Below, in pieces: positions 1-64,000 of a stretch of DNA of 64,000 nucleotides. Position numbers and translations under genes: made by a program. The DNA lies in NCBI GenBank assembly GCA_021774575.1, contig JAJFIX010000014.1, forward strand, positions 1 to 64,000, read 5' to 3'. Position 1 is the first letter of the stretch. The number at the start of each line of letters is the position of its first letter. The notes beneath the pieces were generated by a model. The model worked only from the letters and a program-made list of their open reading frames with translations. It was not told where the DNA came from and made no database searches. The stretch is from Alphaproteobacteria bacterium. Lineage in GTDB: Bacteria; Pseudomonadota; Alphaproteobacteria; UBA6615.

Positions 1-2
1 TC

Positions 3-140
3 TATCAACTTCTGAGCTACAAAGGGGAGGTGGATCTTGAAGCAAAACTCGACGAATGGGAGCGGTTTTACAACTTCGCCAGACCCCACGGCGCTTTCAA
101 TGGAAAAATACCTTACGAGGCGCTCAGAGAAAAACTATAA
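3..140 (+). CDS. Integrase-core transposase, C-terminal end (partial)
   Basis: The window opens inside a reading frame of 45 residues that runs to a TAA stop. It contains the signature that closes integrase-core transposases of the IS481/IS3 type: an EWERFYNFARPHGAF stretch followed by GKIPYEAL. This is the last part of the DDE domain, after the catalytic Glu. The rest lies upstream of the window, so completeness cannot be judged. It fits the other two insertion-sequence relics in the first 4 kb. The family assignment (IS481 versus IS3) is uncertain; the transposase identity is secure. Confidence 0.75.
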   Translation, partial: YQLLSYKGEVDLEAKLDEWERFYNFARPHGAFNGKIPYEALREKL

Positions 141-188
141 ATCTGAAACCGGATGCCCCGCGAGTAACCACAGGTTACAGGTAGGTCT

Positions 189-1379
189 CTAATTGCCAGG
201 GCTACCAGTAGGGCGGTAGTAGCACTGCAGAGTGCCACCATACATACCACTATAGAGGGGCTCCCCAGAACCAATTCGATCAACTGCCTCCAGTGCAGTT
301 ATCGATGCCTGCTCATCGGGAAATCGGCTGAGATAGGGTTCAACCCACGCGAATGAAAAAACGCTATCTACTTTCCGGCGCGCCATATGCCGAAGGTTCT
401 GGTTTGGTGGTGTGCGGCTCTGAGATCTAGGGTCGGTTGAGGCGTTGACGTGCCACTGCACGGAGTCATGCAGTGTGCTCCCACCATACTCGAAGCCATA
501 CGCATCGATCCCATTTTGAGCGGCGGCCTCGGCGGCGATCGTCATCCAGCCTACAATTTGATTGCTCGCTCTAACGTATTCACGGGGGTCCAGGCGCGAA
601 CCTGCGGGACCACCAATGAATATTTCATATGAGCCATCGTCGCGCATGGTAGATGCGACGCGGTCGAAACGCTGCAACCCATTTTGAAAAATTTCGTTGT
701 CACCGATCGCTGCGCCCCATGTCATATACGCTGCTGCTTTTGCGGCAGTAACGTCGTTAATTGTGCGATCACTTACATTCTTCGAGCGATCGAAAATAAG
801 TTTCCCCCACGATTCAATTGTTGCGAGCTGGGTGCTGTCGAGCTGATTCTGGGATCTCAGCACTTCAATTGCGTGCGAAATTGGTATGAGAAGGATGGCC
901 TGAACGAATGCGGGCTCACGCGGGCCATGTAGGAATCGCGGGCCTGCGGTATTGTTGCTCCCCAGCGTAAAGGCCCCATCGTTGGCGGCGTCCAGTATAA
1001 TTTGTTTTAGATAGGCCAATGCAGCCGTATCGCCGTTGCCAATGAATGTTTCAACACCGGCATGGATCGCTGCGACGTAATCCAGTGTATTAAAGATGTA
1101 AAGGCCACGGGGATGGGGCCGCAGGACGACCGCCCGGGGTGTTTGGTAATCCAAGCGATCGAGGATTGGCTGAGCGCCGCAGAAATCTACTTGTTCGGTT
1201 AGCGTCAGTGCCGCCATTGCTTGTCGGCGCGCATTGACGTCAAAGACTCTACTCGGCGAAGGCAGGGAGACTTCCGGTCGCGCACTAGCAACCAATGGAG
1301 CCCACAAAGTTGCAGTCGCCAATGTAACGGCAAACACAATATATGCCACTGAGAAATTTGAGATCTGCCTAATGACCAC
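189..1379 (-). CDS. Secreted alginate-lyase-like (PL5-type fold) protein
   Basis: The N-terminus is a signal peptide: a short basic start, a long hydrophobic core and an AxA-type site ending LVASA. The body resembles the alpha-toroid Alginate_lyase domain. The region with DDGSYE, then a Tyr-containing helix (REYVRAS) and IAAEAAAQNGIDAYGFEYGGSTL, matches the usual DGSLPxE, YH and AxxNGxDL arrangement. The canonical Asn-Asn and His catalytic positions are not obvious, so activity is uncertain. I chose the GTG start at 1379 because AGGGAG lies 6 nt upstream; an in-frame ATG at 1418 has no ribosome site. It would act in the periplasm or outside the cell on polyuronate. It stands alone between IS relics, with no other lyase nearby, but a uronate catabolic operon lies 15 kb away. 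Confidence 0.5.
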   Translation of the reverse strand: MVIRQISNFSVAYIVFAVTLATATLWAPLVASARPEVSLPSPSRVFDVNARRQAMAALTLTEQVDFCGAQPILDRLDYQTPRAVVLRPHPRGLYIFNTLDYVAAIHAGVETFIGNGDTAALAYLKQIILDAANDGAFTLGSNNTAGPRFLHGPREPAFVQAILLIPISHAIEVLRSQNQLDSTQLATIESWGKLIFDRSKNVSDRTINDVTAAKAAAYMTWGAAIGDNEIFQNGLQRFDRVASTMRDDGSYEIFIGGPAGSRLDPREYVRASNQIVGWMTIAAEAAAQNGIDAYGFEYGGSTLHDSVQWHVNASTDPRSQSRTPPNQNLRHMARRKVDSVFSFAWVEPYLSRFPDEQASITALEAVDRIGSGEPLYSGMYGGTLQCYYRPTGSPGN

Positions 1380-1418
1380 GTGATTCTCCCTTGGATTCTG
1401 CTGGTTCGCAAGAAACAT

Positions 1419-1798
1419 TTTGGTAGGCGTATGTTCACAAGAAGCGCGGAGTCGGTCAGTTAAACGTAGATTTTGACTGAACCGGAAGTATCTCTTTACT
1501 AATGGTAGTATTATATCGCTCCCAAGCCCCCGTCTACCGTGCTTTCACCAATTCACGTACTTGTGAAACGGCCATAGCGGCAAACCATTTGGTCTCGATC
1601 AATGAGAAGACACCTCATTTGATTTATGCAAACATTTTGTTATTTGACGTCTTTGCTGGGGGCCGATTTTCAAGGCATCTATATCCGCTCAGGAGAACGC
1701 AGAGAATTAACATAAAACTCGCGGAAACACGCTACCCTGCCCTTGGGAAGGGTGGGGCCCGTGGCTCGATTCCACTCGACGGCACCATTATATTTCAA
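1419..1798. other. Intergenic, no gene recognised
   Basis: About 380 bases lie between the divergent alginate-lyase-like gene and the IS3 remnant. The short open frames here have no recognisable similarity and no ribosome sites. The stretch is probably decayed IS flank plus the promoter of the gene at 189-1379. Confidence 0.4.
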
Positions 1799-2290
1799 TT
1801 ACTTAGATGGAATTTCCAGAGGTGACTCTGTACGGATTTTTCTGTGGGGGCACGGTATGTCGCTCTTTGGATCTATTTTGGCCCGATCGATGGTGACCTG
1901 GCCGAGCACATGGTTGAAGCAGGTTACGAACGCTTCGATCTGTGCTTCCAGATCTGCCAGGAAGAAGTAGTTTTCCAGCAGGATGAGGTTCTTCAAGGTT
2001 TGATGCCACCGCTCGATCTTGCCCTGAATTTGCGGATGATATGGCGCGCCCCTGACGTGTTTCATTTTTATATCACCCAACCACTCTGCAAGTTCACCAG
2101 AGACGTAGCTGGCGCCGTTGTCCGATAGCAGCCTCGGTTTGTGTGCAACATGGACCTGGTCACAACCTGACGCTTGTAGGGCAAGGTCCAGAGTATCGGT
2201 AACATCGCTCGTCTTCATGGTCGTGCATAGCTTCCAGCCAATGATATGGCGCGAGTAGTCAGAGGCGGCTTTAGAGCCGCCCCATCGCAA
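1799..2290 (-). pseudogene. IS3-family transposase OrfB remnant
   Basis: The 163-residue frame carries the middle of an IS3-type integrase core. A DYSRHIIGW strand is followed by the second catalytic Asp in LLSDNGASYVS, and by the conserved HPQ.QGKIERWHQTLK helix with the catalytic Glu. The first catalytic Asp region is missing, because the frame starts abruptly 10 bases from the end of yaaA. The C-terminal RYHESLxNLTPADVYFG block has been replaced by unrelated sequence after FNHVLGQ. It is truncated at both ends and cannot be functional. The family assignment is well supported; the subgroup is not determined. Confidence 0.8.
2264..2281 (-). terminator. Hairpin downstream of yaaA
   Basis: GGCGGC, six loop bases and GCCGCC form a perfect 6-bp GC stem 20 bases past the yaaA stop codon. 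No T-run follows, so intrinsic termination would be weak. The hairpin marks the boundary between yaaA and the IS3 remnant. Confidence 0.35.
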
Positions 2291-2300
2291 TCCAACGCTC

Positions 2301-3086
2301 TTATCCTTTTAGGGGCGGTTGCGGCCGGGAAAAGACGAGCGCATCGCCCGTTGAGACGACCGCGTTGAGGGTATAACCGCCGGCATTGAAATCTTTCAGG
2401 CCATCGGCCCGGTCCACACGGTTTTCCATGATCCAGCGTGCCATCGCACCGCGCGCGTGCTTAGCGTAATACATCAACGAGCGGGCTTCGCCATCCTTCA
2501 CGTTCAGGAACTTCGCCCCGATCACCGCCCGTCCCAGCGCTTTTGTGTCCACGGCCTTGAAATATTCGTTTGAAGCAAGATTAACCACGGTTGTGTCGGC
2601 ATGATCGGCGAGGTCCGCATTCAGTCGATCGGCGATGCGTGCGCCCCAGAAATCATAGAGGGATTTCCCGCGGCCATTCGCCATTTTGGTGCCCATCTCA
2701 AGGCGATAAGGCTGAATTGCATCCATCGGACGCAAAACGCCGTACAAGCCTGAGAGGATGCGCAAATGATCCTGCGCATAAGAGAGGGTGTCCTCGGAGA
2801 GGCTGCCAGCCTCCAGTCCCCAATAGACGTCGCCGTCAAAGGCGAGCCCGGCGGGCTTGGCGCTGTTGCTCTTATTGTCGAGATTGAAGGTCTGAAACCG
2901 CTCGAAATTCATGGCGGCGAGGTTATCGCTAATATGCATCAGGCGCTTCAGGTCTTCCGCAGTCTGGGTTTTGGCGACGATCGCAAGCGCGTACGTATCA
3001 TCGCGCAGGCGCGGCTGTGTGATCGGGACACCCGTTTCGGTGGGGGCCATATTCAGTTTTTTTGCAGGGGAGAGCAGCGTCAGCAT
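2301..3086 (-). CDS. yaaA: Peroxide stress protein YaaA (UPF0246/DUF328)
   Basis: The protein has 261 residues, the usual size for YaaA. It begins with the family signature MLTLLSPAKKLN, followed by QPRL, then FNLDNKSNS, ALAFDGDVYxGL-like and LSGLYGVLRPxDxIQPYRLEMGTK blocks. YaaA is a DNA-binding protein that limits Fenton damage by lowering free intracellular iron during hydrogen peroxide stress. It is cytoplasmic and normally single-copy. An AGGAAAGGA ribosome site precedes the ATG. The gene is intact although flanked on both sides by IS material; the IS5 element inserted 76 bases upstream of its start and may have altered its promoter. Confidence 0.95.
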   Translation of the reverse strand: MLTLLSPAKKLNMAPTETGVPITQPRLRDDTYALAIVAKTQTAEDLKRLMHISDNLAAMNFERFQTFNLDNKSNSAKPAGLAFDGDVYWGLEAGSLSEDTLSYAQDHLRILSGLYGVLRPMDAIQPYRLEMGTKMANGRGKSLYDFWGARIADRLNADLADHADTTVVNLASNEYFKAVDTKALGRAVIGAKFLNVKDGEARSLMYYAKHARGAMARWIMENRVDRADGLKDFNAGGYTLNAVVSTGDALVFSRPQPPLKG

Positions 3087-3171
3087 GATCTATCCTTTCC
3101 TCCTAACATCAACCCGGCCAATCCAGGTTCGTATGCGTGGGTCAGTGACTGCATAATACTAGGATCTGGAC

Positions 3172-3525
3172 TTAATTGATCCACATTCGAATTGCGAAGA
3201 TGTGGACCATAGCCAGGAAGTTTTGGCTGAGTTCTTCGAACCTTGTGGCCGGTCTTCGCATGTCCTTCATGGTGCAGAAGAAGCGCTCAACGATATTGCG
3301 CATCTTGTAGAGATTGGTGTCGTGAGGAATTTGTATTTTGACATTTATTTTCGTCGGGACGACGGCCAAAGGCGATCCTGGACCGTCCAGAAGATCGGCC
3401 AGAACCTTGTCGTCATAAACCTGACCGCCAGTGATGATGAAGCGCGGGGGACGGCCATGCTCATCGACTACGGCGTGAACTTTGCTCGTGCGACTTCCTC
3501 GCGAGCTGCCGATATCCTGCGCCAA
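3172..3525 (-). pseudogene. IS5-family transposase, second frame with catalytic deletion
   Basis: This 117-residue frame is the C-terminal half of an IS427-type transposase, normally joined to the first frame by -1 frameshifting. It has TSKVHAVVDEHGRP, ITGGQVYDDKVL, and the final YKMRNIVERFF and RRPATRFEEL blocks carrying the catalytic Glu. The segment usually written ADKAYDxxxIRxxI, which holds the second Asp of the DDE triad, is missing. PGSPLAVV runs straight into PTKINVKIQIPHD. The loss is in frame, about 23 codons. This copy should be unable to transpose by itself. Confidence 0.8.
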
Positions 3526-3848
3526 TTTCCCCCTTTTGCGCCACTGGCCGCACGATGGATTTTGACGATGGAACTATCGATGAAAAGCAAACTTTCGTCG
3601 CCGTCTTGCGCCAGCGCGTCGAAGATCAATTTCCAGATGCCGCGTCGCACCCAGCGGGCATAACGATTGTAGACGGTCGTGCGCGGGCCATACCGATCCG
3701 GCAGGTCGCACCATGGGGCACCTGTCCGAATGATATAGAAAATGCCATTCAAGATCGGCCGGTCGTCTTTTCGCTTGGGGCCGCGCCCGCCACTTGGCAG
3801 CAACGGCTCAATCACTGCCCACTCTTCATCCGATAGATCAAAGCGCAT
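3468..3848 (-). CDS. IS5-family transposase, first frame (OrfA)
   Basis: This is the N-terminal frame of an IS427-group transposase, 126 residues, starting MRFDLSDEEWAVIEPLLP. It contains the DUF4096-type DNA-binding segment (GIFYIIRTGAPWCDLPDRYG) and ends with the first catalytic Asp in LFIDSSIVKIHRAASGAKGG. It overlaps the second frame by about 58 bases, the arrangement used for programmed -1 frameshifting in this group. OrfA itself looks intact; the element is disabled by the deletion in the second frame. Confidence 0.85.
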   Translation of the reverse strand: MRFDLSDEEWAVIEPLLPSGGRGPKRKDDRPILNGIFYIIRTGAPWCDLPDRYGPRTTVYNRYARWVRRGIWKLIFDALAQDGDESLLFIDSSIVKIHRAASGAKGGNWRRISAAREEVARAKFTP

Positions 3849-3996
3849 GGTTCAAGTCCTCTGAAGACCCTTGAATCACGCAAACCTGAGTGCAAACGAG
3901 CCGATAAATTGGGTTCAGACCCTAGTATTCAGCCCTTTACCAAGTCACACTATCCCCACACTATTGGGTAATGCGGTAGATGAAAGGACTGCGTCT

Positions 3997-4611
3997 ATGG
4001 TTTGGATTTCTACTAAATCGTTCGAACAATCTACCGGCCGTCTGCGCCGAATTTACGAACGTATTCGCGGTCCCAACGGGCAAATTGATAATATTTTGAT
4101 GGCACATAGTTTGCGCCCGCAGTCTTTGGAGGGCCACATGGCGCTCTATAAGAGTGTCCTTCATAGTGCAGGCAATCAGCTTCAACCTTGGTTTCTCGAA
4201 ACAGTCGGCGTCCAGGTGAGTTTGATCAATGGCTGTCGATATTGCGTCGACCATCACCGAGCGGGGCTGCGTCGTCACATCGATGACGATGCACGTGTAA
4301 CTCTTATCGTTGATGCAATAAAAAAACCGACACAACTTGCAGCTGGCGAAATATTCGACGCTCGTGAAATCGCACTCTTGGTCTATGCAGCCAAATTAAC
4401 CGAGTATCCGGCAGAAATTTCCGAGGCGACGATCCTCGATTTGCGCCGAGTGGGAGTGAGCGACGGCGAAATATTAGAGATCAATCAGGTGGTCGCGTAT
4501 TTCGCCTACGCAAACCGAACCGTCCTTGGCTTGGGTGTCACGACGGAGGGAGAGACGCTCGGTCATTCGCCTAATTCGACTGACGACAGCGAGGATTGGA
4601 ATCATCGTTAA
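3997..4611 (+). CDS. AhpD-like carboxymuconolactone decarboxylase family protein
   Basis: The protein is all-helical, 204 residues, with the peroxidase-like signature NGCRYCVDHHRAGL: a CxxC pair followed three residues later by His, as in AhpD-type alkylhydroperoxidases. The upstream SLEGHMALYKSVLH helix is also typical of this family. The probable role is thiol-based reduction of organic hydroperoxides in the cytoplasm. The longer open frame begins at 3871 inside the IS5 end, so I prefer the ATG at 3997, which has AAAGGA about 10 nt upstream. The IS insertion sits immediately before it and may have removed or replaced its promoter. It is a single gene with no obvious operon partner. Confidence 0.75.
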   Translation: MVWISTKSFEQSTGRLRRIYERIRGPNGQIDNILMAHSLRPQSLEGHMALYKSVLHSAGNQLQPWFLETVGVQVSLINGCRYCVDHHRAGLRRHIDDDARVTLIVDAIKKPTQLAAGEIFDAREIALLVYAAKLTEYPAEISEATILDLRRVGVSDGEILEINQVVAYFAYANRTVLGLGVTTEGETLGHSPNSTDDSEDWNHR

Positions 4612-4931
4612 CCAGTTATCCTCGCAGTCTTATTGAGGAAACACCTATCGGCGGATGTTCCAAAAATCAGTCATCTCGAAATCGTGCTCTATTGTAAATT
4701 GCAGGGTTGAGACAAAGGTGCTAGCATAATTGACAGTGTAAATCGTTTCTAATCTAAATGGTTGGAAGGGTGGTAAGTGTCAATTGCTAATGATCTAGCT
4801 GTATTTATCATTAACAAGCTGTGCCTGCTGAGCAGCGGAAGTGTTTCAGCATGCGCATATTCGGTACATCGGTTAATGCAGCGACCAAGATCACTCGTCA
4901 ATATCACCTCTTGGCACGTCGATTAACGCGC
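4612..4931 (+). other. Intergenic leader of the peptide transporter operon
   Basis: About 320 AT-rich bases lie between the AhpD-like gene and the ATPase. They contain a candidate sigma-70 promoter (listed separately). An alternative ATG for the ATPase lies at 4851, and the rest shows no recognisable gene. Confidence 0.4.
4730..4758 (+). promoter_or_regulatory. Candidate sigma-70 promoter for the ABC transporter operon
   Basis: A perfect TTGACA (4730-4735) is followed by a 17-base spacer and TCTAAA (4753-4758), which matches four of six -10 positions. It points at the + strand ATPase, with a start site expected near 4765. No experimental support is available from sequence. Confidence 0.4.
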
Positions 4932-6008
4932 ATGACATCTCACGAAAATATAGGGCCAGAAAATACGCTGGTCGGGCACAAAACGTCATCCGTTGATTTG
5001 GGGTTCGCCGGAATTGCCGATGGCGAACCACTTGTTGATGTGCGCGGCCTCCAGGTACATTTTCCGGTCACGCGTGGCCTTCTCAAGCGGGAGGTGGGCC
5101 GAGTTAAGGCGGTTGACGGTGTTTCGTTTACCATAAGAAAAGGTGAGGCACTAGGGCTCGTCGGCGAATCGGGTTCAGGGAAAAGCACCATTGCACGTTG
5201 CCTCCTAAAGCTGACGGAACCGACAGGAGGGACGATCAGCTATTGCGGGACCGACATCGATCAAATTGACCGTCGGTCCATTGCCTCGTTTCGACGCAAT
5301 GTTCAGGCAATATTTCAGGACCCGTATTCATCATTGAACCCACGCATGCGTATCGGCGATATAATCGGCGAACCGATTTATGTGCACCGTATTGCGTCGT
5401 CGACGGCTGACCGGGAAAAGCGTGTCCAGGAGCTGCTAGATCTTTGCGGTTTGCCTCGTAACTTAGCCGGTCGCTACCCTCATGAGATGAGCGGTGGACA
5501 GCGCCAACGTGTTGGTATCGCGCGCGCCTTGGCGCTCAATCCAGGCTTCATCGTTTGCGATGAGCCGGTCTCAGCTCTCGATGTTTCCATCCAGGCTCAA
5601 ATCATCAATTTTCTAGAGGATCTTCGTCAGGAACTCGGGCTGACCTATCTATTTATTGGCCATGATTTGAGTGTTGTGAAAAACCTGTGTGATCGGGTTG
5701 CTGTCATGTATTTGGGCAAATTGGTTGAATTGGCGGATAGCGAGAAACTATTTGCCGACCCGCGACACCCATACACGCGCGCCCTTCTCTCGGCCGTCCC
5801 GATACCCGATCCAGTTGCCGAAGAAGCGCGGGAGCACAAAATTCTGCCCGGCGAAATGCCGAGCCCACTAAACCCACCGCCCGGCTGCGTTTTTCATCCA
5901 CGGTGCGATCTTGCATATGGCGAATGCCGGCAGACCGCGCCAAATTTTGAGGAGCAACAGCCACAGCATTGGGTCGCGTGTCCGGTGGTGCACGCACCTG
6001 TTCAATGA
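4932..6008 (+). CDS. Peptide-type ABC transporter ATPase (DppF/OppF family)
   Basis: This is a nucleotide-binding subunit of a dipeptide/oligopeptide-type importer. It shows Walker A (GESGSGKST), Q-loop (IFQDPYSSLNPRM), the ABC signature (MSGGQRQRVGIARAL), Walker B (FIVCDEPVSALD) and the H-loop (FIGHDLSVV). The C-terminal oligo_HPY region has the HPYTRALLSA block and Cys residues in CVFHPRCDLAYGEC, typical of the F-type subunit that carries an Fe-S-like motif. I place the start at 4932; an ATG at 4851 has a better ribosome site (GGAAG) and would add 27 residues. It is first in a run with the binding protein and two permeases. Its DppD-type partner lies on the opposite strand at 9807-10787. 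Confidence 0.9.
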   Translation: MTSHENIGPENTLVGHKTSSVDLGFAGIADGEPLVDVRGLQVHFPVTRGLLKREVGRVKAVDGVSFTIRKGEALGLVGESGSGKSTIARCLLKLTEPTGGTISYCGTDIDQIDRRSIASFRRNVQAIFQDPYSSLNPRMRIGDIIGEPIYVHRIASSTADREKRVQELLDLCGLPRNLAGRYPHEMSGGQRQRVGIARALALNPGFIVCDEPVSALDVSIQAQIINFLEDLRQELGLTYLFIGHDLSVVKNLCDRVAVMYLGKLVELADSEKLFADPRHPYTRALLSAVPIPDPVAEEAREHKILPGEMPSPLNPPPGCVFHPRCDLAYGECRQTAPNFEEQQPQHWVACPVVHAPVQ

Positions 6009-6050
6009 CGTCCACCTCAACCAAAAATTCCAAAGTTAGGGAGGAATACA

Positions 6051-7835
6051 ATGGTACGGAAAGCGAAAGAGTTAACTCTTCAAGAGCAAAAGCGGATCAA
6101 AGACGAACTGAAAGACGCCCATGATTTTGACCCGCGAGACCCGCTATTCGGGTTAAGCAAAGATCAGCTATCGGGCCCTAGTATATCGCGTCGGGCGAGC
6201 TTGAGGCTTTTGGCTGCATCAGGAGCCTTGTCGGCCTGGCATCTAATGCCCGGTATGACTCGTAGCGCAATTGCGCAAAATCGCGGCGGTGATTTGGTTG
6301 CCGGTTGGTCCGGTGTTGGCGAAATCGTGACATTGGATCCGGCGCAAATAAACCAGGTGCTGCAGTTCCAAATCTCCTCGCATATACTTGGGGGATTGAC
6401 CCATCTCAATGCCGATCTCGTCGCCGAAGGTGATATGGCAGAAAGCTGGACCGTCGACGATAGTGGCACAGAGATTGTTTTTAAGCTGCGCGAAGGCGTT
6501 ACATTTCATAATGGCGATGCCTTCACCGCAGAGGATGTCGTGTTTACTTTCTTGAGATCCAAGGATCCCGATCAATCGATCAATGGTGGACTTCTCGCCA
6601 ATGTCGCGTCCGCCGAGGCTTTGAACGATCTTGAGGTCAAATTCAACCTATTGGCTCCGCAGGCATCGTTCTTTGTTAAAACAACAGAACGCGCCAGTGG
6701 ACGCGCTTTAACGATTGTTAGCCGTGGCGCACTCGAAAGCATGGGCGCGTCGCAATACGGTTTGACTCCAGTTGGAACGGGGCCATTCAGAGTAACCGAA
6801 CACGTGCTCGGTCAAGGCGTCAAACTAGAAGCCTTCGCCGATTATTGGGATCCGTCCCGTCCCGGAGTTGACAGCATCAACATTATTCCGATTCCAGAGA
6901 CCGAACCCCTGGGCGCGGCAATGGAAGCCGGGGACATTCACATCATCGGTGGCAACCCGGTACCGGCCGAGTTGGTCGATAGGTTTGCTGCAAATGATGA
7001 ACTCGTTGTCGATGTCATCGGCGGTAACGGTTTCCAATCCTTGTTTATCAATCCGTGGCGCGACCCGTTCAAAGTTCCCGATTTCAACAAGCCGCTTGCC
7101 GAATTGATGGAAGAGCCAGGGTTCCAGGTTCGCCTGGCGCTCGCCAAAGCCATCGACCGCGAGCGTCTCATTGAACTGGCCTTGTTTGGCCGTGGCGTAG
7201 CAGCATACGGAACCATCAACCCAGCCATGGGATTCTTCTTCGAAGATGATTTGGGTGAAAACAGTAATCAGCGCTTCGATCCGGATGAGGCACGACGCCT
7301 GCTGGCATCGGCAGGATTTCCCAATGGTGACGGTTTCCCGACTTTGACTTTGAAAGCCGGGACGCCGCAGCGACGCGAGGCCCAGATCATTGCGGATCTG
7401 CTGAAAACCGTCCTGAACATCGAAATCGATATTGAAATCAAGGAATTCCAGGTCTTGGTACCGGAATTTCAGGCGGTCGATTATGACCTGCTGCGCATCG
7501 GTAGTGGCGGCGATTTCGATCCCGACGACGGGATCGTCGATTTCATGCAAACGGGCTCACGCCTTAACGGAGCCAGCCGCGATAAGGACGCAATGCCGTT
7601 CGGCCATTTCGGCGAAGCGGTTGTCGATGGAGAGGGCACCGAGCAAAGCAGCACGGTTGACCTCGATCAACGGCGTGCACTGGTTCGCAAAGTGAACCGG
7701 ATCACGTCTGATAAAGTTGCGTCTGGTTTCCTCTACCACCCGGTGGATACGTTGGTGCATAGCAAGGCTATCAACTTTCCAGCCGAGAGCCGTATCGTCG
7801 GCCTCGTCGACATGGATAGGGTGACGTTCAACTAA
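6051..7835 (+). CDS. Peptide-type ABC transporter substrate-binding protein (SBP_bac_5), Tat-exported
   Basis: This 594-residue extracellular solute-binding protein of family 5 binds peptides or related solutes in the periplasm. An unusual charged N-terminal extension of about 45 residues precedes a twin-arginine signal (SRRASLRLLAASG, cleaved near AIAQ at residue 76). Family landmarks follow: LTHLNADL, AESWTVDDSG, FKLREGVTFHNGDAFTAEDVVFTF and a GTGPFRV motif. GGGAGG sits 7 nt before the ATG. It is the second gene of the operon and is separated from the permeases by a strong stem-loop. The substrate is unknown; the linked gamma-glutamyltransferase and amidase suggest a gamma-glutamyl or amide compound. 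Confidence 0.9.
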   Translation: MVRKAKELTLQEQKRIKDELKDAHDFDPRDPLFGLSKDQLSGPSISRRASLRLLAASGALSAWHLMPGMTRSAIAQNRGGDLVAGWSGVGEIVTLDPAQINQVLQFQISSHILGGLTHLNADLVAEGDMAESWTVDDSGTEIVFKLREGVTFHNGDAFTAEDVVFTFLRSKDPDQSINGGLLANVASAEALNDLEVKFNLLAPQASFFVKTTERASGRALTIVSRGALESMGASQYGLTPVGTGPFRVTEHVLGQGVKLEAFADYWDPSRPGVDSINIIPIPETEPLGAAMEAGDIHIIGGNPVPAELVDRFAANDELVVDVIGGNGFQSLFINPWRDPFKVPDFNKPLAELMEEPGFQVRLALAKAIDRERLIELALFGRGVAAYGTINPAMGFFFEDDLGENSNQRFDPDEARRLLASAGFPNGDGFPTLTLKAGTPQRREAQIIADLLKTVLNIEIDIEIKEFQVLVPEFQAVDYDLLRIGSGGDFDPDDGIVDFMQTGSRLNGASRDKDAMPFGHFGEAVVDGEGTEQSSTVDLDQRRALVRKVNRITSDKVASGFLYHPVDTLVHSKAINFPAESRIVGLVDMDRVTFN

Positions 7836-7850
7836 CTGGGTAACCGGTTA

Positions 7851-7891
7851 TCTCGGGAAGTCGTCAGCCGTAGGCAGATGGCTTCCCGAGA
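7851..7891 (+). terminator. Attenuator stem-loop between binding protein and permease genes
   Basis: The arms TCTCGGGAAG and CTTCCCGAGA are perfectly complementary over 10 bp, separated by 21 bases, and are followed by a T-rich run (GGTTCTTTTTC). It lies 15 bases after the binding-protein stop and 42 before the permease start. It probably ends most transcripts, or protects their 3' ends, so that binding protein exceeds permease. Confidence 0.75.
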
Positions 7892-7932
7892 ATTTGGTTC
7901 TTTTTCTGCTATCCGAAATTCGTGAGTACGAC

Positions 7933-8880
7933 ATGTCCGGTTATCTTATTAGGCGTTTGCTCGGTGCTGCCGTGGTCATGTTCGCGGTCGCGACATTGGT
8001 GTTTTTTATGCTCCGGTTTCTTCCAGGCGACCCGATACAAACAATGTTGTTTGAGATGGGTGACGCTGATGCCGTTGAGCGATTACGGTCTAAGTACGGG
8101 CTGGATCAACCGATATATGTTCAATATTGGAAATGGCTCACTCGAATTGTGGTCGGGGATTTTGGTAACTCCATTTACGGCAGCAGGATTTCCGTTTCGC
8201 AAATTGTGCTTGAGGCTTTGCCGCGTACAATGTCCTTGGCAGCTTTGTCGTTTTTTGTCGCGCTTATCATCGCTATTCCTGCAGGCCTCATTTCTTCCTT
8301 ATACAAACACACCAAACTTGATCACGCGGTAACTGTAATAGCTTTCCTAGGGCTGAGCATGCCCGATTTCTGGTTTGCTATCGTCTTGATTATTATTTTC
8401 GCAGGGAATTTGCATTGGTTGCCGGCAATTGGTTACGCCCCCCTCGCTGACGGATTTTGGGACTGGTTCCGGCATTTGATATTGCCGGCAATTGCCATTG
8501 GCACGCCATTTGCCGCCATAATCGCGCGCATGATCAGATCGTCGATGCTTGAAGTCCTGCAAATGGAATATATGCGCGTCGCCCGATCAAAAGGCCTGCT
8601 GACGTTTCGACTTATTTTGGTTCACGCGTTTCCCAATGCGCTCATCCCGGTTGTAACAGTGATTGGAATCGCATTGGGAATATTGCTGACTGGCACCGTG
8701 GTTGTGGAAAATGTTTTCGCCATCAAGGGGCTTGGACGGGTGCTAATCCAGTCGATCTTGAACCGAGATTATCCTGTCGTCCAAGGCTCGATCTTTGTCA
8801 TATCGGCGATATTTATTTTTGCCAATTTGCTAGTCGATATTCTTTATACGGTCATCGATCCCCGTATACGTTACGATTAG
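7933..8880 (+). CDS. Peptide-type ABC transporter permease (DppB family)
   Basis: This is an inner-membrane permease of 315 residues with the DppB/OppB N-terminal hallmark (RRLLGAAVVMFAVATLVFFMLRFLPGDP), in which a TM helix is followed by the PGDP motif and then LRSKYGLDQPIYVQYWKW. The BPD_transp_1 domain carries the EAA-type coupling loop (YMRVARSKGL) and ends VDILYTVIDPRIRYD. The start at 7933 gives the usual MSGYLIRRLL opening; the longer frame from 7894 adds an unsupported extension. It is followed 14 bases later by its partner permease. Together they form the membrane channel for the binding protein encoded just upstream. Confidence 0.92.
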   Translation: MSGYLIRRLLGAAVVMFAVATLVFFMLRFLPGDPIQTMLFEMGDADAVERLRSKYGLDQPIYVQYWKWLTRIVVGDFGNSIYGSRISVSQIVLEALPRTMSLAALSFFVALIIAIPAGLISSLYKHTKLDHAVTVIAFLGLSMPDFWFAIVLIIIFAGNLHWLPAIGYAPLADGFWDWFRHLILPAIAIGTPFAAIIARMIRSSMLEVLQMEYMRVARSKGLLTFRLILVHAFPNALIPVVTVIGIALGILLTGTVVVENVFAIKGLGRVLIQSILNRDYPVVQGSIFVISAIFIFANLLVDILYTVIDPRIRYD

Positions 8881-8893
8881 CCGGAGCCGTTGA

Positions 8894-9784
8894 ATGACTG
8901 CCGTTACGGAATCAAACGAAATTGCGACATCCTCCGGGCCCCGTAAACGGGCGCTGTGGATACGTCATTTAATGAGGGACAAACGCGCCTTCGTGGGTGT
9001 CGTTATCCTGACAATCTTTGTCGTTTCGGCAATCCTTGCCCCCCTTATTGCGCCCCATGACCCCAATGCAATGGCCTTTAGCATGATGGAAGCCCCGTCC
9101 TGGGTTCACCCGCTGGGCACAGACGATCTTGGCCGCGATCTACTCAGCCGTTTAATATATGGAACCCAAGTATCACTGTTTATCGGTATTTCGACCGTTG
9201 CATTAGCGATGGTTATTGGCGTCACGCTAGGAATTCTTGCGGGTTATTACGGTGGATTTCTTGATACCATCATTATGCGCTACATCGATTTACAATGGGC
9301 GTTTCCAAATTTTATCGTCGCCGTATATTTAGTCGCCATTCTTGGCCAGGGGCTATGGAACGTCATTGCCGCGGTATCGCTGGCTTTTATCGATGATTTC
9401 GCGCGGGTCGCGCGCGGGATGGTGCTGACTATTAAGCAGGAACAATATATCGATGCCGCCCGAACGGTTGGCGTTTCTAACTGGCGGATCATGTGGCGGC
9501 ATATTCTACCAAATGCGACCGCGCCTTTGATTGTACAGGGGACAGTCAGTATTTCATTCGCCATTCTTGCTGAGGCGGCACTGTCTTTTCTTGGGTTGGG
9601 CGTTGGCGTCGATACACCGACCTGGGGTCTTATCCTCGCTGACGGGCGAACGTTTATCTCGCGCGCTTGGTGGATAGGCGTTTTTCCCGGCCTATTTATT
9701 ATGCTGACCGTCCTGTCGATCAATTTCGTTGGCGATGCGCTGCGCGATTACCTTGATGTCAGAGAAAGCAAAGATGATGTCTGA
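8894..9784 (+). CDS. Peptide-type ABC transporter permease (DppC family)
   Basis: The second permease of the importer has 296 residues. After a 25-residue cytoplasmic tail it has the OppC_N helix (RAFVGVVILTIFVVSAILAP), the HPLGTDDLGRDLLSRLIYGT block found in all DppC proteins, and a BPD_transp_1 domain with coupling loop EQYIDAARTVG. It ends NFVGDALRDYLDVRESK, the standard close of this family. It lies 14 bases downstream of the DppB-type gene and is the last + strand gene. It converges on the DppD-type ATPase, with 22 bases between stop codons and no obvious terminator. Confidence 0.92.
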   Translation: MTAVTESNEIATSSGPRKRALWIRHLMRDKRAFVGVVILTIFVVSAILAPLIAPHDPNAMAFSMMEAPSWVHPLGTDDLGRDLLSRLIYGTQVSLFIGISTVALAMVIGVTLGILAGYYGGFLDTIIMRYIDLQWAFPNFIVAVYLVAILGQGLWNVIAAVSLAFIDDFARVARGMVLTIKQEQYIDAARTVGVSNWRIMWRHILPNATAPLIVQGTVSISFAILAEAALSFLGLGVGVDTPTWGLILADGRTFISRAWWIGVFPGLFIMLTVLSINFVGDALRDYLDVRESKDDV

Positions 9785-9806
9785 TAATTTATCGATAATC
9801 GGACTA

Positions 9807-10787
9807 TTATAACTGACCGCTGTTAAAGCACGCCGAATGTTGATTGGTGCCAATTGACTGGATTTCTGGAATCGACATAGCACATTGGTCGGCCGCCCAA
9901 TTACATCGCGGTCGATAGGCACAACCTGCGTCAAGGCGTGTAAGGTCGGGCGGTTGCCCAACGATCGGAACTAGCCGCTCTCCTTGCGCCATATTCATCC
10001 GCGGAACCGAGTTCAATAATCCGACCGTATAAGGATGACGGGGACGCGCATAAATTTCTTTCGTTGTCCCGGATTCAACAATCCGACCGGCATACATGAC
10101 ATTGACCCTGTCCGCGTATCGGGCCACCACGCCAAGGTTATGAGTAATGATGACTTGAGCCATCTGGAACTCTTTGGAGAGAGTTTTCATGAGTTCCAGG
10201 ATTTGTGCCTGAATAGTTACATCAAGGGCAGTCGTCGGCTCATCGGCAATGAGAAGTTTGGGTTTGCACGATATCGCAATTGCAATCATCACCCGCTGAC
10301 GCATGCCGCCGCTGAAATGATGCGGATATTGTTTCAGCCGTTTTTCTGGGTCGGCGATGCCAACCATTTCCAATAGTTCAATCGATCGTTTCGTCGCCTG
10401 TTTCCGGTTCAATTTCAAATGCTGGCGCATAGACTCGGCCATTTGCACGCCGATGCTCAACACCGGATTTAATGACGTCATCGGCTCTTGAAAGATCATG
10501 CCGATTTGGCCACCCCGAACTTCACGCATGTCTTCTTCGGCAAGGTCGAGTAAATTTCGGCCCTCGAACATGATTTTGCCGTGGCGGATTCTGCCCGGCG
10601 GACTTGGAACGAGGCCGAGCACAGACATTGCGCTGACTGATTTTCCGCACCCAGATTCGCCGACGATAGCGACGACTTCGCCTGGCTCAACCGAATAAGA
10701 TATGCCGTTGACGGCTTTTACCAACCCCGTTTCAGTGCGAAACTCAATCTCCAAATCCTCGACAGAAAATAATGTTTCCACTTTCAT
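9807..10787 (-). CDS. Peptide-type ABC transporter ATPase (DppD/OppD family)
   Basis: This nucleotide-binding subunit (326 residues) has Walker A GESGCGKS, Q-loop IFQEPMTSLNPV, signature FSGGMRQRVMIAIA, Walker B LLIADEPTTALD and H-loop IITHNLGVV. The oligo_HPY tail has CAYRPRCNWAADQC. The FSGGMRQRV and EPTTALDVTIQAQIL forms distinguish DppD from DppF. It lies last in a minus-strand run after the amidase, gamma-glutamyltransferase and DUF1028 genes, so the two ATPases of one transporter are transcribed from opposite ends of the locus. This physically ties the hydrolases to the transporter. Confidence 0.92.
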   Translation of the reverse strand: MKVETLFSVEDLEIEFRTETGLVKAVNGISYSVEPGEVVAIVGESGCGKSVSAMSVLGLVPSPPGRIRHGKIMFEGRNLLDLAEEDMREVRGGQIGMIFQEPMTSLNPVLSIGVQMAESMRQHLKLNRKQATKRSIELLEMVGIADPEKRLKQYPHHFSGGMRQRVMIAIAISCKPKLLIADEPTTALDVTIQAQILELMKTLSKEFQMAQVIITHNLGVVARYADRVNVMYAGRIVESGTTKEIYARPRHPYTVGLLNSVPRMNMAQGERLVPIVGQPPDLTRLDAGCAYRPRCNWAADQCAMSIPEIQSIGTNQHSACFNSGQL

Positions 10788-10808
10788 ACCCCTTTTGTCT
10801 TCCGCCCC

Positions 10809-11453
10809 TTAGCCGCGCCGTGGCATCTGCGCACGAAAGCCCAGCATATGTTCGGTTTGGGTTAGATCGAAAATACGCTTCAATTCTGGTAACGGATCGG
10901 TGTGGTCGTCAACTCGAAGATCTAACTCTGCATATTCTCGCTCGCCGGCAATATAGATCGCCGCCGACTGTTTCCCTCGCTTGTCGCCGCCGGCGGCTTC
11001 GCCGGCATCCAGAGCCGCCAATAAGCGTAACGCAAAATCTAAATTGGAGGCCTCTTGGTAGGCTGTCGCCATTTGCGCGATGACTTGGGGGCCAGCCAGC
11101 ATGTTCCCGGCAACTGAGAAACCGTCATTGGTTTTGTGCCCGGCCCAATCAATACATTCAGCACCGGTCCAAGCGGCGGTTTTTCCATTGCTGTCGATTA
11201 TATGAACTTGACGAATGTCGCGTCCTTCGTCTGCTCCGGTCAGCTTGGCAAGCAGCGGCTCCACCTCTTGCCCGCCGGTCAGCCCTTTGATCGCGTCAAT
11301 ACCGAGATATGGATTAACCTTGGCCTGGCTCGACGCCGCGCCGATGCCATTTGCGGCGTGAATACAATAAGCACCAACAGCGATAAATTTACTGGCAATT
11401 GCCACGCCGAAAAAGCCTGAGTCCGGGTCTCTTGCAACAATGGAGAATGTCAT
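10809..11453 (-). CDS. DUF1028 family protein
   Basis: This 214-residue protein opens MTFSIVARDPDSGFFGVAIASKF, the signature of DUF1028, a family thought to have an Ntn-hydrolase-like fold. Further family blocks are AASSQAKVNPYLG, IDSNGKTAAWTG, CIDWAGHKT, SVAGNMLAGP and GGDKRGKQSAAIY. The biochemical activity is not established to my knowledge. Homologues often sit beside peptidases, amidases or peptide transporters, and that is the case here: gamma-glutamyltransferase upstream and a DppD-type ATPase 21 bases downstream. It is likely a cytoplasmic hydrolase acting on the imported compound, but that is inference from context. Confidence 0.85.
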   Translation of the reverse strand: MTFSIVARDPDSGFFGVAIASKFIAVGAYCIHAANGIGAASSQAKVNPYLGIDAIKGLTGGQEVEPLLAKLTGADEGRDIRQVHIIDSNGKTAAWTGAECIDWAGHKTNDGFSVAGNMLAGPQVIAQMATAYQEASNLDFALRLLAALDAGEAAGGDKRGKQSAAIYIAGEREYAELDLRVDDHTDPLPELKRIFDLTQTEHMLGFRAQMPRRG

Positions 11454-11488
11454 CGTGTAATCGCCTTTCGCTGTTTAGTGTGCCCAAC

Positions 11489-13318
11489 CTAACGACACAC
11501 GGCGTATGCCTGCATCAGTCTCGGCGTTGCAGCAGCCAGGATCATGTCATCTTCTTGGGCTGCCGCACACATGCGGCCCACTGACCAATTCGGTAAAACA
11601 TTCATCCGATGCCCAAATTCCTCAAGCTCGGCAATTGTCCGATCTGGGAAATTGCCCTCGATCATAAGTTGGCCTGGCGCGCTGCGACGGGGATAAAACG
11701 ATGAGTTAAAGTGGTTGGTGAAAAATTGTGGGGCGTCGATGCTTTCCTGCAGGTTCATTCCATGATGCACATGGCGTAGGAAAAAAGTTAGTGCCCATTG
11801 ATCTTGTTGATCACCGCCTGGTGTGCCGAAGGCTAGATAAGGAGCGCCGTCACGATAGGCCAGCGTTGGTGTCAATGTGGTGCGCGGACGCCGACGTGGG
11901 GCCAAGCTCGACGGTAATCCCTCATCAAGCCAGAACATTTGCGCTCGTGTACCGAGGCAAAAACCAAGCTCAGGGATAACCGGAGAGCTTTGCAACCATC
12001 CGCCGCTCGGTGTTGCGGTGACCACATTGCCGTTGCGGTCAATCACATCAAGGTGGCACGTGTCGCCGGGCGTGCGCTCGACCTTAAGGCGGCCAGCTTG
12101 CATCCGTGCACGCACCTGCTCTTCAAGATGGGCCATGGTCGGTTCACCGGATCCGTCGTCTGCACTGGGCGGGCTGCCTTCTTGTCGGGTACTTGCTGAT
12201 ACGGCGGCTTCAAATCCGTCGATCACGCCGGGGCGAAGTTCGAGGGAAGCGGAAGGCCCTATCAAATTTCGGCGATCGGCGTTGTAGTCATCTGACAGCA
12301 ATTTTGCCAATGGAACATCTGCGAAATCCGGGTCGGCGTAATAGGCCTCGCGGTCGGCATAAGCTAGTTTTGCGCATTCGACGATGGTGTGGACAAACTC
12401 TGCGCCATTCGGGTCCATTGCCGCCAAGTTAAACCCTTTGAGCAAAGCCAATTGCTGCAAAAACACCGGGCCTTGCCCCCAGGGGCCAGTTTTACAGACC
12501 TGATAGTTTTCATAGTCATAGGTTGCCGGTGCTTCATATGTTGCCGACCAATTTGCCAAATCATCACCGGTCAACAGGCCTGAATGCGCGTCACCAGAGC
12601 TATCCAGAAATTCGTTATCGCGACAAAATCGGTCGATGCATTCAGCGATCGGGCCCTTGTAGAAATATGCCTGTGCGGCTTCGATTTGTGCCTCGCGATC
12701 CGGTCCTGCGGCCTCGCCTGCTTTGACAATGCGTTGATATGTTTCGGCCAAAACCGGATTTCGGAAAAGAGCATTGGCTTTAGGTAAATTACCGCCTGGT
12801 CGGTAGATGGCCAGTGAGCTTGGCCAGGCTCTCTCAAATAATGGTGTGACGGCATCAATGAGATTTGCAACCGCCGGTAATAATGGATACCCATTGGCCG
12901 CATAGGATATTGCAGGCGCAAGAACTTGGCCCAAAGTAAACGTCCCATGATCGCGTAACAGCGCGCACCATGCATCGAACGCGCCGGGAACGACCGCGGC
13001 GAGCAACCCTGTGCCTGGAACATGGTCTAGGCCAAGGCTGCGATAATAATCAATCGTCGCACTCCCAGGTGAGACACCCTGACCGCACAAAACATTGGGG
13101 CCACCGTCACGTACGCTATGAAACATGATCGGTACGTCGCCGGCCGGGCCGTTTAAGTGAGGCTCGACAATTTGCAAAACAAAGCCGGTGGCAACCGCTG
13201 CATCGAAGGCATTTCCACCCGCTTCCAATATGGACATACCGGTTGCCGATGCGAGCCAATGGGTTGATGTGACTGCACCAAAAGTGCCGCGTAATTCTGG
13301 GCGGGTGGTGAAATTCAT
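11489..13318 (-). CDS. ggt: Gamma-glutamyltransferase family protein, cytoplasmic form
   Basis: This 609-residue precursor belongs to the gamma-glutamyltranspeptidase/cephalosporin acylase family. The N-terminal large-subunit region has the ILEAGGNAFDAAVATGF and GPAGD motifs. The autocleavage and nucleophile site is GDTCHLDVIDRNGN, with Thr near residue 420; TTH or TSH is more usual here. The small subunit has RRRPRTTLTPTLA and GTPGGDQQDQ. No signal peptide is visible, so the enzyme would act in the cytoplasm on imported substrate. It sits between the amidase and DUF1028 genes in one minus-strand operon. Without a biochemical assay it could be a transferase, a hydrolase or an acylase. Confidence 0.9.
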   Translation of the reverse strand: MNFTTRPELRGTFGAVTSTHWLASATGMSILEAGGNAFDAAVATGFVLQIVEPHLNGPAGDVPIMFHSVRDGGPNVLCGQGVSPGSATIDYYRSLGLDHVPGTGLLAAVVPGAFDAWCALLRDHGTFTLGQVLAPAISYAANGYPLLPAVANLIDAVTPLFERAWPSSLAIYRPGGNLPKANALFRNPVLAETYQRIVKAGEAAGPDREAQIEAAQAYFYKGPIAECIDRFCRDNEFLDSSGDAHSGLLTGDDLANWSATYEAPATYDYENYQVCKTGPWGQGPVFLQQLALLKGFNLAAMDPNGAEFVHTIVECAKLAYADREAYYADPDFADVPLAKLLSDDYNADRRNLIGPSASLELRPGVIDGFEAAVSASTRQEGSPPSADDGSGEPTMAHLEEQVRARMQAGRLKVERTPGDTCHLDVIDRNGNVVTATPSGGWLQSSPVIPELGFCLGTRAQMFWLDEGLPSSLAPRRRPRTTLTPTLAYRDGAPYLAFGTPGGDQQDQWALTFFLRHVHHGMNLQESIDAPQFFTNHFNSSFYPRRSAPGQLMIEGNFPDRTIAELEEFGHRMNVLPNWSVGRMCAAAQEDDMILAAATPRLMQAYAVCR

Positions 13319-13343
13319 CTAGATTTTCCGTTCTTATTTAAGG

Positions 13344-14288
13344 TTATTCGAAAACAATGCGGGGAAAATAAAAAGAAACTACCCAATTTGGAACGTCAAC
13401 AATTTCACTAATTTTTAGATCACCGCAGACGCTGCACAGCAAGTACGCATCCATCGCAGACAATCCATGTTGGGCACTGAGAAGATCGATCATGTAGCTT
13501 ACAGCGTCATGGGCAGCGCTCATGAGGTCGGGCCCAATACCCGCGGTAACATCGTACCCTTTCGCATCTAAATGTCGGGTGACCGGGCCTGGCGTGGTAA
13601 AACGCGGAAACGGAATATTGGCGTCGTGAACTAATTCAAAACGAAGAGCCACGGACATCGGGCTTTCAATGGCTGTGCCGCAAATCTCACCGTCGCCTTG
13701 TGCTGCATGGGTATCGCCGACCGAGAACAGCGCGCCCTCGACCTCGACCGGTAGAAAGAGTTCCGTCCCGGCGGCAAGATCTCGGATATCCATATTGCCC
13801 CCGACCTGTCGCGGCGGCACGACCGAATGCACGCCGGCTTCCCGCGGAGCGACGCCGATAGTGCCGCAAAATGGTTTTAACGGCACTCTTCCTCCCGGCC
13901 CGTAGGCGGCTGGCATAGACGCGCTCTTTTCGTAGGACCAAATGTGAAGGGCGGGGTCAGGAAACTGGTCAGCCAATAAACCAAATCCGGGAATATTGGC
14001 CGTCCAGCCCCAACCCGAAGGCTCAAAGGCCAGAATAGACACCTTTAAAGCGTCGCCAGGTTTGGCTCCATCTATGAAGATCGGTCCGTTGACGGGATTG
14101 ATGCGACCGAAATCAAGGTCGGCAACATCACCAACCAGTGATTGCGAAGACAGTTGTCCGGCCGAGGCTTCTTGGACATCGAATTCCACACTTTCGCCCG
14201 GCGTCACGGTAAGAATAGGCGCAATCGAATTATCCCAGGACGTATGACATTGATGGGAATGAATTGTATGGTTTGTCTTGAGGTTCAT
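13344..14288 (-). CDS. Acetamidase/formamidase family protein
   Basis: This 314-residue member of the FmdA_AmdA family hydrolyses short-chain amides to ammonia and a carboxylate. Typical blocks are GPIFIDGAKPGDALKVSILAF, FCGTIGVAP, GGNMDIRDL, LFLPVEVEGALFSVGDTHAAQGDGEICGTAIE and SAMDAYLLCSVCGDLKISEIVD. The HAAQGDGE segment carries the conserved metal and active-site residues. It is the promoter-proximal gene of the minus-strand hydrolase and ATPase run, 25 bases before the gamma-glutamyltransferase gene. The exact amide substrate cannot be read from the sequence. Confidence 0.92.
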   Translation of the reverse strand: MNLKTNHTIHSHQCHTSWDNSIAPILTVTPGESVEFDVQEASAGQLSSQSLVGDVADLDFGRINPVNGPIFIDGAKPGDALKVSILAFEPSGWGWTANIPGFGLLADQFPDPALHIWSYEKSASMPAAYGPGGRVPLKPFCGTIGVAPREAGVHSVVPPRQVGGNMDIRDLAAGTELFLPVEVEGALFSVGDTHAAQGDGEICGTAIESPMSVALRFELVHDANIPFPRFTTPGPVTRHLDAKGYDVTAGIGPDLMSAAHDAVSYMIDLLSAQHGLSAMDAYLLCSVCGDLKISEIVDVPNWVVSFYFPRIVFE

Positions 14289-14509
14289 GACTTGACGGCT
14301 TTCCCAATTGCCGTTCTGACATGGTTGTAGATCGGCGGCTCAATTAGGATAAAGATCTGTTAGAGGTTCGTCAAAAAAATGGTTGGGTAGACGTACTGGT
14401 GATATAACGATTACAGTTCAAGCTTGTTGGGGACGTCCTATACTTATGTGCTGCACCCGCCAAAATAGGCGAGACTTCGTCAAGAATATTATTTGGGAAA
14501 ACGTGATCA

Positions 14510-15376
14510 ATGACCACCATGCAAAGCCGTTTTGTAACAATGAGCGACGGTGTTCAACTTCATTGTCTCGACGGTGGGCCGTCCAACACGACACCATTGA
14601 TCATGATCCATGGCTGGGCTGGTACTGGCGCATATTTTAAGCACCAATTCGATGCCTTCACCGAGAACAAACGGGTTATTGCTCTAGATTGTCGGGGATG
14701 TGGTCAGTCGGAAAAACCGGACTATGGTTACCGGGTAAGCCGTTATGCCGCCGATCTTAGAGACTTGATGACGGCCATGGACATAGAAAAGGCGGATTTG
14801 TTGGGCCACTCAATGGGGGCGACAGTGATTTGGTCGTACCTAGATCTTTTTGGGCATGAGGGCCGGGCCGACCACCTGATTCTAGTTGATGGTACGCCGC
14901 CTTGCCCAATGCCCAAACCGGGCTGGGACCAAGCTGAAATGGACCGACACGGCGTCTTAATGCCCAGCTACGAAGCTTTTTCAAACATTTATGAAAGTGC
15001 ACGAAAAACAAAAACCCTTGAAGACGCAAAAGCAAATTTCGCAATGTTTGTTTCAGACCAGATGTCTGAAGAGGATATAAGTTGGCTGGCGCAAAACAGC
15101 ATGGCCATGCCCGGTCAATATGCAGCTGATATCCTTGCCGATGTGGCTGGCGGCGATTGGCGCGACGTGCCCCGACGCACAAAATTGCCAACTCTCGCCG
15201 TAACCTGTCGAGGACGCCCGACCTCTGAGCTTCGCCATCAATGGTTGGCCGGTGAGATGCCCCATGCACAGATCGAATATTTCAACCCCGACGAAGGCGG
15301 ATCTCACTGCATGTTTTTCGAAAACCCCGAAAAGTTCAATGCTATCGTGCTCAATTTTCTAAAACGGACGGGGTGA
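14510..15376 (+). CDS. Alpha/beta-fold hydrolase
   Basis: This 288-residue hydrolase has the oxyanion segment IMIHGWAGTG, the nucleophile elbow LLGHSMGATV (Ser in GHSMG), a catalytic Asp candidate after the cap region, and the C-terminal His in GGSHCMFFENPEKFN. A cap domain occupies roughly residues 125-210. No signal peptide is present. The substrate is unknown; esters, lactones or enol-lactones are common for this group. The gene faces the first TRAP operon and diverges from the amidase operon, with a 221-base promoter region between, so it could serve either pathway. Confidence 0.85.
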   Translation: MTTMQSRFVTMSDGVQLHCLDGGPSNTTPLIMIHGWAGTGAYFKHQFDAFTENKRVIALDCRGCGQSEKPDYGYRVSRYAADLRDLMTAMDIEKADLLGHSMGATVIWSYLDLFGHEGRADHLILVDGTPPCPMPKPGWDQAEMDRHGVLMPSYEAFSNIYESARKTKTLEDAKANFAMFVSDQMSEEDISWLAQNSMAMPGQYAADILADVAGGDWRDVPRRTKLPTLAVTCRGRPTSELRHQWLAGEMPHAQIEYFNPDEGGSHCMFFENPEKFNAIVLNFLKRTG

Positions 15377-15983
15377 CCAGGTGGCACTGCCACGTTAAAC
15401 CGCCGGTTCGCGCCACGCCGCCAGCGTTCTTGCTTAGGCATCCTAATTACCTGTCCCATCAGTAGCATTCCCTTTTCATTTGTTTCGGGAAATCCGGTAG
15501 AAGCCATTAAAAACAAGGGCCTATCGACGGTGATTTTGAGGCGTTTGCCTATTACGGTACAAAATTTCCGTGTAAACCGGGGTTTGATAGAGAATTTTCG
15601 GCGGAGACGGATTCGCTCTAGACTGCGCCCCCGCCAGCAACCTGAATTTGAAAATATAATTTTGGATTTCGGGATGCCGTGATCGAATTTTGCGCGGGCT
15701 AGCGGAATGAATTCGAGCGACCGAGGGTGCCAAAAACTATCCCTCGATAACGATATACTCGGGTGGGTAGGTGCAGTGTGGAGCGTTCATTTTCTCTGAC
15801 AATGTCATCGACCGTCCAGGTGCACATTTAATTCCACCCACTGCACGCTGCGTTGACGCTTCTCCTGATAACTTGTATGATAACATGACAGCATATGACC
15901 TGATTATAATATGGTCGTGTGTATCTGCTGGGATGGGCGTTTGGTTTTTGGGCGCGTATCAAAAAATGGGAGGAGTCAGAACG
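15377..15983. other. Long intergenic region before the first TRAP operon
   Basis: Some 600 bases have no convincing gene. Two minus-strand frames of about 70 codons (15304-15516 and 15521-15733) have no recognisable similarity and no ribosome sites. The last 110 bases contain the promoter and regulatory candidate listed separately. The middle part (about 15480-15730) could be a decayed gene or a dispersed repeat, which cannot be decided here. Confidence 0.35.
15873..15910 (+). promoter_or_regulatory. Candidate promoter with TTGTATGAT half-site, first TRAP operon
   Basis: TTGTATGAT (15873-15881) lies 23 bases before a perfect TATAAT (15905-15910) upstream of the first TRAP binding-protein gene. 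The same 9-mer, reversed, occurs in the inverted repeat between kduI and the hydratase gene. No good -35 box is present, consistent with a regulated promoter. A GntR-type regulator is encoded at 27289-28062, but the link is inference. Confidence 0.35.
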
Positions 15984-16979
15984 ATGAAATATGCTCTTTT
16001 ACGCAAAATGAGTGTCACTGCGTTTTCGGGTGCAATGGTGCTAGCCGCTTCCGTATCGACCGCGAGTGCGGAATGGAAGGGGTGGAACATTCATGTTGCC
16101 GGCGCGCATCCGAGCTCGTTTGCCATGGATAAATTCGCCGAACTCGTCAATGCCGGGACCGAAGGTCGCATTGGCGCCGACGTATTCCATGGCGGCGTCT
16201 TGGGCAATCAGTCCGACGCTATTGATCAGCTGCGGCTGGGTGCAATTCAATTTGGTAATTTCAATGTCGGTCCCCTCGGTCGCGTTGTACCGGCAACAAG
16301 CGTAGCCTTGCTGCCGTTCGTTTTCCGGGATGTTGGCCACATGTTCCGTTCGGTCGATGGTCCGTTCGGCGATGCGCTTTCAGCGGCGATGGTCGAAGAA
16401 GGTATCTTGCCCGTTGGTTGGGTTGGCTCTGGTGCGCGCTCGTTCTATAACAATGTGCGCCCGATCACCGAGCCTGCCGATCTCGTCGGCTTGAAAATAC
16501 GTACCCCCGGAAATGATCTGTGGGTTGGCATGGTCCAGTCCCTGGGCGGCAATGCAACGCCGATGGATTTTTCTGAGGTATTCCAGGCGCTGAAAACCAA
16601 TGTGCTCGACGGTGGTGAGAATAACTTCCCGTCCTTCGTGTCGGTAAAGCATCATGAGGTCTCGGCATTCTTGTCGTTGACCGAGCATATGATGCTGCCT
16701 GAGTGCATTTGCGTTAACCTTGCCGCTTACAACGATTTGTCCGATGCCGACCAGGCGGTCGTGCGTGAGGCCGGTCGAGTTGCTGCAAACTTGCATCGCG
16801 AGCTGTGGGATAACGATGCTGCGGCGGCACGTGTTGAAGCCGAGGCAGCGGGTGTTGTGATCAACACAATTCCCGATAAGTCGGCATTCCAGGCCGCGAT
16901 GGCACCGGTCTACGACACGTTCAGAGAAAACAATCCGGAACTTGCATCGCTGATCGACGATATTCAGGCGATCCAATAA
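15984..16979 (+). CDS. TRAP transporter substrate-binding protein (DctP family), system 1
   Basis: This 331-residue periplasmic binding protein has a clear Sec signal (VLAASVSTASA, then E) and the DctP fold. The SFAMDKFAELVNAGTEGRI helix, GGVLGNQSDAIDQLRLGAIQFG, and the ligand-contact segment (KIRTPGNDLWVGMVQSLGGNATPMDFSEVFQALKT) are visible, with the conserved Arg that binds a substrate carboxylate in KIRTP. GGGAGGA lies about 10 nt before the ATG. It is followed by a stem-loop and then the two membrane subunits. The substrate is probably an organic or sugar acid, given the uronate genes next to it. Confidence 0.92.
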   Translation: MKYALLRKMSVTAFSGAMVLAASVSTASAEWKGWNIHVAGAHPSSFAMDKFAELVNAGTEGRIGADVFHGGVLGNQSDAIDQLRLGAIQFGNFNVGPLGRVVPATSVALLPFVFRDVGHMFRSVDGPFGDALSAAMVEEGILPVGWVGSGARSFYNNVRPITEPADLVGLKIRTPGNDLWVGMVQSLGGNATPMDFSEVFQALKTNVLDGGENNFPSFVSVKHHEVSAFLSLTEHMMLPECICVNLAAYNDLSDADQAVVREAGRVAANLHRELWDNDAAAARVEAEAAGVVINTIPDKSAFQAAMAPVYDTFRENNPELASLIDDIQAIQ

Positions 16980-16995
16980 CGGTCTAGCCGAAATT

Positions 16996-17034
16996 ATGGT
17001 CGCTTATGGTAAAGAACATGCCGTGAGCGGCCAT
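16996..17034 (+). terminator. Attenuator stem-loop between TRAP binding protein and membrane subunits (system 1)
   Basis: ATGGTCGCTTA pairs with TGAGCGGCCAT (nine Watson-Crick pairs, one G-U pair and one mismatch) across 17 loop bases, followed by TCTTTTG. It sits 16 bases after the binding-protein stop and 32 bases before the DctQ start. The likely role is to lower membrane-subunit expression relative to the binding protein. Confidence 0.55.
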
Positions 17035-17066
17035 TCTTTTGGGCAAATTTTGCTGGGTTAAAAACC

Positions 17067-17582
17067 GTGACCGATCGAAATATTTTTCTCAGATACTTCG
17101 AAGCTCTTCTGTCATTCTTTGCCCGTATCTGCACAATTATCGCCAGTCTTGCATTGGTGGTGTTGATCGGTTCATTCGGCTGGTTGGTTTTCGGTCGTTA
17201 CATTTTAAATGATACGCCAACATGGGTTGAGCAGCTGGCACTGGTGCTGATGCTGGTCATGACATTTTTGGCTGCGGCGGTTGGTGTCCGCGAAGACACG
17301 CACCTGGCCGTCGAGATCGTGCCGAATATGAGCCCGCCGCCATTTCGCAAAGCTCTTTACGCGATCAAACACATTGCGATCGGTGGATTTGGTATCGTCG
17401 TTGCGCTTGAATCGATCAAATTGGTTGAATTCGGCTGGCGCTCATCGATTCCTCTGCTCGGCTGGCCAGAGGGTATTCGCAATATTCCAATCGCCCTATT
17501 CGGTGCACTGATCTTTGTTTTTTCGCTCAGCAAGTTAATTTTTTTGGTTTTGGGTCAGGGTTCCAAAAAGGGCGCGCAATAA
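17067..17582 (+). CDS. TRAP transporter small membrane subunit (DctQ family), system 1
   Basis: This 171-residue membrane protein has four predicted TM helices. The second cytoplasmic or periplasmic junction has the DctQ motif RYILNDTPTWVEQLALVLMLVMTFLAAAVGVREDTHLAVEI, including the conserved Trp-Val-Glu-Glu/Gln region. Translation starts at a GTG at 17067; an upstream extension is prevented by lack of a further start codon. The stop lies one base before the DctM start, so the two are coupled. It forms the integral-membrane complex with DctM that couples sodium entry to uptake of the solute delivered by the binding protein. Confidence 0.9.
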   Translation: MTDRNIFLRYFEALLSFFARICTIIASLALVVLIGSFGWLVFGRYILNDTPTWVEQLALVLMLVMTFLAAAVGVREDTHLAVEIVPNMSPPPFRKALYAIKHIAIGGFGIVVALESIKLVEFGWRSSIPLLGWPEGIRNIPIALFGALIFVFSLSKLIFLVLGQGSKKGAQ

Positions 17583-17583
17583 T

Positions 17584-18867
17584 ATGGGGTTACTCATTCT
17601 CCTCGGAGTCTTTGCCGTTGCCGTCGCCATCGGCATACCGGTCGCCTTTGCGCTGGGCATTGCCGCTCTGATGTCGTTTGCATTCGAGCAAATTCCCTTG
17701 CTGATTGCCTTCCAGCGCATCACCGCCGGTGTTTGGTCGTTTCCATTACTCGCGGTGCCGTTCTTTATCTTCGCCGGCGAATTAATGCTGCATGGCGGTA
17801 TTGCCGCGCGGTTGGTGCGTCTTGCCTCGTCGACCGTCGGTTGGGTGCGCGGTGGGTTGGGCCAGGTCAATGTCTTCTCCTCGATGCTGTTTGGCGGCAT
17901 TTCCGGTTCTGCGGTCGCCGATGTGTCGGCCCTCGGGTCACTGCTGATCCCGGTGATGAAAGAGAAGGGGTACGACGCAGATTATGCGGTCAACGTCACC
18001 GTGACCTCGTCGATTGCCGGCATAATGATCCCGCCGAGCCACAATATGATCCTCTACGCGGTTGCCGCCGGTGGCGGCGTGTCTATCTCGGCCCTGTTTA
18101 TGGCCGGGGTCGTGCCTGGGGTCATCATGTGCCTTTTCCTTGCGGTTGCGGCCCGGATCGTCGCCATTAAAAGAAATCTTCCTATCGAAGAGTTTGCTGG
18201 GTTTTCGGCAATTTTCGCCGCGACAATATTTGCCCTGCCGGGCCTATTGACGGCAGTTATTATTGTTGGCGGTTCGATATCGGGCGTCTTTACCGTCACC
18301 GAATCCGGCGCCATCGGCGTCATTTACGCGATCTTGGTTTCGGCCTTGGTATATCGCACCCTTTCGTTCGAGGGCTTCATAACAGCGGTCAGGCGCGCGG
18401 TTCGCACCACCGGAATGGTGATGATATTGGTCGCTTGCGCGCGGGCCTTTGCCCATATGCTGGCGCTATACCAGGTGCCCGAATTGCTGACCGAGCTGAT
18501 TTTTATGGTCTCCGAAAATCCGATTATTGTGCTGCTGCTGATCAATCTGATGCTGCTGGTTCTTGGCATGATCATGGATATGGGCGCGCTGATTCTTGTC
18601 GTGACTCCGATATTTCTACCGGTTGTGGTTAATCTCGGTATGGACCCGGTTCAATTCGGCATGATCATGATGATGAATTTGGGCCTTGGCCTTTGCACAC
18701 CGCCGGTTGGTGCTTGTTTGTTTGTCGGCTGTGCGGTGGGCGAAGTGCCGATTGAGCGCGTACTCAAATCGATCTGGCCGTTTTATTTAGCGATCTTGGT
18801 GGCCTTAACACTGACGACTTTTGTGCCGGCGATTTCGATGACCCTGCCTGGACTGGTGAGCGGCTGA
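17584..18867 (+). CDS. TRAP transporter large membrane subunit (DctM family), system 1
   Basis: This 427-residue transporter subunit has about 12 TM segments. Family blocks include FALGIAALMSF, PFFIFAGELMLHGGIAARLVRLA, GGLGQVNVFSSMLFGGISGSAVADVSALGSLLIPVMKEKGYD, IPPSHNMILYAVAAGGGVSI and the C-terminal GLGLCTPPVGACLFVGCAVG. These are the elevator-domain hairpins of the IT superfamily. It ends five bases before the converging RraA-like gene. Substrate specificity is set by the binding protein at 15984, not by this subunit. Confidence 0.93.
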   Translation: MGLLILLGVFAVAVAIGIPVAFALGIAALMSFAFEQIPLLIAFQRITAGVWSFPLLAVPFFIFAGELMLHGGIAARLVRLASSTVGWVRGGLGQVNVFSSMLFGGISGSAVADVSALGSLLIPVMKEKGYDADYAVNVTVTSSIAGIMIPPSHNMILYAVAAGGGVSISALFMAGVVPGVIMCLFLAVAARIVAIKRNLPIEEFAGFSAIFAATIFALPGLLTAVIIVGGSISGVFTVTESGAIGVIYAILVSALVYRTLSFEGFITAVRRAVRTTGMVMILVACARAFAHMLALYQVPELLTELIFMVSENPIIVLLLINLMLLVLGMIMDMGALILVVTPIFLPVVVNLGMDPVQFGMIMMMNLGLGLCTPPVGACLFVGCAVGEVPIERVLKSIWPFYLAILVALTLTTFVPAISMTLPGLVSG

Positions 18868-18872
18868 GGTTC

Positions 18873-19520
18873 TTAAAACTTACCGTAGCGGCGATAAGCG
18901 TCCTGAGGGTCGGCCCCTTCGAGGATTGCCTTGCGCACTAGGTTTTCCGTTGCCATGACGGTTTCGGTTGCGTTGACGATATCGTTGGCCTGATCAGCAG
19001 GAAGAATGACGATGCCGTCGCGGTCACCCAAAACATAGTCTCCAGCAGAGACCTGCACATCGCCGACTTTGATCGGCTCGGCGAATGTGTCGGGCAACCA
19101 GGCGCCAAGTATATCCAGTGGCGTTGAGAAGCGAGAAAAAACCGGGAATCCCATCTCCAGGATGAAATCGGTGTCGCGGCATCCGCCATCGACGATATAA
19201 CCGCGCACGCCGCGTATCTGCAGTGTTTCGGCCGATAATTCACCCATCAGGGCGATGCTATGATTGTTGGGTTGGCAGATGACCACACTCCCGGCAGGGG
19301 CCCGGCCTAGCAGTCCGGTCCAGGCGAGCAACGTTTCGTGCCCGTCGGCGCTGGGTTGCATATGGCCGTTAACGGTATAAACCGGCCCGGCCAGTTTTCG
19401 GTCGGACAGTAGGGGAGTGATTTCTCTGGGCAACACGAAGTCTACATGCCCGCGCTCGCGCATGACATCGTGCACGGCGCCGGTGTAACAATTTTCCAGG
19501 CGCGTCGTGAGGTCGTCCAT
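18873..19520 (-). CDS. RraA-like / HMG-aldolase family protein
   Basis: This 215-residue protein of the RraA / 4-hydroxy-4-methyl-2-oxoglutarate aldolase family has the central metal and substrate region IRGVRGYIVDGGCRDTDFI, in which Arg and Asp match the catalytic R/D pair of HMG aldolases. DYVLGDRDGIVILPADQA closes the fold. The first methionine directly follows the kduD stop, so the two are co-transcribed. A likely role is a class II pyruvate aldolase or oxaloacetate decarboxylase acting in sugar-acid catabolism. The older annotations as ribonuclease inhibitor or menaquinone methyltransferase do not fit this operon. Confidence 0.8.
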   Translation of the reverse strand: MDDLTTRLENCYTGAVHDVMRERGHVDFVLPREITPLLSDRKLAGPVYTVNGHMQPSADGHETLLAWTGLLGRAPAGSVVICQPNNHSIALMGELSAETLQIRGVRGYIVDGGCRDTDFILEMGFPVFSRFSTPLDILGAWLPDTFAEPIKVGDVQVSAGDYVLGDRDGIVILPADQANDIVNATETVMATENLVRKAILEGADPQDAYRRYGKF

Positions 19521-20279
19521 CTATCGCGCCAGCCAGCCACCATCGACGGCAAGGGTATATCCGTGGATATAGCGCGCCGCGTCGGAGGCGAGAAAGACGA
19601 CGGCCCCGCCCATATCATCGGGCGTCCCCCAGCGACCCGCAGGGATGCGGCTGAGAATCTCCTTGTTGCGTGAGGCATCGTCGCGCAGCGCCTGGGTGTT
19701 GTCGGTCTCCATATAACCCGGTGCGATGCCGTTTACATTGATGCCTTTGGCCGCCCATTCGCAGGCGAGCAATCGGGTCAGCCCCATGACACCGCTTTTC
19801 GACGCGGTATAGGAGGGCACGCGGATTCCGCCTTGAAAGGACAACATGGAGGCGATGTTGATGATGCGCCCGCCGATATTTTTGGCGACGAACTGCCGAG
19901 CCACGGCTTGGGAAAGAAAAAACACCGACTTCAGGTTCAAATCCATCACATCGTCCCAGTCTTTGGGCGTGAAGTCGAGACTGTCATTGCGTCGGATGAT
20001 GCCGGCATTATTGACCAGAATGTCGACATGGTCGAATTCGGCCACGGCCTGGTCGACGATCCCGCCGGCCAGCGAGCTATCTTTAAGGTCTGCCTCGATA
20101 TGCAGAAAACGACGGCCCAGCCCGGCGACGTCGGCGGCGGTTTCGCTGGCGTCCGACTGGCCTATACCGACAATGTCGGCGCCTGCACCCGCCAGCGCGG
20201 CAATCATGCCACGACCTAGGCCGGTCGAGCAGCCGGTGACCATGGCAACGCGGCCACTTAGATCAAATTGTTCAAGCAT
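19521..20279 (-). CDS. kduD: 2-deoxy-D-gluconate 3-dehydrogenase (KduD), SDR family
   Basis: This is a classical short-chain dehydrogenase of 252 residues. It has TGCSTGLGRG (NAD site, residues 15-24), NNAG (90-93), catalytic Ser144, Tyr157 and Lys161 (PSYTASKSG), and the motif GIAPGYMETDNTQALRDD that marks the KduD group. It interconverts 2,5-diketo-3-deoxygluconate and 2-keto-3-deoxygluconate in the cytoplasm. It lies 13 bases downstream of kduI, whose product is its substrate, and directly upstream of the RraA-like gene. The kduI-kduD pairing makes the assignment strong. Confidence 0.92.
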   Translation of the reverse strand: MLEQFDLSGRVAMVTGCSTGLGRGMIAALAGAGADIVGIGQSDASETAADVAGLGRRFLHIEADLKDSSLAGGIVDQAVAEFDHVDILVNNAGIIRRNDSLDFTPKDWDDVMDLNLKSVFFLSQAVARQFVAKNIGGRIINIASMLSFQGGIRVPSYTASKSGVMGLTRLLACEWAAKGINVNGIAPGYMETDNTQALRDDASRNKEILSRIPAGRWGTPDDMGGAVVFLASDAARYIHGYTLAVDGGWLAR

Positions 20280-20292
20280 TGATCAAACTGTC

Positions 20293-21129
20293 CTATCGCA
20301 ACTCGGTGGCGGCAAGGAAATCCATGTCGTCGAATTCTTTGTTTTCGCCGGCCATCGACCAAATGAAATTATAGTTTGCCGTGCCAACACCCGAATGAAT
20401 AGACCAGCTAGGTGAGATCACCGCTTGATCATTGGCGATGACAATATGTCTGGTTTCGGTCGGCGCGCCCATGAAGTGAAATAATGTCTGGCCCTCGTCG
20501 ATATCAAAATAGAAATAGACCTCCATCCGGCGTTCATGGGTGTGCGGGGGCATTGTGTTCCAGACACTGCCCGGGGCCAGACTGGTCAGCCCCATTGAAA
20601 GTTGGCAGGTCGCGACTGCATTCTCGTGGAAATAGTTATTGATTGTTCGCCGATTGCAGGTTTCATCGTCGCCGAGATCCCGCGATAACACCATATCCTG
20701 GGTGATCAAGGTCGACGGAACGTCGGCATGGGCGGGAACGCTATTATAATAGAGCCTTGCCGGGTTATTCGGGTCGGCACTGGCAAAAGAAACCTCGCGT
20801 GTACCACGGCCGAGATAAAGCCCGTCGCGGGGCGCAACCTCATATCTGGTGCCGTCGGCTTCGACGATTGCCGGACCACCGACATTGATGAGGCCGAATT
20901 CACGGCGCTGCAACAAGAAATCGGCGGCGATGCCGGTGGAGAATTCTTCGGGAATTGTCACAGCGCTGCCGTTTGGCAAAATTCCACCGACCATCACCCG
21001 GTCGATATGGCTGTAGGTCGAGGTCATTTTGCCGGGCACAAAAATGTCTTCGATGAGAAATTCGTGCCGCAATTCCTGCGTATCGAGGCCTTTGGCGTAT
21101 CGATCGTTGATCGGTTGTCGCACATTCAT
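20293..21129 (-). CDS. kduI: 5-dehydro-4-deoxy-D-glucuronate isomerase (KduI)
   Basis: This 278-residue cupin is the length of E. coli KduI. The zinc ligands known for that enzyme can be placed at the same numbers here: His196 and His198 (PPHTHERR), Glu203 (MEVYFYF) and His245 (SIHSGVGT). Other family blocks are RHEFLIEDIFVPGK, YSHIDRVMVGGI and GAPTETRHIVIAN. It converts 5-keto-4-deoxyuronate, the spontaneous product of unsaturated uronates, to 2,5-diketo-3-deoxygluconate. It is the first gene of the minus-strand kduI-kduD-rraA-like unit and diverges from the hydratase/TRAP unit across a 450-base regulatory region. Confidence 0.96.
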   Translation of the reverse strand: MNVRQPINDRYAKGLDTQELRHEFLIEDIFVPGKMTSTYSHIDRVMVGGILPNGSAVTIPEEFSTGIAADFLLQRREFGLINVGGPAIVEADGTRYEVAPRDGLYLGRGTREVSFASADPNNPARLYYNSVPAHADVPSTLITQDMVLSRDLGDDETCNRRTINNYFHENAVATCQLSMGLTSLAPGSVWNTMPPHTHERRMEVYFYFDIDEGQTLFHFMGAPTETRHIVIANDQAVISPSWSIHSGVGTANYNFIWSMAGENKEFDDMDFLAATELR

Positions 21130-21579
21130 GCTTATAGCCTGCCTTCCCGTTTCGTTTTCAGTCGATCAATTTAATGAGGTAAAAAGCGCAACCAATTAAG
21201 CGCCTCTTACGTCTTGGTAGAATATGCGATCAAGGCCAATTGTACTTTAGTCAGCAAGCCATAATCTGATCAATGCCGCGTCCTATCGGCTTGTGAGAGT
21301 CGGACCAGCCCGGATTTCCGCTGGGTGTCAATTTGGGTGCCAATGTGGGTACCAATGGATTCGGCACCATTTCGGAAGGTCGTCCTATCTTTTTCCATGA
21401 CCAAATTGACCTCAGCCATGCTATCTGGTAATTTGCTAGACATCATACAACATGATAACCTGATGTCATCTAATATCACAGGCTAGGTATGACAAGTCCA
21501 GTGTCATCATATGTTTGACGAAACAAGCCAAGATTGAAGGCCGCCAGCTCATTAATGACAATTCCGGAATAAGTAGATA
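21130..21579. other. Divergent regulatory region between kduI and the hydratase/TRAP unit
   Basis: These 450 AT-rich bases have no credible gene; a 69-codon minus-strand frame (21270-21479) has no recognised similarity. The region holds a compact inverted repeat (listed separately) nested in a wider one, GACATCA...TGATGTC (21439-21467). It should contain the promoters for both transcription directions. Confidence 0.45.
21442..21456. promoter_or_regulatory. Candidate GntR-type operator ATCAT-N5-ATGAT
   Basis: ATCATACAACATGAT is a perfect 5-bp inverted repeat with a 5-base centre, in the divergent promoter region of the uronate genes. It shares the 9-mer ATCATACAA (reverse TTGTATGAT) with the promoter region of the first TRAP operon. 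The size and symmetry suit a FadR-subfamily GntR dimer such as the one encoded at 27289-28062. Binding is not shown. Confidence 0.4.
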
Positions 21580-22425
21580 ATGACGCGTTTGGAGTCACCG
21601 AGAAGTCAGCCGTTAGCTAAATTTCGTGATGCCAGGGCTGTGGCGCAGGAAAATCGGTTGAGCCCATCCGTCGATGCGCTTCTCGCGGCATGGACGGGCG
21701 GACCGCTGCTCGCCGACTTACCGGAAAACCACTATCCAGCCGATATCGCCGAAGGCCATTATATCCAGGATCAGCTTGTTGCCGGTCTCGGGCGTGAGGT
21801 TCGTGGGTGGAAATTGGCTGTAACCAGCGATTTTGCCTTGGCTAAGACGGGGCTCGAAGGCCCTATTTACGGCCGGTTATTTGATGGCGACATTATCGAT
21901 TCTCCGGCAACGGCTTCGAGCAAGAATTATCACGGCGCAAAAATGGAACCGGAATTTGCGGTTCGGCTTGCCCGACCTCTAGGTGGGGTAGGGCAAATAA
22001 TTAGCCGTGCTGATGTTGAGGCCGCGGTTGAGAGCGTGCATCTGGCAATTGAGCTTGCGGCGACGCGTTACCTTGATTCCGATGCCGTCGGGTTTGTCAG
22101 CCAAATTGCCGACAATGCAGGCACTGGGGCGTTAATCCTTGGGCCCAAAGTGGATAACTGGCGTGACATCGATCTAAAGGCGGTGCCGGTTTCCTTGGTT
22201 TTTGACGGCGCGGTTGTTGCCGCAGGTTTTCCGGTTGCCGAGCGCTGCGATCCGATAGCCGTTGTAACATGGCTGGCTAACGAACTGAGCCTGAGCGGCC
22301 TAAATTTGAACAAAGGTGATGTCGTGACAACGGGCACTCTGGCTCAACCGACATATTGCGACCCGGGCACTGATGGGCGGGCCCGGTTCGAAGGCATTGG
22401 GGAGGTAGAGTTGACCTTCGCATAA
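21580..22425 (+). CDS. 2-keto-4-pentenoate hydratase-like (MhpD/FAH superfamily) protein
   Basis: This 281-residue enzyme has the MhpD layout. GWKLAVTSDFALAKTGLEGPIYGRL replaces the usual GxKxGxTS segment. MEPEFAVRLARPL supplies the first acidic metal ligands, and IELAATRYLD with SQIADNAGTGALILG forms the active-site core. The C-terminal VVTTGTLAQPTYCDPG is also typical. It starts the + strand unit that continues into the second TRAP system and the KDG/KDPG genes. Its reaction is unknown; a hydratase or decarboxylase acting on a 2-oxo acid from sugar-acid breakdown is plausible. It differs clearly from the two meta-cleavage paralogues at 61673 and 62484. Confidence 0.75.
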   Translation: MTRLESPRSQPLAKFRDARAVAQENRLSPSVDALLAAWTGGPLLADLPENHYPADIAEGHYIQDQLVAGLGREVRGWKLAVTSDFALAKTGLEGPIYGRLFDGDIIDSPATASSKNYHGAKMEPEFAVRLARPLGGVGQIISRADVEAAVESVHLAIELAATRYLDSDAVGFVSQIADNAGTGALILGPKVDNWRDIDLKAVPVSLVFDGAVVAAGFPVAERCDPIAVVTWLANELSLSGLNLNKGDVVTTGTLAQPTYCDPGTDGRARFEGIGEVELTFA

Positions 22426-22523
22426 AACGCCCCTGCGCCCCGGGGGTACATAGCGCCGAAATTTGCATCTAAAAACTGCACAAAAATTTCAATGGCGTAA
22501 CCACAAAAGGGAGAGAGTGTGTG

Positions 22524-23516
22524 ATGTTAAATAAGACCATTCGTTTTACGGCAATTGCCGCAACCGTGTTCGCTGCCGGACTTTCCGCCGCCAGTGCGCA
22601 GACTGTCATCAAATTTGGCCATTTCGCTGCAGATAGCCATCCCGGCCATCTGGCGGCGTTACGATTTGCCGAGCGGGTCACAGCGCGGACAAATGGCGAT
22701 ATCACGTTTGAGGTTTCGCCGGCCAGTCAGTTGGGCAGCCCGCCCGACTTGTTGGAGCAAACGGTACTTGGCGTGGTCGACATGAACTTGCCAACACAAG
22801 GCGGCCTGCAATCGCTTGAACCGGCTTTCGCGACGGTCATGATGCCCTATGCGTTCCGTGACTACGACCATGCGCATGCATTCGTCGACGGACCGTTCAA
22901 CAGCTGGATCGCACCGCAGCTCGAAGATAAAGGTCTTGTTCTGCTGTCAAACTGGGAGTGGGGCTTCCGCAACGCGACCAATAGCACGCGGCCGATTAAT
23001 TCGCCGTCCGACATGGAAGGTCTCGTCTTCCGCACGCCGCCCGAGGTTCAACTCGTCGCGGCCATGGAGGCGGCCGGTGCTTCGGCTGTCCAGATGCCGT
23101 TCAGTGAATTCGCCGCGGCGCTCAATCAGGGCGCTGTCGACGGACAGGAAAATCCAATTGGCGTGATCTTCGCGTTTAAAATCTATGAGTTGCAGACGCA
23201 TTTGGCGGTTACCCAGCATTCTTACAACAACATGGTTCATGTCGTGAATAAGGCGACATGGGACGGGTTGACGGTCGAACAGCAACGCATCATACGCGAG
23301 GAGAGCTTTTCCGCAGGTCAGGAAATGCGCGAAGCCGTCGTTAGTGCCGAGGCCGACCAGCTGGCATTCCTTGCTGGCGAAGCGGGCTTGCAAATCACTC
23401 GGCCGGACACCGAAGCATTCCGTTCTTTGATGGAACCTGCTTACGCCCGGGTCGCCGAGTTTGCCGGCCAGGACAATGTCGATGCGTTTTTCCGTTTTTT
23501 AGAGGGAACGCAGTAA
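22524..23516 (+). CDS. TRAP transporter substrate-binding protein (DctP family), system 2
   Basis: This 330-residue periplasmic binding protein has a Sec signal (IAATVFAAGLSAASA, then Q). Family elements are KFGHFAADSHPGHLAALRFAERV, SPASQLGSPPDLLEQTVLGVVDM and the ligand-binding segment LVFRTPPEVQLVAAMEAAGASAVQMPFSEFAAALNQGAVDGQENP with its conserved Arg. I take the ATG at 22524; a GTG one codon earlier is in frame, and GGGAGAG precedes both. Gene context (KdgK, KDPG aldolase, KduI/KduD) suggests a hexuronate or a 2-keto-3-deoxy sugar acid as substrate. Confidence 0.92.
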   Translation: MLNKTIRFTAIAATVFAAGLSAASAQTVIKFGHFAADSHPGHLAALRFAERVTARTNGDITFEVSPASQLGSPPDLLEQTVLGVVDMNLPTQGGLQSLEPAFATVMMPYAFRDYDHAHAFVDGPFNSWIAPQLEDKGLVLLSNWEWGFRNATNSTRPINSPSDMEGLVFRTPPEVQLVAAMEAAGASAVQMPFSEFAAALNQGAVDGQENPIGVIFAFKIYELQTHLAVTQHSYNNMVHVVNKATWDGLTVEQQRIIREESFSAGQEMREAVVSAEADQLAFLAGEAGLQITRPDTEAFRSLMEPAYARVAEFAGQDNVDAFFRFLEGTQ

Positions 23517-23550
23517 CTTTGATTTAGGGTTATTTGTCGAACTGAGAAAT

Positions 23551-23589
23551 CGTCCGCCGCTTGCGCAATTCGTGCGTGAGGGGCGGACG
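23551..23589 (+). terminator. Attenuator stem-loop between TRAP binding protein and permease (system 2)
   Basis: CGTCCGCC (23551-23558) pairs perfectly with GGCGGACG (23582-23589), with an inner GCGCA/TGCGT pairing shortening the loop. It lies 35 bases after the binding-protein stop. No long T-run follows, so it may stabilise the upstream message rather than terminate it. Confidence 0.6.
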
Positions 23590-23603
23590 GTTGCTTGCTC
23601 TTA

Positions 23604-23617
23604 CGAAACTAGTTTCG
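23604..23617. promoter_or_regulatory. 14-bp perfect palindrome CGAAACTAGTTTCG
   Basis: A perfect palindrome sits between the attenuator and the DctM start of TRAP system 2. It could be an operator for an internal promoter or a short structured RNA element; nothing else identifies it. Confidence 0.3.
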
Positions 23618-23629
23618 CCCTCATCGCAG

Positions 23630-23661
23630 TATCGAATTAGTATCGAATTAGTATCGAATTT
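23630..23661 (+). repeat. Three tandem copies of an 11-mer (TATCGAATTAG)
   Basis: TATCGAATTAG is repeated twice exactly, with a third copy ending TATCGAATTT, 16-47 bases upstream of the DctM GTG start. Copy number change here would alter leader length and spacing to the palindrome at 23604. Confidence 0.8.
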
Positions 23662-23676
23662 TGCCTCGGAGGCCTT

Positions 23677-24972
23677 GTGCTAACCATCGTCCTATTTGTG
23701 ATCTTGTTAGCCATCGTTCTTCTAGGCGTTCCGATCGCGATAGCCCTTGGCGGTCTTGCCGTCGGCACTTACTTCGCGACCGACCAAGCGGGTCTGCTGC
23801 TGATCATGGGTCAGCGTATCCACGCCGCCGTAATCGGCTTTTCACTTCTTGCCATTCCATTTTTTGTCTTCGCCGGCATCGTCATGAATAGCGCTGGTAT
23901 TACCAAGCGGATCTTTCGTTTTGCAATGGCACTGGTTGGTTTCGTGCCCGGCGGGCTGGGGCAGGTGAATGTCGTCGCCAGCCTCATTTTCTCCGGCATG
24001 TCGGGTGCTGCTGCGGCGGATGCGGCAGGGCTGGGCGTGGTTGAAATTAAGGCAATGCGCGAGGCGGGCTACGACGACGCATTCGCCGCCGCGATCACCG
24101 CCTCTTCGTCGACCATCGGTCCTGTATTCCCGCCTTCGATCCCGTTGGTCATCTACGGATCGTTGACGACCACTTCGGTTATCTCGCTATTCGTCGCTGG
24201 TGTGGTGCCTGGTCTATTGATGGCCTTTGCGCTGATGTGCGCGGTCTTTTGGGTGTCGATCATACGCAAATATCCGCGCCGGCCGATTGGCTCGCTAGGT
24301 CAGTACGGACGCGAACTAGCATTGAGTTTATGGTACGGCGCGCTGCCGCTTGGCATGCCGTTGATTATCATTGGCGGCATTTTAACCGGCATTTTTACGC
24401 CAACCGAAGCGGGGACCGCCGCCTGTTTCTACGCCCTTTGGCTCGGCATATTCGTCTATAAGGAAGTCGCCTGGCGCGATCTTCCAGGCATCATCTGGGA
24501 GACGCTTACCCATACGATCAAGGTGATGTATATCATCGCGATTGCCGGTTTTTTCGGCGACATGCTGATCCGCCAGAAAATTCCAGACGCGCTTATCTCC
24601 TCGATGACATCGCTCAGCGATAGCCCAGTGGTGATCATGGCCATAATTCTGGTGATCTTGTTGGTGCTCGGCATGTTTCTCGAGGGGATTGCCATTTTAG
24701 TCATTACCATTCCCCTGTTCATGCCAATCATCGAACGGCTTGGCTACGATCCGATCCAATTCGGCATCGTCATAATTCTGGCGTCGATGGTCGGTCTTCT
24801 GACCCCGCCGGTCGGGGTCGTTCTCTATGCGGTATCGAGTATTAGCGGGGTCAGTATCGGCCGGTTGTCGCGTGAAGTATTGCCCTATCTCGCGGGCATA
24901 CTCATCGTCTTGGTAGCGGTGACATTTTATTCGCCCCTGTCGCTGTGGCTGGTAGAGGTGGTGAGGAATTGA
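23677..24972 (+). CDS. TRAP transporter large membrane subunit (DctM family), system 2
   Basis: This 431-residue multi-pass transporter subunit starts at a GTG preceded by CGGAGG. It has IALGGLAVGTYFA, IPFFVFAGIVMNSAGITKRIF, GGLGQVNVVASLIFSGMSGAAAADAAGLG, the gate region SSSTIGPVFPPSIPLVIYGS, and the C-terminal ASMVGLLTPPVGVVLYAVSSISG. In this system the large subunit precedes the small one, the reverse of system 1. Its TGA overlaps the ATG of the DctQ gene by one base. It imports the solute captured by the binding protein at 22524. Confidence 0.93.
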   Translation: MLTIVLFVILLAIVLLGVPIAIALGGLAVGTYFATDQAGLLLIMGQRIHAAVIGFSLLAIPFFVFAGIVMNSAGITKRIFRFAMALVGFVPGGLGQVNVVASLIFSGMSGAAAADAAGLGVVEIKAMREAGYDDAFAAAITASSSTIGPVFPPSIPLVIYGSLTTTSVISLFVAGVVPGLLMAFALMCAVFWVSIIRKYPRRPIGSLGQYGRELALSLWYGALPLGMPLIIIGGILTGIFTPTEAGTAACFYALWLGIFVYKEVAWRDLPGIIWETLTHTIKVMYIIAIAGFFGDMLIRQKIPDALISSMTSLSDSPVVIMAIILVILLVLGMFLEGIAILVITIPLFMPIIERLGYDPIQFGIVIILASMVGLLTPPVGVVLYAVSSISGVSIGRLSREVLPYLAGILIVLVAVTFYSPLSLWLVEVVRN

Positions 24973-25559
24973 TGCGCCAGCTTGAAGAATATTTTGCGCT
25001 TGCGATGAAGGTTTTTGCCGGCCTTTGTTTTGTTTTCATTGTCGCGCTGGTGGTTATCAATGTCGTCGCACGAGGAGCGGCAAACCTGCCCGACGGTTTT
25101 TTTGCCGGTCCGGACTGGCTGGTACCTATTCTGCATAGCGTGGCGGATTTTTTATTTGGCCTATCGGCCTCCTGGTTCGAGGAGATTACCCAGCTTTTGA
25201 CCGGGTGGATGGTATTTATTGGCGCGGCGGCACTGTGGCGTGAGAAGAAGCATTTTCGAGCCGAGATCATCGATACGCTGCTCTCACGGCGTGCCACGCG
25301 TTACATCGTCCTCGGCACTACGATTTTCTCGCTTATTTTCCTGCTGGTCCTGACATATTACGGCTGGGTGCTGGTTGAACGAACCACGACAACTTCGTCG
25401 ATTTTGCAGTGGCCTCGGGAATGGTGGCTGGTGAGCGTACCGGTAGGGGCGGCGATCATGGCGCTCTATAGCTTGTGGGACTTGGCCGCCGGGCTGGCGG
25501 GCATTGTCACTGGACGCGACCTCGAACGGCAAGCCGGCCAAAAGGGAGAGGCGCCGTGA
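24972..25559 (+). CDS. TRAP transporter small membrane subunit (DctQ family), system 2
   Basis: This is a four-TM protein of 195 residues starting MRQLEEYFALAMKV. The ATG overlaps the DctM stop by one base, so translation is coupled. The conserved DctQ region reads SWFEEITQLLTGWMVFIGAAALWREKKHFRAEII. An additional loop (ANLPDGFFAGPDWLVPILHS) between TM1 and TM2 makes it longer than the system 1 homologue. The stop overlaps the GTG of the KDPG aldolase gene, so transporter and catabolic genes form one transcript. Confidence 0.9.
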   Translation: MRQLEEYFALAMKVFAGLCFVFIVALVVINVVARGAANLPDGFFAGPDWLVPILHSVADFLFGLSASWFEEITQLLTGWMVFIGAAALWREKKHFRAEIIDTLLSRRATRYIVLGTTIFSLIFLLVLTYYGWVLVERTTTTSSILQWPREWWLVSVPVGAAIMALYSLWDLAAGLAGIVTGRDLERQAGQKGEAP

Positions 25560-26206
25560 CCGGCGTTATAGACCGCTTTGCGCAGTGCTGCCTTGTCCCG
25601 GTGGTAAAGATCAATGATGCGGAGGACGCGGTTGCGTTGGCCGACGCGCTGACCGAGGGCGGCTTACCGGTGGCTGAGATAACCTTTCGCACCGACGCGG
25701 CAACCGCTGCAATCAGCGCTATTTCGGCGGCTCGACCGGATATGCTGATCGGCGCGGGTACGGTTTCAACGGTGGAAAATGCCAAGCGTGCTCTTGATGC
25801 GGGGGCGAAATTTCTGGTCGCCCCAGGCCTTAACCCGGCGGTTGTTGAATTCGCCCAGGCAAATAATCTGCCGATGCTGCCAGGTGTATGCACCCCAACA
25901 GATGTCGAAACGGCGTTGTCTCTTGGGCTGGAGGCGGTAAAGTTTTTCCCGGCCGAGGCATACGGTGGGCTAGCGACACTGAAAGCATTGAGTGGGCCCT
26001 ACAACATGATGCGCTGGGTGCCGACCGGTGGCATAAGTGCCGCCAATTTAGCTGACTATTTGTCATTTGCGCCGGTCCTGGCCTGTGGCGGGAGCTGGAT
26101 GGTTACGAGCAAACTTATTGCCGACCAAAACTTTGCCGCCATCGCTTCGCTCACCCGTGACGCCGTTGAAATCGTGCGAACCGCAAGAACCAAATGGGAG
26201 GGCTAA
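25556..26206 (+). CDS. eda: 2-dehydro-3-deoxy-6-phosphogluconate aldolase (KDPG aldolase)
   Basis: This class I aldolase of 216 residues has the catalytic Glu region [53 protein letters not shown] and the Schiff-base lysine in [12 protein letters not shown]. It cleaves KDPG to pyruvate and glyceraldehyde-3-phosphate in the cytoplasm. I use the GTG at 25556, which overlaps the DctQ stop and has AAGGGAG 8 nt upstream; the longer frame from 25475 lies inside dctQ. The kinase that makes its substrate is encoded one base downstream. Confidence 0.93.
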
Positions 26207-26207
26207 T

Positions 26208-27239
26208 ATGGTCGCGCGTATTGTGACATTCGGTGAAATCATGCTGCGCCTGAAATCTCCAGGCCACGAGCGTCTGTTCCAATCCACGTCTTTGGAGACG
26301 AGTTTTGGTGGCGGCGAGGCCAATGTGGCAATTTCCCTGGCAAATTTTGGTTGCGATACGGCATTTGTTACGGCTCTTCCCGACAATGACATTGGGAGCG
26401 CTTGTCTTGGCGAGTTGCGGCGTTTTGGTGTCGACACGAAATTTATCCGACGGTCGGGCGATCGCTTAGGGATTTACTTTTTGGAGACTGGCGCCAATCA
26501 GCGACCGTCGAAGGTGGTTTATGACCGCGCCCATTCGGCAATAGCGCAAGCCGCCCCTGGTGATTTTGATTGGGACATGGTTTTTGCCGGCGCAGATTGG
26601 TTTCATGTCACCGGCATTACCCCGGCGATCAGCCGAAGTGCTGCGGAATTATCTCTTGAAGCAGTAAAGGCGGCGCGGGAAAGAGGCGTCAAAATATCCT
26701 GCGACTTCAACTTTCGGGGCAAGCTCTGGCGGTGGGGCAAGACGGCGCCGGAGGTGATGACCGAACTTGTCGCCCTTGTCGATGTCGGCATCGCTAACGA
26801 GGAGGATTGTCAAAAATCCCTTGGCGTGACGGCAGATGTAGATGTCTCGGTTGGTAATTTGGAAACGGCGAAATACGAAGCCTTGTCGGCGCGCATGATG
26901 GAAGTTTTCCCCAATCTCGAAACGATGGCGATCACTTTGCGCGAAAGCCATAGCGCCGACCGCAACGGATGGTCGGCCTGTTTGCGCGATGCCAGCGGAT
27001 TTTACCTCAGTCGAAACTACCAGATTACCGATATTGTTGACCGGGTGGGTGGGGGCGATTCATTTGCCGCCGGGCTGATTTATGGATTGTTGATGCGCGA
27101 TGGCCCGCAAGCAGCCCTTGAATATGCGGTGGCGGCGAGCTGCCTCAAACATTCTATTTCCGGTGATCTGAATTTAATCGGCGTTGCCGATGTCGAGGCC
27201 TTGCTCGGTGGCGATGGATCTGGCCGAGTACAGCGTTAG
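26208..27239 (+). CDS. kdgK: 2-keto-3-deoxygluconate kinase (PfkB family)
   Basis: This 343-residue ribokinase-family enzyme starts [15 protein letters not shown], with the N-terminal substrate loop [16 protein letters not shown]. The C-terminal PfkB signature [17 protein letters not shown] contains the catalytic Asp (the anion-hole motif is GGGD where GAGD is usual). [13 protein letters not shown] matches the KDG-kinase subgroup. It phosphorylates KDG to KDPG, feeding the aldolase encoded one base upstream. The first methionine used is at 26208, with GGGAGG ahead of it. It is the last gene of the hydratase-TRAP-eda-kdgK unit and converges on the GntR regulator. Confidence 0.92.
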
Positions 27240-27288
27240 GCGAAAAAAAGTCTCGCTTCTCGCGCGCCGGTCAAAAACTTTCGAGCAA

Positions 27289-28062
27289 TCAGTCCCCGGT
27301 TTTTTCTTTCATTTGTTGGCGAAAACGCTCGCGGCCGTTTGCTAGGTGCAAACGCGTTGCTTGCCGTGCAGATTCAGAATCGCCATTTATAATGGCGGCT
27401 TCGATATCCCGGTGCTCGGTCTGCACTCTGGTCAAATAATCATGCATGGCGTCGGCGTCTAGAACTGCCGAATTGAGATAACGGGGCGGAATTACAATGC
27501 GTCCCAGATATTTCAAGAAATCAACGAAGTACGGGTTTTTGGTTGCCGCCGCAATCGCGCAGTGAAATTCGAAATCCGCCTCAATTCCTTCTTCGCCGAT
27601 ATCGATCGATTTCTGAACGGCTTCCAGGGCTTCGGCAATGACTGCAATATCTTGTTTAGTGCGTCGCTCGGCAGCGACTGCTGCGGCCTCAAGTTCGATA
27701 GTCATCCGCAATTCCATGATGAGCATCACATCCTCGGCGGAATTCATCATTTCCGTATCAATTTTGAACGGTCGATTATCGAGATTGGAGGCGACAAAAA
27801 CGCCCCGCCCTTGCCGAGTTCTCACCAGGCCGTCTGAACGCAGGGCGGCAATAGCTTCTCTGACGACCGTTCTGCTGACGCCAAAGGCCTCTGCCATTTC
27901 TTGCTCGGTCGGCAATTGGTCGCCGAGTTGCAGTTCGCCATCAAAAATTTGCTCGCGAATTCGCGAAATAAGAATATCCGCCAGGTTTTTTGAGGGGGCT
28001 ATGCGCGTGTTGCCGGTCATTTTGGATGGCATTATTCGATCCTGCTGTTCAATTACCGCCAT
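27289..28062 (-). CDS. GntR-family (FadR subfamily) transcriptional regulator
   Basis: This 257-residue regulator has an N-terminal winged helix (LADILISRIREQIFDGELQLGDQLPTEQEMAEAFGVSRTVVREAIAALRSDGLVRTRQGRGVFV) and a C-terminal all-helical FCD effector domain. The usual Asp/His metal-site residues are visible in ADFEFHCAIAAATKN and EHRDIEAAIINGD...HLANGRERF. It converges on kdgK and is most likely the local repressor of the uronate genes, released by KDG or a related intermediate. That is inference from position and subfamily. Two candidate operators (21442-21456 and 28148-28163) are listed. Confidence 0.9.
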   Translation of the reverse strand: MAVIEQQDRIMPSKMTGNTRIAPSKNLADILISRIREQIFDGELQLGDQLPTEQEMAEAFGVSRTVVREAIAALRSDGLVRTRQGRGVFVASNLDNRPFKIDTEMMNSAEDVMLIMELRMTIELEAAAVAAERRTKQDIAVIAEALEAVQKSIDIGEEGIEADFEFHCAIAAATKNPYFVDFLKYLGRIVIPPRYLNSAVLDADAMHDYLTRVQTEHRDIEAAIINGDSESARQATRLHLANGRERFRQQMKEKTGD

Positions 28063-28147
28063 TTAGGGGCGAGAGCAGCCCAACAAATCCGGGCACAATG
28101 CTGTTTGCGTCGCGATTACTCATTGTCGTGACGAATGTGAAAATTGA

Positions 28148-28163
28148 CTGGAACATGTACCAG
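28148..28163. promoter_or_regulatory. Candidate operator CTGG-N8-CCAG upstream of the GntR gene
   Basis: CTGGAACATGTACCAG is a 16-bp palindrome with one mismatched pair, about 85 bases upstream of the GntR-type regulator start. FadR-subfamily regulators commonly bind short TGG...CCA-type palindromes, so this is a candidate autoregulatory site. Confidence 0.4.
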
Positions 28164-28262
28164 TTTATATCGAGCATTCAATCGTGAGTCGGCCCTAATT
28201 ACCCTGAAGTCAGGTTATCCTACAACTGGCCAAGTTGCTATAGGCTTTGAGAATTTGGGCAC

Positions 28263-29897
28263 CTAGCGCGACGGTGTAGGTTGGGTCTCCCCTTCGACGA
28301 CATTGATCAGCTGGTTGGCGCTGATGTCGGTCAAAGTCGTAACCGTTCCCGAAGGCCAAAAAATACGTACGCTGCGTGCTTGTTCGGCGGCTCCCAAACC
28401 AAAGAATGCCAGCTGTTCACCGTCGGATGCATAGCCTTGGCCCGATTGTATCGTGGTAATTTGGGTCTTGTCGCCGACCGAGAGTTCGATCAATGCGCCA
28501 ACACCATTGATATTGCTCGTGGTGCCGGTCAGCTTAATTTTGAGGTAATTGCCGTTTGTACCGTCATTGCGAAAAAGGGCACTTGCATGGGTTCGCGAAT
28601 TGGCGACAAACCAGTCTAGGTCGCCGTCATTATCATAATCGGCCCAGGCCGAGCCATAGGCGGAGCCGGCATTTGCAACGCCACTGGCATCGGTAATGTC
28701 GTGGAGAGCGCAGAGGCCGTTATCGCATCGGTTTTCATATAGCACATTGGGCTCGCCATCGCTCAGCATGCCGCCGGCCGAAACCGCCAGATCGAGATCA
28801 CCGTCATTATCGAAATCAATAAAATTTGGACCCCATTCGACGGTCCGGCGATCTAAAACTCCAACCGAAGTCGCGGCATTCGAAAAGGTTCCATCGCAAT
28901 TATTCAAGTAGAGGGCGCTTGGTCCGTGTTCGGCGTCATCTTCTTGGGTATTATTGGTTGAGAAGAGATCGAGGCAACCATCGGCATTCAAATCGCCGAC
29001 GGCAATGCCCATGCCATGTTCGGGACCAACGATGCCGGCTGTTCGTGTGACATTGGTGAATCCTGCGCCGCCATCGTTTCGATAAAGCCGGTCATTGTCA
29101 AAATCCACCGCGACATAAAGATCTTGGTCGCCATCCCTGTCGTAATCGATCCAAACACCCATAAAACTTTGGCCAAATTGCTTGCCCGCGACCCCGAGAG
29201 CGAAGGCCATGTTGGTGAAGGTGCTGTCGCCGTTATTTCGAAAAAGTCTGTCGGAAGTCGTCGGCACAACCTCGGTCGCGACCCGGTTTGCAACATAGAG
29301 GTCAAGATCGCCGTCATTATCGTAATCGGCCCAGGAGGCGCCGGTGCTCGACGCCACATCATTGACACCGGCGGCCGCTGCGATATCGGTAAAGGTTCCG
29401 TCGCCATTATTGCGGTAGAGGGCGTTGGGGCTTCCTCCATTTCTAGCTTCTTGGGCCGACCGGCCGCTGCCCGCAGCAACATAAACGTCTAAGTCGCCGT
29501 CATTGTCGAAATCGGCCCAGGCGGCCCCCCAGCCGTTGTTTGGCCCTGACAAGCCTGCCGCGGCGGTTCGGTTCACAAATGTTCCGCTGCCATCGCATCG
29601 GTTACGCAATAGGCCAACCCCGCCGGGGCCGGTGAGCAAAAGATCGACGCATCCATCGCCGTCATAGTCGCCCCAGGCCGCACCGCGCACACCAAGTGCA
29701 TCGACGCCAGCCTCAAGCCCCACATTAGTGAAGTCGGCTAGCGCAGGGTTGGCGGCCCATCCCACAGTAATTCCCACAGTAAATCCCACAGTAATAGTGG
29801 GGAATATTAGCAGCGCGAACAGATGCCGATACGCCCTAACGCAAAGCGACGACCGGTTCAAATAAGTGGTTGCAAAATTCTTGTACTGTTGTTGCAT
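28263..29897 (-). CDS. Secreted FG-GAP/VCBS repeat protein with ASPIC/UnbV C-terminus
   Basis: This 544-residue exported protein has a long signal peptide (core LLIFPTITVGFTVGITVGWAA). At least eight repeats of the form WxDYDNDGDLDLYVAN, with Asp-rich calcium-binding loops, should form a seven-bladed beta-propeller. The C-terminus (SVRIFWPSGTVTTLTDISANQLINVVEGE) is the ASPIC/UnbV domain seen in CRTAC1-like proteins. Paired Cys residues (for example CDGSGTF, CDNGLCAL) suggest disulfides. The function is unknown; adhesion, protein interaction or carbohydrate binding at the surface is likely for the family. It is followed upstream by a TRAP-binding-protein homologue on the same strand, 42 bases away. 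Confidence 0.85.
   Translation of the reverse strand: MQQQYKNFATTYLNRSSLCVRAYRHLFALLIFPTITVGFTVGITVGWAANPALADFTNVGLEAGVDALGVRGAAWGDYDGDGCVDLLLTGPGGVGLLRNRCDGSGTFVNRTAAAGLSGPNNGWGAAWADFDNDGDLDVYVAAGSGRSAQEARNGGSPNALYRNNGDGTFTDIAAAAGVNDVASSTGASWADYDNDGDLDLYVANRVATEVVPTTSDRLFRNNGDSTFTNMAFALGVAGKQFGQSFMGVWIDYDRDGDQDLYVAVDFDNDRLYRNDGGAGFTNVTRTAGIVGPEHGMGIAVGDLNADGCLDLFSTNNTQEDDAEHGPSALYLNNCDGTFSNAATSVGVLDRRTVEWGPNFIDFDNDGDLDLAVSAGGMLSDGEPNVLYENRCDNGLCALHDITDASGVANAGSAYGSAWADYDNDGDLDWFVANSRTHASALFRNDGTNGNYLKIKLTGTTSNINGVGALIELSVGDKTQITTIQSGQGYASDGEQLAFFGLGAAEQARSVRIFWPSGTVTTLTDISANQLINVVEGETQPTPSR
29761..29796. repeat. Three in-frame 12-bp repeats in the signal-peptide coding region
   Basis: CCCACAGTAATT, CCCACAGTAAAT and CCCACAGTAATA lie head to tail inside the FG-GAP gene. 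On the coding strand they give three TVG-X units (TVGF, TVGI, TVGW) in the hydrophobic core of the signal peptide. Gain or loss of a unit keeps the frame but changes core length by four residues. Confidence 0.85.
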
Positions 29898-29938
29898 TTT
29901 TCCCCCAAATTATACGTTCCATCCGTGAACGACGCTGT

Positions 29939-30859
29939 TTATTCAGCCAGCAATTCAACCAAGTCTTGGCCCAAAATCTGCGACTGATTTGCGATAATAT
30001 CTTGCACCGCCTCGGCAAATTTAGCCCGTTCTTTCGCGGTGAGTTCAACCACCTCATTCTCTTTCGGGCTCAGTTTGGCCAGTACCTGCACATCTTCTTC
30101 CATGGCAAACCGGCGTTGGGCACTGGTCGCCTGGTTGACCGCATTTTGCACGGCCTCTTTTATTTCGTTCGGCCATGACGCGAAAATTTCTGCATTGCAC
30201 AATACGGCGACGGACCCCAGAAAATGGCCGCTTAGGGTGATATATCGGTGGTGCTTACGGAGCTCGAAATTGTAGATATTGGTCAAAGAATTATCCTGCG
30301 CATCGATCTCACCGCTGGCCACGGCTTTTATGAGATCGCGCACATCGAGATAAATAGGGTCAAACCCCATTTGACGAAATACCGACTGATGCAATTTGCT
30401 ATCGCCGGTGCGCATTTTCAACCCGCGGCAGTCTTCGGGGCTTCGAATGGGCCGGATCCGATTTGAAATATGTCGAAATCCGTTGTCCCAGAAGCCGAGC
30501 ACCCGATAGCCCGACCGGGCCTCCATATGTTTTTTCAACCGCGCGCCGAGGGCGCCATCAAGACAGCGATAGGCGGTGTCCCGGTCGCTGACGACAAAGG
30601 GCAGATCGAGCACCGCCAGTTCGGGAAACCGTTCCGCCATGTAGCTGGTGGCAAAATATCCCATATCCCGCTCACCGCTTTCGACCAATGAGAGCACGTC
30701 GAGGGATTTGCGGCCGCTATCCATCACATTTTTTTCGAGCTGGAAGGTGACTGCGTCTCCGAGACGATCTGCCAGGCTTGCGGCAAAGACCTTGGCGGCC
30801 TTTGTGTGCACGGATTGTTCGGGCTGATAGCCCACGAGGTGAATATTAATTGGTGCCAT
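29939..30859 (-). CDS. DctP-family TRAP binding protein homologue lacking a signal peptide
   Basis: This 306-residue protein has the full DctP fold: INIHLVGYQPEQSVHTKAAKVFAASL as first strand and helix, GYFATSYMAERFPELAVLDLPFVV, RVLGFWDNGFRHISNRIRPIRSPEDCRGLKMRTGDSKLHQSVFRQMGFDP and GEIDAQDNSLTNIYNF. The ATG is immediately followed by the first beta-strand. An in-frame TGA lies two codons upstream, so no signal peptide can be added. No membrane subunits are adjacent. It may be a cytoplasmic ligand sensor, or a decayed transporter part. It is divergent from the AAA+ ATPase and receiver-domain genes, which makes a sensory role worth testing. Confidence 0.82.
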   Translation of the reverse strand: MAPINIHLVGYQPEQSVHTKAAKVFAASLADRLGDAVTFQLEKNVMDSGRKSLDVLSLVESGERDMGYFATSYMAERFPELAVLDLPFVVSDRDTAYRCLDGALGARLKKHMEARSGYRVLGFWDNGFRHISNRIRPIRSPEDCRGLKMRTGDSKLHQSVFRQMGFDPIYLDVRDLIKAVASGEIDAQDNSLTNIYNFELRKHHRYITLSGHFLGSVAVLCNAEIFASWPNEIKEAVQNAVNQATSAQRRFAMEEDVQVLAKLSPKENEVVELTAKERAKFAEAVQDIIANQSQILGQDLVELLAE

Positions 30860-30927
30860 TGTTCAGATATCGCCGGTTTCCTGGGGTTGGGGAGCGTCGT
30901 GCCCCGACTATAGCAATTTGTCCACCT

Positions 30928-30954
30928 AAATACTGGGATAACTGCCTGGTATTT
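30928..30954. promoter_or_regulatory. Imperfect palindrome between DctP-like and AAA+ genes
   Basis: AAATAC and GTATTT flank a 15-base centre that itself holds GG...CC symmetry, followed by a T-run. It lies in the 234-base divergent gap and could be an operator or a weak terminator for the minus-strand side. Confidence 0.25.
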
Positions 30955-31093
30955 TTTCGTCGTGACGACACAGTTTAAATCTTTGGTAACCAAGTTGAGC
31001 ATAGGGTGTATGCGCGGGATGCGTGCCGGTTCGAAGGGCAAGTTGTCCCGTTTCGCCTTATCCGCGAGCCGCCCAACAAGCCGGATCCATCTA

Positions 31094-32539
31094 ATGCGCA
31101 TCAGTGAACTTCTCGTCGCCAAGAAACTCATTTCCACCGAGGCCGTTGAGCAAGCGATTGCCCGGCAAAAACTGGAAGGCGGGCCCCTCGCCGATAGCCT
31201 GCTTGCCCTTGATCTTATTTCGATGTTCGACCTTGATGCGGCCCTGCGCGAAGCGCCGTCATCCCCGGCCTCGATTGCCGAAACCGGGCTTTCGGACACT
31301 TCGTTGCTGCGCTTGTTGGTCAAAACCATCTATTCCCTGCGTCTCGAAAGCGTTGCCGAGTTACGCGATACGCTGAAATTGTCGGCGCCGGTGATCAATA
31401 CCCTGCTCAAGGAGGCCTCTAATCAAAAATTGCTTGAGCAATATATGTCGGGAACATCGACGGTCTCGACCGAGCCGCTCTATCGACTGACCCATATCGG
31501 CAAGGATTTTGCCGATGAGGCAATGGAGCAGAACCGCTATGTTGGCTCGGCTCCGGTGCCCCTTGACGCCTATCAGAAGCAAGTTTTTAATCAGGCCATT
31601 GGCAAAGAATTTGTGACACCTGAAAAGGTGGATGATGCCTTCTCCAACCTGGTTATTTCAGAGAAATTTTTGCGGCGTCTCGGACCCGCGTTGAATTCGG
31701 GCCGATCAATGCTGCTCTATGGACCACCGGGAAATGGTAAATCGACGGTCGCGGAGAAAATCGGCGAGATTTATGAGAGCGTCATCTTTGTCCCATATGC
31801 GATCGAGGTCGGCGGCGAGATCATTACGGTTTTTGATCCCAGTATTCATATTAGCATTGATATGGAGGCACCGCGGTCGGGCCTCACCGATGTGCGACGT
31901 GAGGAAATCGATCGCCGATGGGTACCTTGTCGGCGACCATTGGTTATCACCGGTGGTGAGTTGACCTTGGAAATGCTCGATTTGCGCTTTAACGAAATTG
32001 CCAAATTTTATGAAGCGCCGATGCATATGAAGGCGCAGGGTGGTGTCTTTATCGTCGATGATTTTGGTCGCCAGCTGGTCCGGCCCGAAGAGCTGCTCAA
32101 TCGATGGATTATTCCCCTCGAACGTCGGGTTGATTTTTTGAAACTACATACAGGAAAGCAGTTTGAAATTCCTTTCGATCAGCTGACGATTTTTTCGACC
32201 AATCTGCAGCCCGATGATTTGATGGATCCGGCATTTCTGCGGCGAATTCCATATAAAATTGAGATGAACGGCCCGTCTGAAGCCGAGTTCTCAGAGATCC
32301 TCACCCTGGTGAGCAAGGCCAAGGGGGTGCCCGTGGATACAGACAAAGTGGCGGCGGTCATCAATACGCTAAAAGGCGCCAATGGGTTTCAGGAGCTTGC
32401 CTGCTATCAAGCGAATTTCATCGTCGATCAAGTTTTGTCTTCGTGCCGCTATGAGCGTTCGGAGCCGAATTTCGACCCGGCAATCGTTGCCAATGCCGTT
32501 GCCAATATTTTTGCAAAATCGGCAATCGCGAGCGAATAA
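31094..32539 (+). CDS. AAA+ ATPase with GspE/MshE-like N-terminus and winged helix
   Basis: From the ATG at 31094 the protein has 481 residues. Residues 1-50 (MRISELLVAKKLISTEAVE, then AIARQKLEGGPLADSLLALDLIS) resemble the short N-terminal module of type II secretion and type IV pilus ATPases. A winged-helix-like segment follows (about 65-150: LTHIGKDFADEAMEQNRYVGSAPVPL). The AAA+ core has Walker A GPPGNGKST (210-218), a Walker B IVDD, and sensor 1 in IFSTN. Homologues are annotated only as AAA ATPase. It lies 49 bases before a lone receiver domain, suggesting a phosphorelay-controlled ATPase, and diverges from a signal-less DctP homologue. Its role is unknown. Confidence 0.8.
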   Translation: MRISELLVAKKLISTEAVEQAIARQKLEGGPLADSLLALDLISMFDLDAALREAPSSPASIAETGLSDTSLLRLLVKTIYSLRLESVAELRDTLKLSAPVINTLLKEASNQKLLEQYMSGTSTVSTEPLYRLTHIGKDFADEAMEQNRYVGSAPVPLDAYQKQVFNQAIGKEFVTPEKVDDAFSNLVISEKFLRRLGPALNSGRSMLLYGPPGNGKSTVAEKIGEIYESVIFVPYAIEVGGEIITVFDPSIHISIDMEAPRSGLTDVRREEIDRRWVPCRRPLVITGGELTLEMLDLRFNEIAKFYEAPMHMKAQGGVFIVDDFGRQLVRPEELLNRWIIPLERRVDFLKLHTGKQFEIPFDQLTIFSTNLQPDDLMDPAFLRRIPYKIEMNGPSEAEFSEILTLVSKAKGVPVDTDKVAAVINTLKGANGFQELACYQANFIVDQVLSSCRYERSEPNFDPAIVANAVANIFAKSAIASE

Positions 32540-32588
32540 ACAATATTGCTAAATGGATAGTTTTAGCACGTAACAGAGGAACTGGGAG

Positions 32589-32963
32589 ATGATGGCGAGC
32601 GAACTACTGATCTATGATGATAACCCAGACATTGTCGACTATATCGGCCGGGTCGCGGAAGCAAATGACTTCACGGTACGCGGAACCAGCTCCGATGATG
32701 ATTTTTGGACGGCTTTTGAGAAATTGGACGGCGGCGCCATCGTCCTCGATCTGGAATTGCTGACGACCAACGGCATTTCGGTCCTGAAAGACCTCGCTGC
32801 ACGGCGCTGCGCCGCGCCGATATTGTTGATCAGTGGCTATCACGAAGATGTTTTGAAAAGCGCTGAGCGGTTGGGGGCAAAGGATGGGCTCGATATGCGC
32901 GGTTTTTTGCACAAGCCCTTCGGTGTCGAAATTCTGTCGGTTCAGCTGGAGAATTTGCGTTAG
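32589..32963 (+). CDS. Single-domain response regulator (receiver only)
   Basis: This 124-residue CheY-like receiver has no output domain. The acidic pair is Asp10/Asp11 (LLIYDDNPD), the phosphoacceptor is Asp54 (IVLDLELL), the switch Ser82 is in LLISGYHED, and the conserved Lys109 is in FLHKPFGV. A ribosome site (GGGAG) directly precedes the ATG. No histidine kinase is encoded nearby, so its phosphodonor is elsewhere. It probably works with the AAA+ ATPase just upstream. The C-terminus overlaps the converging metallopeptidase gene by four bases. Confidence 0.88.
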   Translation: MMASELLIYDDNPDIVDYIGRVAEANDFTVRGTSSDDDFWTAFEKLDGGAIVLDLELLTTNGISVLKDLAARRCAAPILLISGYHEDVLKSAERLGAKDGLDMRGFLHKPFGVEILSVQLENLR

Positions 32964-33640
32964 GGGATAACCCGCAGCCAGCGGAGTAAGTTGACCATTG
33001 AGATCAGGGCTGCCGCAATATAGGTGAGGGCGGCGGCCCGCAACACCGACCGGGCGGCGGGTAAATCCGCCTGGTCGAGATAACCGCCCTGCTCAAGCAC
33101 CGGCAGCGCGCGCCGAAAACTGGCGTCCATCTCCACCGGCAATGTTGCGAGGTGGATTAACACCGGAATGCCCATAAAGAGGACACCGGCGAGCAGAACC
33201 AGCAATGAAAACCCGGGATGACGCCCAGCCAGCCCGGCAAACGGGGCCGCATACAGCGTGACCTGTGCCGCCCGGTGAGCCCAAGCGGTGTGCCGAATAA
33301 GTTTGTGACGGGCTTTTAGCGGCTGGTAATCGAAATGATCCTGGACCGCATGCCCGACTTCATGGGTTGCGACGGCAACGGCGCTGATCGATTTCTCGTC
33401 ATAGAACCGCGCTTCCAGGCGCACGGTCTTGGTCGTGGGGTCATAGTGACTGCCTTGGTCGGTTCTCTCGACAGTGACGCCGGCCAATCCGCCTTCTTCA
33501 ATAAGATGCAATGCCAGTTCGCCGCCAGTTCCGGGCAAATCCGGCCGATCCGCCGCATGGCGTTTCAGTGTCCACTTTACCCAGAGCGAAGGGGAGAGGA
33601 TCAGAGCAAAAAGGATTAGGGTGAATAGGATGTAAGGCAT
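32960..33640 (-). CDS. Membrane-bound neutral zinc metallopeptidase (Zn_peptidase_2/YugP family)
   Basis: This 226-residue protein has an N-terminal membrane helix (MPYILFTLILFALILSPSLWV), the catalytic zinc motif HEVGH at residues 93-97 (AVATHEVGHAVQDH), and further hydrophobic helices around residues 125-165 and at the C-terminus. This matches the YugP-type peptidase layout. The VRLEARFYDEKSISAVAVATHEVGH stretch is the family hallmark. I place the start at M24 of the longer frame, because the preceding residues are Pro- and Arg-rich and would precede the membrane anchor. The substrate is unknown; quality control of membrane proteins is a reasonable guess. Confidence 0.88.
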   Translation of the reverse strand: MPYILFTLILFALILSPSLWVKWTLKRHAADRPDLPGTGGELALHLIEEGGLAGVTVERTDQGSHYDPTTKTVRLEARFYDEKSISAVAVATHEVGHAVQDHFDYQPLKARHKLIRHTAWAHRAAQVTLYAAPFAGLAGRHPGFSLLVLLAGVLFMGIPVLIHLATLPVEMDASFRRALPVLEQGGYLDQADLPAARSVLRAAALTYIAAALISMVNLLRWLRVIP

Positions 33641-33770
33641 TTGTTCTCTAGAAGGGGGCGCAGTGGGTGGCCGGGTAATTGAATGTAGTGGGTAATTTCG
33701 ACCCGGCAAGTGGTTCTAATATCTGATATCCTTTGGCTGGACCACAGCAGGCGAAACTGGAGACCATTTT

Positions 33771-34754
33771 ATGACGGTAATTGATATCCATACCCATATG
33801 TTCGGCAATAGTTGGCTCGACATGTTGAAAAAGCATGGCAGTCCCGATTATGGCGCTGATCGCATGGCCGATAATCGCGATTACCTGATCGAAAAAGGCG
33901 CGCCAGCCTGCGCCTTTGAAGTTGAAGCGTTTGATTATGATCGGCGAATTGCGGCGATGGATGCGTCCGGCATCGATCTGGCAATTGTTTCTTTGACCTC
34001 GCCAAGTGTTTTCTGGGGCGGTGAGGAAATTAGCGTGGAAACGGCGCGGCTTGCCAATGATGAAATGGCCGGCGGCCAGACGGCCTATCCCGACCGGATC
34101 CGCTATTTTGCATCCATACCTTGGCAATATCCCGACAGGGCTTTGGCTGAATTGGACCGTGCCGTCGAAGCCGGTGCCGTTGGGGTCATGGCGCTGGCCA
34201 ATGTTGTCGGGAAACATTTGATCGACCCCATGTTTGAGCCGATTTGGGCTGAGCTAAACCGGCGAAAAATGCCTGTATTGGTGCACCCAACCGCACCTTT
34301 TGGTGCCAAGGAGGCCGAATTTGGTATCGAGCGAATTTTGATGCCAGCCGCCGGCTTCATGTTTGATACGACACTGGCGATTGCCCGCATGGTGATCGAC
34401 GGGTTTTTCGACCGGTATCAGGATGTTCGGATCATCGCGTCACATGGTGGTGGTTATCTGCCCTACGTGGCGGGGCGTATCGACATGTTTTTTGCCGCCG
34501 AAACCCTCGTCGAACGCAAAATCAAAGAACGGCCGGAAACCTATCTTGAAAATATTTATTATGATTCGATTGTCTATAATCCGGGTGCCCTGGATCTCTG
34601 TTTGGAGCTCGCCGGTCCGCAAAACGTGATGTTTGGGACCGATTTCCCGATGCCGGCGGATATTCCAAAACTTTATTCTCTGATCGACCGGTTGCCCGCC
34701 GATCAGCAAACGGCGATAAAAAGCGGCAACGCAATGTCGATGTTCGGGCTCTAG
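33771..34754 (+). CDS. Amidohydrolase family 2 (ACMSD-like) protein
   Basis: This is a metal-dependent TIM-barrel hydrolase or decarboxylase of 327 residues. The HxH metal motif is in MTVIDIHTHMFG. VLVHPTAPFG and IIASHGGGYLPYVAGRID carry the next His ligands, and the last Asp is in MFGTDFPMP. These are the marks of the aminocarboxymuconate-semialdehyde decarboxylase and 2-hydroxy-aromatic decarboxylase group. It stands alone between a peptidase and a DUF1523 gene and overlaps the latter by four bases in convergent orientation. A role in aromatic or amide catabolism is likely, but the substrate cannot be assigned. Confidence 0.85.
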   Translation: MTVIDIHTHMFGNSWLDMLKKHGSPDYGADRMADNRDYLIEKGAPACAFEVEAFDYDRRIAAMDASGIDLAIVSLTSPSVFWGGEEISVETARLANDEMAGGQTAYPDRIRYFASIPWQYPDRALAELDRAVEAGAVGVMALANVVGKHLIDPMFEPIWAELNRRKMPVLVHPTAPFGAKEAEFGIERILMPAAGFMFDTTLAIARMVIDGFFDRYQDVRIIASHGGGYLPYVAGRIDMFFAAETLVERKIKERPETYLENIYYDSIVYNPGALDLCLELAGPQNVMFGTDFPMPADIPKLYSLIDRLPADQQTAIKSGNAMSMFGL

Positions 34755-35416
34755 GGCAGGCGCGAGGATATCCAATTCTTGATCCGCCGGTGAAAGCCGG
34801 TTGCCCGGTGCGCCGTCGCCTGCGCGCGATCCTCGGCTGCGTCTGAAAATTCATCAATCTCGTCGCCGAGTTTAGTCAACGCCGGATCGATAAGGCGTCG
34901 ACGCAGTTTGCGCAAAAATGACCAAGCCAGTGCCAACAGTATGGCCAGCATTACAAAAAACCCGATATTGAACCATGGTATGGGGCGATAGTCGGGGCCG
35001 TCGACCCTCCTGAGGTCAACGGCGTTTGGGAACATCGAAAATATTTCGATGCGCCAGCCGTAATGGCTGACGACAAACCATTTGGGGTCGGCGGCGGTCG
35101 AGACCGCGTCCTGGGCAATCGCCTGAATATTGCTGCTGTCGAATTTGAAATACCAGGGAAAGCCCCAGTCGGTCTCCTCGTTTCGAAAAACACGCGGACT
35201 GCCGTCGGGCCAAACGGCATTGATGAAACGGACGTCTCTTGTGTCGGCACCGGCCAGCCCGTCTCCTTCTTTTAGCGTTTCCCGGCTCACCACATCCATG
35301 CGTTTGACGTCGGTGCCGACGATCCGCACGACATCCTTGGACGGCAGGTAGAAGTTTAGAAAAAGCGCAATGAAGGTTAGGAGGACAATCCAAAAAACGC
35401 GTTTTGCCGTTCGCAT
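34751..35416 (-). CDS. DUF1523 family membrane protein
   Basis: This 221-residue protein has an N-terminal TM helix (VFWIVLLTFIALFLNFYLP), a periplasmic domain with RIVGTDVKRMD, DTRDVRFINA, NEETDWGFPWYFKFDSSNIQAIAQ and VVSHYGWRIEIFSMFPNAV, and a second TM helix near residues 150-168. A charged cytoplasmic tail follows. The arrangement and motifs fit DUF1523, a proteobacterial family without known function. It lies nine bases downstream of the ABC exporter gene on the same strand, so it probably belongs to the same envelope operon. Confidence 0.82.
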   Translation of the reverse strand: MRTAKRVFWIVLLTFIALFLNFYLPSKDVVRIVGTDVKRMDVVSRETLKEGDGLAGADTRDVRFINAVWPDGSPRVFRNEETDWGFPWYFKFDSSNIQAIAQDAVSTAADPKWFVVSHYGWRIEIFSMFPNAVDLRRVDGPDYRPIPWFNIGFFVMLAILLALAWSFLRKLRRRLIDPALTKLGDEIDEFSDAAEDRAQATAHRATGFHRRIKNWISSRLP

Positions 35417-35424
35417 AACTGCTC

Positions 35425-37191
35425 CTAAATTTGGATGGCGTGTTGCGTCGAATTGGCGGTCATTTCAACCAAGACGGTTTTGCGGTCGGTAAGCCGATAA
35501 ACCTTATCGGCCATTTTCGTCCAAGGGTCCCGGTGGCTGATTGCCAGAACGGTGATTTCACCCGATAGCCGGGCGATGTTTTCGCATATATCTCGTTCCG
35601 TCGCTGGGTCGAGGGCACTGGTGACTTCGTCCATAATCAGCAATTTGGGTTGGCGCAGCAGTGCCCGGGCCAGGGCAATGCGCTGGCGCTGGCCGCCGGA
35701 CAATTTTGTTCCCTTGTCACCGACCTGGGTCTGCAAGCCTTCCGGTTGGGCCGCCACAAATTCCCAGGCACCGGCAGCTACCAAAGCGGCGCGCACCTCC
35801 GCCTCGCCATAATCGCGATTGCCTAGGGTGATATTGGCCAGGATCGTATCGTGGAGCAGGATCAGCTCCTGGGGCACATAGCCGACCAATTGGCGCCATT
35901 GGTCGAGGTCGATCGCACGCAACGGCGTGTCGTCGACCACGACCCTGCCGCTATCGGGTTGGTAGAGGCCGATTATCAGGTCGGTTATCGTCGTCTTGCC
36001 AGCGCCCGATGGGCCGGTAATGACCGTGATGCCACCCACCGGAATATCCATTGAGGCGCCGGTCAGTATCTTATTTTCCCCGTGCGAAAAATCTACATTC
36101 TCAAGATGGATCGCATCTCCAAAAATGGGCGTCCCCGTCCCCGGGTTTGGTTCGCGGGCGGCAATCGCCTCGGCGATCAGCTCCTCGACGGCGCGCACCG
36201 GGGGTTCCAGCATGACCGCTTTCTGGTATTGATTTTGGATCCGTCCGACACTGCGGATCGAGGCAAACAGCACCAGCCCGACAACAATAAATTCTGAAAT
36301 CGGCACGGCGAAATATATGTGGGCGATATAAAACCCGCCGGCAATGGCCGCGACCGCCAGAAATTCTTCTAGATATCTCAGGGCGAATCGACCGAGCACT
36401 AGCCGCCGCAGCGCCTTATTGAGTTGAGTGTTGCGTTTTTCAACCAAGTTGGTGAATAGCCGCTGCACGGCCATCGCTTTTAACGGCTTAATATTGTTGA
36501 GAATATCACTGACATAGACCACCAGTTGCGAGGTGCGCATGGTTTGTTGGCGCCCGGCCTTTCGCACCATGGTGACAAGAAAACTCAATGCGAGCGCTAT
36601 CGTTGCGCCGACTGCGATGGAGATCAGCGCAAGTTTCCAGGAAACAAGGAGCGCCACCGTGATATAGGCCACCGTCTCGATCGCGCTTTTCACCAGCACG
36701 GCGATGGCGGTATAGGTGTTGGTGGCGCGGGTTGCATCGACGCTGATTGAATTTGCCACCCGCCCCAGCGCCAAATTGGTGAAATAGTCCCACCGGACAT
36801 GCAGCAATTCGCGGATGAGCTGGCGGCGCATTCTGGTGGCGACCCGGGCCCCGGCATACCCCATATAGGTCAGGGCAATAACCGATAGAACCGCTTTTAA
36901 AAACAGACCGCCGACGCCAAAAGCCAGCAAAGTGCCGATGGTCGGTGTCAGCCCGAAAATGGCCAGCCCATCGGTGATCATGACATGGAGGGGCGAAGAC
37001 CCGCCGGCACCACCCTCCGACGTCATGGTTAAGAGGGGCAGCATTGTCGATAGGCCGACCCCTTCAAACAGACCCGCCAGTAACAACAGCAGCAAAACCG
37101 CCCACGGGTTGGCGGCCTTAGACTGGAAAAAGATGCGGAGCAGCCCGGTCATTGGATCCGACGTGTAATGAGTATAGGTGCCGTATACCAT
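35425..37191 (-). CDS. ABC exporter, fused permease and ATPase (MsbA-like)
   Basis: This 588-residue half-transporter has six TM helices in residues ~20-310 and a C-terminal ATPase domain. The ATPase domain has Walker A GPSGAGKTT, Q-loop GYVPQELILLHDTI, signature LSGGQRQRIALARALL, Walker B LLIMDEVTSALD and H-loop AISHRD. Type I exporters of this form move lipids, glycolipid precursors or drugs out of the cell. The start may instead be the ATG at 37152, which gives MTGLLRIFF. It is in one minus-strand run with ELM1 and surface-carbohydrate genes, so a glycan or lipid-linked substrate is more likely than a drug. Confidence 0.9.
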   Translation of the reverse strand: MVYGTYTHYTSDPMTGLLRIFFQSKAANPWAVLLLLLLAGLFEGVGLSTMLPLLTMTSEGGAGGSSPLHVMITDGLAIFGLTPTIGTLLAFGVGGLFLKAVLSVIALTYMGYAGARVATRMRRQLIRELLHVRWDYFTNLALGRVANSISVDATRATNTYTAIAVLVKSAIETVAYITVALLVSWKLALISIAVGATIALALSFLVTMVRKAGRQQTMRTSQLVVYVSDILNNIKPLKAMAVQRLFTNLVEKRNTQLNKALRRLVLGRFALRYLEEFLAVAAIAGGFYIAHIYFAVPISEFIVVGLVLFASIRSVGRIQNQYQKAVMLEPPVRAVEELIAEAIAAREPNPGTGTPIFGDAIHLENVDFSHGENKILTGASMDIPVGGITVITGPSGAGKTTITDLIIGLYQPDSGRVVVDDTPLRAIDLDQWRQLVGYVPQELILLHDTILANITLGNRDYGEAEVRAALVAAGAWEFVAAQPEGLQTQVGDKGTKLSGGQRQRIALARALLRQPKLLIMDEVTSALDPATERDICENIARLSGEITVLAISHRDPWTKMADKVYRLTDRKTVLVEMTANSTQHAIQI

Positions 37192-37213
37192 ATTGGCCGC
37201 CGTAGAGAATGGT

Positions 37214-38308
37214 TCAATGGGTCACCAGGTGGATCACCAGATTACGCACCCTATCGACGATATTGGCGAGCGCTTCTCCGTCATCACCCGATGAAGAGCA
37301 GGAGATTTCGCACGTCGAGTCGAACCAGCAGGCGCGTCCATCGGCGATGGCGGCATCGTGAACCCGCGAGACAAGACGCGGTGGCGAAAAGAGCCCCCGG
37401 TTCGCCAAGCCTCGTAATCCATGCCCGACCATGCCCGGTTTATCGACCGACCGGGAAAACGCAAAGGCGGCACGGGTCATCGCGTTACTTTTAGACGGTG
37501 GTCGCCAAATTGCCACCGGGGCACCCGTACCGCAGGCTTCTGCGGCCAGAGAAATGCTGTCGCCGGTAACAATAAAATTATCCGCGAGGGTCAAAATTGC
37601 TTTATGCGGGTTTTCGCCCTGGGGGCTCCATTGATGAAAGTGATGTTCTGCCTCGATCTCCCGGTCGAGGGCGGTGGCGAAATCCGCCGGTGTACGCGGC
37701 CCGGTACTGACCAACAGACTGCCGCCGAATTTTCGAACCCATTGATTAATCTCGTTTGCCAGGCGTTGGGCGTCGGTGGGGGAAAAGGGGTACGGCCATG
37801 TTGCCCCGCCGACCAGCAGGCCGGTCCAGGGCCGGGGTAGCTGGCGAAATTTTTGCGCCCACTCTGCTGTCATCGTGTCTGTGGCGGAATTTTGTGCGAT
37901 CGGTGGACCGGTCAGTGGAAAGGTCAGCCGGGCCAGGTTTGGCCGGGCCGGTAGGCCGTATTGCGCCGTCGTGACAACCAAATCAAACAGCTTTAAATCG
38001 GCACGGGGGCGACCGATTTGCACGAGCTTGGTCTTGCCGCCGGACTGTTTTTTTATCCAGCGGGCTGGCGCAACGGATCGGCGACCCGCGGCGATGATCA
38101 AGTCGGGCCACGGCGGGGTTAGCGATGTCCGGTATTCGGGGTGAACCGAGGTCAGGCTCGGGCCGAGCACTCTATTTGGGAGGGCAAAAAGGCGGTTATA
38201 GGCGAGTTGTTTTACCAGATAGGGCCAGCCGAGACGTTGGGCGAGCGCGTCGACCTGTCTATTGTCGCCGACCCGTTCGCCAAGAATTGCCCAAACGATT
38301 GGAGACAT
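37214..38308 (-). CDS. ELM1/DUF1022 family protein
   Basis: This 364-residue protein opens VWAILGERVGDNRQVDALAQRLGWP, the hallmark of the family that includes plant mitochondrial fission factor ELM1. Later blocks are PDLIIAAGRRSVAPARWIKKQSGGKTKLVQIGRPR, FDLVVTTAQYGLP, LLVGGATWPY, LLVSTGPRTP and NFIVTGDSISLAAEACGTGAPVAIW. This is a GT-B-like layout resembling a nucleotide-sugar glycosyltransferase. The bacterial function is not established. Position beside surface-carbohydrate and sphingolipid genes favours a glycosyltransferase role. It lies 22 bases upstream of the ABC exporter gene. Confidence 0.88.
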   Translation of the reverse strand: MSPIVWAILGERVGDNRQVDALAQRLGWPYLVKQLAYNRLFALPNRVLGPSLTSVHPEYRTSLTPPWPDLIIAAGRRSVAPARWIKKQSGGKTKLVQIGRPRADLKLFDLVVTTAQYGLPARPNLARLTFPLTGPPIAQNSATDTMTAEWAQKFRQLPRPWTGLLVGGATWPYPFSPTDAQRLANEINQWVRKFGGSLLVSTGPRTPADFATALDREIEAEHHFHQWSPQGENPHKAILTLADNFIVTGDSISLAAEACGTGAPVAIWRPPSKSNAMTRAAFAFSRSVDKPGMVGHGLRGLANRGLFSPPRLVSRVHDAAIADGRACWFDSTCEISCSSSGDDGEALANIVDRVRNLVIHLVTH

Positions 38309-38323
38309 ATCGTTGATGTTCCG

Positions 38324-39691
38324 TTAGCGGCGCGAAACCAGAAAAATGTCGGGCATGACCTCGCGCGCCGTGACATTTTTAAAACGCCCAAGGCTTGCCT
38401 GGAAACGGGCGATCCTATTTTGCACTTCATGGACGGCGATCGGTGGATATTGCTGGTGCTGATGATGGGCGGAGTAGATATCGTTCTTTTTAAACGACCG
38501 GACCCATTTTCCCAGGGCGCGGATATTTGCCGCCCACCAGCCGCCGATCATTGCCGGCAATGTGGTTGTACGCGTCGGTGCGCGGGAGAAGTTTTCAAGC
38601 ACATCCATAATCAAATCCGAAGCGAGTTTGCGCTCATCATGGGTAATAAACTCGTCCAATATTTCCGGTCGCTGCTTCGGCCCGGCATTTGGCGCTGTGC
38701 CTTGGGTATATGGTGCGACGCAATCGACCAATTCATCGAAAGTGGCGCAGCTTTGGCTAATATCATTGGGCAGATGCCGGTCAAATTCCTCCGACGTAAT
38801 TGGCTGATAGGCAATCTCAGTTTTACCCAAAAGCACGCCTTCAATTGCCGTCATACAGCCGTTATGGATGGCCAGATCGGCACCCAGTAACCACGGAACT
38901 ACATTCCCGTCCTGCACCACATGCAGATTATCACGGGGTGCGGCCATCTTGTTCCAGGTTTCGATATTCTCCGACGGGTGCGGGCGCAGAACAATATTTG
39001 TCTCGGGAAATCGGTCGGCCAATTTGCCGACCATCTCAAAAAATAGCCAGAAAAGCTCGGTGCGATAGGCCACTGATTCGGCCCAAAATTTGGCGGTCGC
39101 CGGGCTGCGGGTGGCGGAGCGTTTATGTTCGACGGTCTTTTCGCCAAGCACCATGTTGGACAAGCCAAAACTCGAATTGATTAAAATATAGCTTCCATAG
39201 ATCCCGCGTATGTCTTCGACCTTGGCATCGTAAAAGGCTCTGAGCTCGGGGCGCAACAGGTCGACGCGCGGATTGCCCGTCTCGTGAACCTGCGCCCCGC
39301 CATAAAATGGATTGGACTCAAAAACCTTGCGGTAATTGGGGCCCCAGGCGAACACGCCCTGGACCTGTTCCACCGACCCCTTGCCCACACGCATTTCGTG
39401 ATAGATGGGGGTTGGCAACAGCACCAGCCCTTCTTCATCCCAGGCAAAAATCTGGTGTCCCAGGCGGCGCATGATCTTGAGCATTGTGGCTTTGGTGGCG
39501 CCAAAGCCCTTGGCAATAAAAATACCGCGGGGCAGAGCTGCGATCCGGTTTCGAATTCGATTTTGGAAGCCTATATAGGCGGGGATGCCGCGTTCGGCGC
39601 TGACGCAGGCGAGCAATAATTTGGCGTCGAACTCACGCACCTGTTGTTCGACTGGAATGATCAGAGGTTTAGGGCTCATATTCAACTTCAT
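38324..39691 (-). CDS. Surface carbohydrate biosynthesis protein, CDP-glycerol-transferase-like fold
   Basis: This is a protein of about 455 residues with PLIIPVEQQVREFDAKLLLACVSAERGIPAYIG at the start, then FAWGPNYRKVF, GNPRVDLLRPE, ILINSSFGLSN, and NIVLRPHPSEN with a LGADLAIHNGCMTAIEGVLLGK block. The RPHPSE and HNGCTAxE motifs resemble those of CDP-glycerol glycerophosphotransferase and capsule KpsS-like enzymes. The family is usually named surface carbohydrate biosynthesis protein. The longer frame to 39871 would overlap the divergent synthase gene, so I use 39691. It likely adds or processes a glycan unit made with the adjacent NeuB-type enzyme. Confidence 0.8.
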   Translation of the reverse strand: MKLNMSPKPLIIPVEQQVREFDAKLLLACVSAERGIPAYIGFQNRIRNRIAALPRGIFIAKGFGATKATMLKIMRRLGHQIFAWDEEGLVLLPTPIYHEMRVGKGSVEQVQGVFAWGPNYRKVFESNPFYGGAQVHETGNPRVDLLRPELRAFYDAKVEDIRGIYGSYILINSSFGLSNMVLGEKTVEHKRSATRSPATAKFWAESVAYRTELFWLFFEMVGKLADRFPETNIVLRPHPSENIETWNKMAAPRDNLHVVQDGNVVPWLLGADLAIHNGCMTAIEGVLLGKTEIAYQPITSEEFDRHLPNDISQSCATFDELVDCVAPYTQGTAPNAGPKQRPEILDEFITHDERKLASDLIMDVLENFSRAPTRTTTLPAMIGGWWAANIRALGKWVRSFKKNDIYSAHHQHQQYPPIAVHEVQNRIARFQASLGRFKNVTAREVMPDIFLVSRR

Positions 39692-39766
39692 GCGTATCGC
39701 AAAGGTGCCATTACATATGGTATTCAGATTTTTGAAACGGAAATACTGAGGGGCTTTGAGACGATC

Positions 39767-40840
39767 ATGGGAGAACCGGAAAACACCGGAAATACACAAA
39801 ATTCGAGTTGGCTCGAGTCTCCAGCAGATGAGCGCTGCTGTACCATTATCGCCGAAGTCGCGCAAGCGCATGACGGATCGCTGGGGCTAGCGCATGCCTA
39901 TATCGATGCCGCGGCCCAGGCCGGGGTCGATGCGGTGAAATTCCAAACACATATCGCTGCGGCTGAAAGCACGGCACGTGAACCCTGGCGAACGAAATTC
40001 AGCCTGCAAGATGACACAAGGTACGATTATTGGCGACGCATGGAGTTTTCTCCCGACCAATGGCACGGCCTTAAACAGCATGCGCAAGACTCCGGTCTAA
40101 TGTTTTTAAGTTCGCCGTTTTCGGTCGAGGCGGTTGAACTGCTGACACAAGTTGGTGTCGCCGGTTGGAAAATTGCCTCGGGCGAAGTTACGAATGCACC
40201 AATGCTTAATGCCATCGCTGCGACTGGCCTGCCGGTCATACTGTCTACCGGGATCAGCCCCTTCGACGAAATTGACACCACCGTCCAACGCTTTAAGGCA
40301 AAGGATTTGGACCTCGCGGTGCTGCAATGCACGACGAAATATCCATCACCCCCCGAAGCGATCGGCTTGAACGTGATGGGCGAGTTTCGTGACCGTTACG
40401 GCGTTGCGGTTGGCCTGTCGGATCACTCGGGTACTATTTTTCCGTCATTGGCCGCGGCGACCCTTGGCGCGCAAGTGATCGAAGTTCATCTGACAATCAG
40501 CCGAGACCTATTTGGGCCCGACGTGCCTGCCTCTGTTACCGGTTCTGAACTTAGTCAGCTCGTCGAGGGGGTTCGGTTTATCGAGCGGATGCGCGCCAAC
40601 CCCATCGATAAAAGCCATATTGACGACGGTGCCGTTGAAATGCGGTCAATCTTTTTTAAAAGCGTTGTACCTCGCGAGAATATTTCTGCCGACACCGTGT
40701 TGGAAGCGCGCCACATCACGACCAAAAAACCGGGCACCGGCATTCCGGCAGAAAAATTTGATGAGGTCATCGGCAGGGTCTTGGCCCGCGATGTGTTGAA
40801 GGATGAGCCTCTGGTTGAGGGCGATTTCAAGCAAACTTAG
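39767..40840 (+). CDS. NeuB-family nonulosonate (sialic acid-like) synthase
   Basis: This 357-residue enzyme has an N-terminal TIM barrel: TIIAEVAQAHDGSLGLAHAYIDAAAQAGVDAVKFQTH, LMFLSSPFSVEAVELL, WKIASGEVTNAPML, LSTGISPFDEI, LQCTTKYPSPPEAIGLNVM and VGLSDHSGTIFPSLAAATLGAQVIEVHLT. A C-terminal SAF domain follows (residues ~300-357: RSIFFKSVVPRENISADTVLEARHI). NeuB, PseI and LegI condense phosphoenolpyruvate with a hexosamine to give sialic, pseudaminic or legionaminic acids. Which one cannot be told, and no partner CMP-transferase of classical type is in the window. The ATG at 39767 keeps clear of the divergent neighbour. Confidence 0.9.
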   Translation: MGEPENTGNTQNSSWLESPADERCCTIIAEVAQAHDGSLGLAHAYIDAAAQAGVDAVKFQTHIAAAESTAREPWRTKFSLQDDTRYDYWRRMEFSPDQWHGLKQHAQDSGLMFLSSPFSVEAVELLTQVGVAGWKIASGEVTNAPMLNAIAATGLPVILSTGISPFDEIDTTVQRFKAKDLDLAVLQCTTKYPSPPEAIGLNVMGEFRDRYGVAVGLSDHSGTIFPSLAAATLGAQVIEVHLTISRDLFGPDVPASVTGSELSQLVEGVRFIERMRANPIDKSHIDDGAVEMRSIFFKSVVPRENISADTVLEARHITTKKPGTGIPAEKFDEVIGRVLARDVLKDEPLVEGDFKQT

Positions 40841-41769
40841 CCGATGGTTTCGGCGGCGACCATGCCGATACCCTGATCGATTTTCTGCGGCCAGTCGGCA
40901 AATTGGGCGACCGGTGCTAGACCGTATTCGGGAAGATCGGCAACGGCGGCGGAGAAATGGTTTTTCTTCCTTGTCGCCAACCGCTTGTGCTCACTGGCGT
41001 TAAAATCGGCAAAGGGTTCGAACATGACCACATGGCGGCTGGCGACTCGGGCCATTTCCGGCAGCACTTTATCGCGAATTAATTCCATCTGTTCGATCGC
41101 TTGACGCGAAAAAACAAAGTCAAAATGACCGTCGTCAAAGGGTAATTCAGTTGCATTGGCCTGACGAAAGTCTATCCGCCGATGCGCCGTATCGTCGGCA
41201 ATTTTGCGCGTATTGAATACGGCAATTTCTTGCGGCAAAACGTCCAGTTCCTGGACCGATTTTGACGTTTTGAAACCGGAACTGCTGAGTTCAACACCGG
41301 TGAATGAAATGTCGGGAAATGAGGCTGCCAAGGCAAACAGATTAGACCCCGGACCCGATCCGATCTCGATCACCCTCTTAGGCTGGAGCCGCTCGACAAT
41401 ATCCATCAGCAAATCAAGATGCATCAGACCGAGGCAGCCAGGCCGCAAAGTCAGGCCTGTTTTCCCCCAGCTTGCATAGGTCCGCTTTGGCGTCGGCGCA
41501 TCGGGCCGGGGCCAATTAAAATCGCGCCAAATCGTGTCGTAAGCGGTTTCAACCTTATCGACTGTACGATGGGAGGCCGTTTTTGCTGCGAGGCCAATGG
41601 CGGATAAAAACGTACGTTTTCGCAGTTTGCGGCGAATTTCGCGCAAGCTGTCGCCTTCAATTTTTTGCCATTCTGGATCGCTGACAGGCAGGGTATTCTT
41701 TACCCACGGGTCAAGGATCCGGCGGTAATGCGCCCCTGGTTGCGCTTGAAATATTTTGGTGTCCGCCAT
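40837..41769 (-). CDS. SAM-dependent class I methyltransferase
   Basis: This 310-residue protein has an extended N-terminus and a Rossmann-type methyltransferase core: motif I RVIEIGSGPGSNLFALA, motif II ITGVELSSSGF-like (FTGVELSSSGFKTS), motif III NATELPFDDGHFDFVFSRQAIEQM and a later VASRHVVMFEPFAD strand. It matches Methyltransf_11. The target is unknown; surface-glycan or lipid modification is suggested by the neighbours. Its stop overlaps the synthase stop by four bases in convergent orientation. It is divergent from the candidate ceramide synthase, sharing a 181-base promoter region. Confidence 0.85.
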   Translation of the reverse strand: MADTKIFQAQPGAHYRRILDPWVKNTLPVSDPEWQKIEGDSLREIRRKLRKRTFLSAIGLAAKTASHRTVDKVETAYDTIWRDFNWPRPDAPTPKRTYASWGKTGLTLRPGCLGLMHLDLLMDIVERLQPKRVIEIGSGPGSNLFALAASFPDISFTGVELSSSGFKTSKSVQELDVLPQEIAVFNTRKIADDTAHRRIDFRQANATELPFDDGHFDFVFSRQAIEQMELIRDKVLPEMARVASRHVVMFEPFADFNASEHKRLATRKKNHFSAAVADLPEYGLAPVAQFADWPQKIDQGIGMVAAETIG

Positions 41770-41950
41770 GCCCTTGTGCCTCAAACATATTTTCGTTTAT
41801 TGGGTCTTTGTCCAGGGCTTAGCATAGGATAGCGCGATTCCTTTCCACCGGCCGGTCTGTTGACCCCTCAAATGCCAGTGACTAATTTGACTGCAAACTA
41901 ACCAGGGCCGAAGCATCAATGGAAACCGTGCAAATTAGAACGCGAAAATT

Positions 41951-43093
41951 GTGAGCGGTGGACCGCTTGATATTTTGCCGGTCAATGACCGCACGGACCT
42001 AGATGCGTTTATCCGGTTGCCGTGGACGATTTACCAAGACGATCCAAGTTGGATACCGCCCTTGGTTTTTGAGCGCAAAGAGCATCTCGACCCGGCGAAA
42101 AACCCCTATTTTCAGCATGCGGAAGTTGGGCTCTGGCTGGCCCGACGGAACGGACGGCCGGTAGGACGTATCTCGGCACAAATAGATCGTGCCTACCTCG
42201 AGCGCTATGATGACGCCACCGGCCATTTCGGCATGTTGGAGGCCGAAAATGATGGGGCTGTGTTTTCGGGGCTATTTGCGGCGGCGACGGAATGGTTACG
42301 GGCGCGGGGTATGACCCGGGCGGTGGGACCATTTAATCTGTCGATCAATGAGGAATCGGGACTGCTCATTGACGGTTTTGATACTCCACCGTCGATCATG
42401 ATGGGACATGCAAAACCCTATTATGCGCCGAGGGTCGAGGCCATGGGTTTTGCCAAGGTAAAGAATCTTCTGTGTTACCATTACACAATAGATGACCCTA
42501 TTCCGGCCCAGGTTGGCCGGTTTGTCGCCAGAGCTATGGGTGATCAAGGACTGGTCGTGCGCCACGTTAAACTGGCTGATTTATCCAACGAACTGGCGCG
42601 CATCCTTGATATCTTTAATGATGCTTGGTCGCAAAACTGGGGGTTTGTGCCGATGTCCGACGCCGAAATTAGCCATATGGCGAAGGCTCTGCGGCCGATC
42701 TTGCGACCTCAGTCGGCGGTGATTGCCGAACTTAACGGCGCGCCGGTGGCGATGGCGGTGAGCCTGCCAAATATCAACGAGGCGATCGCCGATCTAAACG
42801 GTCGGATGCTGCCCTTCGGCTGGTTAAAATTATTATGGCGGATCAAGGTGAAAACACCGAAATCCCTTCGCATTCCCTTGATGGGCGTGCGCCGAGCCTA
42901 CCAGGGTACGCCCTTAGGCGCTGGTCTCGCATTCACCGTGATCAAAACTCTACGCGATGCGCAGGAGGGACTTGGGGTTGAGACCGGTGAACTTTCCTGG
43001 ATCCTCGATGACAATTTGGCGATGCAGCGAATGATCGAGCAACTCGGGGCCCGAGTTTATAAAACCTATCGCATATATGAGCGCGCCCTGTGA
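41951..43093 (+). CDS. GNAT-fold acyltransferase, candidate bacterial ceramide synthase (bCerS-like)
   Basis: This 380-residue protein belongs to a GNAT-like family often misannotated as dATP pyrophosphohydrolase. Visible landmarks are FIRLPWTIYQDDPSWIPPL, NPYFQHAEVGLWLARRNGRPVGRISAQID, GPFNLSINEESGLLIDGFDTPPSIMMGHAKPYY and GELSWILDDNLAMQRMIEQLGARVYKTYRIYE. In Caulobacter a GNAT-family protein near spt acylates 3-ketosphinganine to make ceramide. Here the family, length and presence in an spt/cerR locus suggest the same role, which is inference. It starts with GTG and its stop overlaps the start of the next gene, a nucleotidyltransferase. The gene is about 10 kb from spt, on the opposite strand. 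Confidence 0.68.
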   Translation: MSGGPLDILPVNDRTDLDAFIRLPWTIYQDDPSWIPPLVFERKEHLDPAKNPYFQHAEVGLWLARRNGRPVGRISAQIDRAYLERYDDATGHFGMLEAENDGAVFSGLFAAATEWLRARGMTRAVGPFNLSINEESGLLIDGFDTPPSIMMGHAKPYYAPRVEAMGFAKVKNLLCYHYTIDDPIPAQVGRFVARAMGDQGLVVRHVKLADLSNELARILDIFNDAWSQNWGFVPMSDAEISHMAKALRPILRPQSAVIAELNGAPVAMAVSLPNINEAIADLNGRMLPFGWLKLLWRIKVKTPKSLRIPLMGVRRAYQGTPLGAGLAFTVIKTLRDAQEGLGVETGELSWILDDNLAMQRMIEQLGARVYKTYRIYERAL

Positions 43094-43887
43094 CCGACCC
43101 CGTTCCCATGCCGGCTATCGTTTTGGCCGCTGACCGGGGGCCGAGCGACCCGGTGGCGCGTGCCGCTGGGGTGGCGTCTAAATGCCTGGCTCCGGTAGTA
43201 GGTATTGCGATGATCGAGCGCGTGGTTACGACGCTGGCAGCCAGTCCTTGGGTTGGTCGGATTATCGTTGTGCAAAATGCCCGCGACGACTTGATGCAAT
43301 GTGAAGTATTGGCGCGCCTCGCAAAAGAGGGTCGCTTGTTCACTGTCGCTGCCGAGCCGACACCGAGCCTGAGTGCCCTTCGCGGGATTGACATGTGTGC
43401 CGATGAATTCCCGATTTTGATAACGACCGCCGATCATCCGCTGCTGACCGGCGAAGTGATTGAATATTTCAGCGCACATGCGTTCAGATCAGGGGCCGAT
43501 ATCGCGGCTGGTGTGGTGGCTGCCAGCCTTATTCGAAACCGGTTTCCCGACGCTGTTAGGACATATTTAAACTTTCGCGATGGCGGGTATTCCGGGGCAA
43601 ATCTTTTTGCCTTGCTCGGCCCGGACGGAAAAAAAGCGGTCGCCTTTTGGCGTCGGGTTGAAACGCAACGCAAGCGTCCCTGGCGCATTGCAAAGGTATT
43701 TGGGTGGCGGCTGTTGGCAGGATATTTGACGCGCACTTGGACGCTCGATGGTGCTCTAGAGCGGGCGTCGGCCCGGCTGGGTGTCAAGGCATATGGGGTG
43801 AAAATTCCCTATGCCGAAGCTGCGGTGGATGTCGATAAGCCAGCGGATCTAGTCTTGGCCGAACGGATATTAGGCGCGTCCGGATAA
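43090..43887 (+). CDS. MobA-like nucleotidyltransferase family protein
   Basis: This 265-residue protein has an NTP_transf_3-type N-terminal domain: AIVLAADRGP at the nucleotide loop, ASKCLAPVVGIAMIERVV, an acidic metal site LITTADHPLLTG, and VDVDKPADLVLAE at the end, as in MobA and IspD relatives. The Gly-rich loop is degenerate (ADRGPSDPVAR), so the nucleotide may differ from the usual one. It starts at a GTG overlapping the stop of the candidate ceramide synthase by four bases. That translational coupling ties it to sphingolipid synthesis, perhaps making a CDP- or other activated head group. Its product is unknown. Confidence 0.78.
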   Translation: MTDPVPMPAIVLAADRGPSDPVARAAGVASKCLAPVVGIAMIERVVTTLAASPWVGRIIVVQNARDDLMQCEVLARLAKEGRLFTVAAEPTPSLSALRGIDMCADEFPILITTADHPLLTGEVIEYFSAHAFRSGADIAAGVVAASLIRNRFPDAVRTYLNFRDGGYSGANLFALLGPDGKKAVAFWRRVETQRKRPWRIAKVFGWRLLAGYLTRTWTLDGALERASARLGVKAYGVKIPYAEAAVDVDKPADLVLAERILGASG

Positions 43888-44655
43888 AGTCAGCATACTG
43901 GGGTTGGCGCTGGGATCGGCACTGCGCCACCGGTCTACCATTTCCTTGGCGATCGCGAGGTCGTGGGGATAATCAATTTCACACCATTCCATGCCTTCGA
44001 TGGATAGGGTCGAAACTTCGGTCTCGGTGGCAAGGGTGGCGATCACCGAAAGATACCAGCGCTTCAGAGCGGCCGGGGCCAGCATTGCGCGCTCAAGAGC
44101 AGAGACGAGTTTACCGGGGCCGTCATCGCGAAACAGCAGCATCCCTATAGATTCACCATTGACCGTATCGAGGGCGAGTTTTTTGCCGATATCGACCAGC
44201 CGCCGACCATCGAGCACGACCTTCATATCGTCTTCGTCATAACGTTCTTTCACGTCGATAGTGACGGTTATCGGCGCACGAGTACTGGCCAGTAAAGTTT
44301 CGAGCACCGGTATACTGAATAATGTGTCGCTGTTGAGCAGGAGGAAATCTCCAACCATTTCCGGTCGCGCCATCCAGACGCTGACCAGGTTATCGGTCAG
44401 GGCGTGAAAGGGATTATAGAGGCTGGTGATCCGGCAACCGGGATGACGCGCCTGGGCGGCAGCGACAGCCGAGCGGACGGCATCCATATTGAAGCCGCCA
44501 ACAAACACAATCTCCTCGACGCCGCAGGCGGCCAGATGGTCGACTTGCCAGTCGAATTGCGACTTGCCGCCGATGTCGAGCAGTGCTTTCGGCAGGCTTT
44601 CGGTCAGGGGCAGCAGGCGCTTACCTTGACCGGCGCCGATAATTAGTGCTTTCAA
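43870..44655 (-). CDS. Sugar/choline-phosphate nucleotidyltransferase-like protein
   Basis: This 261-residue nucleotidyltransferase opens MKALIIGAGQGKRLLPLTESLPKALLDIGGKS, the full NTP-binding signature. LYNPFHALTDNLVSVWMARPEM and LLLNSDTLF carry the metal Asp, and VTIDVKERYDEDDMKVVLDG follows. The sequence resembles choline-phosphate or phosphoglycerol-type cytidylyltransferases of the LicC group more than large hexose-1-phosphate enzymes. It is convergent with and overlaps the MobA-like gene by 18 bases. It probably activates an alcohol phosphate or sugar phosphate for the CDP-alcohol transferase or the glycan pathway. The exact substrate cannot be read. Confidence 0.82.
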   Translation of the reverse strand: MKALIIGAGQGKRLLPLTESLPKALLDIGGKSQFDWQVDHLAACGVEEIVFVGGFNMDAVRSAVAAAQARHPGCRITSLYNPFHALTDNLVSVWMARPEMVGDFLLLNSDTLFSIPVLETLLASTRAPITVTIDVKERYDEDDMKVVLDGRRLVDIGKKLALDTVNGESIGMLLFRDDGPGKLVSALERAMLAPAALKRWYLSVIATLATETEVSTLSIEGMEWCEIDYPHDLAIAKEMVDRWRSADPSANPSMLTLSGRA

Positions 44656-44756
44656 AGGATGAGTGACTTTCTAGATGTTATGTCTGCTTGATCACATTTT
44701 CCACCAGGACCGTCAAGGCTCGACGATCCGATTATGGGGGCTAATTTTCTTCCGTC

Positions 44757-45653
44757 ATGTTTACGCTAGCCCATTTCTCCGACCCTCATCTAGGTCCGCT
44801 GCCCAAAATTCGCCCGGTCGAATTATTTGGCAAGCGGTTTTTTGGTTACCTTTCTTGGACGCGCCGCCGCCGGGCCATTCATCGGCCTGAGGTTTTGGAT
44901 GTATTGGGCCGTGACCTGGCAGATATTGGTCCCGACCATATTGCGATCACCGGCGATCTCACCAATATTTCACTTCCCGGCGAATTTGGGCAGGTCGCGA
45001 GCTGGCTGCGAACCATTGCCAGGCCGGACCAGCTGACAGTGGTTCCAGGAAATCACGACGCTTATGTCGCTCAAAACTGGGATCAATCGCTTGGCCAATG
45101 GGCCGAATTTATGTCTGGTGATGATGGAAGATGCTCGCATCCGTTTATCCGCCGACGGGGTTCCGTGGCGATCATCGGCCTCAGCAGTGGCGTGCCGACA
45201 CCGATTGGCTTTGCGTCCGGGAAACTGGGGCGCGACCAACTCGCGCGGTTGGAAATGAACTTAAAGGCGTTGGGCGCCGATGGGGCGTTTCGGATCATAC
45301 TCCTGCACCATCCGCCGCAATTGGGGGCAACCGCATGGCGCAAGCGCCTCGTCGATGCGCCGGAATTTCGTGAAATTATCAACCGGGCCGGGGCGGAATT
45401 GATCCTGCATGGCCATAATCACGCCTTTGTCTCGGCGCGGCTAGCAGCCGGGCACGGGGAAGTTCGTGTGTTCGGCGTGCCCTCAGCATCGGCGGCGCAG
45501 GCCGGGCATAAACCGCAGGCTCATTATTGCCTCTATGGAATTGAGCAAACCGGCGACGGGTGGGATGTCGCCGTGCGAACAAGGGGCTTGGATTTGCAAC
45601 AGGGTATTTTTGCCGACATCTCTACCCAAGAATTCTCAGTCGGTCATGGATAG
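44757..45653 (+). CDS. Calcineurin-like metallophosphoesterase
   Basis: This 298-residue protein has all five metal-binding blocks of the family: FSDPHLG, ITGDLTN, VVPGNHD, IILLHHPP and LHGHNHAFV. It has no signal peptide, so it acts in the cytoplasm or at the inner face of the membrane. UDP-2,3-diacylglucosamine hydrolases and phospholipid-head-group phosphodiesterases share this fold. Within this locus a lipid or CDP-linked phosphodiester is a possible substrate, but no assignment can be made. It overlaps the converging DUF2141 gene by 10 bases. Confidence 0.85.
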   Translation: MFTLAHFSDPHLGPLPKIRPVELFGKRFFGYLSWTRRRRAIHRPEVLDVLGRDLADIGPDHIAITGDLTNISLPGEFGQVASWLRTIARPDQLTVVPGNHDAYVAQNWDQSLGQWAEFMSGDDGRCSHPFIRRRGSVAIIGLSSGVPTPIGFASGKLGRDQLARLEMNLKALGADGAFRIILLHHPPQLGATAWRKRLVDAPEFREIINRAGAELILHGHNHAFVSARLAAGHGEVRVFGVPSASAAQAGHKPQAHYCLYGIEQTGDGWDVAVRTRGLDLQQGIFADISTQEFSVGHG

Positions 45654-46162
45654 GTGAGCGTGACCTGCAATTCCCCGAAGTTTTCTTCAACAGTGAAAAC
45701 CGCTTCGCTGTGCTCGGGCAGTCCACCATCCAGGCTAGGGTTGTTGGAAAAAGCGGCCCCCTCCCGAGGGCGACCAAACAGGCTGACGTCGAATTTTCTG
45801 TTGCCGTTTTCATCGTGATAGACAACCAGCGCATATCGCCCCGGCGAGGGGGCATCGATGCAGAGCTTTACCGTTCCGCGACTGGCGGGCACGCGCGTTT
45901 TTTTCACGCTGCGTCCCCGGGATAAATAGTTGCGCGGATTGTCGTCATAAAGCACGGCGGCCAATAGGCCGTTTGAACTACGCAAACCGTCAACCGTGAT
46001 GTCGATATGGACCGCGTCGGCCGCGCAGGCGTGGGGACCGGTAAAGGCTGATCTCTCGGGTGGTATGGCCGCAGCGGTGTGAGAAAAAAGGGCAAGAAAA
46101 ATTGCCGCCAATACCGGCAAAACCGAATCGGGTCGCCTATCCAAGCGATTGGTTTCTGACAT
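45644..46162 (-). CDS. DUF2141 periplasmic protein
   Basis: This 172-residue protein has a signal peptide (LPVLAAIFLALFSHTAAA) and the DUF2141 beta-sandwich: IDITVDGLRSSNGLLAAVLYDD, GTVKLCIDAPSPGRYALVVYHDENGNRKFDVSLFGRPREGAAFSNN, then the C-terminal FTVEENFGELQVTLTYP. The ALxxxHDENGNxKxD motif defines the family, whose function is unknown. A ribosome site (AAGGGAG) lies 10 nt before the chosen ATG at 46162. It sits among sphingolipid genes on the opposite strand; whether it belongs to that pathway is open. Confidence 0.85.
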   Translation of the reverse strand: MSETNRLDRRPDSVLPVLAAIFLALFSHTAAAIPPERSAFTGPHACAADAVHIDITVDGLRSSNGLLAAVLYDDNPRNYLSRGRSVKKTRVPASRGTVKLCIDAPSPGRYALVVYHDENGNRKFDVSLFGRPREGAAFSNNPSLDGGLPEHSEAVFTVEENFGELQVTLTYP

Positions 46163-46292
46163 GAGGTCTGATCTCCCTTTGATTACGGGCGTTTTCAAAT
46201 TCCCTCACGGCACGGCAGACAGGGCTGGCACTGCCGCTCTATACTGACGCTTCCCTCTCAACGCGCACTTTATCGCCTTCAGGTATGAATAA

Positions 46293-46754
46293 ATGGTGAC
46301 AAAATCAAGCGCTCCTAATCCCACTGCGGCCAAATTCGGCTATCCCGGCACTGTTATTTGCGAATTCGACCATTGGGTCGTCCTGTTGCGACCGCAGCAA
46401 TGCACTCTCGGTGCCCTGGTTCTTGTCTGCACCGATGAGGCGGCTGCATTCTCCGACATTTCATCTCAAGCATTTGCCGAATTCGGAACGGTGATCGTGG
46501 CTATCGAGCGGGGGTTAACCGCCTTTCGCCCCTATCGAAAAATCAACTATCTGATGCTGATGATGAAGGATAAGGATGTCCATTTCCACGTCTTGCCTCG
46601 ATACGACCAAGACCAGGAATTTGAGGGCAGAACCTTTTCCGATGCTGGCTGGCCTGGTCCGCCGGATTTGACGGCGGGACCATTGCTCGAAGACGAGTTG
46701 CGGGCGCAATTGGTGGCAGGTGTGCGCCGCAATTGGGACGCTGCGACCGGGTGA
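46293..46754 (+). CDS. HIT family protein
   Basis: This 153-residue protein of the histidine triad superfamily has an N-terminal strand VICEFDHWVVLLRPQQCTLGALVLVC, the helix with AFAEFGTVIVAIERGLTAFRPYRKINYLMLMMKD, and the catalytic triad region DVHFHVLPRYD. The first triad His is shifted compared with classical HIT proteins (HxHxHxx appears as VHFHVLP). HIT enzymes cleave nucleotide phosphoanhydrides or phosphoramidates. It lies just before the LptF-like gene in the same direction, so a role in recycling a nucleotide product of head-group chemistry is possible but unproven. Confidence 0.78.
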   Translation: MVTKSSAPNPTAAKFGYPGTVICEFDHWVVLLRPQQCTLGALVLVCTDEAAAFSDISSQAFAEFGTVIVAIERGLTAFRPYRKINYLMLMMKDKDVHFHVLPRYDQDQEFEGRTFSDAGWPGPPDLTAGPLLEDELRAQLVAGVRRNWDAATG

Positions 46755-46785
46755 CCGGTTGCCCTCGCGTATTAATGGCAAATCG

Positions 46786-48009
46786 ATGAACACGGTCGGC
46801 ACCTATGTATTACGCCAATCGCTGAAACCCTTCTTGTTGATCATTGGGGTTGCCTTGGCCCTCTTATTGGTCGAGCGGGCCTTGCGATTGCTCGACCAAG
46901 TTTTGGGGTTTGGCGGGTCACCGGTGCTATTGCTGGAAATGCTGGCCTTTCTCATCCCCCATTATATGGCGCTGGCTTTGCCGGCGGGTTTTTACCTCGG
47001 GGTTCTGCTCACCTTTAGTGCGATGAATGATCGCCATGAGTTGGATGCGCTGGGCTCGGCAGGGGTTGGCTTGCTGCAACTCGTCCGACCGCTGCTGTTA
47101 TTTGGTCTCGCACTGGGCCTGTTTGCCGCCCTGAACGCCAATTATGCCCAACCCTATTCACGCTATATTTATCGGTCGCTGATCCATTTTGTCGCTGAGA
47201 GTTCGATCAGCGGCTATCTGCGCGAGCGGACTGCGGTAGAGGTCGGGCGTTACACGTTTCTGGCGGATCGCATTCGCCCGACCAGCCGGCGCTATGACAA
47301 GATGTTTATTTACGAAGAAACAAGTGACGGACGAACGATCGCCACGACCGCCGAGCGCGCTTCTTTGTCGCCGATCGAAGATGGGCGGCGAATGACCCTG
47401 GTGCTCGAAAACGGCGTGCGCATGTCCAGTGCGCCGGTCTTAGCGGATGCTGATGGGTCGTCGTCGGGCGGAACCGGTCCCGACGAGTTGGTGTTTGAGC
47501 GGATCGAGTTTCCAATCGCTATCGACGACCCCGGGGTTTTTCGGCGGCGTGGGCAGGATGAACGCGAATTAACCATTTTCGAACTCTGGCTAATGCGCGA
47601 TACGCCGCCGCCTGGCACCGAGACAGCGGAAATGGTGGCGGAACTAAACGATCGGCTTGTACGTGCCATATCGATTGTCTTTTTGCCCTTTATGGCGATC
47701 GGACTGGCGATTGGACCGCGACGGTCCCACCGCGCTTACAATATCGCAACGGCCTTTGTGCTCATCATCATCTACAATGAGGCCTTGAGTATTGGGAAAT
47801 TTGCCACCGAAGAAGCCAAATTGACACCCTTCATCAATCAATGGCTGCCCTTGCTCGTGTTTATCGGCCTCAGCCTATATGTTTTCTTGCGGGCTATGGC
47901 CAGGGTGCCGAGCGGCCAGTCACTACCGGCGCCCATCCTTTGGGCTGAGGCTGGGGTGCGCCTCGTCTGGCGGATGATCTGGGCCAAGCTGAGCCGCAGG
48001 ACCGGGTAA
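46786..48009 (+). CDS. LptF/LptG-family (YjgP/YjgQ) permease, possible sphingolipid exporter subunit
   Basis: This 407-residue inner-membrane protein has three N-terminal TM helices (TYVLRQSLKPFLLIIGVALALLLVERAL; LAFLIPHYMALALPAGFYLGVLLTFSAM; LLLFGLALGLFAALNANY), a periplasmic beta-jellyroll in residues ~130-285, and three C-terminal helices. This is the YjgP/YjgQ layout. LptF and LptG couple to LptB to extract lipopolysaccharide. Here the gene lies eight bases before a second family member that is fused to a lipid head-group transferase, inside a sphingolipid locus. A dedicated lipid-export role is therefore likelier than canonical LPS export, as inference. The start is placed at 46786. Confidence 0.88.
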   Translation: MNTVGTYVLRQSLKPFLLIIGVALALLLVERALRLLDQVLGFGGSPVLLLEMLAFLIPHYMALALPAGFYLGVLLTFSAMNDRHELDALGSAGVGLLQLVRPLLLFGLALGLFAALNANYAQPYSRYIYRSLIHFVAESSISGYLRERTAVEVGRYTFLADRIRPTSRRYDKMFIYEETSDGRTIATTAERASLSPIEDGRRMTLVLENGVRMSSAPVLADADGSSSGGTGPDELVFERIEFPIAIDDPGVFRRRGQDERELTIFELWLMRDTPPPGTETAEMVAELNDRLVRAISIVFLPFMAIGLAIGPRRSHRAYNIATAFVLIIIYNEALSIGKFATEEAKLTPFINQWLPLLVFIGLSLYVFLRAMARVPSGQSLPAPILWAEAGVRLVWRMIWAKLSRRTG

Positions 48010-48017
48010 TCCGAAAT

Positions 48018-50336
48018 ATGGGTATCCTTGGAAAATATTTGACCCGATTGATCTTGGTTCGGTTTGCCGTTGCCTTGACCGGCCTGACGGTTTTTCTCCT
48101 GAGCCTCGATCTCATGGTCAATGGCGAGCGCGTACTTGATGACAGCAATGGCGAATTGACAGCTCTCTTTAGATACTCGGTACTACGGCTGCCCGAGCTC
48201 GCCTCATCGCTGATCAAATTTGCTAGCTTGATTGCCGGATTGCTGACTTTTACCGCGCTGATGCGTCGCAATGAAGTCGCGCCGATCTGGAGCATGGGGG
48301 TTTCCCAGTTCGGTGTGATGCTGAAATTGGTGCCGGTCGCGATTGTTCTTGGAGGTTTTCAGTTTTTTGTCGATGACAGGCTGGTTCCGATTGCTATTGA
48401 GGGGCTCGGTGATTGGAATTTCACCCAAGATAGTGTTGCGCTGCCCGGCCGGGCAGCTTGGTTTCATACCGGAAACAGTATCGTCGCCATCCCGGTCGAA
48501 AGTCTTGATCAGGATGTTTTCAGCAACATCAAAATTTTTGAAATTGACCAAACTGGCAACCTCACCGGGCGGATTGACGCCGCCGAGGCGCGGTTCGACG
48601 GGGAAGAAAGTTGGACCCTCACCAATGCGACGCAGCGTATATTGGGACAAGATCTTGCCCAGACCCATGACGTTTTAGTTTGGCGCTCGGATCTGGATCC
48701 GAGCGAAATAAAGCGACTTACTTTGCACCCAAAGAGGCTGGCAATAGGCGATTTATCCGCCCTCGCCAGCGGGGCGCAACGGGGATACTGGGTGCCGCAT
48801 TATTACGCTACCTGGATGCAGGCGCGGCTTGCTCTGGCATTGACGCCAGCCTTGATGCTGTTTCTAATCGTCGCCTTGGCGCGACGGTTCCAGCGCACCG
48901 GGCATATTGAGTTCTTGTTCTTGGGTGGGCTTGGGACCGGGTTCTGCTATTTCATTTTAAGCGGTATTGGGGTCGCCATGGGCGAGGTGGGGTTGCTGCC
49001 TTTTTTGCTGGCGGGATGGGGGCCCATTGCTGCCTTCGCCGTGATTATTGCCGCAATCGTGTTGTGGCGCGAAGTCTATGAGATCCGTTTGGTCGATGCC
49101 CATGGCCGACATTATGAGAGTGATGGTGGTGAAGCCGTCGCGAGCAAGGATGGAGAAATGACCAAGACCAAGGCCGCCATCGAGGAAGTGGCGCTACTTA
49201 TTGTTGGCGAGTGTGACGCAAAAATCTGGGGGCGACGCCCCCAAGACCGGCTAATACGCGGATTTGCGCGGGCCGGGGTCAACCGCGTTTTGGCCGAGGA
49301 AGACGCGGTGGGCGTTGTCGATCATGTTGTTTTGGTGCGGGCCGACATTGTTCTCGACGCACCTGTCGTCGCAGCCCTTGCGCGGAGCCGGGGTGTGGTC
49401 TTGCTAAGTGGGGAGGGGAGTGCGGCTATTCCAATAGCGGCAAATGTATCCGGGACGCAACTTTTTGCGACCCTCAAGCTGCTGCACTCTGGTAAAATGA
49501 AAAATGTACATGAAGGGGTAAAACTCGTATCGGTTGAAGAAATCGGCTCCACCTATTGGCCGGCATTGCGCAAGCGCGAGGTGCCCTATGCGACGGTAAT
49601 TAATCGGCTTGACTTGGCGCCATTGGAATGGCGAATGTTTATGGGAACCTATAAAGGGGCGACCGATTTCGTCACCAAATGGGTGTGGCCGCGACCCGCA
49701 TATTACGTCACGAAACTCTGTGTGCGGGCGGGACTAACGCCAAATATGGTAACATTTGCTAGCCTTTTATTGGTTTTTGCCACCCTCTATTGGTTCTACG
49801 TCGGGGCTTGGATCTTGGGATTGGCCGCCGCGTGGGGCATGACGTTTCTCGATACCGTCGACGGGAAATTGGCGCGGATAACTCTTAACTCAAGCCCGAT
49901 GGGTAATATCTTTGATCATTCAATTGACCTCATCCATCCGCCCTTTTGGTATATCGCCTGGGGTTTGGGCCTGGCCGGAACCGCGCATCCTTTGGGCAAT
50001 GCCACATTAACGGCTGCACTCGTGATAATTGTTGCCGGGTATATTTTGCAACGCCTGATCGAAGGTGCGTCGATTTATTATTTCAAGATTGAAATACATA
50101 TCTGGCGCCCTGTTGATACGCTGTTTCGGCAAGTTACAGCGCGGCGCAATCCAAATTTGGCGTTGATGACAATATGCGCTCTCGCCTGGCGTCCGGATAT
50201 CGGGCTGCTGGCGGTCGCCGCCTGGACGGCGATCTGCTTGGGCCTACATCTCCTTCAACTCGTTCAGGCCTACTTGGTTTGGCGACGAGACGGAGTGCTT
50301 CATTCCTGGCTGACCCAAAATACCCCGGCGCCATGA
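48018..50336 (+). CDS. Fusion: LptG-family permease + nucleotidyltransferase-like region + CDP-alcohol phosphatidyltransferase
   Basis: The single open frame has 772 residues. Residues 1-360 are an LptF/LptG-type permease: TM helices at ~12-32, 62-82, 100-118, a periplasmic domain to ~260, then TMs to ~350. Residues ~385-530 form a soluble domain (VALLIVGECDAKIWGRRPQDRLIRGFARAG) like the nucleotidyltransferase-like domains that precede some inositol-phosphate transferases. Residues ~535-772 are a CDP-alcohol phosphatidyltransferase with a complete DxxDGxxARx8GxxxDxxxD motif (Asp612, Asp615, Arg620, Gly629, Asp633, Asp637). The parts are normally separate genes. An ATG at 49158 with its own ribosome site could also give a separate transferase. 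It probably transfers a head group to a ceramide or related lipid and may couple to export. Confidence 0.88.
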   Translation: MGILGKYLTRLILVRFAVALTGLTVFLLSLDLMVNGERVLDDSNGELTALFRYSVLRLPELASSLIKFASLIAGLLTFTALMRRNEVAPIWSMGVSQFGVMLKLVPVAIVLGGFQFFVDDRLVPIAIEGLGDWNFTQDSVALPGRAAWFHTGNSIVAIPVESLDQDVFSNIKIFEIDQTGNLTGRIDAAEARFDGEESWTLTNATQRILGQDLAQTHDVLVWRSDLDPSEIKRLTLHPKRLAIGDLSALASGAQRGYWVPHYYATWMQARLALALTPALMLFLIVALARRFQRTGHIEFLFLGGLGTGFCYFILSGIGVAMGEVGLLPFLLAGWGPIAAFAVIIAAIVLWREVYEIRLVDAHGRHYESDGGEAVASKDGEMTKTKAAIEEVALLIVGECDAKIWGRRPQDRLIRGFARAGVNRVLAEEDAVGVVDHVVLVRADIVLDAPVVAALARSRGVVLLSGEGSAAIPIAANVSGTQLFATLKLLHSGKMKNVHEGVKLVSVEEIGSTYWPALRKREVPYATVINRLDLAPLEWRMFMGTYKGATDFVTKWVWPRPAYYVTKLCVRAGLTPNMVTFASLLLVFATLYWFYVGAWILGLAAAWGMTFLDTVDGKLARITLNSSPMGNIFDHSIDLIHPPFWYIAWGLGLAGTAHPLGNATLTAALVIIVAGYILQRLIEGASIYYFKIEIHIWRPVDTLFRQVTARRNPNLALMTICALAWRPDIGLLAVAAWTAICLGLHLLQLVQAYLVWRRDGVLHSWLTQNTPAP
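49146..49160 (+). promoter_or_regulatory. Internal ribosome site and ATG inside the LptG-transferase fusion
   Basis: AAGGA (49146-49150) lies 7 nt before an in-frame ATG at 49158 (codon 381), just where the soluble domain starts. A second product of 392 residues containing only the nucleotidyltransferase-like and CDP-alcohol transferase parts could be translated. No stop codon separates it from the permease part. Confidence 0.5.
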
Positions 50337-51304
50337 CCCAGCGTCGTAAAGTCGGCGTCATCGTCAATCCGCTGAGCCACAAAAATAAATCTAGTATTTC
50401 CGCACTTGTTGCGGTTCTGGGGCAGCAAGAAGATGTTCCTCATGTGATCTTAAGGGATGTCGCAACGATCCCCGACGATTTGCGAAAATTCTCGAAACAG
50501 GGAGTGGAGGTTGTTGCCGTCGCCGGGGGAGATGGCACGGTGCAATTGGTCCTGAACGGTATTTTGCATGATCGTTGCTTTGAGACCCAGCCGCTGATAG
50601 CAATTTTGCCGCGCGGGCGAACCAATATGACAGCAGCCGATATCGGGGTGAAGGGGCGCGGTGCCCGGGGGTTGGATCGGCTGCTTGTCGCGGCCGGGCG
50701 GACAAATTTCGATCAATATGTGGTCGAGCGGCGGATTTTGTGTGTCGAAAATGTAAAAGACCTGCCCCCCCAATTTGGCATGTTTTTTGGCGGCGCGGGG
50801 ATCTGGCGCGCTGTGGATTATACCCGCCGTAAAGTTCATCCGCTTGCCATGGGGGCGGACGCGACATCGGCGCTGGCATTTGCCCGATTACTCATTCATT
50901 TGCTGCGACTTGGTAAGGGTGAAGACGATTTGTTTCGCGGTGATGATATCGAGATTTGTGTTGATGGTGAAACTGTCGACAGAGGGACCAGCCTGGTCGT
51001 GCTTGCGACCACACTCGATAAGCTCTTGCTCGGTAGCCGGCCGTTCTGGGGGATCGGCAAGGGCAATTTCGCGTTTACCCAGTTTGCGCATCCGGCATAC
51101 CGTCTATGGCGTTACACGTGGCGTTTGTTATTTGGCGCCGTCGACCGATCCCTGCCGGATCCGCATTATTACAGCACCGGTGCCGACCGGGTTGAGCTAA
51201 AAATGAGCTGCCCCTTTACCTTGGACGGCGCCGATCTTGAGCCAGATGAAACCAATTCGATGATATTGACGGCGGATCGAAAAATCGGTTTCGTGCGCCT
51301 ATGA
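50333..51304 (+). CDS. Diacylglycerol/ceramide-kinase-like lipid kinase
   Basis: This 323-residue DAGK_cat-fold protein opens KVGVIVNPLSHKNKS, with the nucleotide motif VVAVAGGDGTVQLVLNGIL (GGDGT at residues 65-69) and the ILPRGRTNMTAADIG segment that replaces the usual PxGTGND. It should phosphorylate a lipid hydroxyl. In Caulobacter a lipid kinase encoded just upstream of spt, CpgB, is the ceramide kinase used for anionic sphingolipids; the same relative position suggests that role here. The ATG overlaps the stop of the fusion gene by four bases, and its own stop overlaps the next start, so the three are translationally coupled. Confidence 0.78.
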   Translation: MTQRRKVGVIVNPLSHKNKSSISALVAVLGQQEDVPHVILRDVATIPDDLRKFSKQGVEVVAVAGGDGTVQLVLNGILHDRCFETQPLIAILPRGRTNMTAADIGVKGRGARGLDRLLVAAGRTNFDQYVVERRILCVENVKDLPPQFGMFFGGAGIWRAVDYTRRKVHPLAMGADATSALAFARLLIHLLRLGKGEDDLFRGDDIEICVDGETVDRGTSLVVLATTLDKLLLGSRPFWGIGKGNFAFTQFAHPAYRLWRYTWRLLFGAVDRSLPDPHYYSTGADRVELKMSCPFTLDGADLEPDETNSMILTADRKIGFVRL

Positions 51305-52182
51305 CCAAGCTGGGCGATTTATTGACCGAAGAAGCGCTGCGCGACGTGCGCCCGTCTATTCTGGCTGTTGGTGAGGCGGCGCGGGCGCGCCACCAAAATG
51401 TTGTCGCAGTTCTCTTTTACGGATCTTGCCTGCGCGACGGCGACGATGACGGCAAGATCGCCGATCTATATCTAATTGTCGGCAAGTACCGCCACGCCCA
51501 CAAAGGGTTCTTGGCAGCTTCTTTTAATTGGCTGTTGCCGCCGAATGTAGGATATGTCGAGACCTCTTATGACGGGCGGATAATCCGGGCAAAATATGCG
51601 GTGATTTCTCTGCGCGATTTTGAACGCGCCACTTCGGGGCGCTGGTTCCATTCTTATATTTGGGCGCGTTTTGCCCAGCCTTGCCGGCTGACCTATTGGC
51701 GCGAGGATAAAGATAAAAACCGAGTTCTTTCTGCCCTGGTCGAGGCGACCAGGACAATGGCGCGGGAAATTAACCCCTTACTGCCGAGCCAAGCGACGGC
51801 AGAGACGTTCTGGGTGAGGGGGTTTGGCGAAACCTACCGGGCGGAGTTGCGGAGCGAAGGTCCGGGTCGAGCCGCAGAAATATTTGCTGCCGACCGGGTG
51901 CGCTATGAAGCGATATGGGACGGTTTGAAAATGCCGCCTACCGGAGGGCGACTTTGGGCCCGATGCAAGTGGGCTGTGCGCCGGCCTTGGGGCAAGGTCC
52001 TTTCGGTTGCCCGATTGGTCAAAGCCGCCTTTACCTTTGAAGATGGCGGAACCTACATATTGTGGAAAATAGAGCGCCATTCGGGAGTCGGCGTCACGCC
52101 AACGCCTTGGCAGCGTCGCCACCCTGTTCTCGCGTCAACGGTTCTGGCCTGGCGGCTCTATCGCCGGGGCGCGTTTAAATGA
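51301..52182 (+). CDS. Nucleotidyltransferase-fold protein (Tam41-like)
   Basis: This 293-residue protein has an N-terminal nucleotidyltransferase strand: VVAVLFYGSCLRDGDDDG, then KIADLYLIVG. The Gly-Ser and Asp (DLYLIV) residues match the pattern GSxxR...DLDLIV of this fold, and ISLRDFERATSGRWFHSYIWARFAQPCRL is reminiscent of Tam41-type phosphatidate cytidylyltransferases. The C-terminus is basic and Trp-rich, possibly membrane-associated. It overlaps the lipid-kinase stop by four bases. A role in CDP-activation of a ceramide-phosphate or phosphatidate fits the operon (lipid kinase, then cytidylyltransferase, then CDP-alcohol transferase). The similarity is weak, so the function is inference. 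Confidence 0.6.
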   Translation: MTKLGDLLTEEALRDVRPSILAVGEAARARHQNVVAVLFYGSCLRDGDDDGKIADLYLIVGKYRHAHKGFLAASFNWLLPPNVGYVETSYDGRIIRAKYAVISLRDFERATSGRWFHSYIWARFAQPCRLTYWREDKDKNRVLSALVEATRTMAREINPLLPSQATAETFWVRGFGETYRAELRSEGPGRAAEIFAADRVRYEAIWDGLKMPPTGGRLWARCKWAVRRPWGKVLSVARLVKAAFTFEDGGTYILWKIERHSGVGVTPTPWQRRHPVLASTVLAWRLYRRGAFK

Positions 52183-52193
52183 ATATGGCCGAC

Positions 52194-53408
52194 CTATAGC
52201 CCGACGCGCTCGGGCTGTTTTTTGAGTGCGGCGCGTGCCGCAATATTGGCAAACACGCCGGCAATTGTCTTAATTTCATTCGGGCTGTGGGCCGCAGAAA
52301 GGCTAGCGCGGAGCAGGCAGGCGCCATTTGGCGTCCCCGGCGGCAGCGCCAAATTGACATAGATCCCGGCTTTCAATAATTCGTTCCAGCAATATATCGC
52401 TGTCTCTTCATTTGGCATGTTGACCGCGAGAATGGGGCTTACCGGCGCACAGAGCTGGTAACCGATATCGGTTAGGCGGCGATAAAGATCGCGGGCATTA
52501 TCCCATAATTTTTCGCGTAAATTGGGGCGGGCCCGAATTTGTTTTATCGCTTCTATCACCGCCTCGACATTCGATGGTGAGGCCGAGGCCGTGTACATAT
52601 AGGGTCGGCTAGTATAGCGCAGAATATCAAATTTTGGGTGATTGGACGCCCCGAATCCGCCGACAGAGCCGAGGCTTTTAGAAAACGTACCTACGACATA
52701 ATCGACATCATCTTCGATTCCCAGTTCTGCGACCAATCCCTGGCCGCGATCACCAAAGACGCCTAGGGAGTGGGCTTCATCGACCAGCAGACTAACCCCG
52801 TGTCGGCGCGTGACTTCGGCAAATTCATCCAATGGCGCCTGATCGCCGAGCATCGAGTATATACTTTCCACCACGACCAGTTTGTTAACTTGCTTTTCCG
52901 CCAGGCGATGAAGTCGTTTGTCCAGGTCGGCGGGTGAATTATGGCGGAACCGGATCATTGTCGCTCCGCTGAGCCGACAGCCGTCGTAAATGCTGGCATG
53001 GGAATCGGCGTCGAGCAGGATGATGTCTTTGGACCCGGCGAGACCCGCCAATATCCCTAAATTTGCCTGAAACCCGGTTGGGAAGACGATTGCCGACCGG
53101 CGCCCGAGGAAATCGGCGATTTCTTTTTCAAGGGCGATATGACCGGGATAGGTCCCATTGGCGATGCGCGACCCCGTTGTCGCGGTGCCCTGGGTTTTGA
53201 GGGCCCTGACCGCTGCCGCGATAACCGTCGGGTCAAAGGTCAGTCCGAGATAGTTATTGGTGCCCGCCAAAATCGTCTCTCGTCCATCGATTATTGCCCG
53301 GGTCGGCGATAGAATTTTTTCCACACGCATGTGGAATGGGTCGACACCAAGATCTTCCAGCTGGCCGTATCGGTCAGAGAAGGGGGCGTATTTATCAAAA
53401 AGATCCAT
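52194..53408 (-). CDS. spt: Serine palmitoyltransferase (alpha-oxoamine synthase)
   Basis: This is a PLP enzyme of 404 residues with the alpha-oxoamine synthase motifs: FPTGFQANLG, LLDADSHASIYDG (stacking His137), ESIYSMLGDQAPL, LLVDEAHSLGVFGDRGQG (residues 209-225) and the Schiff-base lysine in GTFSKSLGSVGG (Lys244). It condenses serine with an acyl thioester to give 3-ketosphinganine, the committed step of sphingolipid synthesis. An acyl carrier protein gene lies 18 bases upstream in the same operon, and a ceramide-reductase-like gene beyond it, which separates it from 8-amino-7-oxononanoate synthase and glycine C-acetyltransferase. The stop is 11 bases from the converging + strand operon. 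Confidence 0.92.
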   Translation of the reverse strand: MDLFDKYAPFSDRYGQLEDLGVDPFHMRVEKILSPTRAIIDGRETILAGTNNYLGLTFDPTVIAAAVRALKTQGTATTGSRIANGTYPGHIALEKEIADFLGRRSAIVFPTGFQANLGILAGLAGSKDIILLDADSHASIYDGCRLSGATMIRFRHNSPADLDKRLHRLAEKQVNKLVVVESIYSMLGDQAPLDEFAEVTRRHGVSLLVDEAHSLGVFGDRGQGLVAELGIEDDVDYVVGTFSKSLGSVGGFGASNHPKFDILRYTSRPYMYTASASPSNVEAVIEAIKQIRARPNLREKLWDNARDLYRRLTDIGYQLCAPVSPILAVNMPNEETAIYCWNELLKAGIYVNLALPPGTPNGACLLRASLSAAHSPNEIKTIAGVFANIAARAALKKQPERVGL

Positions 53409-53426
53409 ATATCTATTGGCTTTTAT

Positions 53427-53687
53427 CTACTGGCTTTTCGCCTGGGACAGAACTGCGTCGACAAGATCGCGCGGGCGGTTCACATCGGGCAGCAAATTAA
53501 TCGGAATATCGAGGTCGAATTTGTCCTCAATCTCCATAATCAGCGTCATCGCCGCGACCGAGTCCACGTTCAACTCGGCGGCTAGGTCCGTGTCCATAAC
53601 AATATCAACCGCGTTGGGGTTATAGGGCTCCAACAAATCTCGGACTTCGTTGAATACGGTTTTGGCGGTCAATTCGGCGTTGCTCAT
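53427..53687 (-). CDS. acpR: Dedicated acyl carrier protein (AcpR-like)
   Basis: This 86-residue acyl carrier protein has the phosphopantetheine site LNVDSVAAMTLIMEIEDKFDLDIP (Ser43) followed by the recognition helix II. The usual DSL is DSV. It carries the acyl chain used for sphinganine or ceramide formation. It lies between spt and the epimerase-like gene, as in the Caulobacter locus where AcpR works with serine palmitoyltransferase. It is a specialised ACP, not the housekeeping one, judging by its sequence and setting. Confidence 0.88.
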   Translation of the reverse strand: MSNAELTAKTVFNEVRDLLEPYNPNAVDIVMDTDLAAELNVDSVAAMTLIMEIEDKFDLDIPINLLPDVNRPRDLVDAVLSQAKSQ

Positions 53688-53785
53688 GATAAATGCCCGT
53701 CGCTGATGTCAGGTGTGGACCAACTCATGTCTTGGCATTTTTCATATAAATTAGACATAGAAGGCCCAATAATTCCTGTGGGTAC

Positions 53786-54751
53786 TTAGATCCAGCCCAT
53801 TTTGATATACCATTCGACCGTTTCTGAAAATCCCTCGGCGATAAAAATTTTCGGTTTCCAGTCGATTTTTCCTCCCAGCATATTTTTTCGGCAAACCCAG
53901 TCGGTGTAGATTAGCTCGTTAATTTTGTCTTGAGTTAAAAATGGTTGCTTGCCAGTTGCCCGGGAGAGAGCTGTGGCGGCTGTGGCGACCGCCCGCAATA
54001 TGGCTGTTGGTGGCGAAATGACCCTGATATTGCGTGAAAATTGCTGTCGTGCCTGGTCGACGACACTGCTCCAGCTATGTCCGCCGAGGTGACCGTCATC
54101 AAGTTCAAAGATCTGTCCCGGCGCTATTTTCGCCTCAAGCAGGGCGAGCAAACCAGCGGCGAGATCGGTGACATGGATCAGTGAAAATTTGCCTTTTGGC
54201 GAAAAATTTGCCGCCCAGCCGTGCCGAAACATTTTAAAAAGCATCAAAGTGCCCGTGTCGCCGGGACCATAGACCGCTGGCGGTCGGATAATTTGCCAGT
54301 CTAGGTCCGGCAAAATGTCGCGCATCAGGTCTTCGCCACGATGCTTGCTGGCGCCATAAGCTGAAACTTCGGGGGACCGCGCGGCAAGGGAGGAGATCAG
54401 GATAAATTTTGCCGAGGGCGATTTGCTCGCGACGGCGCGTGCTAAGGCGGCAGTTCCAAGTGCGTTGACCGCGTGAAATGTCTGTTTTGATGCTGCGATA
54501 GTGGTTCCTGCACAATGGATGACAGCGTCGGCCCCTTCGACCAAATCCGTGAGTGCCGATTCGTCCGCCAAATGGCCCAACACGGGATGAACCAGGGTTC
54601 TTGGCTGCAATGCGTTAGCACGCCGCGTGAGCGCTTTCACGCGCCAGCCAGCCGTTGTTAGGTGATCAATGAGGGCTCCACCAATAAAGCCGGTGCCGCC
54701 GGTCAGGGCGATTGTGCCGCGACTGACGTCCTTACCCGCATTTAGGGTCAT
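53786..54751 (-). CDS. cerR: NAD-dependent epimerase/dehydratase-like ceramide reductase (CerR-like)
   Basis: This 321-residue extended SDR has the GGTGFIGGALIDHL nucleotide motif (residues 18-31), HCAGTT, ISSLAARSPEVSAYGASKHRGEDLM with the active-site Tyr132 and Lys136, and IIRPPAVYGPGDTG. Annotated relatives are called NAD-dependent epimerases, but in Caulobacter the homologue next to spt and acpR is the ceramide reductase that reduces the 3-keto group after acylation. The operon position here is the same. It lies 98 bases upstream of acpR and 53 downstream of the ligase gene. Confidence 0.85.
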   Translation of the reverse strand: MTLNAGKDVSRGTIALTGGTGFIGGALIDHLTTAGWRVKALTRRANALQPRTLVHPVLGHLADESALTDLVEGADAVIHCAGTTIAASKQTFHAVNALGTAALARAVASKSPSAKFILISSLAARSPEVSAYGASKHRGEDLMRDILPDLDWQIIRPPAVYGPGDTGTLMLFKMFRHGWAANFSPKGKFSLIHVTDLAAGLLALLEAKIAPGQIFELDDGHLGGHSWSSVVDQARQQFSRNIRVISPPTAILRAVATAATALSRATGKQPFLTQDKINELIYTDWVCRKNMLGGKIDWKPKIFIAEGFSETVEWYIKMGWI

Positions 54752-54804
54752 GATGTGGGGGTTTTGTATCCGTCTGCGAGCGCGACTACCTTGGTCACGA
54801 TCGG

Positions 54805-56595
54805 TCAGCCTGCCATTGCGGCGAGCGGTTCTTCATTCGGTTGAGAGTTGAACGAGGTTTGGGGCTGGGCTAGGTCTACCAACTCGTCGTTGAGATAGAG
54901 GCTTTTCACCGCGGCGCGGCTCAGCTTTCCAGATGACGTGAACGGCAGAGTGCCCGGAGACACCAACAAAATCTCGCAATCGGCGCCACTCGCCTTTTTA
55001 ACCTTGGCCATAATCGTTTTGCGTAGTTCGTCCCGTTCTATACTGGCGCTGACCCTGCAATGGACAACCAGCACCATACGCTCGCCTCCACCGGCCAGGG
55101 AGACGGAAAAACATGCCACGTCGCTACTGCGGATGCGGTCGATTTTCTCCACAGCCATTTCAATATCCTGGGGCCAAATATTACGACCGTTGAGAATAAT
55201 GAGGTCCTTCTGACGTCCGGTTATGACCAGCTGGCCGTCCGACATATAGCCTAGATCGCCGGTATCCATCCATCCATCGGCTTCCATAACGGAGGCAGTA
55301 CCCTCGGGGTCGCGAAAATATCCGTCCATCAGGCTCGGTCCGCTGACCACGATGCGGCCAACCTGGTCTTCTGGCAGAGGGCTGCCGAGATCGTCGCGGA
55401 TATCGATTTTATGACCCGGGATCGGACCGCCGCATTTTATGAATGGGCGGTAATCATCGCCCGGCGTGTGACCGTTGACTTTGGCGCGAACGATTTTGCG
55501 GCTATTTGCCAGTTGTTCCCGGTCGACATATTCGACTGTAAATCCACTATCAACCGGTCCAAAGGTCGTGCCCAGAGTTGTTTCTGCTTGGCCGTAGCAA
55601 GGCATGAAGGCGTTTTTCGAAAACCCGACTTGGCCAAAAATTTTGGCGAATTCATTCAGCGTATTTGGATAAATCATCTCGCCGCCGATCCCAGCCACAC
55701 GCCAATTAGAGAGGTCGAGTGAGCGGGCTTTTTCGCTCAGGCCGCGACGGGCGCATAAATCATATCCAAAATTGGGGCTAAACGACACGGTCGCGCCATG
55801 CTCGGAAATGATTTGCAGCCATACCATTGGCCGTCGGGCAAAACTCTGGGTCGCCATATAATCGATAGAAATCTGGCCCATCATCGGCGCCAGGCAGAAA
55901 CCAACCAATCCCATATCGTGATAGAGAGGTAACCAGGAGGCGGCACGATCGGCCTCCGTTGCCGCCAAACCGTTGCGCAAAATGCCCCTTGTATTGCTGG
56001 TAATCGCTCGTTGCGAAATGACGACGCCACGGGGGCTGGACGTGCTGCCAGACGAAAACTGGATATAGCTGAGCTCATTCTTCTGGAACGGGCGCAAATT
56101 GCCGCCGGTGGTGGGCAGGGCAAAATAATTGGCCGGTGTGCCAATCATCTCAAGCTGAGGTGCCGCTTCTCGGACATATTCGATCAATTCAGGTGAACCA
56201 ACCGCATAGTTTGCCCCGGCTTTGCCAATCAGATTGGCTAAGTTGCGTACATATTCTTCATGGCCACTCAGATGGATGCTGAGTGGCAGCGCCACCGGCA
56301 GCATGCCAGCATACTGGCAGGCAAAAAAGAAATACATGAAATCCGGGGTCGTCTCGGCCACAATCGCCATTCGGGATCCACGTTCAAAACCCGCTCGATC
56401 AAAGGCCTGTGCGAGATCGATTGCCTTCTCGCGTATCTGCGCATAGCCGACAGCCTGCTCGAATGCCCCGCGAGACGAAAAGAAATTGCATCCCGTCGAA
56501 CCGCGCGCCGCATAGTCGAGGCCTTCGGTCAGGGTTTCGAAGTCCGCTCTAACGAACGCCAAATTTGAATTGGTGGTTATTGTTGGACTAGTCAC
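54805..56595 (-). CDS. aasR: Fatty-acyl-AMP/acyl-ACP ligase (AasR-like)
   Basis: This 596-residue adenylate-forming enzyme has the AMP-binding loop SYIQFSSGSTSSPRGVVISQRA (residues ~177-200), LPLYHDMGLVGF (the FAAL-type His-Asp-Met-Gly signature), YGQAETTLGTTFGP, and the C-terminal TGDLGYMSDGQLVITGRQKDLIILNGRN hinge and lid. The HDMGL block and lack of a CoA-binding Lys region mark it as a fatty-acyl-AMP ligase type. It probably loads a fatty acid onto the linked ACP. It is the first gene of the minus-strand aasR-cerR-acpR-spt operon. Confidence 0.87.
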   Translation of the reverse strand: MTSPTITTNSNLAFVRADFETLTEGLDYAARGSTGCNFFSSRGAFEQAVGYAQIREKAIDLAQAFDRAGFERGSRMAIVAETTPDFMYFFFACQYAGMLPVALPLSIHLSGHEEYVRNLANLIGKAGANYAVGSPELIEYVREAAPQLEMIGTPANYFALPTTGGNLRPFQKNELSYIQFSSGSTSSPRGVVISQRAITSNTRGILRNGLAATEADRAASWLPLYHDMGLVGFCLAPMMGQISIDYMATQSFARRPMVWLQIISEHGATVSFSPNFGYDLCARRGLSEKARSLDLSNWRVAGIGGEMIYPNTLNEFAKIFGQVGFSKNAFMPCYGQAETTLGTTFGPVDSGFTVEYVDREQLANSRKIVRAKVNGHTPGDDYRPFIKCGGPIPGHKIDIRDDLGSPLPEDQVGRIVVSGPSLMDGYFRDPEGTASVMEADGWMDTGDLGYMSDGQLVITGRQKDLIILNGRNIWPQDIEMAVEKIDRIRSSDVACFSVSLAGGGERMVLVVHCRVSASIERDELRKTIMAKVKKASGADCEILLVSPGTLPFTSSGKLSRAAVKSLYLNDELVDLAQPQTSFNSQPNEEPLAAMAG

Positions 56596-56947
56596 AATAT
56601 TTCCATCTACCTGATAGTGGCACGTGTCGAGGGATTAGTCGGGTACATACAAATTTTGGGTAATTACAATTTGCGCGGACTTTCCTGTGCCGCACCAAGT
56701 CCACGACCGGCAGGGTGGAAGTTTTGGAAAATTGAATTCGCTGCTCTGCCGTCATGGTGATGGGCCGTACTCATAGCTCGGTGCCAAGAAAAGTCAAGCA
56801 AACGGAGGTCTTGTAACAATCTGAAATAATATTTTAACTAAGAACTCATGTCAGGACGCATCATATTGACGGAGCTTGCCAGGCCGAAAGGGTATGCGAC
56901 GTCTTGTTAGCCATGAAAATGCGAGGAATTCCGCCATTTTTAGACAA
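56596..56947. other. Divergent intergenic region, sphingolipid operon promoter side
   Basis: About 350 bases lie between the aasR and the FG-GAP protein gene. No gene is seen. The stretch is AT-richer than its neighbours, and the promoter for the aasR-cerR-acpR-spt operon should lie in its first part. No convincing palindrome or consensus promoter was found. Confidence 0.4.
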
Positions 56948-58027
56948 ATGAATAGTAACTCGTTCACTTTGAGTCTCGGAAGAGGAAATACTGTTGGATT
57001 CATTGGCCTTTTCCTAACTTTGTGGGGTGTTCTTGGCATCGGCGGCGCACACGGCGTCGAACTGGTGGTGATCAGGGGCGACCAGCCGACCGTCGCCGTC
57101 GCCGCCGCCCAGACGCAAAATTCTGGCCTACCGTCGACGGTACTGGCCCAAGAACTGGAAATAACCAGTGCAGATGGCATCGTTAGTCGACTGCGTTTCG
57201 ACAGCGGCCGGTTCACCTCATTTCAGGTCCCATCGCCAATTGCCGAGCAGACGGTGAGACCTGACAGCCTGCCCGACGGTGAGGTGACCGGCGGCGCCAA
57301 CAATATTTTCGAAGCCTGGTTAACTCAGCCGACGGATCGATATGGGCATGGCATTTTAGGCGACACCATTGAAGCCGGCGCCCTTGCCGTACTCGGCGAG
57401 GATGGGCGCATATCCCAGCATGTATTGGATCGGCAATGGGTGTTTGAAGATCGCAAGGCGCGGATCGCGGACCTTGATGGGGACGGGCTCGATGAAGTGA
57501 TTGTGGTGCGGACCAACGTAAATTTGGGCGCGGCCTTGGCGGTGTTCGGCCTAGGCAGAAATGGGCTTGAACTACTTGCCGAGACGCCGCCAATTGGTAC
57601 CGCGCGGCGCTGGCTTAATCCCGTTGGCGTCGGTGATTTCGATGGCGATGGGGTAACCGAAATTGCTTTTGTCACCACCCCGCATATTGGTGGCTTTCTG
57701 ACCTTATACGAATATCGAAGCAGTCAACTCGTTTTCGATTATGTAGATTCTGGATATTCCAATCACGCAATCGGCACACGGGAGCAGGATTTGTCGACGG
57801 TGCTCGATTGGAATGGCGACGGAGTAATGGACTTGGCGCTGCCTTCGGCGGATCGCCAGACAATGCGAATTGTTAGTTTTGCCGGTGGCACATTTGCCGA
57901 ACTAGCAAGCAGTATTTTGCCGGCCCGATTGGTTGGGACGGTGACCGCCACCGACCTTGATCGCGATGGAACGGGCGAGCTTGCCTTTATCGTTGAAGAT
58001 GGAACGCTGATCTGGCTGCGCCCTTAA
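56948..58027 (+). CDS. Secreted FG-GAP repeat protein
   Basis: This 359-residue protein has a signal peptide (NTVGFIGLFLTLWGVLGIGGAHG) and several FG-GAP-type repeats with calcium loops: ADLDGDGLDEVIVVRTN, VGDFDGDGVTEIAFVTT, LDWNGDGVMDLALPSADR and TDLDRDGTGELAFIVED. It should form a beta-propeller in the periplasm or outside. It is shorter than the UnbV protein at 28263 and lacks the UnbV C-terminus. The start at 56948 was chosen because the signal peptide follows; an ATG at 56894 is also in frame, after AAAGGG. Function unknown. Confidence 0.75.
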   Translation: MNSNSFTLSLGRGNTVGFIGLFLTLWGVLGIGGAHGVELVVIRGDQPTVAVAAAQTQNSGLPSTVLAQELEITSADGIVSRLRFDSGRFTSFQVPSPIAEQTVRPDSLPDGEVTGGANNIFEAWLTQPTDRYGHGILGDTIEAGALAVLGEDGRISQHVLDRQWVFEDRKARIADLDGDGLDEVIVVRTNVNLGAALAVFGLGRNGLELLAETPPIGTARRWLNPVGVGDFDGDGVTEIAFVTTPHIGGFLTLYEYRSSQLVFDYVDSGYSNHAIGTREQDLSTVLDWNGDGVMDLALPSADRQTMRIVSFAGGTFAELASSILPARLVGTVTATDLDRDGTGELAFIVEDGTLIWLRP

Positions 58028-58134
58028 GTAACCGTAGTGGGTGAAAGCGGGAAAAAGTACAATCGATCATTGGCCTCCATTAGCGATCCTGGTAGTTAGT
58101 CTCATATGGGATGAATGAGTATGTGGAGGTCGCA

Positions 58135-58989
58135 ATGGCTGGTGGCGTCATTTGTACAAATATCGTTTCACACACCCCACGCATGGGGGTAGAGGAAAAT
58201 GCGCCGGAATTCGTCCATGGCCTGATTGAGGGCCAGAAGGAAATGGGGCGTTTCCTACGCGAGATGAAGCCCGATCTATTCGTCATTCATTCAACCCATT
58301 GGGTCTCGACTTTTTTGTGGTTTGCGACGGCCCAGGCCGTCCATGAAGGACTATGCGTCGCTGACGAAGCGCCGGACATGATACCAGGGGTGCCCTATAG
58401 ATATCAGGGCGATCCGGAATTTGCCGGTCAGTTGATCGCAAATCTCAAAGGAAGTGATATTCCTGCAAGTCTCAACGAGAGCGAGCATTACCGGTGGGAT
58501 TATGGCACCTATGTGCCGCTGCATTATCTCGACCCCGATGCTGAAATCCCGGTGGTCGGGCTGCCTGTTTGCATGATGTCTCAGCTCGACGAAAATATGG
58601 ACGTTGGGCGGCGGGTACACGATACGGCGGTAGCGACGGGCAAGCGGGTGATCTTTCTCGCCAGTAACGCGTTGTCGCACCGTTTGGTACGTGGTCCGGA
58701 CCAATGGCCGAGCCCCGAGCGCATGGAGATGGATAAACATTTTATCGAATTGGCGACCAGTGGCCAGGTTCGCCCGTTAATCGATTATCTGCCGGAATTT
58801 GCCGAGGACGCAGTGGCGGAAATGGGCGGCCGGGTTATGGCAAGCTTCATGGGGACTCTGGATGCCATGGATCGGACATTGGGAGACCGGACTGCGGCCG
58901 GGGCGAAATTTTCCGGCCGGCAATTTGGTGCCTATGGGCAATCATCGGGGTCGGGTAACGCCAATCTCGCCATCTGGACTGAGACGTAA
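58135..58989 (+). CDS. LigB-type extradiol ring-cleavage dioxygenase
   Basis: This class III extradiol dioxygenase of 284 residues begins ICTNIVSHTPRMG (His13, an iron ligand), then FVIHSTHWVST (His55), ESEHYRWDYGTYVPLHYL and IFLASNALSHRLV (active-site His). It resembles LigB-type homoprotocatechuate 2,3-dioxygenases. It opens a catecholic ring next to a hydroxyl, giving a semialdehyde. TGGAGG lies 8 nt before the ATG at 58135, better supported than the ATG at 58111. It leads an operon with dehydrogenase, hydratase, decarboxylase and tautomerase genes that process its product. The true aromatic substrate is not known. Confidence 0.87.
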   Translation: MAGGVICTNIVSHTPRMGVEENAPEFVHGLIEGQKEMGRFLREMKPDLFVIHSTHWVSTFLWFATAQAVHEGLCVADEAPDMIPGVPYRYQGDPEFAGQLIANLKGSDIPASLNESEHYRWDYGTYVPLHYLDPDAEIPVVGLPVCMMSQLDENMDVGRRVHDTAVATGKRVIFLASNALSHRLVRGPDQWPSPERMEMDKHFIELATSGQVRPLIDYLPEFAEDAVAEMGGRVMASFMGTLDAMDRTLGDRTAAGAKFSGRQFGAYGQSSGSGNANLAIWTET

Positions 58990-59019
58990 TTCAAGCATTC
59001 AAAGGGAGGGAAATTTATC

Positions 59020-59403
59020 ATGACGGACAAAACGGCGGAAGATTATCACGAAATCTATTCGGATCTTTTGGGGTTCACCCCGCCGCGGATTAAGCATCGG
59101 GTGAAACTCGGCTTGGAGGTTGATCCCGATCTTCTCGATAAATTGGAGACGTTGCGCGAAGCGGCGATGTATCCCGATTGCATGGATACCAAAACCGCCC
59201 AGATGATCCTTTTTGCCGTGCTGCTGACGCGCCTGGCACCGGCGGCGCGCATTCACTGTATCGCGGCCAAGCGGGCCGGGGCGACGAAGGAAGAGCTGCA
59301 CGCGGTCTGTGGCCTGACCTTTCTTTTTTGTGGGCTATCAGCATTCAATATCGGCGCCGAAATGATCCAAGAAGTTTGGGCCGAGGATGCCGAGGACAAA
59401 TGA
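59020..59403 (+). CDS. Carboxymuconolactone decarboxylase (CMD) family protein
   Basis: This 127-residue helical protein has the CMD core LAPAARIHCIAAKRAGATKEELHAVCGLTFLFCGLSAFNIGAEMI. The AhpD-type CxxC is absent, so peroxidase activity is unlikely. GGGAGGG precedes the ATG. In the meta-cleavage operon its job is uncertain: true carboxymuconolactone decarboxylase belongs to the beta-ketoadipate route, so here it may act on a related lactone or ring-cleavage product. Confidence 0.82.
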   Translation: MTDKTAEDYHEIYSDLLGFTPPRIKHRVKLGLEVDPDLLDKLETLREAAMYPDCMDTKTAQMILFAVLLTRLAPAARIHCIAAKRAGATKEELHAVCGLTFLFCGLSAFNIGAEMIQEVWAEDAEDK

Positions 59404-59418
59404 AATTAGGAATAGCTG

Positions 59419-60885
59419 ATGTCCAATATTAGAGAAATTAGAAACTTCATCGACGGTGCCTATGTCGACGGGGCTGCACCCCACTTCGATGATATCGACC
59501 CGGCGACCGGGGAGCTTATCGGGCGTGTTCATGCCGCCGACCGGGCCCAGGTCGATATGGCGGTACAAGCTGCCAAACGGGCGTTGACCGGGCCTTGGGG
59601 GTCGATGAGCGTCGAACAGCGCAGCCAGCTATTGGTGGCGCTGGCCGACGGGGTCAACAAGCGCTTCGATGAGTTCCTAGCAGCCGAAATAGCCGACACG
59701 GGAAAACCTAAGTCCCTCGCCTCTCATATCGATATTCCCCGTGGCGCGGAAAATTTCAAAGTTTTTGCCGAGATGCTGAAGGCCTATCCGTCGGAGGCAT
59801 TCCAGCAAGATACCCCTGACGGAAAGGGGGCGGTCAATTATTCGATCCGCAAGCCGCGCGGCGTTATCGGCGTGATATGCCCGTGGAACCTGCCGCTTTT
59901 GCTAATGACATGGAAAGTCGGACCAGCACTTGCTTGCGGCAACACGGTGGTGGTTAAACCGTCTGAGGAAACACCGGCAACCGCGGCTTTGCTGGGTGAA
60001 GTGATGAACGATGTCGGCATACCGAAGGGTGTCTATAACGTCGTTCACGGGTTCGGCCCCGACGCGGCGGGACAGTTTCTGACCGAGCATCCCGATGTCG
60101 ACGGTATCACCTTTACCGGTGAAACCCGCACCGGCGAGGCGATCATGTCGGCTGCCGCCCAAGGCGTGCGTCCGGTATCGATGGAACTGGGGGGTAAGAA
60201 TGCCGGACTGATTTTTGCCGATTGCGATATTGAAAAGGCGTTCGAGGGCACAATGCGGTCGGTCTTTGCCAATTGCGGACAGGTCTGCCTGTCGACGGAG
60301 CGGCTCTATGTGGAGCGGTCAATCTTTGATCAATTTGTTGAAGGGCTGGCGGATCGGGCGCGTAAACTCACCCCCGGCGATCCTTATGGCGACGGCACGA
60401 GTTTGGGGCCACTGATCAGCCGGGAGCACCGCGACAAGGTTCTCTCTTACTATGATAAGGCCAAATCCGAGGGTGCAGATATTATCTGCGGTGGCGGCAT
60501 TCCCGAGGTCCCCGACGGCTATGGCGACGGCTGCTGGATTGAGCCGACGATATGGACCGGCCTTTCCGAAAACGCCGCCCCGGTGCGGGAAGAGATTTTT
60601 GGACCCTGCGCCCATATTACCCCGTTCGACGACGAGGAAGAAGCGGTGGCCATGGCCAATGACACTCAATATGGCCTGGCAACGGCGATCTGGACGGAAA
60701 ACCTGTCCCGGGCCCATCGGGTCGGGTCGGCAGTCGACGTTGGCATAACTTGGGTGAATAGCTGGTTCCTGCGTGATCTGAGAACGCCTTTTGGTGGCAG
60801 TGGTCGGTCGGGGATTGGTCGTGAAGGCGGCCAGCACGCCTTCGAGTTTTATTCCGAGACCCGAAATATCTGCATCAAGCTCTAG
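59419..60885 (+). CDS. 2-hydroxymuconic semialdehyde dehydrogenase-like aldehyde dehydrogenase
   Basis: This 488-residue NAD(P)-dependent aldehyde dehydrogenase has ICPWNLPLLLMTWKVGPALACGNTVVVKPSEETPATA, the Glu motif MELGGKNAG and the catalytic Cys in NCGQVCLSTERLYVE. The C-terminal segment DLRTPFGGSGRSGIGREGG is typical of DmpC/XylG and HpaE types. It oxidises the semialdehyde formed by ring cleavage to the dienoate. It lies 15 bases after the CMD gene, and the downstream SDR starts 13 bases after its stop. The exact chain (muconic versus carboxymethyl) cannot be told. Confidence 0.9.
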   Translation: MSNIREIRNFIDGAYVDGAAPHFDDIDPATGELIGRVHAADRAQVDMAVQAAKRALTGPWGSMSVEQRSQLLVALADGVNKRFDEFLAAEIADTGKPKSLASHIDIPRGAENFKVFAEMLKAYPSEAFQQDTPDGKGAVNYSIRKPRGVIGVICPWNLPLLLMTWKVGPALACGNTVVVKPSEETPATAALLGEVMNDVGIPKGVYNVVHGFGPDAAGQFLTEHPDVDGITFTGETRTGEAIMSAAAQGVRPVSMELGGKNAGLIFADCDIEKAFEGTMRSVFANCGQVCLSTERLYVERSIFDQFVEGLADRARKLTPGDPYGDGTSLGPLISREHRDKVLSYYDKAKSEGADIICGGGIPEVPDGYGDGCWIEPTIWTGLSENAAPVREEIFGPCAHITPFDDEEEAVAMANDTQYGLATAIWTENLSRAHRVGSAVDVGITWVNSWFLRDLRTPFGGSGRSGIGREGGQHAFEFYSETRNICIKL

Positions 60886-60898
60886 GAGTGGCGCACCC

Positions 60899-61651
60899 GT
60901 GAACCAGATTGATCTGCAAGGGCGAGGGGCAGTCGTAACCGGTGCCGCCCAAGGTATCGGCCGGGCGATTGCCGAGCGGCTGCTGGCAAGCGGCGCCAAG
61001 GTTTCCTTGTGGGACATGGATGAAACCGCCTTAAAAGCGACTGCCGAAGAGCTCGCCGAGCGCGGAGAGATCGCCTGGCAACAGGTAAATGTGACCGACT
61101 ATGAGGCGATTGAGGCGGCTGCGGAAGCGACGGTGGAAAGCCTTGGTAGTATCGATATCTTGGTCAATAACGCCGGGATTGCTGGGCCAAACGCCAATGT
61201 CTGGGCGTATCCGGTCGACGCCTGGCGCCAAGTGATCGACATTGATTTGACCGGGGTTTTTCTGTGCTGCCGGGCAGTGGTACCGGCGATGCTTGAGGCA
61301 GGATATGGACGGATCGTCAATGTTGCCTCAATCGCCGGTAAAGAGGGCAATCCGACAGCGTCGGGTTATAGTGCAGCCAAGGGCGGCGTTATTGCGCTGA
61401 CCAAGGGGCTGGCCAAGGAACTCGCCGACAAGGATATCGCCGTAAATTGTGTCACGCCGGCAGCGGCAAAGACCCGGATTTTCGACCAGATGAGCGAGGA
61501 GCATGTCCAATATATGTTGGATAAAATTCCCCGTGGGCGCTTTGTCACTGTCGAGGAAATTTCCGGCTTAATAGCCTGGCTTGCTTCCGAAGAGAATTCA
61601 TTTTCGACCGGCGCTGTTTTTGATATCAGCGGTGGCCGGGCGACTTATTAA
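60899..61651 (+). CDS. Short-chain dehydrogenase/reductase (FabG-like)
   Basis: This 250-residue classical SDR has GAAQGIGRAIAERLL as nucleotide site, NNAG, the catalytic Tyr-Lys in SGYSAAKGG and the FSTGAVFDISGG end. It starts at a GTG (60899) preceded by TAGGAG. No specific substrate is evident. In this operon it might oxidise a diol or alcohol intermediate ahead of ring cleavage, or reduce an oxo acid. The longer frame starting at 60791 is inside the dehydrogenase gene. Confidence 0.85.
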   Translation: MNQIDLQGRGAVVTGAAQGIGRAIAERLLASGAKVSLWDMDETALKATAEELAERGEIAWQQVNVTDYEAIEAAAEATVESLGSIDILVNNAGIAGPNANVWAYPVDAWRQVIDIDLTGVFLCCRAVVPAMLEAGYGRIVNVASIAGKEGNPTASGYSAAKGGVIALTKGLAKELADKDIAVNCVTPAAAKTRIFDQMSEEHVQYMLDKIPRGRFVTVEEISGLIAWLASEENSFSTGAVFDISGGRATY

Positions 61652-61672
61652 ATTACGGGAGATGGACCTCAA

Positions 61673-62473
61673 ATGAGTGGGGATAAAGAAAAGATTGAGG
61701 CCTTGGCCAAGCGTCTGCGGGAGGCCGAGGCGTCAGGGGTTGCTTGTGCGCCTTTACGCGACGATATGCCTGAAGGCGACCTTGAATTTGCCTATGAAGT
61801 GCAAAATGCCAACACAAGGCATTATCTCGGAGTAGGGCGCCGGGCAACCGGTCGCAAAGTTGGCTTGACCGCAAAGACGGTGCAGGATCAGCTTGGGGTC
61901 GATCAGCCCGATTTCGGCATTCTTTATGCCGACCTATGCATCGGCGATGGCGAGGAAGTGGCGATGTCGCGGGTGATGCAGCCCAAGGTCGAAGCTGAAG
62001 TCGCCTTGGTGCTCGAGCATGATCTCACAATGGAAAACCCAACTGTTGCCGAAGTGATCAGCGCCACTGCTTATGCCCTGCCGGCAATCGAAATTGTCTG
62101 TAGCCGAATTGCCAATTGGGACATTCGCATTCAAGACACGATTGCCGACAACGCGTCACTGGGCCTCTACGTGCTGGGCGGGCCGAAGCGCAAGCTGGAA
62201 GATTTGGACTTGCGCCTGTGCGGCATGGTGATGGAGAACGGCGGTGACCAGGTTTCGGTCGGTGCGGGCCTGGCCTGTCTCGGCAATCCTTTGAACGCGG
62301 CGGCCTGGCTGGCGGCAAAAATGGTCGAAATTGGCATGCCGATGCGAGCTGGAGACACCATCATGACGGGCTCGCTCGGGGCCATGGCGCCGGTCAAGCC
62401 GGGATCGGTGGTCGAGGCTCGGATTAACGGCCTTGGGTCGGTGCGCGCGGTTTTCGGGCCGGAAGAAAGCTAG
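61673..62473 (+). CDS. 2-oxopent-4-enoate hydratase-like (XylJ/DmpE type)
   Basis: This 266-residue enzyme of the MhpD family has AKTVQDQLGVDQPDFGILYADLCI, MQPKVEAEVALVLEHDL with acidic metal ligands, IEIVCSRIANWDIRIQDTIADNASLGLYVLGG and MTGSLGAMAPVKPGS. The VQ...LGVxQPDFG and DNAS forms match hydratases rather than decarboxylases. It adds water to 2-oxopent-4-enoate (or the homologue from the actual substrate). The partner decarboxylase follows 10 bases downstream, and the two are known to form a complex in related pathways. Confidence 0.85.
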   Translation: MSGDKEKIEALAKRLREAEASGVACAPLRDDMPEGDLEFAYEVQNANTRHYLGVGRRATGRKVGLTAKTVQDQLGVDQPDFGILYADLCIGDGEEVAMSRVMQPKVEAEVALVLEHDLTMENPTVAEVISATAYALPAIEIVCSRIANWDIRIQDTIADNASLGLYVLGGPKRKLEDLDLRLCGMVMENGGDQVSVGAGLACLGNPLNAAAWLAAKMVEIGMPMRAGDTIMTGSLGAMAPVKPGSVVEARINGLGSVRAVFGPEES

Positions 62474-62483
62474 GGGAAAGAAC

Positions 62484-63254
62484 ATGTCCGTCGATATTAA
62501 AGGCTTGGCCGCGCGGCTCGATGAAGCGGCACTTAATGCTGAAGCCATTCCCCAGCTGGCTCTTGAGGTGGAACTCATCTCGGCGCAAGCCTATGAAATA
62601 CAGGCAGCGATAATTGCCCGTCGACTGGGGCGGGGGGAAAAGCGCAACGGCATGAAGATGGGGCTGACCAGCCGCGCCAAGGCCCTGCAAATGGGGGTTG
62701 AGGACGTAATCTGGGGCCGCATCACCGACGCCATGGTCGTTGAGGAAGGGGCGGCGGTCTCGATGTCGAAATATGTCCATCCAAGGGTCGAGCCGGAAAT
62801 TGCCTTTTTGCTCAAACATCCCTTGCCGGTCGGCGCGACCGCCTTGGAGGCGCAAAACGCAATTGCCGCTGTTGCACCGGCTATTGAAATTATTGATTCT
62901 CGCTACAAGGATTTTAAATTTTCCTTGGGCGACGTGATCGCCGACAACACATCGGCGTCTGGGCTGGTGATTGGGCCGTGGAACTCGGCCATCGAGGATA
63001 TCTCGAACCTCGGTGTGGCGATGTCGATCAATGGCGCGGTGCGCCAAGTCGGAACGACGGCGGCTATTCTCGGCCACCCGATCCGCTCCCTCGTTGCCGC
63101 AGCTGATCTATCGGGGCGTGCTGGTGAGACCCTGGAAGAAGGTTGGATTGTTATGGCAGGTGGCGCGACCGCTGCCGAAGCGTTGAGCGTCGGTGATCAT
63201 ATCGTGGTTGAGGTTCAAGGCCTCGGCCGGGCGGCGTTTAAAATCGAAGCATAA
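62484..63254 (+). CDS. 4-oxalocrotonate decarboxylase-like (XylI/DmpH type)
   Basis: This 256-residue paralogue of the preceding hydratase differs in family-specific blocks: NGMKMGLTSRAKALQMGVEDVIWGRITDAMVV, VHPRVEPEIAFLLKHPLP, IEIIDSRYKDFKFSLGDVIADNTSASGLVIG and VMAGGATAAEALSVGD. The KxMGLTSxAKxxQMGV and DSRYxxFKF forms are those of 4-oxalocrotonate (2-oxo-3-hexenedioate) decarboxylases. It removes CO2 from the tautomerised dienoate to give the hydratase substrate. The ATG at 62484 follows GGGGAAAG; the longer frame from 62433 overlaps the hydratase. Confidence 0.85.
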   Translation: MSVDIKGLAARLDEAALNAEAIPQLALEVELISAQAYEIQAAIIARRLGRGEKRNGMKMGLTSRAKALQMGVEDVIWGRITDAMVVEEGAAVSMSKYVHPRVEPEIAFLLKHPLPVGATALEAQNAIAAVAPAIEIIDSRYKDFKFSLGDVIADNTSASGLVIGPWNSAIEDISNLGVAMSINGAVRQVGTTAAILGHPIRSLVAAADLSGRAGETLEEGWIVMAGGATAAEALSVGDHIVVEVQGLGRAAFKIEA

Positions 63255-63264
63255 GGAGCGCACG

Positions 63265-63450
63265 ATGCCCTTGGTACAAGTGACGATGATCGAAGGCCGT
63301 AGCCAGGAAAAGAAAGACGCATTAATCCGCGAGGTTACCGATGCAGTCGCGCGTACTTCCGACGCGCCACGCGAAGCCATTCGGGTCATTCTTTATGAGG
63401 TGCCGGCGGGCCAATGGGGTGTCGCCGGGGTCTCCAAGGCCAATACCTGA
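63265..63450 (+). CDS. 4-oxalocrotonate tautomerase family protein
   Basis: This is a small enzyme of 61 residues that starts Met-Pro, so the catalytic Pro1 is exposed after Met removal. PLVQVTMIEGRSQEKKDALIREVTDAV and ILYEVPAGQWGVAGVS match the family, with Arg11-type and Arg39-type positions present (GRSQEKK and DAPREAIRVI). AAGGAG lies 8 nt before the ATG. It converts the enol form of the ring-cleavage product to the keto form needed by the decarboxylase directly upstream. It is the last gene of the meta-cleavage operon. Confidence 0.93.
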   Translation: MPLVQVTMIEGRSQEKKDALIREVTDAVARTSDAPREAIRVILYEVPAGQWGVAGVSKANT

Positions 63451-63454
63451 GCGG

Positions 63455-63880
63455 TTAAGACTGGCTCCAGGGCAAACCCTCTACTTTCCAGCCGGCGGTT
63501 TTCCCCCGCTGCTGGCTATCGTTTGGCGGGCCTTCGAAACCGTCAATGATATTGAAGCAAAACTGGTAGCCCGCGGCCGTCATGGCGATGGAAGCAGCCT
63601 GTGATCGGACACCGGACCGACAGAGGAAATAGATGGGTTGGTCTTTGCCGATGCCGGCATTGGCCGCCTCTTCAACGAAATTCTCGTTAACCTCCATGCC
63701 TGGGAAAACCTGCCACTGGATCCCAACGATGCTCTTGCCGAGGTCGGCCAAGTTCGGTTGGCCGATCAGTCGCCATTCGGGGACAGTGCGCACATCGACA
63801 AGGACGGCGGTCGGGTCGCTTTTCAGGACTTCCCAAGTTGCCGTCGGCGACACGTCGCCGGCATAGGTTTTTTCATTCAT
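63455..63880 (-). CDS. Rhodanese-like domain protein
   Basis: This 141-residue single-domain rhodanese has the CH2A-like strand PTAVLVDVRTVPEWRLIGQPNL and the active-site loop FLCRSGVRSQAAS, with the catalytic Cys leading a CRSGVRS loop. Sulfurtransferase activity toward cyanide or a thiol acceptor is expected. AGGAGAAAG precedes the ATG. It converges on the tautomerase, with four bases between stop codons, and lies 12 bases downstream of the gene that runs off the window end. Confidence 0.9.
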   Translation of the reverse strand: MNEKTYAGDVSPTATWEVLKSDPTAVLVDVRTVPEWRLIGQPNLADLGKSIVGIQWQVFPGMEVNENFVEEAANAGIGKDQPIYFLCRSGVRSQAASIAMTAAGYQFCFNIIDGFEGPPNDSQQRGKTAGWKVEGLPWSQS

Positions 63881-63892
63881 GTGCTCTTTCTC

Positions 63893-64000
63893 CTAAATGC
63901 CTTGGCCGCCTTCAAATGTGTCTGAAATCCCACCCTTTACCTTGGCCACCATTTGCTGAAAATCGGCGGCCTCTCTGCTGCGCGGGCGTTGGGTCGTAAC
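63893..64000 (-). CDS. C-terminus of an unidentified protein (partial)
   Basis: An open frame of 35 codons enters from the right edge and ends at a TAG 12 bases before the rhodanese start. It reads ...REAADFQQMVAKVKGGISD, then TFEGGQGI. It is in the same direction and probably the same operon as the rhodanese gene. The fragment is too short for me to name a family. Confidence 0.5.
   Translation of the reverse strand, partial: VTTQRPRSREAADFQQMVAKVKGGISDTFEGGQGI

Follow-up and report, generated by a model that had tools for sequence, protein, structure and literature searches.

The closest described counterpart of the locus that we analyzed is a gene cluster for phosphosphingolipids in Caulobacter crescentus. 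The region CC_1168-CC_1152 contains second copies of LptC, LptF, and LptG, six ceramide phosphoglycerate genes, and a candidate flippase (PMC11324152). In this pathway, the ceramide kinase is CpgB. CDP-glycerate comes from CpgD, and the proposed role of CpgA is to convert ceramide phosphoglycerate (CPG) to ceramide-diphosphoglycerate (CPG2) with this CDP-glycerate (PMC12275187). The published evidence comprises genetics for CpgA-D, including genetic evidence that the conversion of CPG to CPG2 requires CpgA, and biochemistry for CpgB and CpgD (PMC11324152, PMC12275187). Transport of phosphosphingolipids by LptG2 is a proposal only (PMC11324152). The other relevant systems are the LPS exporter LptB2FG, which draws lipid from the external leaflet and does not flip it (PMC5548808), and the CDP-alcohol transferases of the CpgA type, which are homodimers (PMC4634129).

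The window that we analyzed is a stretch of 64,000 nucleotides from one contig of an alphaproteobacterial draft genome (46 contigs). It contains a gene at 48018-50336 (+) that begins with ATG, has 772 codons and no internal stops, and would encode a protein of about 85 kDa. A first-pass annotation, made from the letters alone, had described this gene as one uninterrupted frame that joins an LptG-type permease with six transmembrane segments, a nucleotidyltransferase-like soluble domain, and a CDP-alcohol transferase with its catalytic aspartates intact. In the assembly, all of these features are present. Residues 6-347 match Pfam LptF_LptG (E = 1.8e-48), and residues 574-703 match CDP-OH_P_transf (E = 6.3e-9). 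The best NCBIfam models for the protein are LptG and the archaetidylinositol-phosphate or phosphatidylinositol-phosphate synthases (the latter far under the cut-off). A structural model of the full-length protein (pLDDT 84, pTM 0.56) matches both the LptG fold and the AF2299 fold within a single chain. Residues 366-387 of this model have pLDDT below 50, which suggests two folded units joined by a loose or disordered linker.

The first-pass annotation did not recognize that the gene sits in a sphingolipid cluster, which marks the two halves as the LptG2 and the CpgA of a CPG2 pathway. Immediately upstream is the partner permease LptF2 (46720-48009, +; LptF_LptG, E = 1.8e-59), which has the same position in relatives and whose coding start may lie 3' of the listed GTG. 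Immediately downstream are a CpgB-like ceramide or lipid kinase (50333-51304, +; DAGK_cat, E = 2.7e-13) and a CpgC-like protein (51301-52182, +), which we named by its position and conservation only. The ATG of the kinase overlaps the stop of the fused gene as ATGA, and the stop of the kinase overlaps the next start in the same way, so the operon is tight. On the other strand, a serine palmitoyltransferase (Spt; 52194-53408, -) scores 606.9 bits against the equivalog model NF047599 (cut-off 500). It is followed by an epimerase-type NAD(P)-dependent reductase (53786-54751, -; Epimerase, E = 4.2e-22), which is CerR-like by domain and order, and an AMP-binding ligase (54805-56595, -; AMP-binding, E = 1.1e-51), which is AasR-like on the same grounds.

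On the other side of the fused gene lie a GNAT acyltransferase (41951-43093, +; Acetyltransf_1, E = 5.9e-6) and a MobA-like NTP transferase (43090-43887, +; NTP_transf_3, E = 2.9e-12), which by domain and order resemble the ceramide synthase CC_1154 and CC_1153, respectively. Next come a CpgD-like cytidylyltransferase (43870-44655, -; matched by NTP_transf_3, NTP_transferase, and an NCBIfam model of the inositol-1-phosphate cytidylyltransferase type) and a conserved neighbor with the Metallophos domain, a metallophosphoesterase that is CC_1158-like by domain and position (44757-45653, +). A DUF2141 protein (at 45644, -) and a HIT-like protein (46293-46754, +), with a weak match to Pfam HIT that is below the cut-off and a conserved position, complete this side. 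By gene content, the cluster matches the published CPG2 cluster of Caulobacter.

Several features of the surroundings are worth recording. An MsbA-like ABC exporter (35425-37191, -) lies beside an ELM1-type protein (37214-38308, -) and is a possible candidate for a lipid flippase. The CpgC-like protein matches nothing in Pfam, NCBIfam, or the solved structures in PDB. It is strongly conserved, with a YGSCLR motif and D55, and is a putative enzyme, of a fold without a known match, for a CPG-forming step. We found no CpgA-like or LptG2-like match in 23 other genomes of the same family. We rejected misbinning of the contig, as its GC content and tetranucleotide composition fit the rest of the genome. 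A cluster that is absent from those 23 genomes and yet is matched in composition would have been acquired long ago or else lost repeatedly.

We considered whether the N-terminal half (residues 1 to about 357; 48018-49088, +) might be an ordinary LptG for LPS export, unrelated to sphingolipids, that became fused to an enzyme of glycerophospholipid synthesis. It does belong to the right permease family: it scores 165.8 bits against PF03739 (cut-off 27.9) and covers positions 1-350 of the 353 in that profile. Its predicted structure resembles solved LptG structures, with six long helices, the third and fourth of which are separated by a beta-rich domain. Also, glycerophospholipids are the usual products of CDP-alcohol transferases. 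However, the half scores just 178.3 bits against TIGR04408, which describes LptG proper from the LPS exporter and has an equivalog cut-off of 240. The same genome encodes a separate LptF/LptG pair (LptG1, on contig C45), and that LptG groups with the LptGs of its family, while the copy in the window falls inside the LptG2 clade of the tree (sets of 7 and of 30 rows, with support of 100/100 and 100/99). Its neighbors in the tree are the LptG2 of locus L032 and the copies from Pelagibius and Kiloniellaceae, and its neighbors on the chromosome are LptF2 and the sphingolipid genes. The residues that bind LPS also differ. In LptG, K34 and R136 touch the phosphate of lipid A, and K34E or R136E is lethal, while single changes to alanine are tolerated (PMC6744409, PMC5548808). 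None of the 27 aligned LptG2 proteins has lysine at the position of K34 (the window copy has V34), and in a profile alignment the position of R136 in the window copy is N134. The glutamate that couples LptG to LptB is kept in 26 of these 27 proteins. The absence of K34 and R136 from the window's LptG2 fits a cargo other than LPS, as judged from the alignments. Given all this, we consider an ordinary LPS-export LptG to be very improbable.

The C-terminal half (residues 381-772; 49158-50336, +) has a cytidylyltransferase-like domain followed by a CDP-alcohol phosphotransferase domain. The full signature DxxDGxxAR(x8)GxxxDxxxD is found at residues 612-637 (49851-49928), which places this half in the CDP-alcohol phosphotransferase family (PF01066), and its eight defining residues are invariant in an alignment of 29 sequences. 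An AlphaFold2 model of the C-terminal 392 residues (pLDDT 91.5) was compared to known structures with Foldseek. Over nearly its whole length, it matched AF2299, the PIP synthases that were crystallized with the AF2299 domain, and IPCT-DIPPS, with TM-scores (by query) of up to 0.65. The similarity of residues 381-550 to nucleotidyltransferases is in the fold only: no NTP-transferase profile from Pfam or NCBIfam matches them, unlike the separate protein at 43870-44655, which is matched by several. The N-domain thus lacks the profile match expected of an active cytidylyltransferase of the bifunctional IPCT-DIPPS type, and therefore it is probably not one. We describe this half as CpgA-like, after the Caulobacter protein CC_1159 / CCNA_01217, on the basis of its domain make-up and its neighbors.

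Our preferred explanation for the single frame, which we consider fairly probable, is a lineage-specific fusion of two adjoining genes of a conserved phosphosphingolipid operon, so that LptG2-CpgA would tether CPG2 synthesis to export. The genes are neighbors elsewhere. Using the C-terminal half as the query, we scanned 84,980 species genomes and found 33 loci, as well as matches in 24 of 385 genomes from the class. In about 30 loci, the order LptF2-LptG2-CpgA-kinase-CpgC-like, on one strand, is conserved. There are 37 loci besides the window in which LptG2 lies directly upstream of a CDP-alcohol transferase (some might be the same species from two collections, and seven carry a more distant transferase), and none of them has the fusion. 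In 7 of the 37, the two genes are in the same register with a stop between them. More broadly, we found no other instance of this fusion among 60 relatives, 385 genomes from the class, 398 genomes from the phylum, and the 33 loci from the large scan. Nor did we find a description of any LptG fusion in the open literature that we searched, so the claim that no such single chain had been described agrees with our searches. The first-pass annotation had also said that its reading would fail if the close homologues were all separate genes. In all 37 comparable loci they are separate, so the fusion does not generalize, and the continuous frame in this assembly stands. The fusion is probably real, and so far it is a variant, seen in one genome, of a sphingolipid pathway that is already known.

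A few of the other loci bear on how such arrangements vary. In L013 and L031, the long open frames beside LptG are due to upstream read-through in the same register, and we set them aside as they are not domain fusions. In six loci (L089-L094, from G185, G360, G284, G208, G187, and G060), a second and distant CDP-alcohol transferase (29-43% identity) is directly 3' of LptG2, and the CpgA-like gene is elsewhere in the cluster. This second transferase could be the enzyme that adds the first phosphoglycerate. In L094 and L104 it is in the frame of LptG2, one TGA away; in L104 (also G060), only TGA-GCC precedes the next ATG, so little would be needed to fuse such genes. In L109 (G181), the lipid kinase directly follows LptG2, so CpgA can be missing from this spot.

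That all 37 comparable loci are unfused, and that the fusion is known from a single draft genome, might instead indicate an error in the assembly or consensus, with a true stop or frameshift near 49088-49158 and two separate genes as in the relatives. A frame change of one base would end LptG2 at the TGA at 49159, giving an ATGA overlap with cpgA like those at the next two joints. The evidence against an error comes from the linker itself, codons 358-380 (49089-49157, +). These codons are not present in the LptG2 of relatives, which ends a few residues past position 352, and they are coding-like in the fused frame. Using the window's genes as the calibration set, the codon score of the linker is 8.4 in the fused frame, versus 1.5 in the alternative frame and -25.5 in the third. 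This exceeds the scores of 84% of coding segments and of all 922 off-frame segments without a stop, while 6% of the intergenic segments without a stop have equally high scores. GC3 in the linker (0.43) is below that of either half (0.62 and 0.59). There are no homopolymers in 49075-49157. Because the linker is coding-like in the fused frame and homopolymers are lacking, an indel error is unlikely.

A second alternative accepts the assembly but not the importance of the long protein: once the intervening stop had been lost, most CpgA would still start at codon 381 of the same message, with the long form as a minor or neutral side product. Just upstream of that codon is AAGGA, 7 nt before the ATG (the site spans 49146-49160, +), which is likely a retained ribosome-binding site and start for cpgA. 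At -7.1 kcal/mol, it is the strongest Shine-Dalgarno-like site in the fused ORF, and it is stronger than the sites at 83% of 30 gene starts in the window and 94% of 226 internal methionine codons. In the alignment of 29 sequences, the CpgA proteins of relatives start at the equivalent position, with a similar head length, and the operon's other joints are ATGA overlaps, which would also suit two products. With a good ribosome-binding site still in place at codon 381, some CpgA may be produced as a free protein as well, which qualifies the earlier claim of a one-chain protein. As for the long form being a mere by-product, the linker is coding-like when read in the fused frame. Ribosomes that complete LptG2 meet no stop ahead of CpgA, so the long form must arise wherever LptG2 is made. 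We consider this alternative to be rather doubtful. Separately, the intergenic stretches between lptG2 and cpgA in four of the nearest relatives (L033, L034, L039, and L064) share a TTGACA-like element that could be a promoter for cpgA; it is missing from the joint in the window.

If the fusion of the two operon genes is real, it is topologically possible. The C-terminus of LptG faces the cytoplasm. The N-terminal, soluble domain of CpgA is on the same side, and because both are cytosolic, the two parts can work in one chain. We propose that LptG2 would be half of an LptB2F2G2-type exporter with a presumed role in moving ceramide phosphoglycerates to the outer membrane. Its flexible cytoplasmic linker would join it to CpgA, the proposed adder of the second phosphoglycerate (from CDP-glycerate, CPG to CPG2). 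In this scheme, CpgB would phosphorylate ceramide, CpgC would act toward CPG by some route, CpgD would supply CDP-glycerate, and the CpgA part would finish CPG2 in the inner leaflet, from which a flippase would move it across the membrane. LptB2F2G2 would then extract it from the outer leaflet. Since head-group addition is cytosolic and LptB2FG extracts from the outer leaflet, a flippase must act between the two. The first-pass annotation had placed head-group addition next to the entry point of the exporter. This idea is partly supported: the fusion would tether the two steps, and we set aside a direct hand-off from transferase to exporter, as the transferase works on one face of the membrane and the exporter on the other (PMC5548808, PMC4634129). 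The fusion would therefore co-localize synthesis and export without passing the lipid along directly. The frame, the domains, the LptG2 clade, and the gene order are direct observations; we infer production of the fused protein, activity in both of its halves, and CPG2 as the cargo of the exporter.

By analogy to the known homodimers, a CpgA dimer could bridge two exporter complexes, or a fused CpgA could pair with a free one. A bolder version is that the protein is a single-chain synthase-exporter, in which two LptB2F2G2 complexes, linked through the CpgA dimer, would coordinate the last head-group step with the export of CPG2. We raise this idea tentatively, as a less likely possibility; if true, it would be the first lipid-exporting ABC permease to share a covalent chain with the enzyme that completes the lipid it exports. 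Even a one-off fusion has some value as a "Rosetta stone" hint that LptF2G2 exports CPG2. Together with the gene order conserved in about 30 loci, it gives comparative support for a role of the second LptF/G pair in the CPG2 pathway, and the loss of the LPS-phosphate-binding residues from LptG2 points the same way. The CPG2 pathway itself is unchanged by the fusion.

Compared to the known systems, the locus is most like the Caulobacter region CC_1168-CC_1152, with which it shares Spt, a lipid kinase, a CDP-alcohol transferase, a cytidylyltransferase, a phosphoesterase, and a second LptF and LptG (PMC11324152, PMC12275187). But the Caulobacter lptG2 (CC_1155) and cpgA (CC_1159) are two genes that do not lie next to each other, and its cluster includes LptC2, while we found no second LptC in the window's genome. 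The operons of Pelagibius, Kiloniellaceae, and Hyphomicrobiales (L032-L064) have the same LptF2-LptG2-CpgA-CpgB-CpgC-like order and strand, and the nearest of them are about 40-44% identical to the window in LptG2 and 51-58% in CpgA, but their lptG2 and cpgA are always two genes. Archaeoglobus AF2299 and IPCT-DIPPS resemble the C-terminal half, with the same fold and a CDP-alcohol phosphotransferase domain that comes after a cytidylyltransferase-like N-domain. They differ in that they have no LptG, in their low identity (12-15% in structural alignments), and in that the window's N-domain lacks an NTP-transferase profile match. Finally, the LptG of LptB2FG shares with the N-terminal half its fold of six long helices and a beta-rich periplasmic domain, as well as the glutamate that couples it to LptB, but K34 and R136 are not conserved in the window's LptG2, which has an enzyme added at its C-terminus.
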